Shown here piece by piece: positions 1 through 64,000 of a stretch of 64,000 bases of DNA. Position 1 is the stretch's first letter. Each line of letters begins with the position of its first letter. The stretch spans positions 992,001-1,056,000 of the forward strand of contig NZ_CP100762.1 of the NCBI RefSeq assembly GCF_024296665.1, in the 5' to 3' direction. This DNA comes from Salinilacihabitans rarus. GTDB taxonomy: Archaea > Halobacteriota > Halobacteria > Halobacteriales > Natrialbaceae. Position numbers and translations under genes: made by a program. Below the pieces are notes generated by a model. It was not told where the DNA came from and ran no database searches. It saw only the letters and a program-made list of their open reading frames with translations.

Positions 1-507
1 GGCGCCTCGTGGCTCGCCAGCGGCGGCGACCCGCAGGCGACCATCCAGGGCCTAGAGGAGTTCGAGGGCCCCCAGCCCCCGGTCGCGCTCGTCTTCTGGG
101 CGTTCCGGCTCATGGTCGCGCTGGGCTTCTGGTTCGTCCTGCTGGCCGTCTGGGGCGGCTACCGGTGGTGGCGCGGCGAACTCCGCGAGGACGACCTGCT
201 GCAGAAGGCGCTGATGCTCTCCGCGCCGCTCGGGATCGTCGCGGTCGAACTGGGCTGGATCGTCACGGAGGTCGGCCGCCAGCCGTGGGTCATCCAGGAC
301 GTGCTGAAGACCGCCGACGGCGTCTCGTCGGGGCTGACCGCCGCCGAGGCGACGACGACGCTCGTCGGCTTCGCCGTCGTCTACCTCGCGTTGCTCGCGC
401 TCTACGCCTACGTCGTCGCCCGGATCGTCCGCGCCGGCCCGCCGGCGGTGACCGACGCCCGCGACCGCACTGTGACGGCCGTCACGGAGGCGAGCGCCGA
501 TGACTGA
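1..507 (+). CDS. cydA: Cytochrome bd-type quinol oxidase subunit I, 3' part
   Basis: This is the C-terminal 168 residues of CydA, which holds the haems and the quinol site of the membrane-bound bd-type oxygen reductase. The reading frame is open from base 1, so the gene starts outside the window. The segment GWIVTEVGRQPW is the conserved CydA signature, and hydrophobic helices lie on both sides of it (around MVALGFWFVLLAVWG and TTLVGFAVVYLALLALYAYVV). The stop codon overlaps the start of cydB by 8 bases, so the two are cotranscribed and probably translationally coupled. The haem ligands and the Q-loop are not visible here, so the short- or long-Q-loop class cannot be decided. Confidence 0.93.
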   Translation, partial: GASWLASGGDPQATIQGLEEFEGPQPPVALVFWAFRLMVALGFWFVLLAVWGGYRWWRGELREDDLLQKALMLSAPLGIVAVELGWIVTEVGRQPWVIQDVLKTADGVSSGLTAAEATTTLVGFAVVYLALLALYAYVVARIVRAGPPAVTDARDRTVTAVTEASADD

Positions 508-1501
508 CCCCGCGACGCTGGCCGGCGAGCCCCTGTTCGGCCTCCCGCTCCCCGACGTCTGGTTCGGGCTGTTGTTTTTCATCTTCGCCACGTTCCTCTT
601 TCTGGACGGCTTCGACTTCGGCGTCGGAGCGCTGTTCGCCGGCCGCGAGGACGAGGCCGACCGCGAGCGGTTGCTCGCGGCGATCGGACCGTTCTGGGAC
701 GGCAACGAGGTGTGGCTCGTCGTCTTCGGCGGCGCGATGTTCGCGGCATTTCCGTCCGTCTACGCCAACCTGTTCAGCCGCCACTACCTGCTGATGTTCG
801 CCATCCTCGGGGCGCTCATCCTCCGGGGGCTGGCTCCCGAGATGTACGAACAGCGCCACGACGAGACGTGGCAGCGGTGGTGGGGGCGGGCGTTCGTCGT
901 CGGCAGCGTCACGGCCCCGTTCTTCCTCGGACTGTTCGTGGCGAACTGGCTGCTCGGCGCGACGACCATCGTCACGCTGCCGGGGGTGGTCGTCGGCCTC
1001 GCCGTCGTCGCCCTGACCGTCGTCGACGGCGTGGCGTTCCTCCGCGTGAAGACCCGCGGCGAGTTGCGCGAGAACCTCCGATCGACCGGCTACCGCGCGC
1101 TCGCGGCCTACCTCGCCCTGATCGTGGCGACGCTGGGGTACGTCTACGTCGCCGTCCCCGCGTTGCGGCCGCGGCTGTTCGCCGCGCCGGTCGCCGCGCT
1201 CGTCCTCGCCACGCTCGCCCTCGCCGGCGTCTACGCGGCGGCGACGCGGGCGGACCGCTACTACGTCGCGTTCGGCGCCGCCGCGGGCCTCGTCTTCGCG
1301 CTGGTCGGCGTCGTCGCCGGCCTGCTGTACCCCGTCGTCGATCCGGTTACGGGGCTGACCGTCGAGGACGCCATCGTGTCGACGCTCCCGCTGAACCTGA
1401 TGACCGTCGCCGCGGCCGTCCTGCTCCCGCTGGTCGTCGTCTACTTCGTGGTCCTCTACTCGGCGTTCAGCGGCCCGATCGAACCGGGGGAGACGTACTG
1501 A
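500..1501 (+). CDS. cydB: Cytochrome bd-type quinol oxidase subunit II
   Basis: CydB is the second integral membrane subunit of the bd-type quinol:O2 oxidoreductase and pairs with CydA. The 333-residue product has the family signatures LDGFDFGVG (about residues 35-43), IGPFWDGNEVWLV (about 62-74) and GGAMFAAFPSVYA (about 77-89), followed by a series of hydrophobic helices to the C-terminus. Its length is usual for CydB. The ATG lies inside the last codons of cydA, and its TGA shares one base with the ATG of the next small gene, making a tight three-gene unit. It contributes to aerobic respiration, typically at low oxygen. Confidence 0.95.
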   Translation: MTDPATLAGEPLFGLPLPDVWFGLLFFIFATFLFLDGFDFGVGALFAGREDEADRERLLAAIGPFWDGNEVWLVVFGGAMFAAFPSVYANLFSRHYLLMFAILGALILRGLAPEMYEQRHDETWQRWWGRAFVVGSVTAPFFLGLFVANWLLGATTIVTLPGVVVGLAVVALTVVDGVAFLRVKTRGELRENLRSTGYRALAAYLALIVATLGYVYVAVPALRPRLFAAPVAALVLATLALAGVYAAATRADRYYVAFGAAAGLVFALVGVVAGLLYPVVDPVTGLTVEDAIVSTLPLNLMTVAAAVLLPLVVVYFVVLYSAFSGPIEPGETY

Positions 1502-1728
1502 TGGGGACCGGGGGGCCCCACCTCGGATCGCGAGTGCTGGTGACGTGGTTCGAACTCACCCTCGTCGGCCTCGTCGGCGGGGCCCTCGGGACGACCGTCG
1601 GCGGACCGCCGGGGTTCGTGATCTACCTGACGACGACGCTGCTCTCCGTCGCCGTCCTCTTTTACAACGTAAACGAACTCGTCGCGGCGCGACTGCGGGC
1701 GTCCGACGCCGAGCGTCGGGGCGAGTAG
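1501..1728 (+). CDS. Small two-helix membrane protein of the cyd operon
   Basis: This 75-residue protein is encoded immediately after cydB, with TGATG stop/start overlap. It has two hydrophobic segments, about residues 14-36 and 38-60, separated by a glycine/proline turn, and ends in a short charged tail. I do not recognise a named family. Bacterial bd oxidases carry tiny accessory subunits (CydX, CydH/CydY) that are usually single-helix proteins, so the position suggests an accessory or assembly subunit, but there is no visible sequence similarity to CydX. The overlap argues strongly that it is translated. Confidence 0.75.
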   Translation: MGTGGPHLGSRVLVTWFELTLVGLVGGALGTTVGGPPGFVIYLTTTLLSVAVLFYNVNELVAARLRASDAERRGE

Positions 1729-1740
1729 CCGCCGTCGGCC

Positions 1741-1980
1741 TCACTCGACTCGGACCTCGCCGTCGGCGTCGACCGTCACGCGGTAGCCGCGGTAGGAGAA
1801 GGTGAGCCGTTCGACGACGGTCGAGTCGCCGAACAGGCGGTCGATCGCGATCGGATCGACGACGGCGCCGAGCGGCGGGTCGAGCGCCGCGGGGTCGACT
1901 CCCTCGGCGTCGGCGATGGCCTCGACGATCGCGAGACTGATCCGTTCGGTCGCGGCCGAGAGCGTACGCGAGTCGGTCAT
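1741..1980 (-). CDS. HalOD1 output-domain protein
   Basis: This 79-residue protein matches the HalOD1 output-domain pattern of haloarchaea: an N-terminal helix (ISLAIVEAIADAEGVDP), the short segment LDPPLGAVVDPIAIDRLF, then a beta hairpin ending in LTFSYRGYRVTVDADGEVRV. Such domains occur alone or at the end of sensor proteins, and their molecular role is unknown. I chose the ATG at 1980 rather than upstream starts because the upstream residues are not conserved-looking. It converges on the cyd operon 12 bases away. A second HalOD1 gene lies at about 34 kb. Confidence 0.75.
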   Translation of the reverse strand: MTDSRTLSAATERISLAIVEAIADAEGVDPAALDPPLGAVVDPIAIDRLFGDSTVVERLTFSYRGYRVTVDADGEVRVE

Positions 1981-2052
1981 CGTGGTCGGGGGATCGGGGT
2001 GGTCATGTGCAGTTCTTGAATCACCGCGCAATAACGTTTCGGACCGTAAGTA

Positions 2053-2064
2053 CGTTCCGGAACG
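2053..2064. promoter_or_regulatory. Perfect 12-bp palindrome with flanking half-sites
   Basis: CGTTCCGGAACG is a perfect 12-bp palindrome in the 118-base gap upstream of the HalOD1 gene. A related sequence, ACGTTTCGGA, lies 18 bases earlier (2034-2043), and GTTCC occurs twice more before base 2092. This arrangement looks like a multi-site operator. No regulator can be assigned. Confidence 0.35.
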
Positions 2065-2098
2065 CGAGTTCCGTTTACGAGTGTTGTTCCGGGGCCGC

Positions 2099-3445
2099 TC
2101 AGTCGAGGTTCCCCGAGAGGACCTTCGCGGCCGTGAGGATCGGGTCCCAGACGGGGCTGAACGGCGGCGCGTACGCGAGGTCGAGCGACTCGACCTCGTC
2201 GACGGTCATGCCGGCGGAGAGCGCCGTCGCGACCGTGTCGATGCGTTTCGCGCCGTCGCGACCGACGACGCTGCCCCCGAGGAGGCGGCCGGACTCCCGG
2301 TCGGCGACGAGCGTGACCCGGAGGTCCTCGGCGCCCGGATAGTAGTGGGGCCGCGTGGGCGCGGTGATCGTCACCGAGGCCGGGTCGAAGCCCGCCTCGC
2401 GGGCCTCGTCCTCGTCGACGATCCCGGTCCGGGCGGCGCCGAGGTCGAACGCCTTGACGATCGCCGTCCCGGCGGTGCCCCCGACCCGGGTAGGCTCGCC
2501 CGCGACGGTCTGGCCGATGGCCCGGCCCGCCCGGTTGGCGGTCAGCGCGAGCGGGACGTGGTCGGGGTCGCCGGTGACGACGTTGGTCGCCTCGGCGCAG
2601 TCGCCCGCGGCGTAGACGTCCGGGGCGTTCGTGCGACCGTACTCGTCGGTCGCGATCGCTCCCGTCGGCCCGAGTTCGATCCCCGCCTCCTCGGCGAGGT
2701 CGGTGTTGGGCGCGACGCCGACGCCGACGATCACCAGGTCAGCCGGGACGGTCCCGTCTTCGAGTTCGACCCTCTCGACCCGGCCGTCGCCCGAGAACCC
2801 CTCGACGGGCGTGTCGAGGCGGAGGTCGACCCCCTGCTCGCGGAGGTGGTCCTCGACGACCCCGGCGACCGGGTCGCCGAACGGCTGGAGCACGTGCGGG
2901 AGCATCTCGTACAGCGAGACCGACAGCCCCCGTTCGTCGAGCGCCTCGGCCATCTCGATCCCGACGTAGCCGCCGCCGACGATCGCGGCCGTCTCCGGAT
3001 CGTGTGCGTCGACGTAGTCGTCGATCGCGTCGGCCTCGTCCATGTCGTGGATCGTGAACACGCCGTCGAGGTCGATCCCGTCGAACGGGGGTTCGATCGC
3101 GTGCGCGCCGGTACCGATCAGCAGGTGGTCGTACGGCTGTTCGAAGCGTTCGCCGTCGGCCTCGACGGTGACGACCTTCGCCTCGGGATCGATCGAGACG
3201 ACCTCGTGGCCGGTCCGCAGGTCGACGTCGCGCTCCTCGCGGAACTCCTCGGGGGTCACCGCGACCAGATCGTCGAGGTCGTCGACCGCGCCTTTCACGT
3301 AGTAGGGCATCCCGCAGGCGGCGTAGGAGACCCACTCGCCTTTCTCGAAGACGATCACGTCGAGGTCGGGGTCGTCCCGTTTCGCCTTGCTCGCCGCGCT
3401 CATTCCCGCAGCGTCGCCGCCGACGATGACGAACGTCTCTCCCAT
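2099..3445 (-). CDS. CoA-disulfide reductase / NAD(P)H oxidase-like flavoprotein
   Basis: This is a 448-residue FAD/NAD(P)-dependent pyridine nucleotide disulfide oxidoreductase. The FAD-binding glycine motif is at the N-terminus (IVGGDAAGMSAA, residues 7-18). A single active-site cysteine lies in SYAACGMPYY (Cys44), as in the CoA-disulfide reductase/NADH oxidase group. A second Rossmann motif (IVGGGYVGIEMAE) binds NAD(P)H. The C-terminus carries YAPPFSPVWDP, typical of CoA-disulfide reductases. Likely reactions are reduction of CoA disulfide or persulfide, or NADH oxidation; sequence alone does not choose between them. It is transcribed divergently from the DUF1684 gene, with a plausible TATA element (ctttag on the minus strand) near 3475. 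Confidence 0.85.
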   Translation of the reverse strand: MGETFVIVGGDAAGMSAASKAKRDDPDLDVIVFEKGEWVSYAACGMPYYVKGAVDDLDDLVAVTPEEFREERDVDLRTGHEVVSIDPEAKVVTVEADGERFEQPYDHLLIGTGAHAIEPPFDGIDLDGVFTIHDMDEADAIDDYVDAHDPETAAIVGGGYVGIEMAEALDERGLSVSLYEMLPHVLQPFGDPVAGVVEDHLREQGVDLRLDTPVEGFSGDGRVERVELEDGTVPADLVIVGVGVAPNTDLAEEAGIELGPTGAIATDEYGRTNAPDVYAAGDCAEATNVVTGDPDHVPLALTANRAGRAIGQTVAGEPTRVGGTAGTAIVKAFDLGAARTGIVDEDEAREAGFDPASVTITAPTRPHYYPGAEDLRVTLVADRESGRLLGGSVVGRDGAKRIDTVATALSAGMTVDEVESLDLAYAPPFSPVWDPILTAAKVLSGNLD

Positions 3446-3498
3446 GGGCGCAGATATGACGTCCGGCGGCTAAAGAATTTCGTAGTTCTTGCAATACC

Positions 3499-3512
3499 AA
3501 ACACTTGTGTTT
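3499..3512. promoter_or_regulatory. Inverted repeat in divergent promoter region
   Basis: AAACAC-TT-GTGTTT is a perfect 6-bp inverted repeat with a 2-base loop. It lies between the divergent starts of the flavoprotein (3445) and the DUF1684 gene (3534), about 22-35 bases before the latter, where a TATA/BRE region is expected. It is a candidate operator for one or both genes. Confidence 0.4.
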
Positions 3513-3533
3513 CGCCGCTCCGTACCGTCGTCC

Positions 3534-4073
3534 ATGAGCGACCAGTGGCGAGCGCGACTGCTCGAGGCGCGCGAACGGAAAGACGAGTACTTCGGCGGGA
3601 ACCCCCACTCGCCGATCCCGGACGACGAACGCGACTCGTTCGACGGCCTCGACTACTTCGAACCGGACGAGCGCTACCGGTTCGAACTCCCGCTCTCCGA
3701 ACACGAGGAGAAGGAGACGGTCGTCGTCGGCACGAGCACCGGTACCGAACGGGAGTACGTCCGCTGGGGCGAGTTCCGGTTCGACCTCGACGGCGAGGAA
3801 CTGAGCCTGCAGGCGTACAAGGGCGACCCCGACGAGGAGCGACTGTGGGTCCCGTTCCGCGACGCGACCAGCGGCGAGGAGACGTACGGGGCCGGCCGGT
3901 ACCTCGACCTCGAACCCGACTCCCACCGGACCGAGTCGGGCGAGTGGCTCCTCGATTTCAACGAGGCGTACAACCCGACCTGCGCGTACTCCGACGTCTA
4001 CGAGTGTCCGCTGCCGCCGACGGAAAACTGGCTCGACGTTCCGGTCGAGGCCGGCGAGAAACGCTACCAGTAG
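3534..4073 (+). CDS. DUF1684 family protein
   Basis: This 179-residue protein has the conserved core of the DUF1684 family: WGEFRFDLDGEELSLQAYK, then LWVPFRDATSGEETYGAGRY, then LDFNEAYNPTCAYSDVYECP and PLPPTENWLDVPVEAGEK at the C-terminus. No biochemical function is established for the family. The fold is expected to be beta-rich and the protein has no signal peptide, so it is probably cytoplasmic. I chose the ATG at 3534 (MSDQWR) because family similarity begins a few residues later and the upstream in-frame residues are basic and atypical. It is divergent from the flavoprotein gene. Confidence 0.85.
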   Translation: MSDQWRARLLEARERKDEYFGGNPHSPIPDDERDSFDGLDYFEPDERYRFELPLSEHEEKETVVVGTSTGTEREYVRWGEFRFDLDGEELSLQAYKGDPDEERLWVPFRDATSGEETYGAGRYLDLEPDSHRTESGEWLLDFNEAYNPTCAYSDVYECPLPPTENWLDVPVEAGEKRYQ

Positions 4074-4155
4074 CCGGCACCCGTCGGTCGCCGCTAAAAT
4101 ACCTGTAGTATGAAGCGCGACCGTGACCAGTGCGTGGACCGTTCGTCTACGCGTG

Positions 4156-4569
4156 ATGCAATCGCAATCCCGCCACCTCCACTCCGAGACCGCGTCGGAG
4201 GTCGCCGCCGCGGACGTCGACCCGCCGACGGGCGGTAGCCGGGTGCTCTACGAACTCGTCTTCGAACTGGACGACGACCTCGGCGACCGCCACGGGGAGC
4301 GAATCTCGGACGCGGTCTTCCAGTGTCTCTCGGCCGACGGCGTACAGGGACTGTGGGCGTATCAGACGGCCAACGACGACCGGCCGCGCAACCGCCTCAC
4401 CCTCGAGTTCGACGACGCCGCCAGCTGGGCCGAGTTCTCCCTCAGCGACGCACACCGCGACCTCGTCGCGACGCTCGAAGTGCTGTGTCGGTCCGTCCGG
4501 ACCGACCTGTGGGCGCCGGCCGGGGTCTCCCTGAGCGGGGGCGGCCCGCCGATCGTGGGACTCGAGTGA
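4156..4569 (+). CDS. Uncharacterised haloarchaeal protein
   Basis: This gene predicts a 137-residue acidic protein that I do not recognise. It contains an alternating beta/alpha pattern around RVLYELVFELDDDLGDRHGERISDAVFQCL and LTLEFDDAASWAEFSLSD; the first part resembles the sensor-like region found ahead of some haloarchaeal HTH proteins, but no helix-turn-helix follows. There is one Cys in each half and no membrane segment. A GTG at 4123 is an alternative start; the ATG at 4156 was preferred. A TATA-like element (taaaata, about 4094-4100) would place the transcript start near 4123, which fits either choice. Confidence 0.6.
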   Translation: MQSQSRHLHSETASEVAAADVDPPTGGSRVLYELVFELDDDLGDRHGERISDAVFQCLSADGVQGLWAYQTANDDRPRNRLTLEFDDAASWAEFSLSDAHRDLVATLEVLCRSVRTDLWAPAGVSLSGGGPPIVGLE

Positions 4570-4644
4570 GCGGGACCACCCGGAGCGGAGCGCGAGACGT
4601 GGGGGGTACTTGAATGACTGTAGTATTCAGCGACGCCACCATTC

Positions 4645-4651
4645 GCTTATA
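4645..4651 (+). promoter_or_regulatory. Possible promoter of the fix operon with a long leader
   Basis: The 218-base gap before fixA holds an AT-rich box, gcttata, at 4645-4651. If used, it gives a transcript starting near 4675 and a leader of about 110 bases, long for a haloarchaeal gene. Just upstream, TGAAT and ATTCA (4611-4615 and 4625-4629) form a short inverted repeat. The 9-mer CTGTAGTAT inside it (4618-4626) also occurs at 4103-4111 before the preceding gene. A more proximal start near ggaaatac (about 4775) cannot be excluded. Confidence 0.3.
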
Positions 4652-4787
4652 GCTCGTCCGTGCCACCGTAGGCGTCCCGACGGCGTGACGCCGTTCGACG
4701 CCCGCGCCGACCGTATCGTACGCCGAGTATACCACCACCGGCTCTTCGGAGTCGACTGACGATCGGATCGGAAATGGAAATACGACG

Positions 4788-5579
4788 ATGACTGAACACT
4801 GGACCGTAGCCGTCGGGGTCAAGCAGGTCCCCGACGACGACGAGGTACGGATCGACCCGGACACGGGGCGTCTCGACCGGGCGAGCGCGCCGGCCGTGAT
4901 GAACGGCCCGGATCGCAACGCTTTGGAGGCCGCCCTCCGGCTCCGAGACGAGGTCGGCGGCCGGGTCGTAGCGATGACGATGGGCCCGCCGACTGCGACC
5001 GACGTACTCGAGGAATCGGTCGCGATGGGCTGTGACGACGCCCTGCTCGTCTCCGACAAGGCCTTCGCCGGCAGCGACACGTGGCCGACCAGCCTGACGC
5101 TCGCGAAGGCGGCGGAATATCTCGACGCGGACGTCGTCGTCTGCGGCGAGGAGACCACCGACTCCTCGACGGGGCAGGTCCCGCCGGGGATCGCCGCGCA
5201 CAACGGCTGGGCGCAACTCACCTACGTCGAGGAACTGGAGCCGCGACCCGAGGAGGGACGGCTGGTCGCCCGCCGCGACGTCGAGGGCGGCCACGAGGTC
5301 GTCGCGGCCGACCTCCCGGCGGTCGCGGCGATCGCCTACGGCGAGAACGAGCCGCGACCCGCCGGCCTCCACCGGAAGATCTACGCGGAAAACGAGTTCG
5401 AACCGGAGATGGCGACCGCCGAGGACCTCGGGCTGGACCCCGACGAGGTCGGCATCGACGCCTCGCCGACGCAGGTCGGCGGGATGGAGACGGTCGCGCC
5501 GGCCGACAGGGACGGCGAGATCGTCGACGACGCGGCCGCGTTGCTCGACGCGATGCGGTCCGAGGAGGTGGTACCGTGA
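4788..5579 (+). CDS. fixA: Electron transfer flavoprotein beta subunit (FixA type)
   Basis: This 263-residue protein is the beta subunit of an electron transfer flavoprotein. The N-terminus AVGVKQVPDDDEVRIDPDTG and the run NALEAALRLRD are typical of EtfB/FixA, and AMTMGPPTA with DVVVCGEETTDSSTGQVPPGIAAHNGW forms the nucleotide-binding part. It heterodimerises with the product of the next gene, whose GTG start overlaps its stop codon (GTGA). Together with FixC and FixX it should move electrons from a soluble donor to the quinone pool, either as an acyl-CoA-dehydrogenase ETF system or by flavin-based bifurcation. The four-gene order is the classical fixABCX order. Confidence 0.93.
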   Translation: MTEHWTVAVGVKQVPDDDEVRIDPDTGRLDRASAPAVMNGPDRNALEAALRLRDEVGGRVVAMTMGPPTATDVLEESVAMGCDDALLVSDKAFAGSDTWPTSLTLAKAAEYLDADVVVCGEETTDSSTGQVPPGIAAHNGWAQLTYVEELEPRPEEGRLVARRDVEGGHEVVAADLPAVAAIAYGENEPRPAGLHRKIYAENEFEPEMATAEDLGLDPDEVGIDASPTQVGGMETVAPADRDGEIVDDAAALLDAMRSEEVVP

Positions 5580-6592
5580 CGGAGATCGACGTCGACGAGT
5601 ACGCGGACGTCTGGGTGTTCGTCGAGGAGCACGACGGCGAGGTCGCCCCCGTCTCGTGGGAACTGCTCGGGGAGGCCCGTCGGCTCGCCGACGAGTCCGG
5701 CGAGGACCTCGTCGCGCTGGTGATCGGCGAGGACGTCGACGACGCCGCCGAGGAGGCGGTCGCCCGCGGCGCCGACCGGGTGCTCGTCGCCGACGACCCC
5801 GTGTTCGAGCCCTACCGGGCCGACCCCTACGGGGCGCAGTTCCGCCACCTCGTCGAGGAGCGACAGCCGTCGATCGTCCTGATCGGCGGGACCACCACCG
5901 GTCGCGACTTCGCCGGCCGCGTCGCCGTCCCGGCACACGCCGGACTGACCGCCGACTGTACCGAACTCGACGTCGGCGAGGACGGCCTGCTCGAGGCCCG
6001 CCGGCCCGCGTTCGGCGGGAACGTCCTCGCGACGATCCTCTGTGAGGACCACCGCCCGCAGATGGCGACGATCCGCCCGGGCGTCTTCGAGGCGGCCGAC
6101 CGCGACCCCGATCGCGACGGCGAGATCGAGTCCGTCGAGGTCGTCGTAACCGAAGACGAGACGATCTCGGAGGTCCTCGAACGCGAGGTCGGCGACACCG
6201 TCGACATCACCGACGCCGACCGCATCGTCGCCGTCGGTGGCGGCTGCGACGGCGACCTCGAACCGGTACTGGAACTCGCGGAGGCACTCGACGCCGAACT
6301 CGCGGCGAGTCGCGAGGCCGTCGACGAGGGCTGGGTCGAGAACTCGCGGCAGGTCGGCCAGACCGGCAAGACCGTCCGGCCCGACCTCTACGTCGCCGTC
6401 GGCATCTCGGGGGCGATCCAGCACATCGAGGGGATGCAAAAGAGTGGCACGGTCGTCGCGATCAACAACGACCCGAACGCGCCGATCTTCGAGCACGCGG
6501 ATTACGGCGTCGTCGGCGACCTCTTCGAGGTCTGTCCCGAACTGGCCGACCTCGCCCGTGAGGCCGACGACCCCAAGGAGGTGATCCAATGA
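5576..6592 (+). CDS. fixB: Electron transfer flavoprotein alpha subunit (FixB type)
   Basis: This 338-residue protein is the alpha subunit partner of FixA. The N-terminal domain begins ADVWVFVEEHDGEVAPVSWELLGEARRLAD. The C-terminal FAD-binding domain carries the family motif GQTGKTVRPDLYVAVGISGAIQH, followed by INNDPNAPIFEHADYGVVGD. The start is taken as the GTG at 5576, which overlaps the fixA stop; the next in-frame ATG codons would delete the conserved N-terminus. The stop overlaps the fixC ATG (ATGA). The whole cluster therefore shows translational coupling and should make stoichiometric amounts of protein. Confidence 0.93.
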   Translation: MTEIDVDEYADVWVFVEEHDGEVAPVSWELLGEARRLADESGEDLVALVIGEDVDDAAEEAVARGADRVLVADDPVFEPYRADPYGAQFRHLVEERQPSIVLIGGTTTGRDFAGRVAVPAHAGLTADCTELDVGEDGLLEARRPAFGGNVLATILCEDHRPQMATIRPGVFEAADRDPDRDGEIESVEVVVTEDETISEVLEREVGDTVDITDADRIVAVGGGCDGDLEPVLELAEALDAELAASREAVDEGWVENSRQVGQTGKTVRPDLYVAVGISGAIQHIEGMQKSGTVVAINNDPNAPIFEHADYGVVGDLFEVCPELADLAREADDPKEVIQ

Positions 6593-7956
6593 GCGACGAC
6601 GAACCCACCGAGGAGGAGCGACGCACCGTCGACGATCCGAACTACGACGGCGCGTTCGACGCGATCGTCGTCGGCGCCGGTCTCGCCGGCAGCGCCGCCG
6701 CGCTCACGATGGCCCGCGAGGGGCTCGACGTCGTGATGATCGAGCGCGGGAGCTACCCCGGCGCGAAGAACGTCTTCGGCGGCGTGCTCTACACGCCGCG
6801 GCTGCGCGAACTGGTCGACCTCGACGAGGCGCCGCTCGAACGCTACGTCGCCGAGAAGCGCTTCAGCGTGCTGACCGAGGACGACGAAGTGGCGGTGTCG
6901 ATCCGCCCGGACGCGTGGAACGACCCGCCGCACAACGACTCGTACACGGTGTTGCGCGGGGAGTTCGACCGCTGGCTCGCCGAGCAGGCGGTCGCGGCCG
7001 GCGCGACGCTCGTCACGGAGACGACCGTCACCGGCCTCGTCCGCGAGGGCGACCGGATCGTGGGCGTCGAGACCGACCGCCCCGACGGGACCCTGCGCGC
7101 GCCCTACGTCGTCCTCGCGGAGGGCGGCAACTCGCTGGTCAGCGAGCGGGCGGGGCTCAAGTCGAGCGAGTCCCGCGAGAACGTCGCCGTCGCCGTCAAG
7201 GAGGTCCTCGAATTCCCCGAGAACGACGACGCGATACAGGACCGGTTCCGCGCCGTCGACGACGCCGGCGCGGCCTACCACTACTTCGGCGACGGCGCGG
7301 TCGGCGACTCCTTCGGCGGCGGCTTCGTCTACACCAACGAGGACACGGTGAGCATCGGCGTCGCCTACCGCATCTCCGACGCGGTGACGGGCCAGCCCAA
7401 ACCCGAGCGGACGCTCAACGAGTTCAAGGACCACCCCGCGGTGGCGCCGCTGGTGCGCGACGCCCGGACGGTCGAGTACACCGCGAAGACCATCCCCGAG
7501 GGCGGCATCGGCTCGGTGCCCGAACTCGTCCACGACGGGGCCGTCCTCGTCGGCGACGCCGCCGGCCTGGTGCTCAACAGCGGCATCCACCTCGAAGGGA
7601 CGAACATGGCCGTCGAGAGCGGCTACCACGCCGGGGAGACGATCGCTCACGCGGCCGAGAAAAGGGCGACGAGCGCCGCCGCGTTGCGGGCGTACTCCGA
7701 GGCGCTGGCGGACTCGTACGTCGTCAAGAACCTGCGTCGGTACGACTGGCTGACCCGGACCGTCGAGGAGGACCGCGACCTCGTCTTCGAACGGCTGCCC
7801 CGGGCGCTGGTCGACGCCGGCGAGGACTACTTCGCAGTCGACAACGAGCCCAAGGAATCGCACGCACAGCGCGCGAAGCGGCGGCTGCTGTCGGCCGTCG
7901 GCGGCTGGACCGGGGCCGCGAAACTGGCGTTCCGGTACCGCAAGACCATCACCTGA
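6589..7956 (+). CDS. fixC: FixC: ETF-quinone oxidoreductase flavoprotein
   Basis: This 455-residue FAD-dependent oxidoreductase belongs to the FixC/ETF:quinone oxidoreductase (geranylgeranyl reductase-like) superfamily. Residues about 22-40 give the dinucleotide-binding fold IVVGAGLAGSAAALTMAREG, followed by MIERGSYPGAKNVFGGVLY. The motif VGDAAGLVLNSG near residue 320 binds the FAD ribityl chain, and GTNMAVESGYHAGE follows. It would accept electrons from reduced ETF and pass them to quinone with the help of the FixX ferredoxin, which is encoded 2 bases downstream. A membrane-associated location is inferred from the family, not seen as a membrane helix. Confidence 0.92.
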   Translation: MSDDEPTEEERRTVDDPNYDGAFDAIVVGAGLAGSAAALTMAREGLDVVMIERGSYPGAKNVFGGVLYTPRLRELVDLDEAPLERYVAEKRFSVLTEDDEVAVSIRPDAWNDPPHNDSYTVLRGEFDRWLAEQAVAAGATLVTETTVTGLVREGDRIVGVETDRPDGTLRAPYVVLAEGGNSLVSERAGLKSSESRENVAVAVKEVLEFPENDDAIQDRFRAVDDAGAAYHYFGDGAVGDSFGGGFVYTNEDTVSIGVAYRISDAVTGQPKPERTLNEFKDHPAVAPLVRDARTVEYTAKTIPEGGIGSVPELVHDGAVLVGDAAGLVLNSGIHLEGTNMAVESGYHAGETIAHAAEKRATSAAALRAYSEALADSYVVKNLRRYDWLTRTVEEDRDLVFERLPRALVDAGEDYFAVDNEPKESHAQRAKRRLLSAVGGWTGAAKLAFRYRKTIT

Positions 7957-7958
7957 CC

Positions 7959-8273
7959 ATGAGCGTCCAGCCATCCGTCCCGACCGTCGAGAACGACTCG
8001 CTCGAGGACCGCCTCTACACCGTCAAGTACGACGACCCCGGCGACTCCCACCTCGACGTGAAGGTGCCCAACATCTGCGAGGAGAAGTGTACGACCGACG
8101 ACTGCATCCAGGTCTGCCCGGCGAACGTCTGGCGCGAGGGCGAGGACGGCGTCCCCTCGATCGCCTACGAGAACTGCCTCGAGTGTGGCAGTTGCCGCTG
8201 GGCCTGCCCCTACGACAACGTCAGCTGGGAGTACCCGACCCGCGGGGCGGGGGTCACCTACAAGCACGGCTGA
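7959..8273 (+). CDS. fixX: FixX-type ferredoxin
   Basis: This 104-residue ferredoxin-like protein closes the fix operon. It has CEEKCTTDDCIQVCP (first cysteine group) and CLECGSCRWACP (second group), the second being a canonical [4Fe-4S] CxxCxxCxxxCP motif. The first group has altered spacing, so one intact [4Fe-4S] cluster is most likely, as in FixX and in the iron-sulfur domain of ETF-quinone oxidoreductase. The typical C-terminus WEYPTRGAGVTYKHG is present. It is expected to bind FixC and relay electrons to quinone. Confidence 0.92.
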   Translation: MSVQPSVPTVENDSLEDRLYTVKYDDPGDSHLDVKVPNICEEKCTTDDCIQVCPANVWREGEDGVPSIAYENCLECGSCRWACPYDNVSWEYPTRGAGVTYKHG

Positions 8274-8383
8274 CACGCCCCGTCTCGTCGGCGCGGATCG
8301 TCCGGACGGCGGACGTGGTGACACGTTATCACGTGGCGGGAATCGCTACTGCGTACTTTTCTCCCGGCCTCGTACTCGGGACC

Positions 8384-8392
8384 GAGGTGTGA
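8384..8392 (+). promoter_or_regulatory. Shine-Dalgarno-like site for the GTG-started stress protein
   Basis: GAGGTGTGA at 8384-8392 resembles the anti-16S sequence GGAGGTGA and lies about 6 bases before the GTG at 8396. A TATA-like box (tactttt, about 8354-8360) would place the transcript start near 8383. This is one of the few genes here that looks led rather than leaderless, and the site helps fix the GTG start. Confidence 0.4.
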
Positions 8393-8395
8393 CCC

Positions 8396-8998
8396 GTGTA
8401 TCAGGACGTACTCGTTCCGACGGACGGCAGTGACGGCACCGCGCGGGCGATCGACCACGGCGTGAATCTCGCGCGGGCGTTCGACGCGACGATCCACGCG
8501 CTCTCGGTCGTCGAGGACGACGCGGACGCCTCGACGACCGGACGGGCGGCGACCCGGGCGGTCGAGCGGGTCGCCGACGAGGCGACCGCGGCCGGCGTCG
8601 ACGTCGTCACGGCGACCAGACCGGGCACCCCCCACGAGGAGATTCTGGCGTACGCCGACGAGAACGACGTCGACCTGACCGTCATGGGGACCCACGGGCG
8701 GACCGGCGTCGACCGCCTCGTGATCGGCAGCGTCACCGAACGCGTCGTCAGGAACGCCGAGATCCCCGTCCTCACGATCCGGATGCGCGAGGAGCTTCGG
8801 GTCCGCGACGCCGAGGCGGCCGAGGAGATCGCGACCGGGGCGATCGAGGACGCCGGCTACGGGCCGGTCGAGTCGCTCTCGGAGCCGTACCGGACGAGCG
8901 CCTCGTGGATCGTCCCGGCCGAGACCGACGCCGGGGCGGTCCACGTCCACGTCGACGCCGTCGACGGCGACGCCCGCGTCGCGAGGCTCGACCGCTGA
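8396..8998 (+). CDS. Universal stress protein with C-terminal extension
   Basis: This gene predicts a 200-residue UspA-family protein with a GTG start. Residues 1-130 form the Usp fold: VLVPTDGSDGTARAIDHG at the N-terminus and the ATP-binding motif MGTHGRTGVDRLVIGSVTERVVRNAEIPVL. After it comes a roughly 65-residue extension ending SWIVPAETDAGAVHVHVDAVDGDARVARLDR, which is shared with the stress protein at 35957-36583 and looks like a small beta-rich PepSY-like module. Usp proteins bind ATP or AMP and act in stress signalling; the specific role here is unknown. It converges on the CARDB-repeat gene. Confidence 0.88.
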   Translation: MYQDVLVPTDGSDGTARAIDHGVNLARAFDATIHALSVVEDDADASTTGRAATRAVERVADEATAAGVDVVTATRPGTPHEEILAYADENDVDLTVMGTHGRTGVDRLVIGSVTERVVRNAEIPVLTIRMREELRVRDAEAAEEIATGAIEDAGYGPVESLSEPYRTSASWIVPAETDAGAVHVHVDAVDGDARVARLDR

Positions 8999-9076
8999 GC
9001 GCCCGGCCACGCCGAACACTCGACGGACTGGGGTGGGGCCGCACGCGGCGGACGCGGCCGGCGAGACGCCGGGCCG

Positions 9077-12000
9077 TCAGCCCCGGAGCCCGAACGCGGC
9101 GCTCGCGTTGTCGTCCGCGTCGTCCGATCCCGTCGCCGCCGCGGATTCGTCGGCCGTGGACTCCGCCGTCGCGTCGTCGCTTCCCGATCCCGTCCCACCG
9201 TCCGTCTCCGTCCCCTCGTCGGCCGACTCCGCGTCGGAGCCGTCGGTACCGCCGCCGTCCGCGGCGTCGTCTCCGTCTTCGCCGTCGACCGACTCGTCTT
9301 CCTGCGCCGTCGTCTCGTCTCTGGCGTCGGCCTCGTCTCCACCTTCGTCGGCCGGGTGCTCGTCCTCGGTCCCGTCGCCCCGCCCGAGCACCTCGACGGT
9401 CCGCTCGTCGGCGTCGTCCCCGGTCCGGACGGTCACGGGGAACCGGACCCGCGTCCGGACGGGGTAGGTCTCGTAGCCGAGCGCGACGGCCAGCGTCTCG
9501 CCGCCGCCGACGGTGACCGTCTCCGCATCCACCACCTCGCCGTCGACGACCAGTTCGACGTTCCGGGTCGTCGCCGCGGCCTCCGCATTTTCGAGGTCGG
9601 CCACGACTTCGAGAGACTCTCCGCCGACGACCGGGTCGTTCGCCTCGACGATCGAGACGGTCAGGTCGCCCCCGTCGAGGTAGTCGCCCGCGGGGGCGGT
9701 CGCGGCGCGGAGCGTCTCGTCGTGGCCGAACCGCGCGAGGTCGACGACCCACGCCAGTCGCTCGTCGGCGTGCTCGGGCGTCCACTCGACGGCGAACTCG
9801 TGGGTCCCCGGTTCGAGTTCGCCCGGCGGGTCGTCGTCGGTCCCCCCCTCGAACTCTCCCGGCGCGAACAGCGACGCGTCGTTGGGATTCTCGTAGGCGA
9901 AGGTCACCGCGAGCGATCCCGATCCGGTCGGGGCCACGTCGGTGACGGCGACCTCGGGCCGGTCCGGCCGGATCGCGTCCTCGCAGTCGTGGGGGTTGGG
10001 GTGGTTGTAGTCGCGGCCCACCCCGGCGTCCGGGGTGCGGATGCCGACGATAGCGGTCCCGAACCGGCCGTAGTCGCCGACGGTGACGGTCGCGCCGTGG
10101 GGCGCTTCCGAGACGCCGCGCTCGTTGCCGACCTCGAAGACGACCGTCCCACGCAGCGGCGCGGAGACGTGATCGCCGACCGTGAGCAGGTCCTCGCGGA
10201 TGGTGTCGCCGAAGCCGCCGCTGTCGTAGAAGCCCGTACTCGCCGAGACGGTCTCGCCGTCCTCGAACGTCCCCGTGACCGCCGCGCGCTCGCAACTCTC
10301 GAACTCGACGTCCGGTTCGCGGTCGCCGTCGTCGGCGAACACCTCGACGGTCCGCTCGTCGGCGGCGTCCCCGGTCCGGACGGTCACGGGGAACTCGACG
10401 TCGCGCTCGACGGGGTACGTTTCGTACCCCAACTCGACCGTCTCGGTTCCGCCGGCCTCGACGTCGACCGTCTCGGCGTCGGCCACCTGATCGCCGGTCA
10501 GCAGGCTGACCTCGCGGGTGACGTCCTCCTCGCCCGCGTTCTCGAGGGCGGCGACGACCGCGAGGAACTCGCCGGCGAAGACCGGCGCGTTCGTCTCGCG
10601 GATCGACACGCTCACCGGCGGCACCTCGTCGGCGTAGACGCGGACGGTCCGCCGGTCGGCGTCGCCGTCGACCTCCGCGCGGAGGGGGAACTCGACGTCC
10701 GTCCGGACGGGGTAGGTCTCGTAGCCCAGTTCGACCGTCCGCGTCTCGCCGGGTTCGAGCGTGACCGTCTCGCCGTCGACCCGGTCGCCGGCGACGAGGT
10801 GGACCTCGCGCGTGACGGTCGCCTCGCCCTCGTGTTCGACGTCGACGACCGCGTCGAGGCGCTCGCCGGCGAGGACCGGATCGTTCGTCTCGCGGATCGT
10901 CACCGACGTCGCGCCGACGCCGTCGGCGAACACCTGTACCGTCCGGCTGTCGGCGTCCGCCTCGCCCGCGACGCGGACGGGGAACTCGACGTCCGTCCGG
11001 ACGGGATAGGTCTCGTAGCCCAACTCGACGGTCTCCGTCCCGCCCGCGTCGACGGCGACCGTCTCGGCGTCGACCACCTCGTCGCCGACCTCGAGGCGGA
11101 GTTCCTCCGCGACGTCTGCGGCGCCCTCGTTGTCGAGCGCGGCGAGAACTTCGAGGCGGGCGCCCGCCTCGACCGGGTCGTTCGCTTCGAGGATCCGCAC
11201 CCGCGTCCCCTCGCGGTCGAGGGCGACGGTCCACGGCGCGTCGCGTGCGACGCGGCCGTCAGCGGTGACGACCCACAGTTCGACGGGACAGCGGTGACAC
11301 AGCGAGGCGGCGTCGAGCGTGGCGGTGTCCTGGTACCCCTCGACGTCCGACACCCCGAGGACGACGTCGGCGTGGCCCAGCCACCAGACGACGCGGTCGA
11401 GCGCCCCCTCGGTGTCGGTGACGTCGGCCGCCAGTTCGACCGGTTCGTCGCTCGCGACTGCGAGCGTCCCCGGGTTCGGGTGGACGGCCTCGATGGCGGG
11501 GTCGCCGGTGACCTCGACGGTCCAGCGCGCCGTGTAGGTTCCCTCGTCCCCGACGACGCTCGCGGCGACGGTGTAGACCCCCTCGGACTCGAACGCGTAC
11601 CGCCAGTGGTCGGCCCCCACCGCCACGTAGTACGCCGCGTACCACGGTCCCGACGACCACCCCGCGTACTCGCCGTCGACGTACCAGTGGGTCCGCCCAC
11701 CGTACTCGCCGAGCGCGTCGCCCGCGACCTCGAAGACGACCGGCGTCCCCGGTTCGACGGTCAGTTCGGGGTCGGGGCGGATCGCCTCGCCGTCGAGGTC
11801 GTCCGCCCCTCGAACGACCACCGTCCGTTCGTCGGCGAGGCCCCCCACCTCGACGCGGACGGGGAACTCGACGTCGCGGCGGACCGGGAACGTACGGTGG
11901 CCGAACTCGACCGCTCTCGTCTCGCCGGGGTCGAGCCTCACGATCCGCGTCCCGGCCGACGACTCGCCGCCGACCACGAACGCGAGTTCGGCCTCCAGCC

Positions 12001-12181
12001 TGTCAGACCCCGCGTTGGTTACCTCCGCGACCACCTCGAGGAGTTCGCCGGCGAGGACCGGGTCGTTCGCCTCGACGATTTCGACCCCGAGGTGGTCGAC
12101 CGTGACGTTACCCCCGCTTCCCAGCGTCGCGAGTGCCCCCGCCCCACCACTCAGGCCCAGCAGGTACCGCCGTCGCCGCAT
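9077..12181 (-). CDS. Exported multi-domain protein with five CARDB-like repeats and acidic tail
   Basis: This gene encodes a 1034-residue secreted or surface protein. The N-terminus MRRRRYLLGLSGGAGALATLG is a twin-arginine-type signal. Five repeats of about 95 residues (roughly 30-125, 326-422, 426-519, 523-617 and 840-933) each begin with a variant of EANDPVLAGE and end in ELGYETYPVRTDVEFPV then DERTVEV; they resemble CARDB adhesion modules. Between repeats 1 and 2 are two PKD-like segments (about 131-322) rich in Trp and Tyr (HWYVDGEYAGW). A distinct cysteine-containing domain occupies 618-838. The last 100 residues are a disordered Asp/Glu/Ser/Thr/Gly stretch ending AAFGLRG, without the terminal hydrophobic helix of an archaeosortase-processed protein. 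The binding partner is unknown. The ATG at 12181 follows a good TATA box. Confidence 0.75.
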   Translation of the reverse strand: MRRRRYLLGLSGGAGALATLGSGGNVTVDHLGVEIVEANDPVLAGELLEVVAEVTNAGSDRLEAELAFVVGGESSAGTRIVRLDPGETRAVEFGHRTFPVRRDVEFPVRVEVGGLADERTVVVRGADDLDGEAIRPDPELTVEPGTPVVFEVAGDALGEYGGRTHWYVDGEYAGWSSGPWYAAYYVAVGADHWRYAFESEGVYTVAASVVGDEGTYTARWTVEVTGDPAIEAVHPNPGTLAVASDEPVELAADVTDTEGALDRVVWWLGHADVVLGVSDVEGYQDTATLDAASLCHRCPVELWVVTADGRVARDAPWTVALDREGTRVRILEANDPVEAGARLEVLAALDNEGAADVAEELRLEVGDEVVDAETVAVDAGGTETVELGYETYPVRTDVEFPVRVAGEADADSRTVQVFADGVGATSVTIRETNDPVLAGERLDAVVDVEHEGEATVTREVHLVAGDRVDGETVTLEPGETRTVELGYETYPVRTDVEFPLRAEVDGDADRRTVRVYADEVPPVSVSIRETNAPVFAGEFLAVVAALENAGEEDVTREVSLLTGDQVADAETVDVEAGGTETVELGYETYPVERDVEFPVTVRTGDAADERTVEVFADDGDREPDVEFESCERAAVTGTFEDGETVSASTGFYDSGGFGDTIREDLLTVGDHVSAPLRGTVVFEVGNERGVSEAPHGATVTVGDYGRFGTAIVGIRTPDAGVGRDYNHPNPHDCEDAIRPDRPEVAVTDVAPTGSGSLAVTFAYENPNDASLFAPGEFEGGTDDDPPGELEPGTHEFAVEWTPEHADERLAWVVDLARFGHDETLRAATAPAGDYLDGGDLTVSIVEANDPVVGGESLEVVADLENAEAAATTRNVELVVDGEVVDAETVTVGGGETLAVALGYETYPVRTRVRFPVTVRTGDDADERTVEVLGRGDGTEDEHPADEGGDEADARDETTAQEDESVDGEDGDDAADGGGTDGSDAESADEGTETDGGTGSGSDDATAESTADESAAATGSDDADDNASAAFGLRG
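10331..11206 (-). repeat. Three adjacent internal coding repeats (CARDB-like repeats 2-4)
   Basis: Repeats 2, 3 and 4 of the exported protein lie head to tail with a period of about 290 bases. DNA conservation is highest around the segment encoding ELGYETYP and VEFPV, seen near 10391, 10690 and 10980. More divergent copies are at about 11807-12094 and 9383-9664. The near-identical DNA blocks suggest recent internal duplication or homogenisation. Confidence 0.75.
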
Positions 12182-12231
12182 GAGCGTCGCTACGACGGCC
12201 GCGCCAAATATGTTTCCCACAGATAATGTAA

Positions 12232-12238
12232 ATATAAA
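12232..12238 (-). promoter_or_regulatory. TATA box for the CARDB-repeat gene
   Basis: On the minus strand this AT-rich island reads ctttatattt. It is in the only clearly AT-rich segment of the 233-base divergent region and would start transcription near 12207, about 26 bases before the ATG at 12181. Confidence 0.45.
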
Positions 12239-12320
12239 GTCCCGAGATTGTGAGGGTCGCGACGGGCCGAAACGTCGACGTACGGGCGCCGCAGGCAGCA
12301 TAGACGTGATTCAATCAGCC

Positions 12321-12327
12321 TATATAG
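12321..12327 (+). promoter_or_regulatory. TATA box upstream of acnA and its upstream ORF
   Basis: The sequence tatatag lies 26-32 bases before the ATG at 12353, the normal distance from a haloarchaeal TATA box to a leaderless start. acnA itself begins 62 bases further on, so the upstream frame at 12353-12418 should be the first thing translated. Confidence 0.5.
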
Positions 12328-12352
12328 CCACAGTCACAATCCTCGACGTACT

Positions 12353-12414
12353 ATGATGTGCGATAGGGAGAACGCGATCGTCGAGACGAGCGCCGTCGCC
12401 CAGCGGGGGGAACG

Positions 12415-12418
<4 letters not shown>
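12353..12418 (+). CDS. Upstream ORF / leader peptide coupled to acnA (21 codons)
   Basis: The sequence from ATG ATG at 12353 is open for 21 codons, giving a short charged peptide beginning MMCDRENAIVE and ending AQRGER. Its TGA (12416-12418) overlaps the acnA ATG (12415-12417) as ATGA, the same coupling seen between other genes in this window. The first ATG is at the leaderless distance from the TATA box at 12321-12327. This makes it a good candidate for a leaderless leader peptide that couples or tunes aconitase translation. The single Cys at residue 3 is noteworthy next to an iron-sulfur enzyme gene. No homologue is recognised, and a chance frame remains possible. Confidence 0.45.
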
Positions 12419-15147
<2,729 letters not shown>

Positions 15148-15196
15148 TCCGACCCGGAACGGACCCCTTTTCCCGCCCGCGGTCGAACCGCCGGGC

Positions 15197-15646
15197 ATGA
15201 GCGCGCGCAACAACGTCGCACCCAGCACGCTCGAGGTCGACCTCGTCGACGGCGGCGTCGTCGTCCGCTACCTCGACGGCCGGGAGGCGTTCTACCACGG
15301 CGTTCCCGACCCCGTCGAGGGGGCGGTGCGGACCCCGCCGGGCAAGGAGGTCCACGTGCTGGTCACCGACCCCGACGGCGTCGAGGGCGTGATGACCTAC
15401 GTCAACGACCGCAACACCCACGACGACATCCTCGAGTCGACCGGCGTCGGTCGGGTGATGCTCGACGCGAACGACGAGGAGGAACTGTTCCCCGGCGTGA
15501 CCGTCTCGACGGAGGGGTACTCGATCCGCGTCGAGGCGGACCTCTCGGTCGTCGACGGCCGGGTGTTCGTCTTCGCCGAGGACGAGATGAGCGAACACGC
15601 CTACGAACTGGTCGCGGGCGACGCCGGCGACGGCGACGAGGAGTGA
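15197..15646 (+). CDS. DUF5796-type conserved haloarchaeal protein
   Basis: This gene encodes a 149-residue acidic cytoplasmic protein of a small conserved haloarchaeal family (I believe DUF5796). Recognisable blocks are VVVRYLDGREAFYHGVP, TPPGKEVHVLVTD and TYVNDRNTHDDILESTGVGRV, followed by a beta-rich C-terminus. No function is known and no catalytic pattern is apparent. It sits downstream of acnA, and its TGA overlaps the ATG of the next small gene, so the two are probably co-expressed. Confidence 0.7.
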   Translation: MSARNNVAPSTLEVDLVDGGVVVRYLDGREAFYHGVPDPVEGAVRTPPGKEVHVLVTDPDGVEGVMTYVNDRNTHDDILESTGVGRVMLDANDEEELFPGVTVSTEGYSIRVEADLSVVDGRVFVFAEDEMSEHAYELVAGDAGDGDEE

Positions 15647-15894
15647 TGCCGCTGGGAAAACCGTGGCGCGACCTCGACAGGTCGACGGTCGCCCGCGCGC
15701 CCGACCGCCCCGGCGTCTACGAACTCGGCGACGCCGACGGGACGGTGCTGTCGGTCGACGCGGGCGTCCTCCGGGACGAACTCAAGACGGCGCTGGCCTA
15801 CGGCGACGGCGACCGCGTCCGCTGGGAGGAGGCCCACACCCTCGCGCGGGCGGAAGAACTCGCGGCCGAACACCGCGAGCGCCTCGACTCGTGA
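15646..15894 (+). CDS. Small conserved haloarchaeal protein
   Basis: This gene encodes an 82-residue protein coupled to the preceding gene (TGATG overlap at 15644-15648). It contains RAPDRPGVYELGDADGTVLSVDAG, which resembles the opening strand-turn of GIY-YIG-type domains (the PGVYEL segment), but the rest of that catalytic domain is missing. The C-terminal half is helical and charged (LKTALAYGDGDRVRWEEAHTLARAEELAAEHRERL). Function unknown. It may work with the DUF5796-type protein. Confidence 0.7.
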   Translation: MPLGKPWRDLDRSTVARAPDRPGVYELGDADGTVLSVDAGVLRDELKTALAYGDGDRVRWEEAHTLARAEELAAEHRERLDS

Positions 15895-15895
15895 G

Positions 15896-16029
15896 CTACT
15901 GGATGTAGGTGGGTTCCTCGGCGTCGCAGCGTTCCTCGTGGGCCTCGGCGTCGGCCCGCTCTCGAACAACAGCCCGCAGGCCTCGCACTCGTACCAGGTG
16001 GCCTCGTCCCGCCGGGTCGTGTTCACCAT
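15896..16029 (-). pseudogene. Frameshifted small C2HC zinc-finger gene
   Basis: The minus strand from ATG at 16029 encodes RDEATWYECEACGLLFE, the start of a short haloarchaeal zinc-finger protein with a CxxC pair. The expected ending, DAEAHEERCDAEEPTYIQ then stop, is present but in another frame. Restoring one base near 15958-15961 (between codons for GLLFE and ADAEAHEE) would give one 44-residue protein with CxxC and HxxxxC zinc ligands and the usual spacing. Both halves are intact in sequence, so the change is recent or is a sequencing error. Confidence 0.7.
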
Positions 16030-16074
16030 ACCTGAAAATCGTCTTTCTCCTACCAAAGGCGTTTCTCCGGGGGA

Positions 16075-17187
16075 TCACTCCGACCGCGCGGCCCGCCGAC
16101 GGAGGCGCTCGATCCGCCGCGCGAGCGACGGCTCCGAGGAGAGCCAGTTCCAGGCCGAGTCGTCCCCGGCGTCGAAACCGGCGACCTCGCAGGCCCGCTC
16201 GAACGCGGTCGCCAGCGCCGCCGCCCCCACCCGGTCTGCGGCGCGGTCGTCGGCGCGGAGTCGGAGGCGGCGCGTGAGGGCGAACCCGGCGAGGACGACG
16301 GCAGCGGCCGCCCCGACGCCGACGAGCGTGGGGAGGCCGTCGTACAGCCCCGCCACGAGCGGGACGGCCGCGAGCAGGACCGCCGCGGCCGCCGCCGGCC
16401 GCTCGTACCTGGCGGCCTGTTCGCGGCGGGCGACCAGCAGGGCCGTTAGAGTCCCGTCGTCGAGGGCGTCGAGGGCGGCCGCCGAGACGAACAGGACGCG
16501 GGCGCGGGGCGCGCCGAGCAGGTTCAGGGCGACGTGCCGGTCCCCGCCCTCGACGACGCGGACGCCGCGGACGTCGACGTCGCAGGCGTCGCGGAGTCGC
16601 TCGACGCGCGCCGCCTCGGCGTCGGTCGGCGGGCGCGTTCCCCCGCCGGCGACCAGCACCGAGAGGAACGGGCCGCCGATCCAGAACGCCGGCGCCGCGA
16701 GGGCCAGCACCGCCCCGACGCCGAGCGGGCCGGTCCGGAGCAGCGGCCCCGCGGCGGAGACGACCGCGAAGGCGACGGCGAACAGCGCGGTCAGGTATCG
16801 GAGGTAGCGCCGCCGGGCGGCCGCCGGGTCGTCGACGCCGGGCAGGTCGGGACGCGCCGCGAGCACGCCCGCGACGGCGGCGGTCCCGACGACGCCGGCC
16901 GCGACCCCGCCGACGACGACGGCGACGAGGGCGGCGACCGCGGTCGAGAGGGGGCCGAACCCGAGGTCGACGGCCGACGCGAGCGAACTCCGGTCCGCGT
17001 CGACGACGGCCCACGCGACGACGCCGGGGAGGGCCGCCGCGCCCACCGCCAGCGCGATCAGCCCGCGGACGGCGGTCTCGTCGGCCACGCGACGGGTGAT
17101 CCACCCGACTGCGACGCCGACGACGACGGCGACGAGGGCGGCGAGGCCGATACCGAACGCGAGGAGGACGGCGAGGGCGAGCGACAT
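16075..17187 (-). CDS. M48-like membrane protein lacking zinc ligands
   Basis: This gene encodes a 370-residue integral membrane protein with about four N-terminal helices in residues 1-180, then a soluble part that tracks the HtpX/M48 peptidase layout: LDALDDGTLTALLVARREQAARYE where an HExxH helix normally sits, two more hydrophobic segments, then RLRLRADDRAADRVGAAALATAFER and SLARRIERLRRRA at the C-terminus. Both histidines of HExxH are replaced (REQAA), and the downstream ligand glutamate appears to be lost. It is therefore probably a catalytically inactive M48 relative. The TATA-like tattta near 17213 supports a leaderless start at 17187. Confidence 0.7.
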   Translation of the reverse strand: MSLALAVLLAFGIGLAALVAVVVGVAVGWITRRVADETAVRGLIALAVGAAALPGVVAWAVVDADRSSLASAVDLGFGPLSTAVAALVAVVVGGVAAGVVGTAAVAGVLAARPDLPGVDDPAAARRRYLRYLTALFAVAFAVVSAAGPLLRTGPLGVGAVLALAAPAFWIGGPFLSVLVAGGGTRPPTDAEAARVERLRDACDVDVRGVRVVEGGDRHVALNLLGAPRARVLFVSAAALDALDDGTLTALLVARREQAARYERPAAAAAVLLAAVPLVAGLYDGLPTLVGVGAAAAVVLAGFALTRRLRLRADDRAADRVGAAALATAFERACEVAGFDAGDDSAWNWLSSEPSLARRIERLRRRAARSE

Positions 17188-17317
17188 TCACGCGGCGATT
17201 TCTGTCAATCGAGTAAATAGGTTTCGCGACGCGGGCGGTCGCCGTCCCTCGATCGCTGCCGGCCGGGCGCCGGCGGCAGGAGCAATTCTCAAGGCCCCGG
17301 CGCGGGTACGGGGAGGC

Positions 17318-19495
17318 ATGACCGAGTCGGACGGCGGCGTCACGCTGACGGTTCGCGCCGCGGAGAAGCGCGACGCCGGCCGCGGCGTCGCTCGCGTTCC
17401 GGAATCCGCGCGACGGCGGCTGGGCGTGCTGAGCGGCGACACCGTCACCGTCGAGGGCGAGCGGACGACGGTCGCGAAACTGTGGCCGGCGGACCCGACC
17501 GCCCCGGAGAACGTCGTCCAGATCGACGCCGACACCCGGGCGAACGCCGGCGTCACCGTCGGCGACGCGGTGACCGTCCGGACGACCGACGGCTCCACGC
17601 TCCGCGAGGCGACCGCGGTGACCCTCGCGCCGCCGCCGTCGCTGTCGAATGGGGAGCGGCGCCGCGCCGAACGCGAGGCCAAGCGGGCGCTGCGGAACAG
17701 GCCCGTCAGGGAGGGCGAACAGGTGCGGGTCGAGGGCGTCGCGACGGCGCCGTTCCGGGTCGCCGACACCGACCCCGACGGCGACGTCCGGATCACCGAG
17801 GCGACGAACGTGGCCGTCCTGCCGACCGACGGCGAGGGCGAGGACGCCCCCCGGCGGTCGCCGTCGTCGTCGCCGGCGTCGACGGCCACCGCGGACGCCG
17901 ACTCGCGCTCCGGAGTCACCTACGAGGACATCGGCGGCCTCGACGAGGAACTCGAACTCGTCCGGGAGATGATCGAACTGCCGCTGTCGGAACCCGAACT
18001 GTTCCAGCGGCTGGGCGTCGAGCCACCCTCCGGCGTCCTGCTGTACGGCCCGCCCGGCACCGGCAAGACGCTGATCGCCCGCGCGGTCGCCAACGAGGTC
18101 GACGCCCACTTCGTCACCATCTCCGGCCCGGAGATCATGTCGAAGTACAAAGGCGAGAGCGAGGAGAAACTCCGCCGGACGTTCGAGGAGGCCCGCGAGG
18201 AGGCCCCCTCGATCGTCTTCTTCGACGAGATCGACTCCATCGCGGGCGCGCGCGACGACGACGCCGACGCCGAGAACCGCATCGTCGGCCAGTTGCTGAC
18301 GCTGATGGACGGTCTCGACGCCCGCGGGGAGGTCATCGTCATCGGGGCGACCAACCGCGTCGACAGCGTCGACCCCGCCTTGCGCCGGGGCGGCCGGTTC
18401 GACCGCGAGATCCAGATCGGCGTCCCGGACGTCGACGGGCGCCGGGAGATCCTCGAAGTCCACACCCGCGGGATGCCGCTGGCCGACGACGTGAGCGTCG
18501 AGCGGGTCGCCGAGCGCACCCACGGCTTCGTCGGGGCCGACCTCGACGCGGTCGTCAGCGAGGCCGCGATGGCCGCGATCCGCCGCCGGCCGGCCGACCC
18601 CGACGACCGCGAGCGGTGGAACCGCGACCCCGAGGTCAGGAAGGCCGACTTCGACGCGGCGCTGGCGGCCGTCGAACCCTCCGCGATGCGCGAGTACGTC
18701 GCCGAGTCGCCGACCACCGACTTCTCCGACGTCGGCGGCCTCGGGGAGGCAAAGCGGATCCTCAGGGAGTCCGTCGAGTGGCCGCTGACCTACGATCGGC
18801 TGTTCGAGGCGACCAACACGAGTCCACCCTCCGGCGTCCTGCTGTACGGCCCGCCCGGCACCGGCAAGACGCTGCTCGCGCGGGCGCTGGCCGGCGAGAC
18901 CGACGTCAACTTCGTCCACGTCGACGGCCCGGAGATCGTCGACCGCTACGTCGGCGAGAGCGAGAAGGCGATCCGGAAGGTGTTCGAGCGCGCCCGCCAG
19001 ACCGCGCCGTCGATCGTCTTCTTCGACGAGATCGACGCCATCGCCGGCGCGCGCGGCGAGAGCCACGAGGTGACCGAGCGGGTCGTCTCGCAACTGCTGA
19101 CGGAACTCGACGGGATGAGCGAGAACCCCAACCTCGTCGTCCTCGCGGCGACGAACCGCCGGGACGCCATCGACCCCGCCCTCCTGCGGCCGGGGCGGCT
19201 GGACACGCACGTCCTCGTCCCCGACCCGGACGTCGACGCCCGCGAGAAGATCCTCGAGGTCCACGCCCGCGACAAGCCGCTGGCCGACGACGTCGATCTG
19301 GCGGCGCTGGCGGCCGACCTCGAGGGGTACACTGGCGCGGACGTCGAGGCGCTCGTCCGCGACGCGTCGATGCGGGCGATCCGCGAGGTCGCCGACGAGT
19401 ACGGCCCCGGGGCGGCCAACGAGCGCGCCGACGAGGTCGTGATCGAACGCCGCCACGTCGATGCCGCACGCGAGGCGATCGACGCCCGCGAGTGA
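17318..19495 (+). CDS. CDC48/VAT-type double AAA ATPase
   Basis: This gene encodes a 725-residue AAA ATPase of the CDC48/p97 type, a hexameric unfoldase that prepares proteins for degradation or disassembles complexes. The N-domain (about 1-170) is the double-psi-barrel substrate domain, beginning TVRAAEKRDAGRGVARV. A Ser/Ala-rich linker (about 171-198) is longer than usual. The D1 module has Walker A GPPGTGKT at 244-251 and Walker B FFDEID at 301-306. D2 has GPPGTGKT at 511-518 and FFDEID near 568-573. There is no C-terminal HbYX proteasome-docking motif (it ends EAIDARE). It stands alone; the SOUL gene follows 49 bases later. Confidence 0.93.
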   Translation: MTESDGGVTLTVRAAEKRDAGRGVARVPESARRRLGVLSGDTVTVEGERTTVAKLWPADPTAPENVVQIDADTRANAGVTVGDAVTVRTTDGSTLREATAVTLAPPPSLSNGERRRAEREAKRALRNRPVREGEQVRVEGVATAPFRVADTDPDGDVRITEATNVAVLPTDGEGEDAPRRSPSSSPASTATADADSRSGVTYEDIGGLDEELELVREMIELPLSEPELFQRLGVEPPSGVLLYGPPGTGKTLIARAVANEVDAHFVTISGPEIMSKYKGESEEKLRRTFEEAREEAPSIVFFDEIDSIAGARDDDADAENRIVGQLLTLMDGLDARGEVIVIGATNRVDSVDPALRRGGRFDREIQIGVPDVDGRREILEVHTRGMPLADDVSVERVAERTHGFVGADLDAVVSEAAMAAIRRRPADPDDRERWNRDPEVRKADFDAALAAVEPSAMREYVAESPTTDFSDVGGLGEAKRILRESVEWPLTYDRLFEATNTSPPSGVLLYGPPGTGKTLLARALAGETDVNFVHVDGPEIVDRYVGESEKAIRKVFERARQTAPSIVFFDEIDAIAGARGESHEVTERVVSQLLTELDGMSENPNLVVLAATNRRDAIDPALLRPGRLDTHVLVPDPDVDAREKILEVHARDKPLADDVDLAALAADLEGYTGADVEALVRDASMRAIREVADEYGPGAANERADEVVIERRHVDAAREAIDARE

Positions 19496-19544
19496 GCCAG
19501 ACGGCGGTGGACCGCTTTTTGTCCCTCGCCGTGGTGGGAGGCGT

Positions 19545-20156
19545 ATGGCTCGCACGCTCAGGACGGCGGCCGCCGCGGCGATCACCTTCGCAGCCGCGTG
19601 GACCGCCTGGGGGCTGTACGCCAAGGCGTCGACCGAGCGCGTCGGCTACACCACGCTCCGCACGCTCGACGGCGTCGAGATCAGACGCTACCCGTCGACC
19701 GTGCTCGCGGAGACGACCGCCGACGGCGAGCGCGAGGCGTTCGGCCGCCTCTTCCGGTACATCCAGGGCGCCAACGAGGCGGACGCGGAACTCGCGATGA
19801 CCGCGCCCGTCCGCACCCGGCCGCGGCGGATCGAGATGACCGCGCCCGTCCGCACGACGGAGACCGATGAGGGCGTGACGATGGGGTTCTACCTGCCCCA
19901 GGAGGTCGCGTCGACGTCGCCCCCGACGCCGACCGACCCCGAGGTGACCCTCGCGGTCGAGGAGCCCCGGACGCTCGCGGTCCGGCCCTTCGGCTGGTAC
20001 GCGACGCCCGCCCGGATCGAGAACTACGAGTGGGACCTGCTCGACACCCTCGCCGAGCGCGGGCTCCAGCCCGCGGGCGATCCGTTCCTGCTGCGCTACG
20101 ACGCCCCGTACACGCCGCCGTTCATGCGCCGCAACGAGATCGCGGTCGAACTTTAA
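19545..20156 (+). CDS. SOUL-family haem-binding protein
   Basis: This 203-residue protein has an N-terminal hydrophobic segment (about 8-26, AAAAAITFAAAWTAWGLYA), likely a membrane anchor or uncleaved signal, followed by a SOUL/HBP domain. Typical blocks are VEIRRYPSTVLAETT, AFGRLFRYIQGANE, two copies of MTAPVRT and MGFYLPQE. The C-terminus YDAPYTPPFMRRNEIAV is the conserved family ending. SOUL proteins bind haem or tetrapyrroles; the physiological role in archaea is unknown. A T-run (cttttt, about 19515-19521) before it may end the AAA gene transcript. Confidence 0.88.
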   Translation: MARTLRTAAAAAITFAAAWTAWGLYAKASTERVGYTTLRTLDGVEIRRYPSTVLAETTADGEREAFGRLFRYIQGANEADAELAMTAPVRTRPRRIEMTAPVRTTETDEGVTMGFYLPQEVASTSPPTPTDPEVTLAVEEPRTLAVRPFGWYATPARIENYEWDLLDTLAERGLQPAGDPFLLRYDAPYTPPFMRRNEIAVEL

Positions 20157-20237
20157 AACCCGTAGGCGACGGCGTACCGACAGGAGAACGCGGTCGCGAC
20201 GCCGACCCCGCCCGCGGACCGCCCCCGACGCCGGCGC

Positions 20238-21248
20238 TCAGCGGTACCAGTCGATCGCCGTCGCCCGGTGACGGTCGTTGTACGCCTCGAGGCCCTCGCC
20301 GAGGACGCGCCGGAGTCGGAGGTCGTCGTACAGCGTCGAGTGAGTGTAGTCGACGAACGTGACGGGCACGACGAGGTCGCCGTCCTCGCGGATCGCGCTC
20401 GCGACGATCGTGTAGACGTGCTTGTGCCGCGAGTCTTTGACGTACCCCGCGAACACCGGCGTCGTCTGCTCGCGGGCGGGCACCGCCTGAAGCGCCTCGA
20501 CCGATCGTCGCGTCAGTTCGTAACAGAACAGGCCGGTGTTCTCGCCCTCGACGATCGATTCGAAGTCGGTCGGCGACTCGAAGTGCCGTCGGAGGTCCCA
20601 GGCCCCGAAGACGACGTTGTCCTCGACCGATCCGGCGACGTACCGCGGGACGTCGTAGCTGGTGTGCTCGCGAAAGCCCCCGACGAGGCCCTCGACGACC
20701 GCCTTCGGCTCCGTCGGATCGGCGCCCGTGAACGCCTCGACGGTGGCCGGATCGGCCGTCCGCCGCCCGCGGAGCGCCGAGACGGTGTACGGTCTGTCGT
20801 CGCCCGTCGCGACGAGGTCGAAGAAAGGCTCGTAGTCGTCGTAGACGAACTCGAACTCGCCGGCGTCCAGCGCCCCGAGGTCGGCGACGAGTGCTTCGAG
20901 CGGTCCGTCGTCGAACCCGAGGTCGTCGTCGACCGCGGCCGCCTCGGCCGGCGAGTCGGTCGCCGGGTCGACCGTCGCGACCCGCTCGTCGCCGTCGACG
21001 ACCGCGACGGCGTCGCCGTCCAGTTCGATCCGGTAGCCGTCGACGGTCGCGACCGTCTCGCCGGACGGGCGGAGGTGTTCGGAGACGAGCGGGTCGAGGT
21101 CCTGAACATGCAGGTTCGTCCCCGTGAACCGGTCGTAGCCGAGGAAGACGTTGTAGGTCGCCACGCCGCCGCCGACGCTCGCGAGGCCGCCGCCGGCACC
21201 CGCGAGCAGCCGCCGACGCGTCAGACTACCGTCAGGAATCCGGTCCAC
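20238..21248 (-). CDS. Twin-arginine exported protein of unknown function
   Basis: This gene encodes a 336-residue protein with a Tat-type signal, LTRRRLLAGAGGGLASVGGG, at residues 9-28. The mature region is acidic, with segments FEFVYDDYEPFFDLVATG and a conserved-looking C-terminal block, VFAGYVKDSRHKHVYTIVASAIREDGDLVVPVTFVDYTHSTLYDD. I recognise no enzyme motif. It is probably extracellular or lipid-face attached, though no lipobox cysteine follows the signal. It is followed, on the same strand and upstream in transcription, by nothing within 50 bases other than the decarboxylase gene, which could read into it. Confidence 0.65.
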   Translation of the reverse strand: MDRIPDGSLTRRRLLAGAGGGLASVGGGVATYNVFLGYDRFTGTNLHVQDLDPLVSEHLRPSGETVATVDGYRIELDGDAVAVVDGDERVATVDPATDSPAEAAAVDDDLGFDDGPLEALVADLGALDAGEFEFVYDDYEPFFDLVATGDDRPYTVSALRGRRTADPATVEAFTGADPTEPKAVVEGLVGGFREHTSYDVPRYVAGSVEDNVVFGAWDLRRHFESPTDFESIVEGENTGLFCYELTRRSVEALQAVPAREQTTPVFAGYVKDSRHKHVYTIVASAIREDGDLVVPVTFVDYTHSTLYDDLRLRRVLGEGLEAYNDRHRATAIDWYR

Positions 21249-21298
21249 GCGTGTTCACCGTCGTCGAATGGTCCGTCGGCGATGAAATTCCTTTCGCT

Positions 21299-21961
21299 CT
21301 ACTCGGTGCGAAACCCGGCTCGCGACCCCGCCTCGACCAGCACCGACTCGCCGGCGGCCACCCGCTCGCCGACGTCGACCGCGAGATCCGACTCGTCGAC
21401 CGTCGGCGGGAACAGCACGTCGACGCGGCTGCCGAAGGCGATGTGGCCGACGCGCTCGCCCCGCTCGACCCCGTCGCCGGCCTCGACGTAGGGGTGGATG
21501 CGGCGGGCGAACGCGCCCGCGATGAAGGTGACCGTCGCGCGGTCGTCGGCCGCCCCCTCGTCGGCCGCCGGCAGGTTCGGGTCCTCGACGTCGAGTCGGA
21601 CGTGGAGTTTCTCGTTGCGGTCCGATTCCTTCGAGAACGCCGGCTTGTAACCGCCGGGGGCGTGTTCGACCTCGCGGACGGCGCCGGCGACCGGCGCGCG
21701 GACGACGTGGACGTTGTGGACGTTCATGAACACGCCGAGGCGGACCCGGTCGCCCTCCTCCCGGAGGACCGAGACCTTGCCGTCGGCGGGCGAGACGACG
21801 CCGGTCGGCGGCGGCGTCCGTTCGGGGTCGCGGAAGAACGCGAGCGTCGCGACGCCGAGCGCGAGCGCGACGGCGCTCGCTCCGACGCTGTAGAGGAGCG
21901 CGAACGGCGCGGCCGCCAGCGGAACGATCGCGTACCGCCACGCCCCCGGTGCGAAATTCAT
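21299..21961 (-). CDS. asd: Archaetidylserine decarboxylase
   Basis: This 220-residue pyruvoyl-dependent decarboxylase should convert archaetidylserine to archaetidylethanolamine, the lipid needed for archaeosortase-dependent protein maturation in haloarchaea. Two hydrophobic helices (about 11-45) anchor it to the membrane. The core shows VVSPADGKV (residues 55-63) and FMNVHNVHVVRAP (about 79-90). The self-cleavage site is IAFGSR, with Gly177-Ser178 as the expected bond, giving the small pyruvoyl subunit. Its length is typical of archaeal proenzymes. It starts 80 bases from the end of the lhr gene on the same strand. Confidence 0.9.
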   Translation of the reverse strand: MNFAPGAWRYAIVPLAAAPFALLYSVGASAVALALGVATLAFFRDPERTPPPTGVVSPADGKVSVLREEGDRVRLGVFMNVHNVHVVRAPVAGAVREVEHAPGGYKPAFSKESDRNEKLHVRLDVEDPNLPAADEGAADDRATVTFIAGAFARRIHPYVEAGDGVERGERVGHIAFGSRVDVLFPPTVDESDLAVDVGERVAAGESVLVEAGSRAGFRTE

Positions 21962-22041
21962 GCCCGGACCGACGGCGCGGAACCGTTTGGCCGTTACGGA
22001 CGAGCGCGGCGTCCGTCCCGAACGCCCCGGCGACGGCGCGA

Positions 22042-24867
22042 TCAGTCCCAGAACGCCTGCGTCCGCGCGTACTCGCGCTCGCGTTCGAGGATGTCGCGGT
22101 AGAAGTCGTCCTCGTCCTCGCGTAACTTGTTGATGATCCGGGCGGCGTTGTGGGGGCCGACGCCGCGGGCCGCCAGCGCGATCACGGCCTTCTTGCCGTG
22201 GCTCTGGACGAGGTTCGCGTTCCGGAACGCCCGCTCGGTCATCTCGCGTTGCTCGTCGTCTCTCTTCTCGGCGCGGACCGCCTGCACCACCTCGTCGGCC
22301 CACGGGTTGAGCGCCGCGATCCGGGTCGACCCGCAGTTCGGACACTCCGGCTGGTCGGGGACGCGTTTCACCTTCGTCCGCGACTGCCACTCCTTGCAGT
22401 GCGTACAGAGGAGGATCACCCGGTCGTCCCGAAGCCGCTCGCGGACGGTCCGGATGACGCTCGCGTCGGCGTTCTCCGGCGCCAGCAGTTCCTTGCCCGC
22501 CGAGCGGCCGCCCAGCCCCACCGGGGTCCGCCCGCGGGTCGTCTCGAGGGCGAGGTCGCCCGCCCGGAGGCCGGCGAGGACGGCGCTCGCGCGGTCGACG
22601 TCGAGGTCCTCGTGGAACACCTCGCGGATCGACTCCTCGTACATGGGCGTGTCCGAGAGGGCCGCGAGCAGCCGCTCGTTGGACATCCGGCCCGACCCCT
22701 GCCAGCGTTTCAGGGCGCCGAACTTCGCCGAGACCTGCGAGAGGCGGAACGCGAGCGCGTCCGACCGCTTCAGTCCGAGTTCGACGATGGTCTCGACGTG
22801 GTCGGGGTCGGTCCCCTCGAATACGTCGATGACGTCGCTCGTCGCGACCGAACTCGGCACTTCGAGTTCGATCCGGTAGGGGTCCGTTTCGAGGCCGACC
22901 GACGACCCCGCCCGCTGGCCGAGCAGCGCCGAGAGCACGCGGCCGAGCGTCTCGTTGGCCTTGTGGCCGAAGTGGGCGTTGACGACGACGGTCCGCCCGT
23001 CGCGTTCGAGCACGAGGCGGGCGTCCGTCGGCATCGGCGCGCCGGCCTCGACGTGGGCGTCGAGTTCCCGGCAGGCCTCCGTCAGGGTGTGAGCGTCGCC
23101 CGGATATCGGCCCGCGAGGTCGCGGCCGACCGCGGCGGCGTCGGCGCCCGCCTCCAGTTGGGCGGCGGCGACGTCCCGGATCTCGCCGACCTCCTGGGCG
23201 ACATCGTAGGGGACGGGGATCTCCTGACCGATCCACGACGGGACCTCGCCGGTGGGGTCCTCGATGGGCGTGACCTTCACGCGGCCCTCGTCGTCGTCGA
23301 TCTCGGCGATGCGCCACATCTCCCCGCGCTGGACGAAAATCTCGCCGGGCCGGGCGAAGTTGACGACGAACCGCTCGTCGAGCGTGCCGATCCGCGACCC
23401 CGAGGCGATGTCGTGGACCTCGTAGGTCGCCTCGTCCGGGATCATCGAGAGGTTCGAGTAGACGTACTGCCAGGTGCCGCCGCTCGTCTCGATCCTGTCC
23501 TCGCTCTCGTTCCACCAGACGATCCGGTTGCGGTGGAGTTCGGAGAGCACCTCCCGGAACGACTCCTCGTCGAGGTCGCGGAAGGGGTACGCCCGGGTGA
23601 CCGTCTCGTGGACCTCGCGGACGAACGTCGAACCGCGGCTCTGGACGACCCCCGCGATCTGGTTGGCCACGACGTCGAGGCTCCCCTCGTGGATCCACGC
23701 GGGTTCGACCTCGCCTTCGCGGGCGCGGCGGGCGATGGCGAGGGCCTCGAAGGTGTCGTCGGGCCGCGTCGTGACGATCGTCCCCCGCGAGACCTCGCCG
23801 CGGCGGTGGCCCGCCCGGCCGACCCGCTGGAGCAGCCGCGAGACCTGCCGCGGGCTCTGGTACTGGATCACGTGGTCGACGCGGCCGACGTCGATCCCGA
23901 GTTCCATCGACGACGTACACAGCAGCGCGTCGAGGTCGCCCGCCTTGAACCGGTCCTCGACGTCGATGCGTGCCTCCTTCGAGAGCGAGCCGTGGTGGAC
24001 GCCGATCGGCAGGTCCAGTTCCGTGAACCGCGAGCCGAGCGCCTCGGCCGTCTGGCGGGTGTTGACGAAGATCAGCGTCGACTCGTTCTCGGCGACGAGG
24101 TCGCGGATGAAGCGCACGTGACTCGCCGTCTCGGCGTCGGTCAGCAGCTTCCCGGACAGCTCCTCGTCTTCGGGGGTGACCTCGGGCTCGCGGACCTCGA
24201 CCGCCAACTGGCTCCCGACGTCGATCTCGCGTACCTCGCAGGGTCGGCCGCCCGTCAGGAACTGCCCCACCTCCTCGGGGTCGCCGACGGTCGCCGAGAG
24301 GCCGATCCGCTGGAACGGCCCCGCGAGGTCGCGCAGGCGTTCGAGGCCGATCGACAGCTGAGCGCCGCGCTTGGAGGCGGCGAGTTCGTGGACCTCGTCG
24401 ACGACGACGTGGGAGACGTCCGCGAGCGCCTCGCGCAGGCGCTCGCCGGTCAGCATCGCCTGTACGGTCTCCGGCGTCGTGATCAGTACGTCCGGCGGGT
24501 CCTCGGCCTGCTTGCCCCGCCGGTACTGCGTGGTGTCCCCGTGGCGGACGTCCACTTCGAGGTCGAGGTACTCGCCCCACCACTCCAGTCGCTCGCGCAT
24601 GTCGCGGTTGAGCGCCCGCAGCGGCGTGACGTACAGCGCGCCGAACCCCGCCGGCGGGTCGGCGACGAGGTCGTCGAAGACGGGCAGCATCGCCGTCTCG
24701 GTCTTGCCGCTCCCGGTAGGGGCGATCACGAGCGTGTCCTCGCCGGCCGACAGCGGCGGGATGGCGAGTCGCTGCGGCGCCGTCGGCGTCGAGAAGCCGC
24801 GTTCGGAGAGCGCGTCACGGACCGTCGACCCGAGTCGGGCGAAGGCGGCGGCGTCCCCGTCGGTCAT
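22042..24867 (-). CDS. lhr: Lhr-type ATP-dependent DNA helicase
   Basis: This 941-residue superfamily 2 helicase is of the large helicase-related (Lhr) family, which translocates 3' to 5' on DNA and RNA-DNA hybrids and acts in repair. Motifs: Walker A PTGSGKT (50-56), TPLRALNRDM (Ia), DEVH (157-160), GLSATVGDPEEV (III), STLIFVNTRQTAEALGSRF (IV) and QRVGRAGHRRGE (VI). A winged-helix and the Lhr-core domain follow. Near residues 815-855 there is CTHCKEW and CPNCGST, a four-cysteine zinc site, then an RHH-like helix-hairpin-helix segment (AARGVGPHNAARIINKL). The ATG at 24867 fits the family N-terminus. Confidence 0.93.
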   Translation of the reverse strand: MTDGDAAAFARLGSTVRDALSERGFSTPTAPQRLAIPPLSAGEDTLVIAPTGSGKTETAMLPVFDDLVADPPAGFGALYVTPLRALNRDMRERLEWWGEYLDLEVDVRHGDTTQYRRGKQAEDPPDVLITTPETVQAMLTGERLREALADVSHVVVDEVHELAASKRGAQLSIGLERLRDLAGPFQRIGLSATVGDPEEVGQFLTGGRPCEVREIDVGSQLAVEVREPEVTPEDEELSGKLLTDAETASHVRFIRDLVAENESTLIFVNTRQTAEALGSRFTELDLPIGVHHGSLSKEARIDVEDRFKAGDLDALLCTSSMELGIDVGRVDHVIQYQSPRQVSRLLQRVGRAGHRRGEVSRGTIVTTRPDDTFEALAIARRAREGEVEPAWIHEGSLDVVANQIAGVVQSRGSTFVREVHETVTRAYPFRDLDEESFREVLSELHRNRIVWWNESEDRIETSGGTWQYVYSNLSMIPDEATYEVHDIASGSRIGTLDERFVVNFARPGEIFVQRGEMWRIAEIDDDEGRVKVTPIEDPTGEVPSWIGQEIPVPYDVAQEVGEIRDVAAAQLEAGADAAAVGRDLAGRYPGDAHTLTEACRELDAHVEAGAPMPTDARLVLERDGRTVVVNAHFGHKANETLGRVLSALLGQRAGSSVGLETDPYRIELEVPSSVATSDVIDVFEGTDPDHVETIVELGLKRSDALAFRLSQVSAKFGALKRWQGSGRMSNERLLAALSDTPMYEESIREVFHEDLDVDRASAVLAGLRAGDLALETTRGRTPVGLGGRSAGKELLAPENADASVIRTVRERLRDDRVILLCTHCKEWQSRTKVKRVPDQPECPNCGSTRIAALNPWADEVVQAVRAEKRDDEQREMTERAFRNANLVQSHGKKAVIALAARGVGPHNAARIINKLREDEDDFYRDILEREREYARTQAFWD

Positions 24868-24913
24868 CGGGCGCGAGTAGGGGCGAACGGCGGATAAGCG
24901 CCTCGCTCTCGGC

Positions 24914-25219
24914 TCACGCGAGCCCCCAGGACTCGTCGTCGACCCGTTCGGCCAGCAACACCTCGCGGTCGCCCAGCAGGCGAACCGAAAAGCCCGCGCC
25001 GTCGCGCTCGAACTGCACGTCGGTCGTCGTCACGTCGGCGGTCACCTCGCGTTCGATCGGCGCCGGGTCCTCGCGGTCGGCGGCCGGTTCGAGGCCGTAG
25101 GCCTCGTAGGTGATCCGCGTCGACGTCTCGACGAGGTCGTCGTCGCCGTAGACGGTCACGTCGAGGCCCGTCGCGGCGTCGTCCTCGCGCAGTTCGAGGC
25201 GGTAGGTCTCGATCGGCAT
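24914..25219 (-). CDS. Uncharacterised small protein
   Basis: This gene encodes a 101-residue acidic protein with an alternating strand pattern (YRLELREDDAATGLDVTVYGDDDLVE, then EREVTADVTTTDVQFERDGAGFSVRLLGDREVLLAE) that suggests a small beta sandwich or barrel. I do not recognise the family. It lies 46 bases upstream (in transcription) of lhr on the same strand and could be cotranscribed with it. It is divergent from the winged-helix gene. Confidence 0.6.
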   Translation of the reverse strand: MPIETYRLELREDDAATGLDVTVYGDDDLVETSTRITYEAYGLEPAADREDPAPIEREVTADVTTTDVQFERDGAGFSVRLLGDREVLLAERVDDESWGLA

Positions 25220-25328
25220 ACCCGCGGGTTCGACCGACGGGCCGATGGGGGTCGGGCTTGCACTCGCGCACCCGGCCCGGCACCGTGACTGCTATCCCCC
25301 CGAAACGAGAACGACCGACCAACACGCC

Positions 25329-25598
25329 ATGACCGAGTACGAGGCCGAGTGGATGGACTCCGCGGACGTGCCGATCCTCGAGGAGATGCGCAAGGACGAC
25401 GTCTACGAACCCGAACAGATCGACGACGCGAAGATCTGTCGTGCCCCCCACGCCAGCCACCGCTGTCGAGAACTGAGCAGGCGCGGCCTGCTCGACAGGC
25501 CGATGCCCGGCATCTACGAACTGACCGACCTCGGCCGGCGCTTCCTCGACGGCGACCTCGACTCTGAGGAGCGGGCAGCGCTCGAAATCGACGACTGA
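25329..25598 (+). CDS. Winged-helix DNA-binding protein (PhiH1-repressor-like)
   Basis: This 89-residue protein resembles the short winged-helix proteins of haloarchaea related to the PhiH1 phage repressor. The N-terminal WMDSADVPILEEMRKDD leads into a helix-turn-helix (APHASHRCRELSRRGLLDRPMPGIYELTDLGRRFLDG), where the GIYELTDLG segment is the wing. The ATG at 25329 was chosen because similarity begins there. It converges on rpe with no spacing (stop codons adjacent at 25598/25599). Its target is unknown. Confidence 0.75.
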   Translation: MTEYEAEWMDSADVPILEEMRKDDVYEPEQIDDAKICRAPHASHRCRELSRRGLLDRPMPGIYELTDLGRRFLDGDLDSEERAALEIDD

Positions 25599-26372
25599 TC
25601 AGACCGTCCGGAACGGCCCCAGCCGCGTCCCGTCGAGCAGGTACGCCTCGCCGTCGGCGAGGCCGTCGGGCAGGAACGGCGCGAGGAACGACTGTCCCTC
25701 GACGTTCACCCACGTCCCCCCGACGAGGTCGTTGAACGCCGGGACGACGACCAGCCGCGGCGGCTCGCCGCCGTCGAGCCACGACAGCCCGTCGTAGGCG
25801 GGCCGGTCCGCGAACGCGACGGGGTCGAGTCGCCCGCGGAGCCAGGCGGGTTCGACCCGCGTGCCGCCGACCTCGTCTTCGAGGCGGACGAACGGGTGCT
25901 CGTGGCCGACGCAGACGACCTCGGCGTCGAGGACCGACGGCGACGGCCACGTGTGGCCGTGGCAGACGCCGACGTCGCCGAGCCGGCCCCCGTCGCCGGG
26001 CAACACCTCGATCCCGTCGAGCCACGTCTCGATCCGGCCGTCGTGGTTGCCCTTCGCGAGCGTCACCGACAGCCCCGGAGGGAGCGACTCGAACAGCACC
26101 TCCAGTTCGCCGCGCTCGGCGCCGCCGGGGTCGCCGATCGAGTGCATCAGGTCGCCGAGGACGACGAGCCGGTCCACCCGGGTTCGCTCGACCAGTTCTC
26201 CCAGTCGCTCGCGTCTGTCCTCGGCCCGGCTCGGTACGTCGACGCCGCGCTCGTAGCGGAGCCCCGCCTCGTAGCCGGCGTGGTAGTCGGCGACAACCAG
26301 CGCGCGCTCGTCGCCGGTCGCGGCGACGGCCGCGGGCGCGTCCGGAACCGGCTCGACGAGGGCGCGGGTCAC
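25599..26372 (-). CDS. rpe: RPA-associated phosphoesterase
   Basis: This 257-residue calcineurin-type metallophosphoesterase is the third gene of the rpa operon. Metal-binding motifs are VVADYHAGYE (in place of DxH), VVLGDLMHS (GDxxH-like), AKGNHDGRIE (GNHD) and VCHGH with VGHEHP near the middle. In Haloferax a protein of this type is encoded with RPA1 and its associated protein and is called RPE; the substrate is unclear but a nucleic acid is likely. The start is a GTG four bases after the rpap stop, indicating translational coupling. Confidence 0.85.
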   Translation of the reverse strand: MTRALVEPVPDAPAAVAATGDERALVVADYHAGYEAGLRYERGVDVPSRAEDRRERLGELVERTRVDRLVVLGDLMHSIGDPGGAERGELEVLFESLPPGLSVTLAKGNHDGRIETWLDGIEVLPGDGGRLGDVGVCHGHTWPSPSVLDAEVVCVGHEHPFVRLEDEVGGTRVEPAWLRGRLDPVAFADRPAYDGLSWLDGGEPPRLVVVPAFNDLVGGTWVNVEGQSFLAPFLPDGLADGEAYLLDGTRLGPFRTV

Positions 26373-26376
26373 GGCG

Positions 26377-27918
26377 TCAGATCGCCTTCAGCGTCTCGTC
26401 GTCCGGCTCGAAGCACCGGCCGCCCATCAGCGCCTCCTGGATGGCCGCCTCGACCTCGTCCTCGGCGACGCCGAGGTCCGCGGCGACCGTCTCGAGGACC
26501 GTCTCGCGGTCGGCACCGTCGCCGTCGTCGAGGTCGGTCATCGTCTCGACGACGTAGTCCTGGAGGTCGACGTCCGCGGCCGGTTCGCCGGCGCCCTCGG
26601 TCTCGGCCCCTTCGTCGACGTCTTCGCCTTCCGCCGCGGCCTCGTCGGCGTCGGCTCCCGCCGCCGTCCCTTCGGGCTCGGCTCCCTCGCCGTCCGGCGT
26701 CTCGCGTTCGTCGTCGGTTCCGGGCTCCTCCGCGTCGGCTTCCTCGGCGTCTGCGGCCGTCTCCTCCGGTTCGGGAACGTCGATGTCGGCCTCCCCGGGT
26801 TCGTCGACCTCGCTTCCCGTCGTGAACTCGGCGCCGAACTCCTCCTCGATCCGCTCGCGCTCCTCGTCGCCCATCTCGTACATCCCCTCGGCGGCCTCCT
26901 CGTCCCCGCTCAGGCCGTCGGACTCGAAGTCGCCCAGTTCGTCGAGGTCGTCGTCGGCCGCGGCGACGTCGGTCGACTCGTCGAACTCGGCGGTCGCCGG
27001 TTCGGCCTCGGTCCCGTCGCCGTCGGCGGCGTCCGGTTCGCCAGCGGACGCTTCGGCCGCGCTCGCCCCTGTCTCGCCATCGGCCTCGGCGTCCGCGCTC
27101 GCGTCCGCGGACTCGCTCGCGGGTTCCTCGCCGCCGACGTCGGCCGCCGTCGCCTCGACCTCGGCCCCGGTGGCGGCCGACGCGACCGCGGCGTCCGCGA
27201 GGGCGGCAAAGCCCGCCGCGTCGGGGCTCGCGTCGCCGGGCTGGCGGTCGAAGCGCTCGACCTGATCGCGCTCGCCGGCGACGACCTCGGCGGCCTCGAC
27301 CGCGAGGTCGCGCAGTCCGTCGAGGTAGGCGGGGGTCGTCCCGTAGTGCTGCTGGGCGAGGGGAATCCCCCTCGCGAGGCTCCGGTCGACGCCGGCCTCA
27401 AGCAGCGCGTCGGTCAGCGCCTCGCCGGAGGCGTCGAGTTCGGCGGCGGCCGCGTAGGCGCCGACGCGCTCGACGGTCCGCTCGGCCGCGCCGACGACCC
27501 AGCGGTCGCGGGTGTCGCCGTCGACGGTCGCGACGCTCTCGGGACGGATCGAGGTGTAGACGACGTCCGAGTCCTCCGGCTGGAAGGTCCGGGCCTTGCC
27601 CGTCACCGCGACGAACGCGGGCGGGTCGAGCCGTTCGAGGGTCGCGAGTTCGTCCGGCTGGTACTGGCCGGCGTAGACGACGAACGCGCCCGTCGGGTCG
27701 ACGACGCGGGCGCGCAGCATCTCGTCGTTGACCCGCGTCACCTCGGTGAGCGTCCCGACGGCGAACAGCCGGTTGACCCGGGCGCCCGTCGGCGTGATCA
27801 CGTAGTTCGGCGCGCGCTCCTCGTCGCTCTCGGCGTGCGAGAGCGAGGCGTCGTCGTACTCGGCGGCGAACAGCCGGTAGGCGACCTCGCGGCCGGGTCG
27901 CTCGCCGTTGGAACTCAT
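26377..27918 (-). CDS. rpap1: RPA-associated protein (RPAP)
   Basis: This 513-residue protein works with the single-stranded DNA-binding protein RPA. Residues 1-230 form an OB-fold-containing domain (VNRLFAVGTLTEVTRVNDEMLRARVVDPTG, then FVAVTGKARTF). A very long disordered linker (about 230-455) is made almost only of Ala, Asp, Glu, Gly, Ser and Thr, with one helical island (MYEMGDEERERIEEEFGAEF). The C-terminal 60 residues (LQDYVVETMTDL then EDEVEAAIQEALMGGRCFEP) look like a small winged helix similar in place to the RPA32 C-terminal domain. Its ATG overlaps the rpa1 stop by 4 bases. Confidence 0.88.
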   Translation of the reverse strand: MSSNGERPGREVAYRLFAAEYDDASLSHAESDEERAPNYVITPTGARVNRLFAVGTLTEVTRVNDEMLRARVVDPTGAFVVYAGQYQPDELATLERLDPPAFVAVTGKARTFQPEDSDVVYTSIRPESVATVDGDTRDRWVVGAAERTVERVGAYAAAAELDASGEALTDALLEAGVDRSLARGIPLAQQHYGTTPAYLDGLRDLAVEAAEVVAGERDQVERFDRQPGDASPDAAGFAALADAAVASAATGAEVEATAADVGGEEPASESADASADAEADGETGASAAEASAGEPDAADGDGTEAEPATAEFDESTDVAAADDDLDELGDFESDGLSGDEEAAEGMYEMGDEERERIEEEFGAEFTTGSEVDEPGEADIDVPEPEETAADAEEADAEEPGTDDERETPDGEGAEPEGTAAGADADEAAAEGEDVDEGAETEGAGEPAADVDLQDYVVETMTDLDDGDGADRETVLETVAADLGVAEDEVEAAIQEALMGGRCFEPDDETLKAI

Positions 27919-29189
27919 GCCCGCACCTCCGAGAGGAAGGCGGCGGCACGGTCGGCCGGGTCGTCGTCGCTCTCCTCGAAGGAGACGGCGTCGAGGTTCG
28001 CGCCGTACTCGTCGACCGAGAGGTGACCACGGACGCGGTACTCGCGGCCGACGATCGTCTCGCGGATGGTGTCGGCGACCGCCTCCTGGTCCATCGCGTC
28101 GCGGGCCTCCTCGCGGGCGTCGTCGACGTCGCCGCCGTAGACCGCCTCGGTGAGGTCGTCGTCGAGGACGACGGTGACGGTGCCGGTGCCGTCGTCGAGG
28201 ATCGCCTTCACGCGCAGGTCGTCGACGCCGTCGACGCTGCCGTGGGTGCGACACTGCCCTTTCTGGATGACGCGGTTGCACTCCGGGCAGCGCTGGATGA
28301 GCCCGGAGCCGTCGCGGACGGCCAGCAGGTTCCCGACCAGACAGACGTCGTAGACGCCGCCGGTCGCGACCGCCGCGCCGACCTCCATCGTCGGCGCCTC
28401 GTCGCCGACGTCGACGTCGCGATCGAGCGGCGTCACCGTCGAGAACTCCGAGACGTTCACCTCGGGGACGCCGCGGAACTCGCGGACGTAAGCGTTCTCG
28501 ATCCGGACGGACGCCCCTTCCTCGATCGCCGGGTCGGGGTTCCAGTTGGTAAACGGGAGCCGACCGCTCTCGTCGCCGAAGACGCCGCTCAGGATCTCCG
28601 TCTCGCCGTCGCGACCGTCGATCGTCCGGCGCTCGCACTCGAGGACGCGCACCTCGATTGTCACCGCGCGGTCGCCCGTCCGCAGGTCGGCGAGGTCCGC
28701 CTCGCCGCCGACCTCGTAGGGGACGTCGATCGGTTCGTCCTCGAACGACAGCGAGGTGCTCTCGCCGAGGTTGAGTTCGGGTTCGCCGTCCCACTCGCGG
28801 ACGCCGGCGTTGCCCGCGGTGATCACGTCGCCGGGCGAGAGGCCGAAGTCCTCCCACGCGGTGTAGTCGATGCGGCCCGTCTCGTCGGCGAGCCGTCCCT
28901 CGACGATGACGTGGTCGTCGCCCTGGTAGCGGATCGACCGTTTGCCCGCCGTCAGGACGACGCCCGAGACGGTGACGTTCCCGTCGTCGGTGGTGATATC
29001 GTCGATGGCCTTCGCTGACGGGGCGCCCCCGCCGCCGCTGGAGCCGTCGCCGTACTTCCGGCGGAGGCTCCCCTTGGCCTCGTCGATCGGGACGCTGTAC
29101 TCGAGCAGGTTCTGCAGGTCGGATTTGACCTCCTCTTTGTCGACGCCGAGGTCGGAGGCGAGTTCCTCGGCATGGGCTTCGAGATCCAT
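27915..29189 (-). CDS. rpa1: Replication protein A, single-stranded DNA-binding
   Basis: This 424-residue archaeal RPA binds and protects single-stranded DNA in replication and repair. The N-terminal helical segment LEAHAEELASDLGVDKEEV is typical of haloarchaeal RPA1. Three OB folds follow (about 65-150, 160-250 and 270-400). In the third OB fold is a zinc site, CPECNRVIQKGQCRTHG, with ligands at Cys301, Cys304, Cys313 and His316. I chose the ATG at 29189 over an upstream Met at 29216 because haloarchaeal RPA1 proteins begin with this MDLEAHAEEL-type helix. It is first gene of rpa1-rpap1-rpe. Confidence 0.92.
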   Translation of the reverse strand: MDLEAHAEELASDLGVDKEEVKSDLQNLLEYSVPIDEAKGSLRRKYGDGSSGGGGAPSAKAIDDITTDDGNVTVSGVVLTAGKRSIRYQGDDHVIVEGRLADETGRIDYTAWEDFGLSPGDVITAGNAGVREWDGEPELNLGESTSLSFEDEPIDVPYEVGGEADLADLRTGDRAVTIEVRVLECERRTIDGRDGETEILSGVFGDESGRLPFTNWNPDPAIEEGASVRIENAYVREFRGVPEVNVSEFSTVTPLDRDVDVGDEAPTMEVGAAVATGGVYDVCLVGNLLAVRDGSGLIQRCPECNRVIQKGQCRTHGSVDGVDDLRVKAILDDGTGTVTVVLDDDLTEAVYGGDVDDAREEARDAMDQEAVADTIRETIVGREYRVRGHLSVDEYGANLDAVSFEESDDDPADRAAAFLSEVRA

Positions 29190-29290
29190 CAATCGCCTTT
29201 CGAGTGGCGGCATCAAAAGCGTTCCCGCAGTGCGGCGGAAGTGATCCGGCGGTGACCGGCTATTTACCCCGCCCGCTCGAACGGACGCGC

Positions 29291-29953
29291 ATGCACGTCG
29301 TCGTCAACGTCGCGATGAGCGCCGACGGGAAGCTCTCGACGCGCCGGCGCGAGCAGGTGCGGATCAGCGGCGACGAGGACTTCGCTCGCGTCGACCGCCT
29401 GCGGGCCGACAGCGACGCCGTCGTCGTCGGCGTCGGCACCGTCCTCGCGGACGACCCGCACCTCACCGTCAAGGACCCGGCCTTGCGCGAGCGCCGCCGC
29501 GAGGCCGGCCGATCCGAGAACCCCGCCCGTGTCGTGGTCGACTCCCGCGCGCGGACCCCGCCCGACGCGCGGGTCCTCGACGACGAGGCGACGACGTACC
29601 TCTGTACGAGCGAGGCCGCACCGGTCGACGCCCGGGCCGCGCTCGCCGACCGGGCGCGGCTGGTCACCGCCGGCGACGACCGGGTCGACCTCCTGCGAGC
29701 GTTCGCCGCGCTGCAGGCGGAGGGGCTGGAGCGGGTCATGGTCGAGGGCGGCGGCGAACTCATCTTCTCGCTGTTCGACGCCGGCCTCGTCGACGAACTC
29801 TCGGCGTTTGTCGGGCCGACGGTGATCGGCGGGCGAGACGCGCCGACGCCCGCCGACGGCGAGGGGTTCGTCGAGGCGTTCCCGGAACTCGCCCTCGAAG
29901 ATGTCGAGCGACTGGACGACGGCGTCTTGCTCTCGTGGCGCGTGGCCGACTGA
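29291..29953 (+). CDS. Diaminohydroxy-ribosylaminopyrimidine-phosphate reductase (riboflavin pathway)
   Basis: This 220-residue protein is a RibD C-terminal-type reductase. In archaea this enzyme reduces 2,5-diamino-6-ribosylamino-4(3H)-pyrimidinone 5'-phosphate in riboflavin synthesis using NAD(P)H. Recognisable motifs are VVVNVAMSADGKLST at the N-terminus, DAVVVGVGTVLADDPHLTV, VMVEGGGELIFSLFDAGLVDEL and FVGPTVIGGRDAPTP. The length is that of the stand-alone archaeal enzyme. The ATG at 29291 was preferred because the upstream in-frame residues lie over the rpa1 promoter region. Confidence 0.9.
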   Translation: MHVVVNVAMSADGKLSTRRREQVRISGDEDFARVDRLRADSDAVVVGVGTVLADDPHLTVKDPALRERRREAGRSENPARVVVDSRARTPPDARVLDDEATTYLCTSEAAPVDARAALADRARLVTAGDDRVDLLRAFAALQAEGLERVMVEGGGELIFSLFDAGLVDELSAFVGPTVIGGRDAPTPADGEGFVEAFPELALEDVERLDDGVLLSWRVAD

Positions 29954-29985
29954 CCGCCGCGACGACGAACCCCGGCGGGGAGGCG

Positions 29986-30885
29986 TCACCGGCCGATCGA
30001 CGTCGCGTCGAACGCGGCCCGGACGAAGTCGTTCACCCGCTCGCGGTCGACGCCGCCGGTCGCGTGGTCCTCGGGGTCGATTTCGGGGAGCGCGACCTCC
30101 GACGGCTCGAAGACCCGACCGACCGTCTCGTCGCCCTCGCCGGCGCGCTTTCGCTCGACGAGGTCCCGGGCGCGCTCGACGAACGAGTCGTCGAACCGGT
30201 CGCCCTCGTGTTCGAGGAACGCCGGGAAGTCGAGCGTCGGGAACCGGTGGATGTCCCGGACGTACCGCGCGTAGAGGACCGCACGCGCGACGTACAGGTT
30301 GCGCCGGACGGTGCGGTCGGTCCGGCCGCGCTCGTACGACGAGGGGTCGACCTCGCGCAGGTGCGCGTCGGTCGGCGGGTCGTCGGGCCGCCGGGCGATC
30401 ACGCGCCCGTCGCCTTCCTCCTCGATCAGGTACGCGAGGTCGCCCCCCTCGAGCAGCCGACCGTGCAGGTACTTGCGGTACTGGCGGTTCGCGAGCGAGC
30501 GGTAGTGGTAGTAGAGCGCGCTCGGCTCGAACTGGTAGCCGACGTCGCGTTCGAGCGCCGACAGCGGCTCGAACTCGCGGTAGCGACGCGGGCTGTGGAG
30601 GAACTCGAACGCCGCCGGGTTGGAGTCGACGAGCAGTTCGGCGAACCGGCTGACGTTCCAGCCGTGGAGTTCGACCGGTTCGCGCTCGCCGGCGACCGAC
30701 TCGACGTACTCGCCGACGGTCGCGTACGCCGTCGGCTCCTGGACGAAGACGACGGCCACGTCGTAGTCGCTGTTCTCGTCGGCGAGGTTCCAGGCGCGGC
30801 TCCCGACGTCGCGAGCGGCCAGAATCGTCAGGTCGCGGCGCTCGGCAGCGCGTTCGAGCGCCGACTCGACTTCCGGTACCGTCAC
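29986..30885 (-). CDS. RlaP/YcgL-type nucleotidyltransferase
   Basis: This 299-residue protein is of the DNA polymerase beta superfamily, RlaP (YcgL) family. The catalytic motif is GSRAWNLADENSDYDVAVVFV (GS followed by DxD-like SDYDV) at about residues 28-48. Downstream are the helical blocks NPAAFEFLHSPRRY and YYHYRSLANRQYRKYL, and RNLYVARAVLYARYV. RlaP proteins are often linked to RNA ligase or RNA-repair genes, but none is nearby. The substrate is unknown. It converges on the riboflavin reductase gene and has a TATA-like element (agttat on the minus strand) about 28 bases before its start. Confidence 0.82.
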   Translation of the reverse strand: MTVPEVESALERAAERRDLTILAARDVGSRAWNLADENSDYDVAVVFVQEPTAYATVGEYVESVAGEREPVELHGWNVSRFAELLVDSNPAAFEFLHSPRRYREFEPLSALERDVGYQFEPSALYYHYRSLANRQYRKYLHGRLLEGGDLAYLIEEEGDGRVIARRPDDPPTDAHLREVDPSSYERGRTDRTVRRNLYVARAVLYARYVRDIHRFPTLDFPAFLEHEGDRFDDSFVERARDLVERKRAGEGDETVGRVFEPSEVALPEIDPEDHATGGVDRERVNDFVRAAFDATSIGR

Positions 30886-30986
30886 GGACGGGAGTTACAT
30901 TCGAACCCCGATAACTTCATCCCTGCTGGAGGACCGATCGCATCCGATTCCTGACATTCAAGGCGACCGGACCCTTCGGAACGAGT

Positions 30987-31619
30987 ATGATCGACGAGGT
31001 CCGTTCGGTCGCCCGCTCGTACTTCGACGGCCGCGTCTCGCCCGCCCACGACTGGCACCACGTCGAGCGCGTCGAGGCGCTGGCGCGTCGACTGGCCGCC
31101 GACCGCGACGACGTCGACGAGCGCGTGCTGGTGCTGGCCGTCCTCCTGCACGACGTCGGCCGACCGGGCGAGGAGGCCGGGACCGTCGACGACCACGCCG
31201 AGTGGGGCGCCCGCGAGGCCCGGTCGATCCTCGCCGAGTTCGACCTCGATCCGGGGACGGTCGACGCCGTCGCCCACTGCGTCCGCGCGCACCGCTACTC
31301 GAACGACGTCGACCCGGAGACCGTCGAGGCGCGGGTGCTCTGCGACGCGGACAACCTCGACGCCCTCGGCGCGGTCGGCCTCGCCCGGTGTTTCTCCTAC
31401 GGGGGCGAGCACGGGATTCCGTTCTACGATCCCGACCTCCCGGTCTCGGCGGACGAGTCGCCCGCGGGACACACGAGCGTCAACCACCTGCGAAAGAAGA
31501 TCCTCTCGCTGCCCGACCGGATGTACACCGAGGAGGGACGACGGCTGGCCGAGCGACGGCGGGCGGTCGTCGAAGAGTTCCTCGACCGCTTCGAGGCGGA
31601 GATCGCCGGCGAGCGGTGA
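30987..31619 (+). CDS. HD-domain metal-dependent phosphohydrolase
   Basis: This 210-residue protein has the HD superfamily signature: HDWHHVERVEALARRL (first His), VLLHDVGRPGE (the HD pair, about residues 52-62), HAEWGAREA and LCDADNLDALGAVG with the later aspartate. Close relatives are uncharacterised hydrolases of the YedJ/uncharacterised HD type that cleave nucleotides or cyclic nucleotides. The substrate cannot be read from the sequence. It converges on the PadR gene across a 134-base spacer that contains a tandem repeat. Confidence 0.85.
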   Translation: MIDEVRSVARSYFDGRVSPAHDWHHVERVEALARRLAADRDDVDERVLVLAVLLHDVGRPGEEAGTVDDHAEWGAREARSILAEFDLDPGTVDAVAHCVRAHRYSNDVDPETVEARVLCDADNLDALGAVGLARCFSYGGEHGIPFYDPDLPVSADESPAGHTSVNHLRKKILSLPDRMYTEEGRRLAERRRAVVEEFLDRFEAEIAGER

Positions 31620-31667
31620 GCGCGGGCGGCGAGAGGCGGACGACGGACGGCGGACGGAGAGCGACGA

Positions 31668-31721
31668 GCGGCGGACGGCAAGCGGGGCCAGCGGGCGGCG
31701 GACGGCAAGCGGGGCCAGCGG
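31668..31721. repeat. Two perfect 27-bp tandem repeats plus partial copies
   Basis: Two exact head-to-tail copies of a 27-base unit (each starting gcggcggacggcaagcgg) lie in the spacer between the convergent HD and PadR genes. The flanks (31628-31667 and 31722-31745) repeat the gcggacgg element imperfectly. The spacer looks like slippage-prone GC-rich DNA, with no gene in it. Confidence 0.85.
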
Positions 31722-31753
31722 GCGGCGGTCCGGCGGGTGCGGACGGCGGGTGG

Positions 31754-32044
31754 TCAGTCGTCGGCCAGCAGGTCGGCGACGTACCGGTTCTCCCACTCGC
31801 GGCGGTCCTCGATCTCGCGACGGCCCCGGCGGGTGAGGGTGTAGAAGTTCGTCCGGCGGTCCAGTTCGCCCTTCTCGACGAGCCCCTTGTCGACGAGCGT
31901 GTCGAGGTTCGGGTAGAGCCGTCCGTGGTGGATCTCGGACTCGTAGTAGTCCTCGAGTTCCTCCTTGATCGCCAGTCCGTGGGGTTCGTCGAGTCCCGCC
32001 GTCACGAGCAGGAGATCACGCTGGAAACCGGTCAGATCGAACAT
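31754..32044 (-). CDS. PadR-family transcriptional regulator
   Basis: This 96-residue PadR-type winged-helix regulator has the typical core LLVTAGLDEPHGLAIKEELEDYYESEIHHGRLYPNLDTLVDKGLVEKG and wing FYTLTRRGRREIEDR. The SEIHHGRLYPNL segment is the signature of haloarchaeal PadR proteins. It lacks the long C-terminal dimerisation domain, so it is of the short class. An inverted repeat and a TATA box right before its leaderless start suggest autoregulation, and the same operator faces the cyclase gene transcribed the other way. Confidence 0.88.
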   Translation of the reverse strand: MFDLTGFQRDLLLVTAGLDEPHGLAIKEELEDYYESEIHHGRLYPNLDTLVDKGLVEKGELDRRTNFYTLTRRGRREIEDRREWENRYVADLLADD

Positions 32045-32068
32045 GGCTCACGCTACGACCATCAGGGC

Positions 32069-32091
32069 ATTAAATGTAAGGAATATCTTAC
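32069..32091 (-). promoter_or_regulatory. PadR promoter with adjacent inverted repeat
   Basis: On the minus strand a TATA-like tttaat (32069-32074) lies about 26 bases before the leaderless ATG at 32044. Immediately upstream is GTAAG-gaatat-CTTAC (32076-32091), a 5-bp inverted repeat where BRE/TFB binding occurs. This is a natural place for the PadR protein itself to bind. Confidence 0.5.
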
Positions 32092-32168
32092 GAGTCGGAA
32101 AGCGGGCCGTAGGCGCTCGTTACCGCGCGATCCGACACGTTATTCCGGCCGCCGATCGTGGGTCGGCC

Positions 32169-32828
32169 ATGCCCACGCGCGACCTCTCGTGGCCGATCGA
32201 GTCCGGAATGCCCGTCTACCCCGGTACCCCGCCCGTCGACGTCGAGCGGCGGACGACGGTCGAGGCCGACGGCTACGCCACGACCGGCATCTCGGTCGAC
32301 TCCCACGCGGGGACCCACGTCGACGCGCCGGCGCACATGCTCGCCGACGGGCCGACCCTCGACGAGTTCCCGCTGGAGACGTTCCGCTTCGACGCCGTCG
32401 TCGCGGACCCCCGGCCGCTCGACCCCGGAGAACCGATCGACCGGGCGACGCTCCGCGCGGCCGTCCCGGAGGGGGCGGCCGACTCGGCCGACCTCCTCGT
32501 CTGTCACACCGGCTGGGAGGCCCGCTGGGGAACCGACGGCTACCTCGACCACCCGTACCTCACCGCCGACGCCGCCGAGTGGCTCGTCGACCGCGGCTGT
32601 CACCTCGGGGTCGACGCGCCGAACGTCGACCCGACGCCGGGCGCGGATGCCGGCGACGAACCCGACGGCTACCCCGTCCACCGCGTCCTCTTCGGCGACG
32701 GGCGACTGATCGTCGAGAACCTGCGGAACCTCGGGGCCGTCCCCGACCGGTTTGCCCTCCACGCCTACCCGCTCGCGATACCCGACGCGGACGCCTCGCC
32801 GGTCCGGGCGGTCGCCGTCGTCGACTGA
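32169..32828 (+). CDS. Cyclase-family (KynB-like) metal hydrolase
   Basis: This 219-residue protein is of the cyclase family that includes arylformamidase (kynurenine formamidase) and isatin hydrolase. It starts DLSWPIESGMPVYPGTPPV, and has the metal-binding motif DSHAGTHVDAPAHM (HxGTHxDxPxH) at about residues 44-57. A later block, LLVCHTGWEARWGTDGYLDHPYLT, and DAPNVDPT complete the family pattern. The likely reaction is hydrolysis of an amide or lactam; the substrate is unknown. It is divergent from PadR. Confidence 0.87.
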   Translation: MPTRDLSWPIESGMPVYPGTPPVDVERRTTVEADGYATTGISVDSHAGTHVDAPAHMLADGPTLDEFPLETFRFDAVVADPRPLDPGEPIDRATLRAAVPEGAADSADLLVCHTGWEARWGTDGYLDHPYLTADAAEWLVDRGCHLGVDAPNVDPTPGADAGDEPDGYPVHRVLFGDGRLIVENLRNLGAVPDRFALHAYPLAIPDADASPVRAVAVVD

Positions 32829-32868
32829 CGCGGAACGCTTATCCGCCGACCGACGAACTCGAAGACGT

Positions 32869-33207
32869 ATGGCGACGCCCTCGCTCCCCGCGTTGCTGGT
32901 CGCCCTCGCGGCCGTCGCCGGCGCCGCGTTGCTGGTCCACCACGACGCCCGGCGCGTCGGCGTCTCGCGGCCGCGGCTGTGGGCGGCGGTCGTCGCGCTC
33001 GCCCTCGGCGCGGGCCTGCTGCTGTACCTGTTCGTGCCGACGGTGCCCGTCCCGGGCCTGCTCGTGATCGTCCTCGCGGGCGCCGTCTTCTACCTCTTCG
33101 AGCGCGACGACGCGAACCGCGGCGACGAGCCCGCAGATCCCCGCGTCCTCCCGGAGTCGGCCGACGGCGACCGGTCGGAGGCGACGGACGAGTCGGGCGA
33201 GTCGTGA
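32869..33207 (+). CDS. Small membrane protein with three helices
   Basis: This gene predicts a 112-residue protein with three hydrophobic segments (about 6-24, 37-55 and 61-77) and an acidic soluble tail (RDDANRGDEPADPRVLPESADGDRSEATDESGES). No family is recognised. A TATA-like gcttatcc at about 32837-32844 is 28 bases before the ATG, so the transcript is probably leaderless. It is independent of msrA, which starts 49 bases later. Confidence 0.7.
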   Translation: MATPSLPALLVALAAVAGAALLVHHDARRVGVSRPRLWAAVVALALGAGLLLYLFVPTVPVPGLLVIVLAGAVFYLFERDDANRGDEPADPRVLPESADGDRSEATDESGES

Positions 33208-33256
33208 GGCGGCCGCCCCCGTCAGGCCTTTGCCCGACCGAGACCTACCGGGGGCT

Positions 33257-33793
33257 ATGGAACGAGCCACGTTCGGCGGCGGCTGTTTCTGGTGTATCGA
33301 GGCCGCGATGAAGGAACTCGACGGGGTGGAGTCGGTCACCTCCGGCTACGCCGGCGGCCACGTCGAGGACCCAACCTACGAGCAGGTGTGTACGGGCGAG
33401 ACCGGCCACGCCGAAGTGGTGCAGGTCGCGTACGACCCCGACGAGATCGGCTACGACGACCTGCTGGAGGTCTTCTTCACGATCCACGACCCGACCCAGT
33501 TGAACCGGCAGGGCCCCGACGTGGGCACGCAGTATCGCTCGGCGATCTACGCCCACGACGACCGCCAACTCGAACTCGCCGAGGCGTTCGTCGAGGAACT
33601 CGAGGCGGCCGACGTCTACGACGACGAGGTCGTCACCGAGACCGAACCCCTCGAAACGTTCTACGAGGCCGAGACGTACCACCAGAACTACTTCGAGAAG
33701 AACCCCACCGACGCCTACTGCCGGATGCACGCGGCGCCGAAGATAGACGAGGTGCGCGAGAAGTTCGCCGAGCGCGTGGCGGCGGACGACTGA
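33257..33793 (+). CDS. msrA: Peptide methionine-S-oxide reductase MsrA
   Basis: This 178-residue enzyme reduces methionine-(S)-sulfoxide in proteins with thioredoxin-type reductants. The active-site motif GGGCFWCIE contains the catalytic Cys10 and Cys13. Other family blocks are VTSGYAGGHVEDPTYEQVCTGETGHAEVVQV, TIHDPTQLNRQGPDVGTQYRSAI and TYHQNYFEKNP. The ATG at 33257 is chosen by comparison with MsrA N-termini, which begin just before ATFGGGCFW. It protects proteins from oxidation, in line with other redox genes here. Confidence 0.95.
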   Translation: MERATFGGGCFWCIEAAMKELDGVESVTSGYAGGHVEDPTYEQVCTGETGHAEVVQVAYDPDEIGYDDLLEVFFTIHDPTQLNRQGPDVGTQYRSAIYAHDDRQLELAEAFVEELEAADVYDDEVVTETEPLETFYEAETYHQNYFEKNPTDAYCRMHAAPKIDEVREKFAERVAADD

Positions 33794-33794
33794 C

Positions 33795-34076
33795 TCACTC
33801 CTCGTCGACCCGCCGCGAGACGGTGACGGGCCCGGTAGCCGGCACGTCGACCACGAACCCCTCGTACTCGAACGTGACCCGCCCCGCGGCGTCCTCCCGG
33901 CCCCTGAACAACTCGTCCAGCGCCGAGAGGTCGATCGTCTCGTAGATCGGCGGACACTCCAGCGGATCGACGCCCATCGCGTCCGCGACGACCTCGATTA
34001 CTCGCAGGCTGGGTTCGGACGCCGCCGTGAGTCGGCGGCCGGCGTCCGGCTTCGGCTTCCGTCGGCTCTCCTTCAT
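33795..34076 (-). CDS. HalOD1 output-domain protein
   Basis: This 93-residue protein is a second HalOD1 output-domain protein. After a basic N-terminus (MKESRRKPKPDAGRR) comes the domain: SLRVIEVVADAMGVDPLECPPIYETIDLSALDELF and the terminal hairpin VTFEYEGFVVDVPATGPVTVSRRV. It overlaps nothing but ends one base from the msrA stop. A 12-base element with GTACT and AGTAC arms (34081-34092) lies right before its start. Role unknown. Confidence 0.77.
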   Translation of the reverse strand: MKESRRKPKPDAGRRLTAASEPSLRVIEVVADAMGVDPLECPPIYETIDLSALDELFRGREDAAGRVTFEYEGFVVDVPATGPVTVSRRVDEE

Positions 34077-34234
34077 CAGTGTACTCTAGTACGTCGTACG
34101 GTGCCACGTAGCAAGAACCGTCCTCCTAACAGTGCGCTCCGTCGAGCGGCCGACCGACCGGCGGCGACCGTGGCCTTCCCAGCGGTCGGGAATCGGCTGG
34201 CCGTTTGTCGTCACCGCGCGGACAACTCGAACGT

Positions 34235-35947
34235 ATGTCCCGAGTGCCATCCTCGTCGCTCCCGTCAGTCCCGTCCGACCTCGAAATCGCCCGGTCGACG
34301 GAGCCAGCGCCGATCGAGGACGTCGCGGCGGGCCTCGGCCTCGCGGCGGACGACCTCGACCGCCACGGCGATCACGTGGCGAAGCTTACCGACGACGCGC
34401 TCTCGCGCTCGCTCGACGCCGAGGCCGACGGCACGCTCGTCCTCGTGACGGCGATGACGGCGACGCCGGCCGGCGCCGGCAAGACGGTCACGACCGTCGG
34501 CCTCGGACAGGCGCTCGACCGCCTCGGCGAGCGCGCCGCGGTCGCCGTCCGCGAACCGTCGCTCGGCCCCGTCTTCGGCATCAAGGGCGGGGCCGCCGGC
34601 GGGGGCTACTCGCAGGTGCTCCCGATGGAGGACATCAACCTCCACTTCACGGGCGACATCCACGCGATCACGGCGGCGCACAACCTGATCGCGGCGGCCC
34701 TCGACGCCCACGTCCACCACGGCAACGACCGCGGAATCGACGTCCGCGAGGTCGTCTGGCCACGGGTGCTCGACGTGAGCGACCGCGCGCTCCGGGAGAC
34801 CGTCGTCGGCCTCGGCGGGTCGGCCCACGGGGTCCCCCGTGAGGACGGCTTCCGCATCACCGCCGCCTCGGAACTGATGGCCGTCCTCGGACTCGCGAGC
34901 GACCTCGCGGACCTGAAACGGCGGATCGCCCGCGTGATCGTCGCCTACGACCACGAGGGGGAGCCAGTCACCGTCGACGACCTCGGCGTCGCCGGCGCGG
35001 CCACGGCGCTGCTGACCGACGCGTTCCGGCCCAACCTCGTCGGCACCGTCGAGGGGACGCCCGCGTTCGTCCACGGCGGCCCGTTCGCGAACATCGCCCA
35101 CGGGACCAACACGCTCGTCGCCGACCGCGTCGGCCTCGCGCTGTCGGACTACCTCGTCACCGAGGCGGGGTTCGCGGCCGACCTCGGCTTCGAGAAGTTC
35201 GCCGACGTCGTCTCCCGCGAGGGGGTCGTCCCCGACGTCGCCGTCGTCGTGGCGACCGTCCGGGCGCTCAAGTACCACGGGCTGGGCGAGTGGCCCGCCG
35301 ACGAGGAACGCCTCGACGAGGAGAACGTCGAGGCGGTACGCGCCGGCTTCGAGAACCTCGAACACCACGCGAACGTCGTCTCGTCGTTCGGCCTGCCGTT
35401 CGTCGTCGCGCTCAACCGGTTCGAGGGCGACACCGACGCCGAACTCGCGGCCGTCGTCGAGGAGTGCGAGGCCCGCGAGATTCCGGTCGCCGTCTCCGAG
35501 GCGTACCACCACGGCGGCGAGGGGGCGCTCGACCTCGCGGAGACCGTCCGCGACCTCGCCGCGGCGGGGTCGTCGTTCGCGCCGCTGTACGACCTCGACG
35601 AGTCGCTCGAATCGAAGCTCGAAACCGTCGCGACGGAGGTCTACGGCGCCGACGGCGTCGAGTTCACCGACGGCGCGCGGGCCGACGTCGACCGGCTGGC
35701 GGCCGACGGCCTCGACCGGTTGCCCGTCTGCGTCTCGAAGACCCAACACTCCGTCAGCGACGATCCGGCGACGAAGGGCGCGCCGACCGACTGGACGCTC
35801 ACCGTCCGGGAACTCTACCCGGCCGCCGGCGCCGGCTTCGTCGTCGCCCTGACGGGGGACGTGCTCACGATGCCCGGCCTGCCGGCGGAACCGGCCGCGC
35901 TCGACATCGACGTCGACGAGGACGGCTCGATCCAGGGGCTGTTCTGA
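34235..35947 (+). CDS. fhs: Formate-tetrahydrofolate ligase
   Basis: This 570-residue enzyme makes 10-formyltetrahydrofolate from formate, tetrahydrofolate and ATP. The P-loop is TPAGAGKTVTTVGL (about residues 80-93), preceded by VLVTAMTAT. Other signatures are REPSLGPVFGIKGGAAGGGYSQVLPMEDINLHFTGD (spread over 101-137), GPFANIAHGTNTLVADRV and the C-terminal FVVALTGDVLTMPGLP. It supplies one-carbon units for purine and methionine synthesis; some haloarchaea have it, many do not. The ATG at 34235 is preferred to an upstream in-frame ATG at 34205. Confidence 0.94.
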   Translation: MSRVPSSSLPSVPSDLEIARSTEPAPIEDVAAGLGLAADDLDRHGDHVAKLTDDALSRSLDAEADGTLVLVTAMTATPAGAGKTVTTVGLGQALDRLGERAAVAVREPSLGPVFGIKGGAAGGGYSQVLPMEDINLHFTGDIHAITAAHNLIAAALDAHVHHGNDRGIDVREVVWPRVLDVSDRALRETVVGLGGSAHGVPREDGFRITAASELMAVLGLASDLADLKRRIARVIVAYDHEGEPVTVDDLGVAGAATALLTDAFRPNLVGTVEGTPAFVHGGPFANIAHGTNTLVADRVGLALSDYLVTEAGFAADLGFEKFADVVSREGVVPDVAVVVATVRALKYHGLGEWPADEERLDEENVEAVRAGFENLEHHANVVSSFGLPFVVALNRFEGDTDAELAAVVEECEAREIPVAVSEAYHHGGEGALDLAETVRDLAAAGSSFAPLYDLDESLESKLETVATEVYGADGVEFTDGARADVDRLAADGLDRLPVCVSKTQHSVSDDPATKGAPTDWTLTVRELYPAAGAGFVVALTGDVLTMPGLPAEPAALDIDVDEDGSIQGLF

Positions 35948-35956
35948 GCGGTCCCC

Positions 35957-36583
35957 TCAGCCGTCGAGGTGGGCGATCCGCGCGCCGCCGGTCCGGGCGT
36001 CGACGTGGACCTGCGTCTTGCCGTCGGCGGTCTCGGCGGTGACGATCCAGGAGTTGCTGGCCCGGTGTGGCTCCTCGAGCAGCGAGGCGTCGTCGTAGCC
36101 GTCCTCCGCGAGCGCTTCGAGCGCCCGCTCGCCGGCGTCCTCGGGGTCCGAGATGCGAGGCTGGTCGCTCGCGCGGACCGTGAGGACGGGGATCTCGGCG
36201 TTCCTGACGACGCGCTCGGTGACGCTGCCGACGAGGACGCGGTCGAGGCCCGTTCGCCCGTGGGTCCCCATGACGATCACGTCGACGTCGTTCTCGTCGG
36301 CGTAGGCCAGGATCTCCTCGTCGGGGACTCCCCGCCGGACCTCGGTTCGAACGTCGAGGTCCTTGCGGGCGGCGTCGTCGGCGACGCGGGAGACGGCGCG
36401 TTCGGCGTCCGCCTCGGCGCTTGCGCTCTCCTCCTCGCCTTCGAGCGTGCCGTAGGGCCCCTCGGGGACGATCGACAGCGCGTGGACGGTCGCGTCGAAC
36501 TGCCGGGCGACGACGAGGGCGTGGCCGATCGCCTGACGCGTCCCCTCGCTTCCGTCGGTCGGGACGAGAACGTCGTTGTACAT
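35957..36583 (-). CDS. Universal stress protein with C-terminal extension
   Basis: This gene encodes a 208-residue UspA-family protein with the N-terminus MYNDVLVPTDGSEGTRQAIGHA and nucleotide-binding motif MGTHGRTGLDRVLVGSVTERVVRNAEIPVL. Beyond about residue 143 it carries the same extension as the protein at 8396 (ALEALAEDGYDDASLLEEPHRASNSWIV then HVDARTGGARIAHLDG). The region between the two Usp halves has an acidic insertion (GEEESASAEADAERA). It is divergent from another, short Usp gene; a minus-strand TATA (gctttatcc) lies about 30 bases before its start. Confidence 0.88.
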   Translation of the reverse strand: MYNDVLVPTDGSEGTRQAIGHALVVARQFDATVHALSIVPEGPYGTLEGEEESASAEADAERAVSRVADDAARKDLDVRTEVRRGVPDEEILAYADENDVDVIVMGTHGRTGLDRVLVGSVTERVVRNAEIPVLTVRASDQPRISDPEDAGERALEALAEDGYDDASLLEEPHRASNSWIVTAETADGKTQVHVDARTGGARIAHLDG

Positions 36584-36662
36584 CGTTGGGTCGTCCTAGG
36601 GAGGCGGCCGGGATAAAGCTCCTCGCATCGCCCGATTCTCCCGCTGGGGGAAGCGCCCGTCC

Positions 36663-36669
36663 GTATAAG
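36663..36669 (+). promoter_or_regulatory. TATA box of the short Usp gene
   Basis: The sequence tataagt lies about 29 bases before the ATG at 36695, the leaderless distance. The divergent gene has its own TATA-like box at 36611-36619, so the two stress-protein promoters are back to back within 112 bases. Confidence 0.5.
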
Positions 36670-36694
36670 TGTCCCGGACAGTGAATCGGTAAGT

Positions 36695-37102
36695 ATGTAC
36701 GAGGTACTCGTCCCGATCGACGGAAACGAGTCGCGAGCGCTCTCGCAGGCGGAGACCGTCGCCGGCTTCCCCGGCGCCGACGCGTCGATCCGCGCGATCC
36801 TGCTGCACGTCTTCGAGGAGAACCCCTCGGGGGCGTCGGTCCACCAGATCGGCGCCGTCAGGCGGGCCAAGTCGGTCCTCGAGGAGCGTGGCGTGGAGGT
36901 CGAACTCGCGGAGACGAGCGGCAACCCGCCCGAGAACATCGTTCGTACGGCCGACGAGCGCGACGTGGACCTGCTCTGTCTCGCCGGCAGGAAGCGCACG
37001 CCGACCGGGAAGGCGCTGTTCGGGAGCGTCACCCAGGACGTCCTGCTGTCGTCGGACCGGCCGGTGGTCGTCTGCGAGGCCGACGAGTCGGCCGCGGAGT
37101 GA
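36695..37102 (+). CDS. Short universal stress protein
   Basis: This 135-residue single-domain Usp protein starts YEVLVPIDGNESRALSQAETVAGF. The C-terminal nucleotide-binding motif is degenerate: LAGRKRTPTGKALFGSVTQDVLLSSDRPVVV instead of the usual GxxGxxG(9)G(S/T), with GRK replacing the first glycines. It may be non-ATP-binding (the YxxUspA subgroup), in contrast with its divergent neighbour. The start is leaderless. Its stop is close to cobA, 48 bases upstream of that ATG. Confidence 0.85.
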   Translation: MYEVLVPIDGNESRALSQAETVAGFPGADASIRAILLHVFEENPSGASVHQIGAVRRAKSVLEERGVEVELAETSGNPPENIVRTADERDVDLLCLAGRKRTPTGKALFGSVTQDVLLSSDRPVVVCEADESAAE

Positions 37103-37149
37103 GCGACGGCGCGTCGGGAGCTTCATCCGTCGGGCGCGTCCCGCGTCGC

Positions 37150-37872
37150 ATGGGAGACGACCCGACCGACCCCGTCGTCTCGAACACGCCCGGCGAGGGG
37201 CACACCCCCGAGGCCGAACCGATCGACCCCGCCGCCCCCGAGGAGTTCGGACTGGTGCAGGTCTGGTGGGGCGACGGGAAGGGGAAGACGACGGCGACGC
37301 TGGGGATGGGGATGCGCGCGGTCGGCCACGGCTACCGCGTCCACCTCCTCCAGTTCATGAAAGGCGGCGCGTCGAGCGTCGCGCCCGTCCGCGGGGAGTA
37401 CAACGCGATCGCCGCCCTCCCCGGGTTCAGCTACGAGAACCGCGGCCACTACGGCTGGCACGGGATGGCCGACGGCAGCGACGAGGCCGACCACGAGGCC
37501 GAGGCGCGAGCGGGACTAGAACGCGCCCGCGACCTCCTCGACGCCGCCGCGGCGGACCTGACGGAACCGATCGTCCGCGAGGGCGACGGGACCGAGGTCC
37601 CCGGAACCGACGCCGAGACGCCCCCGCCCGAGGCGGGCGTCCACATGCTGATCCTCGACGAAGTCCTCTACGCCGCCGACCGCGGCCTGCTAGCCGAGGC
37701 CGACGTGCTCGACCTGATCGAGCGAAAGCCCGAGTACCTCGAACTGGTGCTGTCGGGGAGCCACGAGCGGCCCGACTACCTCCGCGACGCGGCCGACCTC
37801 GTCACCCGCGTCGCCAAGGAGCGCCACCCGATCGACGACGGCCAGCGCGCCCGCCGGGGCACCGAGTTCTAA
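37150..37872 (+). CDS. cobA: Corrinoid adenosyltransferase (CobA/CobO type)
   Basis: This 240-residue enzyme adenosylates cob(I)yrinate a,c-diamide or related corrinoids with ATP, late in cobalamin synthesis. It starts its conserved core with VQVWWGDGKGKTTATLGMGMRAVGHGYRV, where GDGKGKTT is the modified P-loop, and continues HLLQFMKGG, MLILDEVLYAADRGLL and LVLSGSHERPDYLRDAADLVTRV. The N-terminal 30 residues are an acidic haloarchaeal extension. A GTG at 37099 also is in frame but falls within the stop region of the preceding gene; the ATG at 37150 is preferred. cbiP follows 2.3 kb downstream. Confidence 0.92.
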   Translation: MGDDPTDPVVSNTPGEGHTPEAEPIDPAAPEEFGLVQVWWGDGKGKTTATLGMGMRAVGHGYRVHLLQFMKGGASSVAPVRGEYNAIAALPGFSYENRGHYGWHGMADGSDEADHEAEARAGLERARDLLDAAAADLTEPIVREGDGTEVPGTDAETPPPEAGVHMLILDEVLYAADRGLLAEADVLDLIERKPEYLELVLSGSHERPDYLRDAADLVTRVAKERHPIDDGQRARRGTEF

Positions 37873-37924
37873 TCGTCGGCGCCAGCACAGTTATTATCGG
37901 CTACCGAGAAAGGCCGGATAGCTG

Positions 37925-38704
37925 ATGTCGGTCATACGTGCGGACGGAGTCGAGAAGTCGTACGGTTCGGTCGACGCGTTGACGGGACTGTCCGTCGACG
38001 TGTCCCGCGGCGAACTGTTCGGCTTCCTCGGCCCGAACGGCGCCGGAAAGACGACCACGATAGGCATCCTGACCGGACAGGTCGCCCCCGACGCGGGCCG
38101 CGTCGAGGTGCTCGGGACGGACCCGACGGCCGACCCCATCGAGACCCGCCGGCGGGTCGGCATCCTCCCCGAGCAGGAGTCGCCGCCGAGTTTCCTCACC
38201 CCGCGGGAGTACTTCGAGTTCGTCGGGAACGTCCGTGACCTCGACCCGGAACTCGTCGCCGAGCGGGTCGACGTCTGGGCCGACCGGCTTGGCTTTCGTG
38301 CGAAACTCGACACGCTGCACACGGACCTCTCGCGGGGCCAACAGCAGAAGGTGATGATCACGCAGGCGTTCCTCCACGAGCCCGAGGTGGTGTTCATCGA
38401 CGAGCCGCTGGCGAACCTCGACCCGCTCGTCCAGGAGCAGGTCAAGCGCTTCCTCGTCTCGTACGCCGCCGCGGACAACGCCGTCTTCGTCTCGACGCAC
38501 AACATCGACGTCGCCGAGGACATCTGCACCCGCGTCGGCATCGTCGCCGACGGCGCCGTCGTCGCCGAGCGCGCGGTCGGTGACGGTACGGAGGGCCTGC
38601 TCGACGTCTTCCTCGAACGCGTCGACGACGCCGACGCCCGCGACCTCCCGTCGGGCGGGGTGGCGGCGGCCGACGGCGGGACGAGCGCCGAACCGAAACC
38701 ATGA
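37925..38704 (+). CDS. ABC-2 type transporter, ATP-binding protein
   Basis: This 259-residue ATP-binding subunit has Walker A GPNGAGKTTT (residues 37-46), a modified signature TDLSRGQQQKVMI, Walker B VVFIDEPLANLDP and the H-loop STHN. The Q-loop is ILPEQESPPSFLTPREYF. It pairs with the permease encoded next, whose ATG overlaps the stop by 4 bases. ABC-2 transporters of this type export lipids, drugs or polymers; no binding protein is present, so export is most likely. A TATA-like gttatta at about 37889-37895 gives a leaderless start. It is not a cobalamin importer despite its neighbours. Confidence 0.9.
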   Translation: MSVIRADGVEKSYGSVDALTGLSVDVSRGELFGFLGPNGAGKTTTIGILTGQVAPDAGRVEVLGTDPTADPIETRRRVGILPEQESPPSFLTPREYFEFVGNVRDLDPELVAERVDVWADRLGFRAKLDTLHTDLSRGQQQKVMITQAFLHEPEVVFIDEPLANLDPLVQEQVKRFLVSYAAADNAVFVSTHNIDVAEDICTRVGIVADGAVVAERAVGDGTEGLLDVFLERVDDADARDLPSGGVAAADGGTSAEPKP

Positions 38705-40131
38705 GCGCCCGGACCGACTGGCGGACGTTCCGCCTGCTCTTCCTCGAGGAGTGGCGCCTCCACACCGAACTGTTCGGCGGCTGGCGGTTCGTGCTCTTCC
38801 CGGTCCTGCTGGCCGCGCTGGCCGTCGCCGGCGCCGTCGGGCTCACGGCCACCGGGACCGACCCCGACGGCGTCGTGACCGGCCTGCACGTCTTCGCGCT
38901 CGCGTTCGGCCTCTACAGCGGCACCGCCGCGTTCGCCGGCTCGGACATGCTCGAAAACGTCTTCGGCCGGCTGTCGCTGCTGCTCTCGACGCCGACGACG
39001 CTGCCGCTGTCCCGGCGACGGCTGCTCGGCCTCTTCGTCGCGAAGGACGCGCTGTTCTACGCCGTCGTCTTCGTGCTGCCGATGGCGCTGGCGGTCGTCC
39101 CGCTGGAAGGGCTCTCGCCGGCGACGCCCGCGACCGTCCTCGCGACGTGGGCCAGCCTCTCGCTGGCATTCGCCGTCGGGACGGTCGTCACCGTCGCCGC
39201 CGTCGCCGTCCGGACCCGCGGCGTCTCCGGGTGGGTGATCGCCCTCGCGGCCGTCGTCGCCGCGGCCGGCGCGTGGAGTACGGGCGCCCTCGCGCCCGTC
39301 TGGGGCGCGCTCGGTGCCAACGGCGGCCTCGGCTTCGACGCCGTCGTCCTCGCCGTCGGGACCGCGTTCGTCGGCGCGCTCGCGGTCGCCGTCTACGACC
39401 CCGCCTACGCCCGGCCGTCGCGGACGGCAAGCGACCGGTTCGCCCGCCTCGAACGGGCGCTGCCGGTCGACGACGGCGGCCTCGTCGCGAAGACGCTGCT
39501 CGACCTCGCGCGGTCCTCCGGCGGCGTCGCGAAGCCGTTCGTCTCCGCGGGAATCCTGCTCGCGCTGGTGGCGTTCCTCGTCGGCGTCGTCGACGCCATC
39601 ACGGGCGTCGAGCCCGCGCCCGGGATCTTCTTCGGCGGCGTCCTCGGGTTGAGCGCGTTCACGACGTACAACTGGCTGACCCAGTTCGACTCCGTCGAGG
39701 GCTACCTCGCCTACCCCGTCTCCGTCGAGGCGGTCTTCGGGGCGAAGCGGACCGCCTTCCTCCTCGTCGGGACGCCCGCGATGGCGCTGCCGTACCTCGG
39801 CGCCGTCGTCTGGTTCGACGCGACGCTCCTCGACGCCGCCGTCGGCGCGGTCCTGCTCGGGGGCTACGCGCTCTACTACTACGGGCTGACAGTCTACGTC
39901 GCCGGCTTCGACCCCAACGAGTTCCTCTTCGACGCCGTCCGCTTCTCGCTTTTCACCCTCGGCGTCGGGGTCGCGCTCGTGCCCACGCTCGTCGCCGGCT
40001 TCGTCGTCGTCCCGCCGTCGCCGGCGCTCGCGGCGGCGCTGGCGGCCGCGGGCGTCGTCCTCGCGCTGGTCGGCCTCGCGCTCTCCGGCCGGGCGGGCCC
40101 GCGCTGGGCCGTGCGGTACCGGGCAGGGTAG
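38701..40131 (+). CDS. ABC-2 type transporter, permease
   Basis: This 476-residue membrane protein has about twelve hydrophobic segments, among them [36 protein letters not shown] and the C-terminal pair ending [20 protein letters not shown]. It is coupled to the ATP-binding gene by ATGA overlap. No substrate motif is visible. The large central soluble piece between helices 6 and 7 ([19 protein letters not shown]) is a cytoplasmic loop. The pair probably forms a homodimeric or 2+2 exporter. Confidence 0.83.
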
Positions 40132-40189
40132 CGACGCGAACCGACACGCCGAAGCCCTCCGGGGCGGATCGTCCGCTCGAACGAACGCC

Positions 40190-41731
40190 ATGACCCGGAC
40201 CCTCCTCGTCGCGGGGACGGCCAGCCACGTCGGCAAGTCGACCGTCGCGGCCGGCCTCTGTCGGCACCTCGCCGACCGCGGCGTCGCCGTCGCGCCGTTC
40301 AAGGCCCAGAACATGAGCAACAACGCCCGCGTGGTCGTCCGGCCGGCGGGCGCGCGCGACGACGGGGGCGAGTACGGCGAAATCGGCGTCTCGCAGTTCG
40401 TCCAGAGCCGGGCCGCCCGCGTCACCCCGACGACCGACGTCAACCCCGTCCTGCTCAAACCCCGCGGCGACGGCGAGAGCCAACTGGTCGTGGGGGGCCG
40501 GGCGGTCGAGCACGTCCCCGCCGGCGCCTACTACGCGGAGCACTGGGACCGGGCCCGGGACGCCGCCGAGGCCTCCTACCGGCGGCTCGCGAGCGAGCAC
40601 GACGTCGTGATCGCCGAAGGGGCGGGCTCGATCGCCGAGATCAACCTCCACGACCGGGACCTCGCGAACGTCGAGACGGCCCGCTTCGCCGACGCGGCCG
40701 TGCTCCTGCTGGTCGACATCGAGCGCGGCGGCGCGTTCGCCAGCCTCTATGGCACCCTCGAACTGCTGCCCGAGGACCTCCGCGAGCGCGTCGTCGGCGC
40801 GGCGATCACGAAGTTCCGCGGCGACGCGAGCCTCCTCGACCCCGGCATCGAGGAGATCGAATCGCGAACGGGCGTCCCCGTCCTCGGCGTCCTTCCGTAC
40901 GACGACCCCGGCCTCCCCGAGGAGGACAGCGTCGGCCTCCCCGGGACCGGCGAGCGCGGCGTCTACGGCGCCGACGACGGCGTCCCCGCGGAGCGGGCGG
41001 TCACCGTCGCCGTCCCGCGGCTCCCCCGCATCTCGAACGCGACCGACCTCGAAGCGCTCGCGGCGGTGCCGGGCGTCCGGGTTGCGTACGTGCCCGTCGA
41101 GGACGCCGGCGACCGCGACCCGCTGGCCGACGCCGACGCCGTCGTCCTCCCGGGGACGAAGAACGCGGTCGACGACCTGCTCGCCCTGCGGGCGGCGGGG
41201 TTCGACGACGCGCTCCGGCGGTTCGACGGGCCGATCGTCGGCGTCTGCGGGGGCTACCAGTTGCTCGGCGAGCGCATCCTGAACGCCTCGCTGGAGGGGA
41301 CCGGCGACGCGGACGCGGTCGACGGGATCGGCCTCTTGCCGGTCGAGACGACGTTCTCCGGGGAGAAACGCCTCGACCGCGCGACCGTTCCGATCGACGG
41401 CGACGCCTCGCCGCTGCTGGAAGGCACCGCGGGGACGGCCTCGGGCTACGAGATCCACGCCGGCCGGACCCGGGCGCTCGAACCGGTCGCCCGGCCGCTC
41501 GGGGCGTCGAGCGCGGCCCGCGGGCGGGTCCTCGGCACCTACCTCCACGGGCTGTTCGACGAGCGGGCCGTCCGCGAGGCGTTCGTCGACGCGGCGTACC
41601 GTCACGCGAGCCGGGAACGACCCGACGATCCCGCGGCGCCGTCGGACCCCGCGTCGCCGTACGACCGGGCGGCGGCGCTCGTCTGCGAACACCTCGACCT
41701 CGGGGCGCTCGGCGAGCCGTTCGACCCGTGA
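40190..41731 (+). CDS. cbiP: Cobyric acid synthase (glutamine-hydrolysing)
   Basis: This 513-residue enzyme amidates side chains b, d, e and g of adenosylcobyrinate a,c-diamide. The N-terminal ATP-binding half begins [27 protein letters not shown] and [11 protein letters not shown], which is typical of CbiP/CobQ. The C-terminal class-I glutamine amidotransferase domain has the nucleophile at Cys353 in [12 protein letters not shown] and the histidine in GTYLHGLFD. Its length and order are standard. It lies downstream of the transporter pair, and together with cobA forms a split cobalamin locus. Confidence 0.94.
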
Positions 41732-41732
41732 G

Positions 41733-43280
41733 TCAGCGCCGCCAGTACGACGGCGTCAGGATCACGAGCACCGAGAGGATCTCGAGGCGGCCGATCCACA
41801 TCAGGAACACCAGCAGCAGCTTCGAGGCGGTCGAGAACGGCTCGTAGTTGCCCATCGGGCCGACGACCCCGAACCCCGGGCCGACGTTCCCGATGGTCGC
41901 GGCCGAGGCGCTCAGCGCCTCCATGGCGTCCAGATCGAGGCCGGGCGTCCTGATCGCGTCGAGGAAGAGCAGCATCGTCCCGAGGGCGAAGATGGCGAGA
42001 AAGAGGAGCGTGAAGACGAACAGGCCGCTGAGGGTCTCCTCGTCGATTATCTCGCCGGACGTGCGAAGCGGGCGAACCGCCTCGGGATGGACGGAGGTAA
42101 ACAGTTCGCGCCGGGCCGCCTTCCCGATCGCGTACCACCGGACGATCTTTATCGATCCGGCGGCGGAACCCGCGGAGCCGCCGAGGAACATCGCGAACAG
42201 GAGCGCGACCTTCGCCGGGGCGCTCCACGCGTCGAAGTCCATGCTCGCGTAGCCCGTCGTCGTCACGATCGCCGCGGCCTGGAAGAACGCCTGCCGCAGC
42301 GCGTGCTCGACGTCGCCGGCGATGGGGGCGACCTCCTCGGGAAGGTACGCCAGCCCCTCGCCGACGTAGAGCAGGGCCGCCAGCAAGACGCCGAGGGCGG
42401 CGAGCGCGAGCAGGTACGTCCGGAACTCGCCGTTCCGGGTGAGCCGGCGGGGCCGCCCCCGCGAGACGTGCCACAGCAGCGCGAAGTTGGTGCCGGCGAC
42501 GATCATAAACGGGATCATCACCCACTGGATCGCCGGCGAGAACGCCTCGATGCTCCGACCCTCGGGGGAGAAGCCGCCCGTCGGCAGCGTCGTGAACGCG
42601 TGGGCGACGGCGTTGTAGAGGTCCATGTTCTCCGCGAGCCCCGCGAGGTTGAGCCCGTAGTAGACGGCGACCGCGGCGACGGTGAGCGCGATGTAGACCG
42701 TCCAGAGCAGGCGGGCTGTCTCGCGGATGTGCGGGGTGAGCTTCTCGACGTCGATCCCCGGCGCCTCCTCGCGGATCAACTGCGCGCCGCCGACCGACAG
42801 TTGCGGGAGGATGGCGACCATCATCACGATGATCCCGAGTCCCCCGAGCCACTGGGTAAGCTGGCGCCACATGAGGATCGACCGCGAGTGCGTGGCAAAG
42901 GAGATGTCGTCGAGGACGGTCGCGCCGGTGGTCGTGAAGCCGGACATCGACTCGAACAGCGCGTTGGCCGGGGTGGCGACGGTACCCTGCCCGGCGACGA
43001 GGTAGGGTACGGTTCCGAGCAGCGGCACGAACAGCCACGCCAGCGAGACGACGAGGAGCCCCTCGCGGTGGCCGACTTCGGGGTCGGGGTCGAGGCGTTC
43101 GAGCGCCGTCCCGCCGGCGATGGCGACGGCGACGGCGACGACGAACGGGAGGACGCTCTCGCCGTAGACGACCGCGACGCCCAGCGGGAGCGACAGCGGC
43201 AGCGCGATGTACTTGCAGACGGTACCGACGAGGCTCAGACTCGCGCGATAGTCGACGTAGATGCGGTAGTTACGCGTCAT
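41733..43280 (-). CDS. trkH: TrkH family potassium/cation uptake protein
   Basis: This 515-residue Trk/Ktr-type cation channel subunit has about ten to twelve membrane helices and pore loops with a conserved glycine each, e.g. FESMSGFTTTGATVL, TTGYASMDFDAW and SASAATIGNVGPGFG. Such proteins bring in K+ (or Na+) driven by membrane potential, which suits a salt-in organism. The regulatory TrkA subunit is not next to it. The start at 43280 (MTRNYRIYVDYRASLSLVG) is chosen because the upstream in-frame residues are unrelated to the family. It converges on cbiP with one base between them. Confidence 0.92.
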   Translation of the reverse strand: MTRNYRIYVDYRASLSLVGTVCKYIALPLSLPLGVAVVYGESVLPFVVAVAVAIAGGTALERLDPDPEVGHREGLLVVSLAWLFVPLLGTVPYLVAGQGTVATPANALFESMSGFTTTGATVLDDISFATHSRSILMWRQLTQWLGGLGIIVMMVAILPQLSVGGAQLIREEAPGIDVEKLTPHIRETARLLWTVYIALTVAAVAVYYGLNLAGLAENMDLYNAVAHAFTTLPTGGFSPEGRSIEAFSPAIQWVMIPFMIVAGTNFALLWHVSRGRPRRLTRNGEFRTYLLALAALGVLLAALLYVGEGLAYLPEEVAPIAGDVEHALRQAFFQAAAIVTTTGYASMDFDAWSAPAKVALLFAMFLGGSAGSAAGSIKIVRWYAIGKAARRELFTSVHPEAVRPLRTSGEIIDEETLSGLFVFTLLFLAIFALGTMLLFLDAIRTPGLDLDAMEALSASAATIGNVGPGFGVVGPMGNYEPFSTASKLLLVFLMWIGRLEILSVLVILTPSYWRR

Positions 43281-43418
43281 GTAGCGTCCCGGGAGACCGC
43301 CGGCAGTCGGTCGGTTCGGATCGACCGTTCGTCTCGATTCCGATTTCCCGACCGGCGACAAAAAAGGGCCGATTCGCCGCGGGCAAGGGGCTTTACCTCG
43401 CGGCGACGTAGCGTTCGG

Positions 43419-43643
43419 ATGGCTACCGTGCGCCTCCCCAGCCTCCGTCGGCCCCGGACGTTCTACGACGTCTTCGGGGTCGCGATGATCGCGATCGTCA
43501 CGATGGCGGTCGTCCTCGCGATCTGGCACGGGACGCTCGTCCGCCGCGAGATGGTCGTCCTGCTCGCGCTGGTCGCCCTCTGGGCGGCCTGGGCGGTCGG
43601 ACAGATCCTCGACCGGGCGGCGAACGACCGCCGCCTCCAGTGA
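43419..43643 (+). CDS. Small two-helix membrane protein
   Basis: This gene predicts a 74-residue protein with a basic N-terminus (TVRLPSLRRPRTFYDVFG) and two hydrophobic segments, about residues 20-37 and 44-60, then a short charged tail. No family is recognised. A TATA-like ctttacc at about 43391-43397 gives a leaderless start. It lies next to trkH, divergently, and may belong to the same transport context. Confidence 0.65.
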   Translation: MATVRLPSLRRPRTFYDVFGVAMIAIVTMAVVLAIWHGTLVRREMVVLLALVALWAAWAVGQILDRAANDRRLQ

Positions 43644-43652
43644 GCCACCCCG

Positions 43653-44051
43653 TCAGACCGACCCGTCGTCCGTCTTGCGGTAGGTGCCGAGCAGTTCCTC
43701 CAGAATGAGACACTCGCGGTCCGAGGGGTCGTAGCGGGCGTCGATGAACCGCTCGGCCTCCTCGTACTCCCCCCGCAGGCCGCGTTTCCGGACGGCGATC
43801 ACGGCGTCGAGAAACGGCGTCCCCCCGTCCGTACCGACCGCGTCGGCGCAAGCCTGCTCGTCGATGGCGAGTTCGGACTTGATCTCCTCGAAGTTGAACG
43901 TCCGGGGGTCGTGTTCCGGATCGATGAGCGTCAGGACGTACTCCGCGGAGAAGCGATAGAACTCCGACTTGCTCTCGAACATACCGTCTTCGACGAGCGC
44001 GTCGATCTGCTCGACGACCTCGTCCGGATATCTGACGGTATCCTTGGCCAT
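43653..44051 (-). CDS. Ribbon-helix-helix (CopG-like) regulator
   Basis: This 132-residue protein has an N-terminal ribbon-helix-helix motif: DTVRYPDEVVEQIDALVEDGMFESKSEFYRFSAEYVLTL (strand, helix, turn GMFESKSEF, helix). A C-terminal helical region of about 80 residues, with a single Cys (DEQACADAV) and DPSDRECLILEELLGTY, may bind a ligand or dimerise. The start at 44051 (MAKDTVRYP) is preferred; an ATG at 44078 is possible. It is divergent from the MTH865-like gene, so it may regulate it. Confidence 0.78.
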   Translation of the reverse strand: MAKDTVRYPDEVVEQIDALVEDGMFESKSEFYRFSAEYVLTLIDPEHDPRTFNFEEIKSELAIDEQACADAVGTDGGTPFLDAVIAVRKRGLRGEYEEAERFIDARYDPSDRECLILEELLGTYRKTDDGSV

Positions 44052-44192
44052 ACCTTCGACAGGAGTCGCCGGACTCATTACTGTTGTGGCACCTCTCACG
44101 CCGGCAAAATCGCCCGCCCGGGCCGATTCCGGACGCCCGCCGTCCCAACTACCTCAAAATTTATTATTTATCACTCCGAACTCCGGCATGCA

Positions 44193-44444
44193 ATGGCAGA
44201 CGAAGCCGAACTCCGCGAACAGATGACCGAGGCGTTCGAAGGCGCGGACTACCCCATCTCGAGCCCGATGGACCTCGTTCCGGCGCTGCCGAACGGTCCG
44301 GGGACGACGTTCGAGTCCGGGGACTTCTCGATGACGGCGATGGAACTGAACACGAAGCTCTCGGGGGGTGACTTCCCCTACGACGACGTCGACTCCTTCG
44401 TCGACGACGTCATCGAGCAGCTGAAAGACCAGGACCACATCTGA
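44193..44444 (+). CDS. MTH865-like small protein
   Basis: This 83-residue acidic helical protein matches the MTH865-like family (DEAELREQMTEAFEGADYPISSPMDLVPALPNGPGTTFESGDFSMTAMELNTKLS, read in pieces: ADYPISSPMDLVPALPNG and FSMTAMELNTKLSGGDFPY are the conserved parts). The family adopts an EF-hand-like fold without clear function. A strong AT-rich stretch (aaatttattatttatc, about 44157-44171) lies at leaderless distance from the ATG. It converges on the mutase gene. Confidence 0.7.
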   Translation: MADEAELREQMTEAFEGADYPISSPMDLVPALPNGPGTTFESGDFSMTAMELNTKLSGGDFPYDDVDSFVDDVIEQLKDQDHI

Positions 44445-44447
44445 GGC

Positions 44448-46130
44448 TCAGACCGCGCTCCCGGGGTGGTACTCCCCGAACTCCTCGCGCAGCACGTCGC
44501 AGATCTCGCCCACCGTCGCGTACGCCTTGACCGCGTCGACGATGCGGGGCATGAGGTTCTCGTCCGTCCGGGCCGCCTCACGGAGCGCTTCGAGCGTCGC
44601 GTCGACGGCCTCGTCGTCGCGCTCCGCGCGGACCGACTCGAGGCGGTCGATCTGCCGGCGCTCGTCCTCCTCGGTGACCTCCTCGACGTCCATCGTGGGC
44701 TCCTCGTCGACCTCGAACTCGTTGACGCCGACGATGATCCGCTCGCCCGACTCGATCTCCTTCTGGCGCTCGAAGGCGGTCTCCTGGATCTGCCGCTGGA
44801 CCCACTGGGACTCGACGGCGTCGAGCATCCCGCCGCGCTCTTCGACCTCCGCTAAGATGTCGTAGGCCTCGGCCTCGACCTCGTCGGTCAGGCTCTCGAC
44901 GTAGTAACTGCCCGCCAGCGGGTCGATCGTGTCGGCGGCGCCGGACTCGTGGGCGAGGATCTGCTGGGTCCGCAGGGCCGTCCGGACCGACTCCTCGGTC
45001 GGCAGCGAGAGCGCCTCGTCCTTGCCGTTCGTGTGCAGGCTCTGGGTGCCCCCGAGCACCGCGGCGAGCGCCTGATAGGCGACCCGGACGACGTTGTTCT
45101 CGATCTGCTGGGCGGTGAGCATCGAGCCCGCGGTCTGGGTGTGGAACTTGAGCTGTTTGGACTTCGGGTTCCGGGCGTCGAAGCGGTCGTCCATGATGTC
45201 GTGCCACATCCGCCGGGCGGCGCGGAACTTCGCGACCTCCTCGAAGATGTTGTTGTGGCCGTTGAAGAAGAAGGAAAGCTGGGGGGCGAACTCGTCGACG
45301 TCGAGTCCCGCGTCGATGGCCGCCTCGACGTACTCGATGCCGTTCCCGAGGGTGAACGCGAGTTCCTGTGCGGCGGTCGACCCGGCCTCGCGGATGTGGT
45401 AGCCGGAGATGGAGATGGTGTTGAACTTCGGCGTCTCCGAGGCGCAAAAGTCGAAGATGTCCGTGATGATCCGCATCGACGGCTCCGGCGGGTAGATGTA
45501 GGTGTTGCGCGCGACGTACTCCTTGAGGAGGTCGTTCTGGATCGTCCCGCGAAGTTCCTCGCGGTCGACGCCCTGCCGGTCGCCGACGGCGATGTACATC
45601 GCCAGCAGCACCGACGCGGGCGCGTTGATCGTCATGCTCGTCGAGACCTCGTCGAGCGGGATGCCGTCGAAGACGGTCTCCATGTCCCGCAGGGTGTCGA
45701 TCGCCACCCCGGCCTTGCCGACCTCGCCGGCGGCCATGTCGGCGTCGGAGTCGTAGCCCATCTGGGTCGGCAGGTCGAACGCCATCGACAGCCCCGTCTG
45801 TCCCTGATCGAGCAGGTAGTGGAACCGCTCGTTCGTGTCCTCGGGCGTCGAGAAGCCCGCGTACTGGCGCATCGTCCACAGCCGGCCCCGGTAGCCGGTC
45901 GAGTACACCCCGCGGGTGTACGGCGGCCGGCCGGGGAAGCCGAGGTCCTCCCGGTAGTCGAGGTCGGCCACGTCGTCGGGGGTGTAGAGCCGGTCGACCT
46001 CCTGGCCGCCGGTGTCCGTCGTGAACGTCTCCTCGCGCTCGCCGAACCGGTCGAGGACGGGGTCGACCTCCTCCTCGTGCCACTCCTCGCGCCCGGAGCG
46101 GATCGCCTCGAGGTCGTCGGAATCGAACAT
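44448..46130 (-). CDS. Methylmalonyl-CoA mutase, large (catalytic) subunit
   Basis: This 560-residue catalytic chain converts methylmalonyl-CoA to succinyl-CoA with adenosylcobalamin. It is the archaeal split type; the cobalamin-binding domain is a separate small protein not present here. Family blocks include [77 protein letters not shown] and [24 protein letters not shown]. The C-terminus has [20 protein letters not shown]. It serves propionate, odd-chain fatty acid or amino acid breakdown. A minus-strand aactttc near 46155-46162 could be its TATA element. Confidence 0.94.
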
Positions 46131-46202
46131 TATCGTTACGGACGGTTGCCCGTGGCTTGAAAGTTCACCAAACGCGTCGGGCGCCGCCCCGGGTTTACCC
46201 GG

Positions 46203-46541
46203 TCAGACCGCGTCGTCGGGGCCGTGTCGGCTCGCCATCCGCGTCGCCTCCGCCGCGTACCGCTCGCGCGTCTCCGGGTCGTCCACGTCGCCGAGGGCCT
46301 CGTCGGGGACGAGCAGGCTCGCCTTCGTCTCCCGTGCGGGCCCGGTGAAACTCGGCAGCGCGCGCTCGCGGCGGTGGTACCGCGTCCCGTCCTCGGTCGC
46401 GTAGACGAGGATGATGAGGTTCAGTTCGTCGTCGGAGTACGTTCGCTCGACGAGCCAGACGCGGGTGCGCTCGTCCGCGTCGGCCGAACCGTCAGTCGCG
46501 TCCGACCGTTCGTCGTTCACGACCGTCACGTGGAGCGCCAC
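46203..46541 (-). CDS. Uncharacterised haloarchaeal protein
   Basis: This gene encodes a 112-residue acidic protein, beta-rich in the middle (RVWLVERTYSDDELNLIILVYATEDGTRYHRRERALPSF) with a helical C-terminus (DPETRERYAAEATRMASRHGPDD). No family is recognised. Divergent from a two-helix membrane gene 35 bases away, and 72 bases from the mutase start on the same strand, so it may be an upstream gene of the same transcript. Confidence 0.62.
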   Translation of the reverse strand: MALHVTVVNDERSDATDGSADADERTRVWLVERTYSDDELNLIILVYATEDGTRYHRRERALPSFTGPARETKASLLVPDEALGDVDDPETRERYAAEATRMASRHGPDDAV

Positions 46542-46576
46542 GGACGTTTTTCTTTCGGGACGTCGACGACCCGGAC

Positions 46577-46843
46577 GTGCGAACGGGCGCGCGGACCGAC
46601 GACGCGACGATCGACCGCCGGCGAGCGGCGCTGTACGTCGCGCCGTTTCTCGCCGTCGGCCTGTTCAACCTGATCGTCCTGCTCGGCTGGGGGCTCGAAC
46701 CGCTGTGGGCGTTCGCGATCCTCCCGCCGATGCTGTTCGTCGCCGCCGTCGGCTGGGTCGCGTTCAGGCACGGCTTCCACCGGCGGGACTCGGCGGGTGC
46801 GGACGCGGACGTCACGGCGGGGAGGAGCGGGGACGACGGGTGA
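46577..46843 (+). CDS. Small two-helix membrane protein
   Basis: This gene predicts an 88-residue protein starting with GTG. Two hydrophobic segments (about 18-38 and 43-63) are separated by a tryptophan-containing turn (GWGLEPLW); the C-terminus is acidic and disordered. The GTG is the best start since the next Met lies inside the second helix. The promoter region (gtttttctttc at about 46547-46557) is T-rich. Function unknown. Confidence 0.6.
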   Translation: MRTGARTDDATIDRRRAALYVAPFLAVGLFNLIVLLGWGLEPLWAFAILPPMLFVAAVGWVAFRHGFHRRDSAGADADVTAGRSGDDG

Positions 46844-46858
46844 GCGTCGGTCCGGTTC

Positions 46859-47443
46859 TCACCGCCCGGTGTCGTACTTGTAGGTCGCCTTCTCGGGGTC
46901 GATGCCGAAGTCCTCCGGGGACTCGCCCTCGTCGGCGCCCTCGTCGCGCTCGGCGGCCCCCTTGAACGCCTCGCGCAGGCGCTCGGGCATCCGGAAGCGG
47001 TCGACCTCGATCCGCAGGGGGACCGCGCCGGGGTCGACGCCCTCGCGCTTGGCCTCGAGGCGCTCCCGTAACACCGTCGGCAGGTCGCCGTCCTCGATGC
47101 GCCGGAAGCCGAACTGGGCGAGGTAGCCCCCCTCGCTCGTCAGCGCGTAGACCTCGTCGAACCCCTCGTCGCCGGCGTACTCGACCAGACGCTCGACGAC
47201 GTGGGCGCCGACGCCCTGTCCGCGCCACCCTTCGAGGACGCCGATGCTGGTCAACTCGCAGACGTCGTCGCCGTCGGCGACCTTGTGGATGCGGATGCGT
47301 CCGAAGCCGGCTTTCGCCCCCGACTCCTCGTCGATGGCGACGACGTAGTCGCGCGAGCGGAACGCCGTGTCGTCGAGTCCCATCGCCTCGATGTGATCGA
47401 GAAGCCAGACCTCCTCCCGATTTTTTGCGTCCCGCACGTACAT
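46859..47443 (-). CDS. GNAT-family N-acetyltransferase
   Basis: This 194-residue acetyltransferase has the GNAT acetyl-CoA motif, CELTSIGVLEGWRGQGVGAHVVERLVEYA (the RGQGVG loop at about residues 76-81), and a following GFDEVYALTSEGGYLAQFGFRRI segment. A charged 60-residue C-terminal extension (ERDEGADEGESPEDFGIDPEKATYKYDTGR) is unusual. The acceptor substrate is unknown. The ATG at 47443 is chosen because a TATA-like element (ctttaca on the minus strand, near 47465-47471) lies about 25 bases upstream. Confidence 0.85.
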   Translation of the reverse strand: MYVRDAKNREEVWLLDHIEAMGLDDTAFRSRDYVVAIDEESGAKAGFGRIRIHKVADGDDVCELTSIGVLEGWRGQGVGAHVVERLVEYAGDEGFDEVYALTSEGGYLAQFGFRRIEDGDLPTVLRERLEAKREGVDPGAVPLRIEVDRFRMPERLREAFKGAAERDEGADEGESPEDFGIDPEKATYKYDTGR

Positions 47444-47534
47444 ACACGCCGCTAGTCCGTCGGTCTGTAAAGAGTTTGTGTGCAATCACCGCCCGCGGCC
47501 GTACGGACGGCGACCCTAGAAATTACTTTGACGA

Positions 47535-47553
47535 TCGGGCAAGAATTGCCCGA
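47535..47553 (+). promoter_or_regulatory. Operator-like inverted repeat before the acyl-CoA synthetase
   Basis: TCGGGCAA-gaa-TTGCCCGA is a perfect 8-bp inverted repeat with a 3-base spacer. It sits between a TATA-like box (aaattac, about 47519-47525) and the ATG at 47563, over the expected transcription start, the usual place for a repressor. Confidence 0.6.
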
Positions 47554-47562
47554 CGAACGCCC

Positions 47563-49572
47563 ATGGAAGGGACGATAGACCTCGACGAAGTGGTCCACGA
47601 ACCGTCGCGGGAGTTCGTCGAATCGACGAACGTCCACGCCTTCATGCAGGCGTACGGCATCGACGACTACGACGAACTGATCGAGCGAACCACGGGCGAC
47701 GTCGAAGGCGTCGCCGAGAGCGGTCTCGACTGGTTCTGGGACGAAGTCGTCGACTACCTCGGGATCGAGTTCTACGAGGCGTACGACGCGGTCCGCGAGG
47801 ACGGCGAGGGCCCGCAGTTCACCGACTGGTACCCCGGCGGCGAACTCAACGTCGCCCACAACACCCTCGACCGCCACGCCGCCCGCGAGACCGAGACGCG
47901 CAACCGCGTCGCCGTCATCTGGGAGGGCGAGGACGGCGAGGTCCGGGAGGTGACCTACCACGAACTCCGCCGGCAGGCGAATCAGGTGGCGAACGCGCTC
48001 GAAGCGCGCGGGATCGAGACCGGCGATACCGTCGGCCTCTACATGCCGATGGTGCCCGAGGTGGTGTCGATCCTCTACGGCTGTTTCAAGGTCGGCGCGA
48101 TCGCGGTGCCGATCTTCTCGGGCTTTGGCGTCGACGCCACCGCCACGCGCATCGAGGACGCCGAGTGCTCGGTGCTCTTTACGGGCGACGGCTTCTACCG
48201 CCGCGGCGAGCACGTCTCCCTCAAGGGCGCCGCCGACGAGGCGATCGAACAGGCCGGTCACGTCGAACACGCCATCGTCGTCGATCGGCTGGGCGCCAGC
48301 GACGACGCTTCTGACGTCGAGATTCCGTGGGACGACGACCGCGACGAGTGGTGGGTCGAGGCCGTCGAGACGCGCGACGACGACTACGAGACGAAGTCGC
48401 TGCCCTCCGATCAGGAGTCGATGCTGCTGTACTCCTCCGGGACGACGGGCAAGCCGAAGGGGATCGTCCACACCCACGCCGGCGTACAGACCCAGTGTGC
48501 GAAGGAACTGTACTTCGGCTTCGACCTGAAGCCCGCCGACCGGTTCTTCTGGGTGAGCGACATCGGCTGGATGATGGGGCCGTGGACGCTGATCGGCGTC
48601 CACACCTTCGGCGGCACCGTCTTCATGTACGAGGGCGCGCCCGACTACCCCCGACCGGACCGGTTCTGGGAGATGATCGACCGCCACGGGATCACCCAGT
48701 TCGGCATCTCGCCGACCGCGATCCGCGCGCTGCGCAAACACGGCGACGAGTGGGTGGAGGGCCACGACCTCTCCTCGCTGCGCCTGCTGGGATCGACCGG
48801 CGAGCCGTGGGACCCCGAAAGCTGGCGGTGGTTCTACGAGAAGGTCGGCGGCGGTCAGGCGCCCATTGTCAACATCTCCGGGGGCACCGAAATCTGCGGC
48901 TGTTTCCTGATGCCGATGCCGATCCAGTCGCTCAAACCCTGTACGCTCGGCGGGCCCGGCCTCGGAATGGACGTCGACATCGTCGACTCGGCCGGGAACT
49001 CGATCGCCGACAGCCACGAGCGGGGCTTCCTCGTCGCGCGTGACTCCTGTCCCAGCATGACGAAGTCGCTGTGGAGCGGCGACGAGCGCTACCTCGATGA
49101 GTACTGGTCGACGTGGGAGGACCTCTGGGACCACGGCGACTGGGCCCAGAAGGACGACGACGGCTTCTGGTTCCTCCACGGCCGCGCCGACGACGCGCTG
49201 AACGTCGCCGGCCGGAAGGTCGGCCCCGCGGAGGTCGAGGGGGCGCTGATCGACCACCCGGCGGTCAACCAGGCGGCCGCCGTCGGCGCCCCCGACGACA
49301 CCACCGGTACGGCCGTCGTCGCCTACGTCATCCGCGAGGAGGGCGCCGAGGAGAGCGAGGACCTCCGGGAGGAACTGCGCGAGCAGGTCGGCGAGGAGCT
49401 AGGCAAGCCGTTCCGCCCGCGCGAGGTGCTGTTCGTCGACGAGTTCCCCAAGACCCAGTCGGGCAAGATCATCCGCCGGGCCATCGAGGCCACCTACACC
49501 GGCGAGGACCTCGGCGACATGAGCAGCATCGAGAACCCCGAGGCGCTCGAAGAGATCGAGGCGGCGCGGTAG
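47563..49572 (+). CDS. AMP-forming acyl-CoA (acetyl-CoA-like) synthetase
   Basis: This 669-residue enzyme belongs to the adenylate-forming (ANL) superfamily and activates a carboxylic acid to its CoA thioester via an acyl-AMP. Motifs: A3 YSSGTTGKPKGIVHTHAG at about 290-307, A5 ISGGTEICGCF, A7/A8 GRADDALNVAGRKVGPAEVEGAL and the catalytic lysine region PKTQSGKIIRRAIE with Lys635. The acetyl-CoA-synthetase-like length and core are clear; the preferred acid (acetate, propionate or longer) is not. An operator-like repeat precedes it, and a T-run follows its stop. AOR1 begins 80 bases downstream, so aldehyde-derived acids are plausible substrates. Confidence 0.9.
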   Translation: MEGTIDLDEVVHEPSREFVESTNVHAFMQAYGIDDYDELIERTTGDVEGVAESGLDWFWDEVVDYLGIEFYEAYDAVREDGEGPQFTDWYPGGELNVAHNTLDRHAARETETRNRVAVIWEGEDGEVREVTYHELRRQANQVANALEARGIETGDTVGLYMPMVPEVVSILYGCFKVGAIAVPIFSGFGVDATATRIEDAECSVLFTGDGFYRRGEHVSLKGAADEAIEQAGHVEHAIVVDRLGASDDASDVEIPWDDDRDEWWVEAVETRDDDYETKSLPSDQESMLLYSSGTTGKPKGIVHTHAGVQTQCAKELYFGFDLKPADRFFWVSDIGWMMGPWTLIGVHTFGGTVFMYEGAPDYPRPDRFWEMIDRHGITQFGISPTAIRALRKHGDEWVEGHDLSSLRLLGSTGEPWDPESWRWFYEKVGGGQAPIVNISGGTEICGCFLMPMPIQSLKPCTLGGPGLGMDVDIVDSAGNSIADSHERGFLVARDSCPSMTKSLWSGDERYLDEYWSTWEDLWDHGDWAQKDDDGFWFLHGRADDALNVAGRKVGPAEVEGALIDHPAVNQAAAVGAPDDTTGTAVVAYVIREEGAEESEDLREELREQVGEELGKPFRPREVLFVDEFPKTQSGKIIRRAIEATYTGEDLGDMSSIENPEALEEIEAAR

Positions 49573-49579
49573 CGACGCA

Positions 49580-49589
49580 CGTTTTTTGC
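49580..49589 (+). terminator. T-run terminator after the acyl-CoA synthetase
   Basis: Ten bases after the stop codon is acgttttttgcacc, a run of six T on the coding strand within GC-rich DNA. Runs of T alone can terminate archaeal transcription, so AOR1 may have its own promoter or be reached by read-through. Confidence 0.45.
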
Positions 49590-49652
49590 ACCGAATCGGT
49601 TCGCGGTTCCGACTCGCGTACAGCTAAGTCGTCGCCCTCACAAATGGTCGGT

Positions 49653-51317
49653 ATGCTCCACGCGACCGGCCCACTGCTCACCGTCGACGTCGGTGAGCGA
49701 ACGGCGACGAGAACCGAGATAGAGGAGGTCCTCGAGACGTACGTCGGCGGCCGCGCGGCCGCGACGGCGCTGGCCCACGAGCGCATCCCGTTCGACGCCG
49801 ACCCGTTCGGTCCCGAGAACCGCGCGTACCTCTCGACCGGCCCGCTCCAGCTCTCGCGGATGTCCTTCACCGGGCGGATGAACATGACGGCGCTCTCGCC
49901 GCTGACCGACGGCCTCGCGTCCACGAACGCGGGGGGCTACCTCTCGCGTAACTTCGCGGGGACGGGGATCAGCGTCCTCGAACTCGCCGGCGAGAGCGAC
50001 GAGTTAGTGATCGTCCACGTCACTGACGACGGCGTGGAGTTCGAGGCCGTCCCGGAACTGGCGGGCGCGACGGTTCCCGAAGTCTCGGCGCACGTCGCGG
50101 AGACGCGAGACCTCGGCCCCGAACACTGCATCGCCATCGGGCCGGCAGGCGAGAACCTCGTCAGGTTCGCGAGCGTGATGACCTTCGACTCGCGGGCGTT
50201 CGGCCGGGGCGGCCTCGGCGCGGTGCTCGGGTCGAAGAACGTGAAGGCGGTCACGTTCGAGGGCGACGCCGCCCCGGACGTCGACGTCCCCGACGTGCAG
50301 ACGGACGTCCACCGCGAGGCCGCCCAGTCCGACGACCGGATGAAGCGCCAGGGAACCACCGGCGGGACGGAGTTCATCAACGACAACTTCTCGCTTCCCA
50401 CCAGATACTTCGAGGGCTACGAGTTCGAGCACGCCGCCGACATCGGCGGGCGCGCCGTCGAGGAGAAGAAGTACGAGCGGGGGGCGTGCTCGACCTGTGC
50501 CTACGCCTGCAAGCTTCCGACGCGGGACGAGGCACGCGGCGTGGAGACCGAGGGCCCGGAGTTCGAGACCGTCTACTCGTTCGGCTCCCTCCAGGGCGTC
50601 GGCGACATCGTGGACGTGATGCAGGCGAACGAACTCTGTGACACGCTCGGGATGGACACGATCTCGGCGGGCGTGACAGTCGCGGCCTACCTCGCGAGCG
50701 AGGACGCCTTCGGCGACGCCGAACTGGCCCGCGAGGTCACCGAACGGATCGCCTACCGCGAGGGGATCGGCGACTCCCTCGCCGAGGGCGTCCACCGCTG
50801 TCACGAGGAACTGGGCGTCGACGACTACACCGTCAAGGGGATGGAGTTCGCCGCCCACGACGGCCGCGTCCTCCACGGGCAGGGCCTCTCCTACGCGGTC
50901 GCGAACCGCGGCGCCGACCACATGTACGCCGGCATGCTGAGCCTCGAGTACGCCGGCGAGTTGAACCCCGAGGGGACGCTGGGGAAGGCGGAGACCCTCG
51001 TCGAACGGGAGAACTACGCGGCGTTTCGCGACTCGGGGATCGTCTGCGCGTTCGGCGGCGACTACGTCACCGACGAGCGCCTCGCGCGGCTGTTCGACGC
51101 CGACTACGAGGACCTGCTGGCGGTCGGCGCGCGGACCGTCGAACTCGAACGCCACTTCAACAATCGCCGCGGCTTCGACCGCACCGACGACGGCACGCCC
51201 TACGAGCTACCGGACCTCGAGGACGCGATTCAGGAGTACTACGACGCCCGCGGCTGGAACGAGGACGGCACCGTCCCCGACGCGGCGGTGGAGTCGGTCG
51301 CGCCGCCCGCCGAGTGA
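49653..51317 (+). CDS. Aldehyde:ferredoxin oxidoreductase 1 (tungsten AOR family)
   Basis: This 554-residue protein is of the AOR family, tungstopterin enzymes that oxidise aldehydes to acids with ferredoxin. The [4Fe-4S] ligands are Cys279, Cys282 and Cys286 (ACSTCAYACKLP) plus Cys465 (GIVCAF), a spacing close to that of characterised AORs. Family blocks include TGPLQLSRMSFTGR, NAGGYLSRNFAGTG, AFGRGGLGAVLGSKNVKAV and LHGQGLSYAVANRGADHMY. The start is set at MLHATGP to match the paralogue; an ATG at 49644 is three codons earlier. Its length is slightly under the usual 600. It follows the acyl-CoA synthetase and has a close, inverted paralogue at 59622-61304. Confidence 0.92.
   Translation: MLHATGPLLTVDVGERTATRTEIEEVLETYVGGRAAATALAHERIPFDADPFGPENRAYLSTGPLQLSRMSFTGRMNMTALSPLTDGLASTNAGGYLSRNFAGTGISVLELAGESDELVIVHVTDDGVEFEAVPELAGATVPEVSAHVAETRDLGPEHCIAIGPAGENLVRFASVMTFDSRAFGRGGLGAVLGSKNVKAVTFEGDAAPDVDVPDVQTDVHREAAQSDDRMKRQGTTGGTEFINDNFSLPTRYFEGYEFEHAADIGGRAVEEKKYERGACSTCAYACKLPTRDEARGVETEGPEFETVYSFGSLQGVGDIVDVMQANELCDTLGMDTISAGVTVAAYLASEDAFGDAELAREVTERIAYREGIGDSLAEGVHRCHEELGVDDYTVKGMEFAAHDGRVLHGQGLSYAVANRGADHMYAGMLSLEYAGELNPEGTLGKAETLVERENYAAFRDSGIVCAFGGDYVTDERLARLFDADYEDLLAVGARTVELERHFNNRRGFDRTDDGTPYELPDLEDAIQEYYDARGWNEDGTVPDAAVESVAPPAE
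49761..49810 (+). repeat. Left copy of a 50-bp perfect inverted repeat (in AOR1)
   Basis: This 50-base coding segment is identical to the reverse complement of 61147-61196 in AOR2. It encodes TALAHERIPFDADPFG-type sequence. Other long near-identical blocks occur further into both genes. It marks a recent duplication or gene conversion between the two AOR genes. Confidence 0.88.
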
Positions 51318-51353
51318 CCGTCCGGCCGTCTCCGCGCGCCCGCGACCGGGCCG

Positions 51354-52283
51354 TCAGCCCACCGACAGCGCCTCCTCGAGTCGGTCCTCCAGGTCGTCGA
51401 GTTCCTCGCGGAGCGACTCGCCCGCTTCGTCCTCGAGGTCGGCGATCCGGTCGGCGAACCCCTGCAGGCGCGAGAACTTCTCGCTCTCGTCGACGCCCGT
51501 CTTCTGGACGTACACCTGCTCGTCGACGTCGTACACCTCGTCTTCCTCCAGATCCGTCGCGGCGAGGACCACGTCCAGTTTCTCCGGGTCGACCCCGAGC
51601 ACCCACTCGCGGGGAATCCCGCGCTCGTCGAGGGCGTCGAGGACGGCCCCCTCGTCCTTCGGCCGCCGCCGTTCCCGGGTCGTCCGGCGCACCGTCCCGT
51701 ACCGCCCGTGGAGGCGCTGGCCCGGTCCGAGTCGGTCGAGCAGCGGTTCCCGGGCGGAGCGGCGGAGCCGATCTGCCCCGCGCTGGACGTCCGAGAGCAG
51801 GACGTAGAGGTCGGTCAGCGCGTCCGTGTCGAGCCGATCGAGGTCCCCGGCGTCGAGGCGTTCGAGCAGGGCCGCGAGCAAGAGCGCGTCGTCGTGGACG
51901 CGCTCGGGCGGCGTCCGCGCCTCCTCGGGCGGGACGAGAAACGGGCTCTCGCCCGCGGTCGACTCCGCCGGCGCGCGTTCGATCGTCTCGCCGTCGCTGT
52001 CGTACGCGGCCGCGAGCGTCACCGCGCCGGCGTACGGCTCGACGCCGGGTGGGAGCCCCTCGACGGGCACCGGCCCGTCCGCGAGCCGGTCGGCGAACAC
52101 CTCGAACTGCTCGCGCCAGAGCGTCCGCTCTTCCTCGCTGTCGAGGAAGCGAACGACGATCCGGTCGTCGAACGTCGCCTCGATCCGAAACCGCCGCTCG
52201 GAGACCGGGGTCACGAGCACGCTCCCCCGTTCGATCGACTCGCAGGCCTCCCGCAGGTCGTGCCAGAACGTATCGCCGGGCAT
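51354..52283 (-). CDS. Uncharacterised haloarchaeal protein
   Basis: This gene encodes a 309-residue acidic, mostly helical protein that I do not recognise. The N-terminal third is beta-containing (RFRIEATFDDRIVVRFLDSEEERTLW). The central part has a basic helical segment (LSDVQRGADRLRRSAREPLLDRLGPGQRLHGRYGTVRRTTRERRRPKDE), and the end is a coiled-coil-like helix (LQGFADRIADLEDEAGESLREELDDLEDRLEEAL). The start at 52283 is chosen because a TATA-like ctactt is 28 bases upstream. It converges on AOR1. A nucleic-acid-associated role is possible from the basic region, but this is a guess. Confidence 0.6.
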   Translation of the reverse strand: MPGDTFWHDLREACESIERGSVLVTPVSERRFRIEATFDDRIVVRFLDSEEERTLWREQFEVFADRLADGPVPVEGLPPGVEPYAGAVTLAAAYDSDGETIERAPAESTAGESPFLVPPEEARTPPERVHDDALLLAALLERLDAGDLDRLDTDALTDLYVLLSDVQRGADRLRRSAREPLLDRLGPGQRLHGRYGTVRRTTRERRRPKDEGAVLDALDERGIPREWVLGVDPEKLDVVLAATDLEEDEVYDVDEQVYVQKTGVDESEKFSRLQGFADRIADLEDEAGESLREELDDLEDRLEEALSVG

Positions 52284-52349
52284 GGCCGGCCGTTCGACGC
52301 GCCGGCGAAAGTAGTGACCCCCGGAGACTGACGGGCCGGTCACAGAAAT

Positions 52350-52385
52350 GCAAGGAGGAAGCCCACGACTTTAGTCGTGAGAGGA
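52350..52385 (+). mobile_element. Solitary hairpin resembling the right end of an IS200/IS605-type element
   Basis: The segment contains CACGACT-tt-AGTCGTG (52364-52379), a 7-bp hairpin flanked by aggaggaagcc and gaggaatccgac. This matches the subterminal hairpin style at the right end of haloarchaeal IS1341/IS605-type insertion sequences. No transposase or TnpB gene is present. It overlaps the 3' end of the MoaD/SAMP-like gene and provides its stop codon. It is best read as a relic or a non-autonomous palindromic element. Confidence 0.5.
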
Positions 52386-52670
52386 ATCCGACCCGCCGTA
52401 GACCGACGGCACCAGCCGGAAGACGTCGCCCGGCTCGACCGCGGTATCGAGGCCGTCGAGGTGTCTCACGTCCGTCCGGTTTTTCGTGACGACGGTCTTC
52501 TCCGCGAGGTCGTCGCCCGCGTCGTCGACGAGGCGTCCATCGAGTTCCGGGTACGCCGACTCGAGTTCGGCGAGCAGGTCGCCGACGCGCTGGGCGTCGG
52601 TCTCCCGGTGGACCGTCTTCTCGCCGACGTCCTCCCGAAACGGTCCGAAAAAGACACACTCGATCTGCAC
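52371..52670 (-). CDS. Ubiquitin-like MoaD/ThiS/SAMP-type protein with masked diglycine
   Basis: This gene encodes a 99-residue beta-grasp protein, started by GTG. The body ECVFFGPFREDVGEKTVHRE, LLAELESAYPELDGRL, KTVVTKNRTDVRHLDG and EPGDVFRLVPSVYGG matches the small sulfur-carrier/modifier proteins (MoaD and archaeal SAMPs), which must end in Gly-Gly to be adenylated. Here the diglycine (residues 92-93) is followed by six extra residues, SDSSHD, before a stop that lies in the inserted hairpin. Activity would need removal of this tail. In an AOR neighbourhood it may have supplied sulfur for the tungstopterin cofactor. Confidence 0.8.
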   Translation of the reverse strand: MQIECVFFGPFREDVGEKTVHRETDAQRVGDLLAELESAYPELDGRLVDDAGDDLAEKTVVTKNRTDVRHLDGLDTAVEPGDVFRLVPSVYGGSDSSHD

Positions 52671-52886
52671 GCCCGGTGGTTGGGCGCGTTCGCTCTTGTA
52701 ACCGACGGTTCCACCGGAGGGCCGCGGTACGCAGGTCGGCCTCTCGGTCGCGCCCGCGGCCCACGACGAGTGGTGGCCGCGGGTCCACGACTGGCCCGCG
52801 GCGCGGGACCGACGGCCGGAGCCGAGAATAACGATTCGAACGTGTTCGGGGCAGGAGGGAGATGCGTCCGGCCCGGACTTCGCCCT

Positions 52887-53198
52887 ATGCCCGAGGTCAC
52901 CGCGCTCGACGGTCTGGAGGAGGCCACCCACGCCGAAGTGTTCGCGGAGCGCCGGCCGCGGACGGTGCGCCTCCGCCTCGACGCCGGCGACCGCGTCCCG
53001 CCCCACACCCACCCCGGCACGAACGTCGTGTTACACCTGCTCTCGGGACGCCTCGAACTGACGCTCGACGACGAGACGTACGACCTGACGCCGGGAGAGG
53101 TGGCCCGGTTCAGCGGCGAGCGTGAGATCTCGCCACACGCGGTCGAGGACAGCACCGCGCTCGTCGTCTTCGCGCCGGCGGCGGACGAGGACGCGTAG
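52887..53198 (+). CDS. Cupin-domain protein
   Basis: This 103-residue single-domain cupin has motif 1 LDAGDRVPPHTHPGTNVVLHLLSGRLEL, giving the histidines of HxH plus the glutamate-like position, and motif 2 LTPGEVARFSGEREISPHAVEDS with the last histidine. A metal site with three histidines is likely. The substrate is unknown. The 216-base gap upstream, shared divergently with the MoaD-like gene, holds an AT-rich agaataacgatt near 52824-52835 as a possible promoter. Confidence 0.83.
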   Translation: MPEVTALDGLEEATHAEVFAERRPRTVRLRLDAGDRVPPHTHPGTNVVLHLLSGRLELTLDDETYDLTPGEVARFSGEREISPHAVEDSTALVVFAPAADEDA

Positions 53199-53204
53199 TC
53201 GCGC

Positions 53205-53714
53205 TCAGGAGGGGGTGATCCGGTCCCACAGCGACTTCAGGTCCGAGGCGGTCGCCATCGCGTCGAGTTCGCGGTAGGCCGACTGCTCCTCGTCGAGGTT
53301 CTGCTGGAGCGGGTCCGTCACGTCGCCGCCGTAGTCGAGCTTTCGCGCCAGCATCAACAGCCCCTCGTACGCGGTCATCTCGATGCGCTCGGTCGTCATC
53401 CCCGCGACGAGGTAACTGGAGTTGAGCAGGTCGTCGTCGGTGATCTCCCCTTCCATCCGCTGGCGCTCCGTCTCGAGCGCGTCGAAGATCGGTTTCTCCG
53501 TCGGCGCCGGCGTGACGTCGACGGCGTCGAACACCTGCTCGAGGCGACGCACCTGCTCGCGCGTCTCCTCGCGGTGGTCCGCGAATCCCCGGCTGATCCG
53601 GTCGTTCGTCGCGTTGATCGCCATCTCGTCGAGCGTCTCGACGAGTTGCGTCTCGACGTAGTACACCTGTCGGAGCTTGTGAACGAACAGTTCGTGGAGG
53701 TCGTTTATAGGCAT
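53205..53714 (-). CDS. Ferritin-like DUF892 (YciE/YciF-type) protein
   Basis: This 169-residue all-helical protein is of the DUF892 family, four-helix-bundle ferritin-like proteins. It begins INDLHELFVHKLRQVYYVETQLVETLDEMA, with the typical E and H residues of each helix, then FADHREETREQVRRLEQVF and YLVAGMTTERIEMTAYEGLLMLA. DUF892 proteins are induced by stress and may bind a di-metal centre; their reaction is unresolved. The start at 53714 follows a TATA-like element poorly; the ATG sits just after tataggcat in the plus strand. It converges on the cupin gene. Confidence 0.85.
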   Translation of the reverse strand: MPINDLHELFVHKLRQVYYVETQLVETLDEMAINATNDRISRGFADHREETREQVRRLEQVFDAVDVTPAPTEKPIFDALETERQRMEGEITDDDLLNSSYLVAGMTTERIEMTAYEGLLMLARKLDYGGDVTDPLQQNLDEEQSAYRELDAMATASDLKSLWDRITPS

Positions 53715-53781
53715 CTCACCTAGGCCCGGGGACGACCAGCCGCATAGTCGTGGACCACGATGTTGCAGGCCAGACGGCGAG

Positions 53782-54525
53782 TCAGCCGATGTCGACGGTC
53801 TCGGGGTCGACGTGGCGCGATTCGGGCTCGTCGGGAGAGACGACGAGCGCGGGCGCCGGAGCGTCCTCCTCTTCCGCCGGGTCACCGAGGACGACGACGC
53901 CGTCGGCTAGCAGCGGCGCGATCACGCCCGCCGCGACCGTTCCGGGGGTCGACAGCGGCGCCCGGACGGCGACCCGGTCGCCCGGTTCGAGTCCGGCGTC
54001 GTCGACGACGTCGCGGGCCGCCTCGACGACCGCGCCGTGGGAGTAGGTTCGCGCGCCGTCCGCGAGCAGCGGCGTGTCGGGGTCGATCGAGAGCGGCGGG
54101 AACGCCGGATTCTCGCTCCAGAGGCCGGCGTCGAAGTGGTGGACGGCGGGTGCCTCGGGCTTCCCGCCGTAGCCGACCCGCTGGGCGCCCCGGGGGAGGT
54201 CGTAGTCGTCGAGCGCGTCGACGGGGCCGACGAGCGCGCGGAAGTCCTCGCTCCCGGCGAGGTCCCGCGGCGGGTCGAACCGGGTCGTCCCCTCCAGCAG
54301 CGCGGTCCCGAAGAAGGCGAGCAGGGCCAGCGGCCCCTCGCCGACGACGCCGACGGTCACGCCCCGGCGCACCCCGGCGTGTCGCAGGAAGTTCCCCGAC
54401 TTCCAGGCGGTCGTACAGAGCCAGTGGTAGTCGTACGCGCGCCCGGTCGCGTCGACGAGCGCGGGTCGCTCGTCGCGTCGGTCCCGTGTCAGGAGGTCGC
54501 CCACCGTCTCCGCGTCCGCGTCCAT
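53782..54525 (-). CDS. Truncated ANL (AMP-binding)-like protein
   Basis: This 247-residue protein resembles the N-terminal part of adenylate-forming enzymes (RPALVDATGRAYDYHWLCTTAWKSGNFLRHAGVRRGVTVGVVGEG). It lacks the SSGTTGKPKG phosphate-binding loop, the A5 and A8 motifs and the catalytic lysine domain. A second half-repeat near the C-terminus (TPLLADGARTYSHGAVVEAARDVVDDAGLEPGDRVAV) again looks like an ANL N-terminal segment. It is therefore not an active ligase by itself; it may be a decayed enzyme or a conserved non-catalytic protein. Confidence 0.68.
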   Translation of the reverse strand: MDADAETVGDLLTRDRRDERPALVDATGRAYDYHWLCTTAWKSGNFLRHAGVRRGVTVGVVGEGPLALLAFFGTALLEGTTRFDPPRDLAGSEDFRALVGPVDALDDYDLPRGAQRVGYGGKPEAPAVHHFDAGLWSENPAFPPLSIDPDTPLLADGARTYSHGAVVEAARDVVDDAGLEPGDRVAVRAPLSTPGTVAAGVIAPLLADGVVVLGDPAEEEDAPAPALVVSPDEPESRHVDPETVDIG

Positions 54526-54544
54526 ACGCGCGGCTTTCGGCCGC

Positions 54545-54571
54545 GATCAAAAAAGCGCGCCGGTCGGGCCG
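54545..54571 (-). terminator. GC-rich element followed by T-run after the DJ-1/PfpI gene
   Basis: Reading the minus strand after the stop at 54572, the sequence runs through ccgaccggcgcgc and into TTTTTTGATC. A GC-rich stretch then six T is consistent with transcription termination before the truncated ANL gene. Confidence 0.4.
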
Positions 54572-55162
54572 TCAGTCGTCGGCCGCCGCGGGCGCCTCGT
54601 GTTCGACGTCGGTGCCGAGGACGTCGAGGAACTCCGCGAGCCACTCGGGGTGGTCCGGCCACGCCTGCCCCGTCACGAGGGCGCCGTCGCGGACGACGCC
54701 GTCCTCCCAGTCGCCGCCGGCGGCGAGCACCTCGGCTTTCAGCGCCGGGTAGGCGGTGCAGGTCCGCCCCTCCAGCACGTCCGCGGCCGAGAGGATCTGC
54801 GCGCCGTGACACAGCGACGCGACGGGCTTGTCCGCGGCGAAGAAGTGCCGGACGATTTCGAGCACCTCGTCGTAGGTCCGGAGGTACTCGGGCGCGCGGC
54901 CGCCGGGGATCACCAGCGCGTCGTAGTCGGCCGGGTCCACGGCGTCGAAGTCGTGCGTGAGTTCGAAGCCGTGCCCCGGCTTCTCGGTGTAGGTCTGGTC
55001 GCCCTCGAAGTCGTGGACCGCAGTCGGGCAGATCTCGCCCGCCTCCTTCTCCGGGCAGACGGCGTGGACGTCGTGGCCGACCATCTGTAGCGCCTGAAAC
55101 GGTACCATGACCTCGTAGTCCTCCACGAAATCGCCGGCGAGTAGCAGTATCGTTGCCGTCAC
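54572..55162 (-). CDS. DJ-1/PfpI family protein
   Basis: This gene encodes a 196-residue DJ-1/PfpI superfamily protein. It starts [36 protein letters not shown], and the nucleophile elbow is ASLCHGAQ with Cys118 and the adjacent His. The acid partner lies in the region [15 protein letters not shown]. Members act as glyoxalases/deglycases, chaperones or proteases; no single activity can be assigned. The start is taken as GTG at 55162 since family similarity begins there; an ATG at 55201 would add 13 residues. It lies downstream of dnaJ on the same strand. Confidence 0.83.
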
Positions 55163-55234
55163 GGGAAACACCCGGGTCGACGGTTCGACGCGCGCCGACA
55201 AGAATGTGCCCCGTGGTACCGCGGCCCGCGGCGG

Positions 55235-56404
55235 TCAGAAGCTCCGCTTGATCCGCTCGAAGAACCCCTCCTTGACGTCGATCTCCTCGCCGCCGGCCTC
55301 GGCGAACGCCTCCAGGGCCTCGCGCTGTTCCTCGTTGAGGCTCTCGGGGGTGACGACCTGCACCTGGACGTAGAGGTCGCCGTCCCCGCGGCGTTCGAGG
55401 CGGGGCATGCCCTCGCCCTCGATGCGGAACACCTCGCCGCTCTGGGTTCCCCGCGGGATCTCGAGGTCGACGCTCCCGTCGAGGGTCGGCACCTCGACCG
55501 TGTCGCCGAAGGTCGCCTGCGGGAACGAGATCGGCAGGCGGTACCGGAGGTCGTCGCCGTCGCGCTCGAACGCCTCGTGGTCGCGGACCGCGACGTCGAT
55601 CAGCAGGTCGCCGCGGGGGCCGCCGTTCGGACTCGGCGCGCCCTCGTTCCCCATCCGGAGGGTCTGGCCGTCCCGGATGCCGGCGGGGACCTCGACGACG
55701 AGCGTCGCCTCGGTGCGGACGTACCCCTCGCCGCGACACTCCTCGCAGGTCTCGGAGTACAGCGTCCCCTCGCCCTCGCAGCGCCGGCAGGTGGTCGTCT
55801 GCTGGACGCGCCCGAGCGGCGTCTGCTGGACCTGCGTCACCTGTCCGCGACCCTGACACTCCGGACAGGTCTGTGCCTCGGCGCTCGGCGGGTGACCCGC
55901 GCCGCCACAGACGTCACACTCCTCGGGCCGTTCGACCGTGAACTGCTTCTCGACGCCCTCGTAGGCCTCTTCGAGGTCGATCTCGAGGGCGGTCCGGAGG
56001 TCCCGACCCTTCCGGGGCCGGTCGCGGCGGCGACCCCCGCCCCCGCCGAAGACCTGCTCGAAGAGGTCGCCGAGGCCGCCACCGCCCATCCCGCCGCCGC
56101 CCATGCCGCCGAACGGGCCGCCACCCATGCCGCCGGGGCCCGCGCCGCCGCCGGCGCCGGCGTCGAAGCCGTGCTTCTCGGCCTGTTCGTAGCGGTCGTG
56201 GCCCATCCGGTCGTAGGCCTGGCGTTTGTCCTCGTCGGTCAGGACCTTCTTTGCCTTCTGGATCTTCTTGAACTTCTCCTCGGCGTCGGGGTCGTCGCTG
56301 ACGTCCGGGTGGTACTCGGCGGCCTTCTTCCGGTACGCCCGCTTGATCTCGTCCTCGGAGGCGTCGGGACTGACCCCGAGCACGTCGTAGAAGTCCTCGC
56401 TCAT
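55235..56404 (-). CDS. dnaJ: Chaperone protein DnaJ
   Basis: This 389-residue Hsp40 stimulates DnaK ATPase and delivers substrates. The J domain (about 3-67) has HPD in YHPDVSDDP. A Gly/Phe/Met-rich region (about 75-125) is followed by the zinc-binding domain with four CxxCxGxG-type repeats: CDVCGGAG, CPECQGRG, CRRCEGEG and CEECRGEG. The C-terminal substrate domains run to residue 389. The ATG at 56404 matches the family start MSEDFYDVLGV. It is 95 bases after dnaK on the same strand. Confidence 0.96.
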   Translation of the reverse strand: MSEDFYDVLGVSPDASEDEIKRAYRKKAAEYHPDVSDDPDAEEKFKKIQKAKKVLTDEDKRQAYDRMGHDRYEQAEKHGFDAGAGGGAGPGGMGGGPFGGMGGGGMGGGGLGDLFEQVFGGGGGRRRDRPRKGRDLRTALEIDLEEAYEGVEKQFTVERPEECDVCGGAGHPPSAEAQTCPECQGRGQVTQVQQTPLGRVQQTTTCRRCEGEGTLYSETCEECRGEGYVRTEATLVVEVPAGIRDGQTLRMGNEGAPSPNGGPRGDLLIDVAVRDHEAFERDGDDLRYRLPISFPQATFGDTVEVPTLDGSVDLEIPRGTQSGEVFRIEGEGMPRLERRGDGDLYVQVQVVTPESLNEEQREALEAFAEAGGEEIDVKEGFFERIKRSF

Positions 56405-56499
56405 TCGTTGCTCCCCGGTAATCCGTTGAAACACTTGAAACGACCGTTCGGGCCGCGCGCGTCGGCCGCGTCAGTCCGCCGATCGAGAGACGCCCGGCG

Positions 56500-58431
56500 T
56501 CACTCGTCCTCGTCGTCGAAGTCGACGTCCTCGAAGTCGGCGTCGACGAACTCCTCGCCGTCGTCGCCGCCGCCGGCACCCGCGCCGGGGCCGGGGTTCG
56601 GACCGGCGCCCATGCCGCCGGGGCCCGCGCCGCCCGCGGCCGCGCCGCCAGCGCCGCCGGCGCCGCCGGGGCCCGCGCCCGCCGCGCCGGCCTCCTGGTA
56701 GATCTGCTTGCCGATCTCCTGGAGTTCCTTGCTCAGGTCCTCGGTCGCGGCCTCGATGTCCTCGGCGTCGGCGTCGGAGTCGTCGATCGTCTCTTCCAGG
56801 TCCTCGACGGCGGCCTCGATGCTCTCGCGGAGGTCGGCGTCGATCTCGTCGTTCTCCTCGAGGAGCGTCTCGGCGCGCTGGATCGTCGCCTCGGCCGTGT
56901 TACGGGCCTCGATGCGCTCGCGGCGCTTCTTGTCCTCCTCGGCGTGCTCCTCGGCCTCGTTTTGCATCCGCTCGATCTCCTCGTCCGAGAGGCCGGCGCC
57001 GCCTTCGATGGTGATCTCCTCGCTCGTTCCGGTGCCCTTGTCCTCGGCGGTGACGTTGACGATGCCGTTCTCGTCGATGCTAAACGTGACCTCGATCTGG
57101 GGCGTGCCGGCGGGCGCCGGCGGGATGCCCGTCAGGTGGAACTCGCCCAGCAGTTCGTTCTTCTCGGCGAGTTCGCGCTCGCCCTGGAAGACGCGCACCT
57201 GCACCGTTGTCTGGTTGTCCGCCGCGGTGGTGAAGATCTTCGACTCCTCGGTCGGGATCGTCGTGTTCTTCTCGATGAGCCGTTCGAAGAGGCCGCCTTT
57301 GACCTCGATGCCCAGCGAGAGCGGCGTGACGTCAAGCAGGACGATGTCGTCGACCTCGCCGCCGAGGACGCCGCCCTGGATCGCCGCGCCGAGCGCGACG
57401 GCCTCGTCGGGGTTGACGTTCTTCTGGGGCTCTTTGCCCGTCAGCTCCTCGACCTTCTCGGCGACCTGGGGCATCCGGGTCGAGCCACCGACGAGCAGCA
57501 CCTCGTCGATGTCGTCTTTGGAGTAGCCGGCGTCTTCGAGGGCCTGCTCGGTCGGCTCGACGGTGCGGTCGATCAGGTCGGCGGTGAGCGACTCGAACTT
57601 CGCGCGGGTGAGCGACTTTTCGAGGTGGATCGGCCCGTCGTCGGTCGCGGTGATAAAGGGCAGGTTGATCTCGGTCTCCTTGCGCGAGGAGAGTTCGATC
57701 TTGGCCTCCTCGGCGGCGTCTTTCAGCCGCTGGAGCGCCTGCCGGTCCTCGCGGAGGTCGATACCGTGTTCGCCCTCGAAGTCGTCGGCCAGCCAGTCGA
57801 TGATCGCCTCGTCCCAGTCGTCGCCGCCGAGGTCGTTGTCGCCGTTGGTGGCGACGACCTCGTAGACCCCGCCGCCGAGGTCGAGGATGGAGACGTCGAA
57901 GGTGCCGCCGCCGAGGTCGTAGACGAGGACGGTCTGGTCGGAGTCGTCGTCCAGCCCGTAGGCCATCGACGCGGCCGTCGGCTCGTTGATGATGCGTTCG
58001 ACCTCGAAGCCGGCGATCTCGCCGGCGTCCTTGGTCGCCTGGCGCTGTCGGTCGGAGAAGTACGCGGGCACCGTAATGACGGCCTTCTCGACCTCGTCGC
58101 CGAGGTAGTCCTCGGCGTCGCGTTTGATCTTCTGGAGGATCATCGCCGAGATCTCCTCCGGCGTGAACTCCTCGCCGTCGACCTCGACGGTGTGGTCGTC
58201 CTCCCCCATGTGGCGCTTGATCGAGGCGATCGTCCGCTCGGGGTTCTGGATCGCCTGGTTCTTCGCCGGCTTGCCGACGAGGCGCTCGTCGTCGTCGGTG
58301 AAGGCGACGACCGACGGCGTCGTCCGGTCGCCTTCGGAGTTGACGATGATCTCCGGATCGCCGCCTTCCATCACGGCGAAGGCGCTGTTCGTCGTACCGA
58401 GGTCGATTCCGAGGATCTTGTTACTCGCCAT
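56500..58431 (-). CDS. dnaK: Chaperone protein DnaK (Hsp70)
   Basis: This 643-residue Hsp70 has ATPase motifs [19 protein letters not shown] (phosphate 1), [22 protein letters not shown] (phosphate 2) and [17 protein letters not shown] (adenosine). The substrate domain contains [16 protein letters not shown]. The C-terminal lid is followed by a low-complexity Gly/Ala/Pro/Met tail ending in an acidic [14 protein letters not shown], of the bacterial EEVD-replacing type. Archaeal Hsp70 was acquired from bacteria, and the grpE-dnaK-dnaJ order here agrees with that. It carries its own promoter (58456-58463). Confidence 0.97.
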
Positions 58432-58455
58432 CTGAAAGGGTATAGTGCGCACTTT

Positions 58456-58463
58456 GTTTTAAA
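58456..58463 (-). promoter_or_regulatory. dnaK promoter TATA box
   Basis: On the minus strand this reads tttaaaac, about 29 bases upstream of the leaderless ATG at 58431. A second AT-rich patch (ttttattc, about 58488-58495) lies further upstream. Heat-shock regulation is likely by family, but no recognised operator was identified. Confidence 0.5.
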
Positions 58464-58616
58464 GGTTACTACACGGTTCGAGCTGACGAATAAAATTCAG
58501 ATCGCCGACGGCTGGACCGGCCGCGATCCCGACACCGTCGGTCGATCCTTCCCGTCGGCGACGCGGACGGACGCGTCGCTACCGAGTGCGGCGAGTCGCG
58601 GAGAATCGGTCGGCGG

Positions 58617-59522
58617 TTACTCCTCGTCGACGACCTCGCCGTCGGGATCGAGCGCTCCCCCGTCGGCGTCTACGGGTTCGTCCGCGTCCGTGTCGCCCTC
58701 GTCCGCGGCCCCGTCGTTCGCGTCGTCTTCGCCCGCTTTGGCCACCTCGTCCCCGTCGAGTTCGCCGTTGCTGACGGTCACCTGAGCGTTCTGGATGACC
58801 TTCCCGTCCATCTCGTAGCCCGGCGTGTAGACGTCGGCGATCGTCCCCTCGGGCTGGCCGCTGTCGACCTGCACCATCACCTCGTGGCGCTGGGGGTCGA
58901 CATCGCTGCCGGGGTCGGGGTCGATCTCCTCGACGTCCTCGTCGGCGAGGACGCGGTCGAACTCCTTGAGGGTCATCTCGACGCCCTCGCGAAGGCTCTC
59001 GACGTCGTCGCTCTCCTCGGCGAGCGCGCGCTTCAGGTTGTCGCGGACGCCCACCAGCCGCTCGACGAGGTCCTCGGTGGCGCGGGACTTGATCTGTTCC
59101 TGGCGCTTTTTCGCGCGCTTCTTGTAGTTCTGGAAGTCGGCCTGCTTGCGCTTGAGGTGGCTCTCGAGTTCGTCGATCCGCTCCTCGCGGTCGTCGAGGT
59201 CCGCCCGCAACTCCTCGATCGTCTCCGCCTGGGCGTCGACGCGCTCGCGCAGGTCCGCCAGTTCCTCGCGCTGGTCGGAGACCGTCCCGTTGAGGTCGCG
59301 GGCCGTCTCGACGACGACGTTGACCTCGCGGGCGAGGTCGTCGTCGAGTTCCGCGATCTCGTCGAGCAACTGCCCGACGTCTTTGGTCTGGGCCTCCTCG
59401 GGCGCGGAGTCCCCTTCCGACTCCTCGACGCCGGCTTCGGCCTCCGTCTCGGCCCCGTCGTCGCCGGCGGATCCCTCCGCGGCCGCGCCGGGAACGGAGT
59501 TCGTGCCCTCGTCTTCGCTCAT
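58617..59522 (-). CDS. grpE: Nucleotide exchange factor GrpE
   Basis: This 301-residue protein is the nucleotide exchange factor of DnaK. A long acidic N-terminus (1-50) precedes a coiled coil (about 50-135, LADLRERVDAQAETIEELRADLDDREERIDELESHLKRKQADFQNYKKRAKKR) and the beta domain with HEVMVQVDSGQPEGTIADVYTPGYEMDGKVIQNAQVTVS. A second acidic tail (about 260-301) is haloarchaeal. It is the first gene of the chaperone set. Its leaderless start follows a TATA box at 59544-59551. Confidence 0.94.
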   Translation of the reverse strand: MSEDEGTNSVPGAAAEGSAGDDGAETEAEAGVEESEGDSAPEEAQTKDVGQLLDEIAELDDDLAREVNVVVETARDLNGTVSDQREELADLRERVDAQAETIEELRADLDDREERIDELESHLKRKQADFQNYKKRAKKRQEQIKSRATEDLVERLVGVRDNLKRALAEESDDVESLREGVEMTLKEFDRVLADEDVEEIDPDPGSDVDPQRHEVMVQVDSGQPEGTIADVYTPGYEMDGKVIQNAQVTVSNGELDGDEVAKAGEDDANDGAADEGDTDADEPVDADGGALDPDGEVVDEE

Positions 59523-59543
59523 GTCCCTGTCAAGGAACAGCGG

Positions 59544-59551
59544 TAATAAAA
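59544..59551 (-). promoter_or_regulatory. grpE promoter TATA box
   Basis: The minus strand reads ttttatta about 26 bases before the leaderless ATG at 59522, a typical haloarchaeal promoter spacing. Confidence 0.5.
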
Positions 59552-59621
59552 GGATTGAGGTACGGGCCCGCGGCCCGGTACGGATCGCCGCAGTCGGCCG
59601 ATTCGCGCGCCGTTCGACGGC

Positions 59622-61304
59622 TCAGTCGGCGCCGGGCGCCGCGGCCGCCGCCGCCTCGTCGGGCACCGTCCCCCGGTCGGTCCAGCCGCGGACGTCGTAG
59701 TACTCCTCGAGGGCCGCCTCGAAGCCGTCGAGGTCGTCGGCGTACGGCAGCGTGTCGTCCGACCGGTCGAAGCCACGGCGGTTGTTGAAGTGCCGCTCGA
59801 GCGTCACCACCCGCTCGCCCACGTCGAGCAGCGACTCGTAGTCCGCGCCGAACAGCGCCTCGTATCGCTCGGGCGTCATCGTCCCCCGGGAGAACCGACA
59901 GACGATCCCGCAGTCTTCGAGCGCCCGCGCGTTCTCCTGTTCGGCGATCGCCGCCGGCTTCCCATCGAATCCCGCCTGCGGGAACGACGCCTCGCGGTCG
60001 ACGAGGGGGTACTCCCACGCGTAGAACGTCGAGTACATGTGGTCGGCCCCGCGGTTCGCGACCGCGTAAGCCAGCCCCTGGCCGTGGAGGGTGCGGCCCT
60101 CGTGGCCCGCAAACGAGAGGCGCTTGACCGTCCAGTCCTCGACGCCGAGGTCGTCGGCCGCCCGGCCGATCCCCTCGGCGAGGGAGTCGCCGACGCCCTC
60201 GCGGCGGGCGATCTTCTCGACCGTCTCGTGGACCAACTCGGCGTCGCCGAAGGCGTCCTCGCTCGCGAGGTAGGCCGCGACCGTGTTTCCACAGGAGATC
60301 GTGTCCATCCCAAGCGTGTCACAGAGTTCGTTCGCCTGCATCACGTCGACGACGTCGTCGACCGCGCAGTTCGAGCCGAACGCCATCACGGTCTCGAACT
60401 CCGGGCCCTCCGTCTCCACGCCGCGTGCCTCGTCCCGCGTCGGGAGTTTACAGGCGAACGCGCAGGCCGAGCAGGTCCCTCGCTCGTACTTCTTCTCCTC
60501 GACGGCGTCGCCGTTGATTCCCTCGACGCCCTCGAACCGCCGCTCGGAGAAGTACCGCGTCGGCAACCCGTCCACTTCGTTCGCGAGGTCCGTCACCGAC
60601 GTCGTCCCCTGTCGCTTCATGACGTGCTCGGAGGTCGCCGCCTCGCGGTGGACCTCGGTCGCGACGTCCGGCAGGTCGACGTCCGGGGCGGCGTCGCCCT
60701 CGAACGTGACCGCCTTCACGTTCTTCGAACCCATCACGGCTCCGAGGCCGCCCCGGCCGAACGCGCGGCTCTCGGAGGTCATGATCGAGGCGAACCGGAC
60801 GCGGTTCTCGCCCGCGGGACCGATCGCGACGACGTGCTCGGGGCCGAGGCCGCGGCCCTCGACGTGGTCGGTGACTTCGGGAACCGTCGCGCCCGCCAGT
60901 TCCGGGACGGCCTCGAACTCCACGCCCGCCCCGGTGACGTGGACGATCACCACCTCGTCGCTCGTCCCGACGAGTTCGACCGCGCCGTACCCCGTCGCGG
61001 CGAGGTTGCGCGAGACGAACCCGCCGGCGTTCGACGAGAGCAGGCCGCCGGTCAGCGGCGAGACGCCGGTGCAGTTCGTCCGCCCGGTGTAGCTCATCTT
61101 CGAACGCTGCAGGGGCCCCGTGGTGAACACGAGGCGGTTCTCGGGGCCGAACGGGTCGGCGTCGAACGGGATGCGCTCGTGGGCCAGCGCCGTCGCCACG
61201 CCGCGGCCGCCGATAAACGACTCGTGGATCGCGTCGATCGGCGTGCGCTCGGTCGTCCGGTCGGAGCAGTCGACGGTGAGCAGCGGGCCGGTCGCGTGGA
61301 GCAT
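59622..61304 (-). CDS. Aldehyde:ferredoxin oxidoreductase 2 (tungsten AOR family)
   Basis: This 560-residue AOR is a close paralogue of the protein at 49653-51317, on the opposite strand. The [4Fe-4S] ligands are Cys278, Cys281 and Cys285 (TCSACAFACKLP) with Cys469 (GIVCRF). Both share AFGRGGLGAV, KNVKAVTFEGDAAPDVD and DEARGVETEGPEFETV, but this copy differs in the region GSNCAVDDVVDVMQAN and in the segment YSTFYAWEYPLVDREASF, which may alter aldehyde choice. It has additional cysteines (positions 13, 78, 313 and 338). It needs tungstopterin and ferredoxin. It is divergent from the XPB gene, with a TATA box at 61332-61338. Confidence 0.92.
   Translation of the reverse strand: MLHATGPLLTVDCSDRTTERTPIDAIHESFIGGRGVATALAHERIPFDADPFGPENRLVFTTGPLQRSKMSYTGRTNCTGVSPLTGGLLSSNAGGFVSRNLAATGYGAVELVGTSDEVVIVHVTGAGVEFEAVPELAGATVPEVTDHVEGRGLGPEHVVAIGPAGENRVRFASIMTSESRAFGRGGLGAVMGSKNVKAVTFEGDAAPDVDLPDVATEVHREAATSEHVMKRQGTTSVTDLANEVDGLPTRYFSERRFEGVEGINGDAVEEKKYERGTCSACAFACKLPTRDEARGVETEGPEFETVMAFGSNCAVDDVVDVMQANELCDTLGMDTISCGNTVAAYLASEDAFGDAELVHETVEKIARREGVGDSLAEGIGRAADDLGVEDWTVKRLSFAGHEGRTLHGQGLAYAVANRGADHMYSTFYAWEYPLVDREASFPQAGFDGKPAAIAEQENARALEDCGIVCRFSRGTMTPERYEALFGADYESLLDVGERVVTLERHFNNRRGFDRSDDTLPYADDLDGFEAALEEYYDVRGWTDRGTVPDEAAAAAAPGAD
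61147..61196 (-). repeat. Right copy of a 50-bp perfect inverted repeat (in AOR2)
   Basis: This is the reverse complement of 49761-49810. The two copies are 11.3 kb apart in inverted orientation and could support recombination that would invert the intervening segment. Confidence 0.88.
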
Positions 61305-61331
61305 CGGTGACGATTCCGTGGACGCGCGCGC

Positions 61332-61338
61332 TAATAAA
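61332..61338 (-). promoter_or_regulatory. TATA box of AOR2 in the divergent promoter region
   Basis: The minus strand reads tttatta about 30 bases before the AOR2 start at 61304. The same AT-rich patch lies 37-43 bases before the XPB start at 61375, so the 70-base spacer must serve both. Confidence 0.45.
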
Positions 61339-61374
61339 TCCGCGAGCCGCGCCCGTCGGCCGAGCGCCGGAGCT

Positions 61375-62811
61375 ATGTCGCTCCCGGCCCGACCTCCCGG
61401 CGTGACACCGATCCGCCTCCGGCACGACGAGGGAACGATCCGCGTCGAGGGGTCCGACGAGGCGCTGGCGTCGGTCCGCGAGGCGGCGCCCGAGGTCGAA
61501 CTCGAACCCGACCCCCGCAGCGGGACGTTCCGCGCCCCCGCCTTCCGGTACGCCGACCTCCGGGCGGCGCTCGCCGAGCGCGGGGTTCCCGTCGACGACC
61601 GCGTCCTCTCGCTGCCCGACGTCGGCGCCCTCGCGTCGGCGTACGAGCTTCGGGCCTACCAGCGCGAGGCCACGGACGACTGGCTCGCGACCGACCGCTG
61701 GCGCGACCTCGGCGACGCGCCGGCGCCCGGGCAGGCTCCCGGCGGCGTCCTCGAACTCCCCACCGGCAGCGGCAAGACCGTGATCGGGCTGAAGGCGATC
61801 GAGCGCCTCGCGGTCCCGACGCTCGTCGTCGTCCCGACGATCGACCTGCTCGACCAGTGGGGCCGCGAACTCGAACGCGAGTTCGGGGGGCCGATCGGAC
61901 GCTTCGGCGGCGGCGAGCAGCGCCGCGAGCCGATCACCGTCTCGACGTACGACTCGGCGTACCTCAAGGCCGATTCCGTCGGCGACCGCTTCGGCCTCGT
62001 CGTCTTCGACGAGGCCCACCACCTCGGCGGCGAGGGCTACCGCGAGATCGCGCGCCTGCTCGCCGCGCCCGCGCGGATGGGACTCACGGCCACGTTCGAG
62101 CGGCCCGACGGCGCCCACGAGGTCGTCGAGGAGGTCGTCGGCCCGCTGGCCTGTCGGGTCGACGTGGACGAACTCGCCGGCGACCACCTCGCCGACTACG
62201 ACGTGAAGCGACTCGAAGTGACGCTCACCCCGGAGGAACGCGAGGCGTACGACCGCAACCAGGAGGTCTTTACCGACTACCTCGCACGGTCGAACATCCA
62301 GCTTCGCAGCGGCTCCGACTACCAAGAACTCGTCAAACGGTCCGGGTCGGATCCGCGAGCGCGCGAGGCATTGCTCGCCAAACAGCGCGCCCGCGAGATC
62401 GTCTACGGCAGCGAGGCGAAACTCGACGCGCTCGAAACCATCCTCGAAGAGCACCGCGAGGACCGGATCATCGTCTTCACGGCGTACAACGACCTCGCCT
62501 ACGACGTCAGCGAGCGGTTCCTGATCCCGACGATCACCCACCAGACGGGCGCCGCCGAGCGCCGCGAGGTACTCGGGCGGTTCCGCGAGGGGGCCTACTC
62601 GCGCGTGGTGACCTCGAACGTCCTCGACGAGGGCGTCGACGTCCCCGACGCGAACGTGGCGGTAGTCCTCTCCGGAAGCGGGAGCGAACGCGAGTTCACC
62701 CAGCGACTCGGTCGGATCCTCCGACCGAAAGGCGACGGGCGGCGCGCGCTGCTGTACGAGGTCGTGAGCGGCGACACCGCCGAGGAACGCGTCGCCAGCC
62801 GGCGGCGCTGA
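61375..62811 (+). CDS. XPB/Rad25-type DNA helicase
   Basis: This 478-residue superfamily 2 helicase is of the archaeal XPB type. A damage-recognition-like N-terminal domain (about 1-90) is followed by Walker A LPTGSGKT (PTGSGKT, 129-135), DEAH (212-215) and GLTATFERPDG (motif III). The second RecA domain has RIIVFTAYNDLAYDVSERF (IV), TSNVLDEGVDVPDANVAVVL (V) and QRLGRILRPKGDG (VI). XPB works with the nuclease Bax1 in nucleotide excision repair, and the bax1-type gene follows 169 bases downstream. It is divergent from AOR2. Confidence 0.92.
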   Translation: MSLPARPPGVTPIRLRHDEGTIRVEGSDEALASVREAAPEVELEPDPRSGTFRAPAFRYADLRAALAERGVPVDDRVLSLPDVGALASAYELRAYQREATDDWLATDRWRDLGDAPAPGQAPGGVLELPTGSGKTVIGLKAIERLAVPTLVVVPTIDLLDQWGRELEREFGGPIGRFGGGEQRREPITVSTYDSAYLKADSVGDRFGLVVFDEAHHLGGEGYREIARLLAAPARMGLTATFERPDGAHEVVEEVVGPLACRVDVDELAGDHLADYDVKRLEVTLTPEEREAYDRNQEVFTDYLARSNIQLRSGSDYQELVKRSGSDPRAREALLAKQRAREIVYGSEAKLDALETILEEHREDRIIVFTAYNDLAYDVSERFLIPTITHQTGAAERREVLGRFREGAYSRVVTSNVLDEGVDVPDANVAVVLSGSGSEREFTQRLGRILRPKGDGRRALLYEVVSGDTAEERVASRRR

Positions 62812-62980
62812 AACGACGATCGATCCCGGCCGGACGGAACCGGGCGAACGTCCCGAGTCGGTCTGGCGACGGTCGCCGACACGTTCGTCGTGCCCCTCCT
62901 GCCGCTCCCGGAGCCGGTGCCGTTCGTCTGAGCGCGCCGTCCGGGTGACTTTTAGCGGTTTCGCCCCCACGTCCCGATAG

Positions 62981-64000
62981 ATGCTGACGAAGGACCTGCT
63001 TCGCGTCTCGCGAGCGGGCGGCGGCTACCGCCCGCGGTTCGCCGGGCGCGAACACCGCCCGCTGGCCGCCCGCGTCGTCGGGACCTTTCAGGGGCACGTC
63101 GGCGAGCCCCGCGGGGCCCTCGACGACGCCCTCGCCGACCTCGAAGCCGACGCAGAGCACTTCAAACTCGTCCGCGGCTTCGCCGCCCTCCTCGAACGCG
63201 ACGCGACCTTCGAGACTCGCTCGCCGGTCGACCCCGAGCGGGCGCGCCGGGCGGCCTTCGAGGCGGCCGAGGCGGTCGGCGTCGTCGGCGCGGACGAGCG
63301 GACCGCGGCGCTCGCTCGGGCGGCCGACCGCCTCGGGGACGGGGTCGACGCCGACGACGTCGAGCGGTCGCTGTACGCCGACCTCGAGGAGCGACGGGTC
63401 CTCGCCGCCGCCGACCCGCGGTGGGACCCCGACGACCTCGTGGCCCAGTACAACCTCTCGCTCGCGCAGACGGCGCTGTTCGACGCGACGGAGGTGCGCG
63501 TTCGCTCGTCGGACCCGAAGGCGCTCGTCTCGGCGGTCAAGCGACTGCGGCTGATGTACGAGATCCGCAAGACGGCCGACGGCCGCGAGGTCGTCGTGAC
63601 GGGGCCGACGCGGCTCTTCCGCGCGACCCGCCGGTACGGCACCCGGTTCGCTCGCCTCCTGCGGACGGTCGCGAAAGCCGACACGTGGCGCCTCGAGGCG
63701 ACCGTCGACGACCGCGGGACCGAGCGGACGCTCGTCCTCACCCACGAGGACTCCGTCCGGGTCCCCGACGCCGACCCGGTCGCCGAGGTCGAGTACGACA
63801 GCGGCGTCGAGGCCGACTTCGCGGCTCGCTTCTCGGGGCTCGGCCTCGACTGGGACCTCGTCCGCGAGCCCGAACCGCTGGCGACGGGCACGCGCGTGAT
63901 GATCCCCGACTTCGCGTTCGACTATCGTCCCGCGGGCGGTCCCCGCGGGGATACCGCCGAAGGAGGGGACGCGGACTTCCGCGTCTACTTCGAGATCATG
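62981..64000 (+). CDS. DUF790 / Bax1-type nuclease, 5' part
   Basis: The reading frame from ATG 62981 is open through the window end (340 codons), so the 3' part is missing. The N-terminus MLTKDLLRVSRAGGGYRPRF is typical of DUF790 (Bax1) proteins, followed by LARVVGTFQGHVGEPRGAL-like sequence and LYADLEERRVLAAADPRWDPDDLVAQYNLSLAQTALFDAT. Bax1 partners XPB helicase and cuts the damaged strand in nucleotide excision repair. The catalytic nuclease residues near the C-terminus are beyond the window. Placement after the XPB gene supports the call. Confidence 0.9.
   Translation, partial: MLTKDLLRVSRAGGGYRPRFAGREHRPLAARVVGTFQGHVGEPRGALDDALADLEADAEHFKLVRGFAALLERDATFETRSPVDPERARRAAFEAAEAVGVVGADERTAALARAADRLGDGVDADDVERSLYADLEERRVLAAADPRWDPDDLVAQYNLSLAQTALFDATEVRVRSSDPKALVSAVKRLRLMYEIRKTADGREVVVTGPTRLFRATRRYGTRFARLLRTVAKADTWRLEATVDDRGTERTLVLTHEDSVRVPDADPVAEVEYDSGVEADFAARFSGLGLDWDLVREPEPLATGTRVMIPDFAFDYRPAGGPRGDTAEGGDADFRVYFEIM

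Follow-up and report, generated by a model that had tools for sequence, protein, structure and literature searches.

The window, a stretch of 64,000 nucleotides from the genome of the haloarchaeon Salinilacihabitans rarus (one contig of 3.62 Mb), contains a small gene for a MoaD/SAMP-like ubiquitin-fold protein, which ends within a short palindromic element. It is accompanied by a conserved gene and by an aldehyde ferredoxin oxidoreductase (AOR), and the locus comprises the following features.

49113-51317, plus strand: ORF containing AOR (AFOR_N, AFOR_C); the AOR part begins inside the ORF.
51354-52343, minus strand: conserved gene with no assigned function, immediately 3′ of the moaD-like gene; likely ATG near 52283.
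52340-52343, plus strand: target tetranucleotide TCAC (reverse complement of GTGA), abutting the left end of the element.
52344-52392, plus strand: 49-bp terminal-only IS605-derived element of the PATE type, AGAAATGCAAGGAGGAAG-hairpin-AGAGGAATCCGAC, with six solo copies and complete tnpB-bearing copies elsewhere.
52364-52379, no strand: perfect palindrome CACGACTTTAGTCGTG, the end hairpin of the element.
52371-52391, minus strand: element-supplied codons TCG GAT TCC TCT CAC GAC TAA (SDSSHD and stop).
52392-52397, minus strand: Gly-Gly codons GGC GGG, residues 92-93, read from sequence and translation.
52371-52670, minus strand: MoaD/SAMP-like gene, 99 amino acids including the six-residue tail; GTG start at 52670, TAA at 52373-52371.

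The protein matched Pfam ThiS with 45.8 bits (9e-12; cut-off 22.5) and the NCBIfam SAMP1 model with 66.3 bits (cut-off 60), placing a beta-grasp ThiS/MoaD domain of the ThiS superfamily in it; its best PDB match was 2m19. Translation gave the C-terminus ...LVPSVYGG-SDSSHD and agreed in coordinates and residue numbers with the initial annotation, which had described a MoaD/SAMP-like gene with a six-codon tail behind Gly-Gly. Thus, the primary translation product does not expose a C-terminal Gly-Gly. The gene body before Gly-Gly is intact, and pairwise comparisons, in which synonymous differences (0.32-0.57) exceeded nonsynonymous ones (0.13-0.20), gave no pseudogene signal in it. The same genome encodes three further ThiS-family proteins, two of which (SAMP1-like and SAMP3-like) have a free Gly-Gly end, and two ORFs with a JAMM motif (H-S-H-P...S..D; L181 and L182). 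The window protein resembles SAMP1 (HVO_2619), SAMP3 (HVO_2177) and the TK1065-type AOR-linked MoaD in its beta-grasp domain, conserved Gly-Gly and AOR neighbour. Its subfamily ends in PSVYGG, in contrast to PPVAGG of SAMP3 and PPVSGG of SAMP1, and it alone is capped by SDSSHD.

Archaeal MoaD genes are associated with AOR (PMC2948915), and we found AOR inside the 1.5-kb flanks of the moaD-like gene at 45 of 66 loci. This neighbourhood suggests a role of the gene in the supply of the tungsten/molybdenum cofactor. The order of the moaD-like gene and its downstream neighbour is common to six other genomes (G040, G015, G150, G146, G151 and G109) and spans several genera; the downstream gene itself had no Pfam match.

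The initial annotation had also located a perfect palindrome at 52364-52379, which is indeed present, and had placed the tail codons and the TAA within it. This holds for the last two codons and the stop, which lie in the hairpin proper, but not for the first four codons, which are in the flank of the element. Folding of 52341-52392 as single-stranded DNA yielded -6.4 kcal/mol (z = -2.24), and an Rfam scan of the locus returned no match. When up to 3 mismatches were allowed, the hairpin together with its flanks was found in 64 of 100 relatives at up to ~40 copies per genome, while the reversed control scored 0 everywhere, so that the hairpin is not a chance structure; a 38-nt pattern was likewise found in 37 of 125 genomes of the family (control, 0).

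Solo copies of exactly 49 bp, bounded by TCAC and CCGAC (once CCGGC), were present at six other loci. The sequence beyond the six copies is unrelated; at L100 the next few bases are partly element-like. L153 and L092 were of no use for testing the right border, since the bases past it are still similar to internal element sequence. Complete copies bearing tnpB together with the identical hairpin and left flank were found at five loci (L088, L091, L097, L147 and L148), which bears out the IS200/IS605-type origin proposed for the tail. The hairpin had been taken for a right end; we rejected this assignment, because the window sequence agrees with the left (5′) end of the complete copies and not with their 3′ end. 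For example, the complete copy of Natrialba swarupiae (L088) carries TCACAGAAATGCAAGGAGGAAGCCCACGACTTCAGTCGTGGGAGGAATCCGAC at its left end, with the tnpB start ~132 nt inward. The far end of the complete copies, downstream of tnpB, reads ...GTCGTGGGTTACTGAC, given also as ...CACGACTTCAGTCGTGGGTTACTGAC. The right border of the window element is formed by the left-end flank AGGAATCCGAC, unlike that of the complete copies, which terminate in TTACTGAC. By its sequence and constant length, the 49-bp unit is a discrete, terminal-only element of the PATE type that descends from tnpB transposons of the IS200/IS605 type, and with its single hairpin it is complete, not a broken edge.

No transposase gene accompanies the hairpin, as had been noted, and neither a Y1_Tnp TnpA nor a further copy of the hairpin was detectable in the host genome, where the window copy is the sole one. 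The host does encode one full-length TnpB (L021, C1:931987); it was rejected as the parent copy since its end hairpin, cgcccttcagggcg, differs. In the complete elements L088 and L097, the tnpB frame terminates inside the right-end hairpin (...STDKPTTSVVGY and stop), so that the end hairpin writes the C-terminus of TnpB too.

Palindrome-associated transposable elements (PATEs) have been described in Haloquadratum walsbyi, together with 52-bp terminal-only versions of IS1341-type (tnpB) elements, which were made by repeat-mediated deletion of the core and some of which apparently moved (PMC3119063). Like the H. walsbyi PATEs (ISHwa23, HqIRS46; PMC3119063), the window element is ~50 bp long, transposase-free and tnpB (IS1341-type)-derived, lacks inverted terminal repeats, has one near-terminal palindrome akin to an IS605-type transposon end and occurs as solo insertions. 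At 49 bp it is too small to code for a transposase, and its copies occupy unrelated sites in several genomes. Unlike those PATEs, it belongs to a sequence family found in Natrialbaceae and other haloarchaea, and by its position on a stop codon it has given a protein a new tail.

Removal of the 49 bp in silico restored TAC GGC GGG TGA, that is, Tyr-Gly-Gly-stop, the same ending as in 59 of 65 orthologues. Since the boundaries of the element had been set on other copies, recovery of the stop codon tests them independently. Four syntenic relatives with the same downstream gene (L115, L118, L119 and L154) read TACGGCGGGTGA at the site. The TCAC target is the ancestral TGA stop of the moaD-like gene on the opposite strand (G|TGA), and the last base of the element forms the third base of GGG, taking the place of the original G of GTGA. 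Because the reverse strand of the element begins with G, the last Gly codon was retained, and TGA was exchanged for TCG GAT TCC TCT CAC GAC TAA. We infer that a TnpA transposase would have inserted the element in an ancestor beside a TCAC overlapping the TGA stop, which would have kept the last Gly and swapped the stop for SDSSHD and TAA.

A second instance was found in another genus (L142/L354), in an unrelated protein that ends in ...WEQQ-SDSSHE and stop. Its orthologues end at WEQQ or WEQR, and one of them has the identical junction CAACAGTGAAC. Precise empty sites without duplicated bases are thus seen both in orthologues of the moaD-like gene from other species and at this second locus. 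The same event at a second gene indicates that the element acts as a portable module of six residues followed by a stop. The protein at L354/L142 (G014, C7:16380-17159) has 276 residues and no assigned function, and its orthologues of other genera stop before SDSSHE.

We then consider the tails of related proteins. The orthologue set consisted of 66 sequences including the window gene, 64 from the family and two from outside it. That orthologues stop right after Gly-Gly, a check proposed with the initial annotation, proved correct for 59 of the 65, a proportion suggesting that selection usually disfavours caps in this gene. SDSSHD itself was absent from all 65, and the hairpin does match IS-type ends; neither of the observations named beforehand as contradicting an insertion-derived tail was made. 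The tail had been regarded as exceptional, which is no longer tenable: six other orthologues carry unrelated tails (AV, AQ, SGSR, AVCGTDTPT, CDVIGTRVHA and one of 33 residues). Gly-Gly is kept in 66 of 66 sequences, tailed ones included, and the first tail residue is A, S or C in all seven tails of the gene's family. The 33-residue tail (L122; G122, C1:1171002-1171286) seemingly arose from short tandem repeats (CGAGCCGACGGCAACTA-like) and would represent another way of acquiring a cap.

Caps are still more frequent in the SAMP3-like paralogue. Among 140 distinct haloarchaeal sequences (loci L184-L353), 65 run beyond PPVAGG, by 1 to >60 residues, and these extensions are non-conserved. Nevertheless, 43 of 52 tails began with a small residue (A, S, T, C or G), a class that made up 125 of the 281 positions further along (Fisher p = 3e-7), and Asp or Glu occurred at the first cap position in 0 of 52 tails compared with 61 of 281 later positions; these statistics were obtained after collapsing close relatives, with kinship only roughly controlled and the capped lineages not independent. 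For comparison, in uncapped SAMP3-like genes the codon next after the stop specified one of these five residues in 15 of 75 cases. A trimming protease would be expected to leave such a constraint at a single position. Several capped SAMP3-like proteins (L290, L293, L294, L300, L303, L312, L314, L326, L329, L335 and L353) contain behind the first Gly-Gly another conserved segment, R[SA][FY]RGIS.RLA..YL.NLGG, which also terminates in Gly-Gly and would be a fused domain with no assigned role.

Short caps after Gly-Gly have precedents. QbsE, with its protease QbsD, and the sulfur carriers PtmS2 ('MV'), PtmS3 ('C') and PtmS1 resemble the window protein in this respect and in that a JAMM-family protease would be needed; capped bacterial sulfur carriers typically require a protease such as QbsD (PMC6006322). 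In contrast to the QbsE/QbsD and PtmS systems, no protease gene adjoins the window gene, the cap comes from a mobile element, and trimming is putative. In vivo, an artificial linear fusion of SAMP1 and MoaE is cut behind Gly-Gly by the haloarchaeal protease HvJAMM1, and this cleavage depends on the Gly-Gly (PMC4443979). We consider it likely, with a probability of roughly 0.6, that the element wrote SDSSHD onto the window protein as a cap that is trimmed behind Gly-Gly rather than as a lesion that killed it. The protein would be made as a precursor from which a JAMM-type protease would remove the tail, and the trimmed form could still be adenylated and serve in tungsten/molybdenum cofactor synthesis or in protein conjugation.

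The main competing explanation is inactivation of the protein by the insertion: the cap would block E1-like adenylation, and we would be seeing a recent, pseudogene-like allele whose role is covered by paralogous SAMP/MoaD genes. MoaD-type chemistry takes place on the C-terminal glycine (PMC4443979, PMC11323500), so that an uncleaved tail should block adenylation, and Thermococcus kodakarensis UblB deprived of its two glycines no longer complements (PMC11323500). Loss of the window gene could also be tolerated, since three further ThiS-family genes are present, and an intact gene body is expected after a recent insertion as well. Against this stand the caps in 65 of 140 SAMP3-like genes and in six other orthologues, with their constrained first residue, the in vivo rescue of a linear SAMP1 fusion by HvJAMM1 and the intact neighbouring AOR gene, and we regard disablement as unlikely. 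The initial annotation had left the choice at a needed protease or a disabled protein. Sequence cannot decide between these, yet the frequency of tails in orthologues and SAMP3-like paralogues favours trimming or tolerance over disablement, and the assertion that the tail must block the protein is weak. Trimming of SDSSHD is most likely, because caps are common and constrained at their first residue, because JAMM precedents exist and because the genome has two JAMM-motif ORFs.

Two other explanations appear less probable still. The tail might be neutral if the protein worked without C-terminal glycine chemistry, for instance as a structural subunit, and the recurrence in orthologues of tails unrelated in sequence and length would fit this idea. 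However, the retention of Gly-Gly in every sequence, under tails as well, and the small-residue bias behind it in the SAMP3-like paralogue argue that the junction matters, which makes a neutral tail improbable. The hairpin might, on the other hand, be the decayed right edge of a larger IS, with the tail as incidental read-through. IS605-type ends are plentiful in relatives, and the flank AGGAATCCGAC is present inside complete elements too. Yet the unit has exactly the 49 bp of the six solo copies, excision of that length gives back the ancestral stop, a precise empty site is not expected of a decayed edge, and it is the left end that the sequence matches. The constant length and the restored stop led us to reject a repeat-edge or truncated-IS origin, for which we see hardly any chance.

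At the locus analysed here, a 49-bp mobile element rewrote the C-terminus of a ubiquitin-like protein, the place where its chemistry happens, and the ancestral state can be reconstructed to the base. The insertion need not have killed the moaD-like gene; such caps are common in relatives and are probably trimmed. More tentatively, and with somewhat less than even odds in our estimate, haloarchaeal ubiquitin-like modifiers may be routinely made as capped precursors, processed by a protease that loosely prefers a small residue after Gly-Gly, so that their C-terminus would drift freely and a mobile element could write the cap. The element itself belongs to the known PATE type, and what deserves further attention is the pattern of putative capped precursors. 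Close to half of the haloarchaeal SAMP3-like proteins sampled have caps whose first residue is constrained, which points to precursor processing as a general step.
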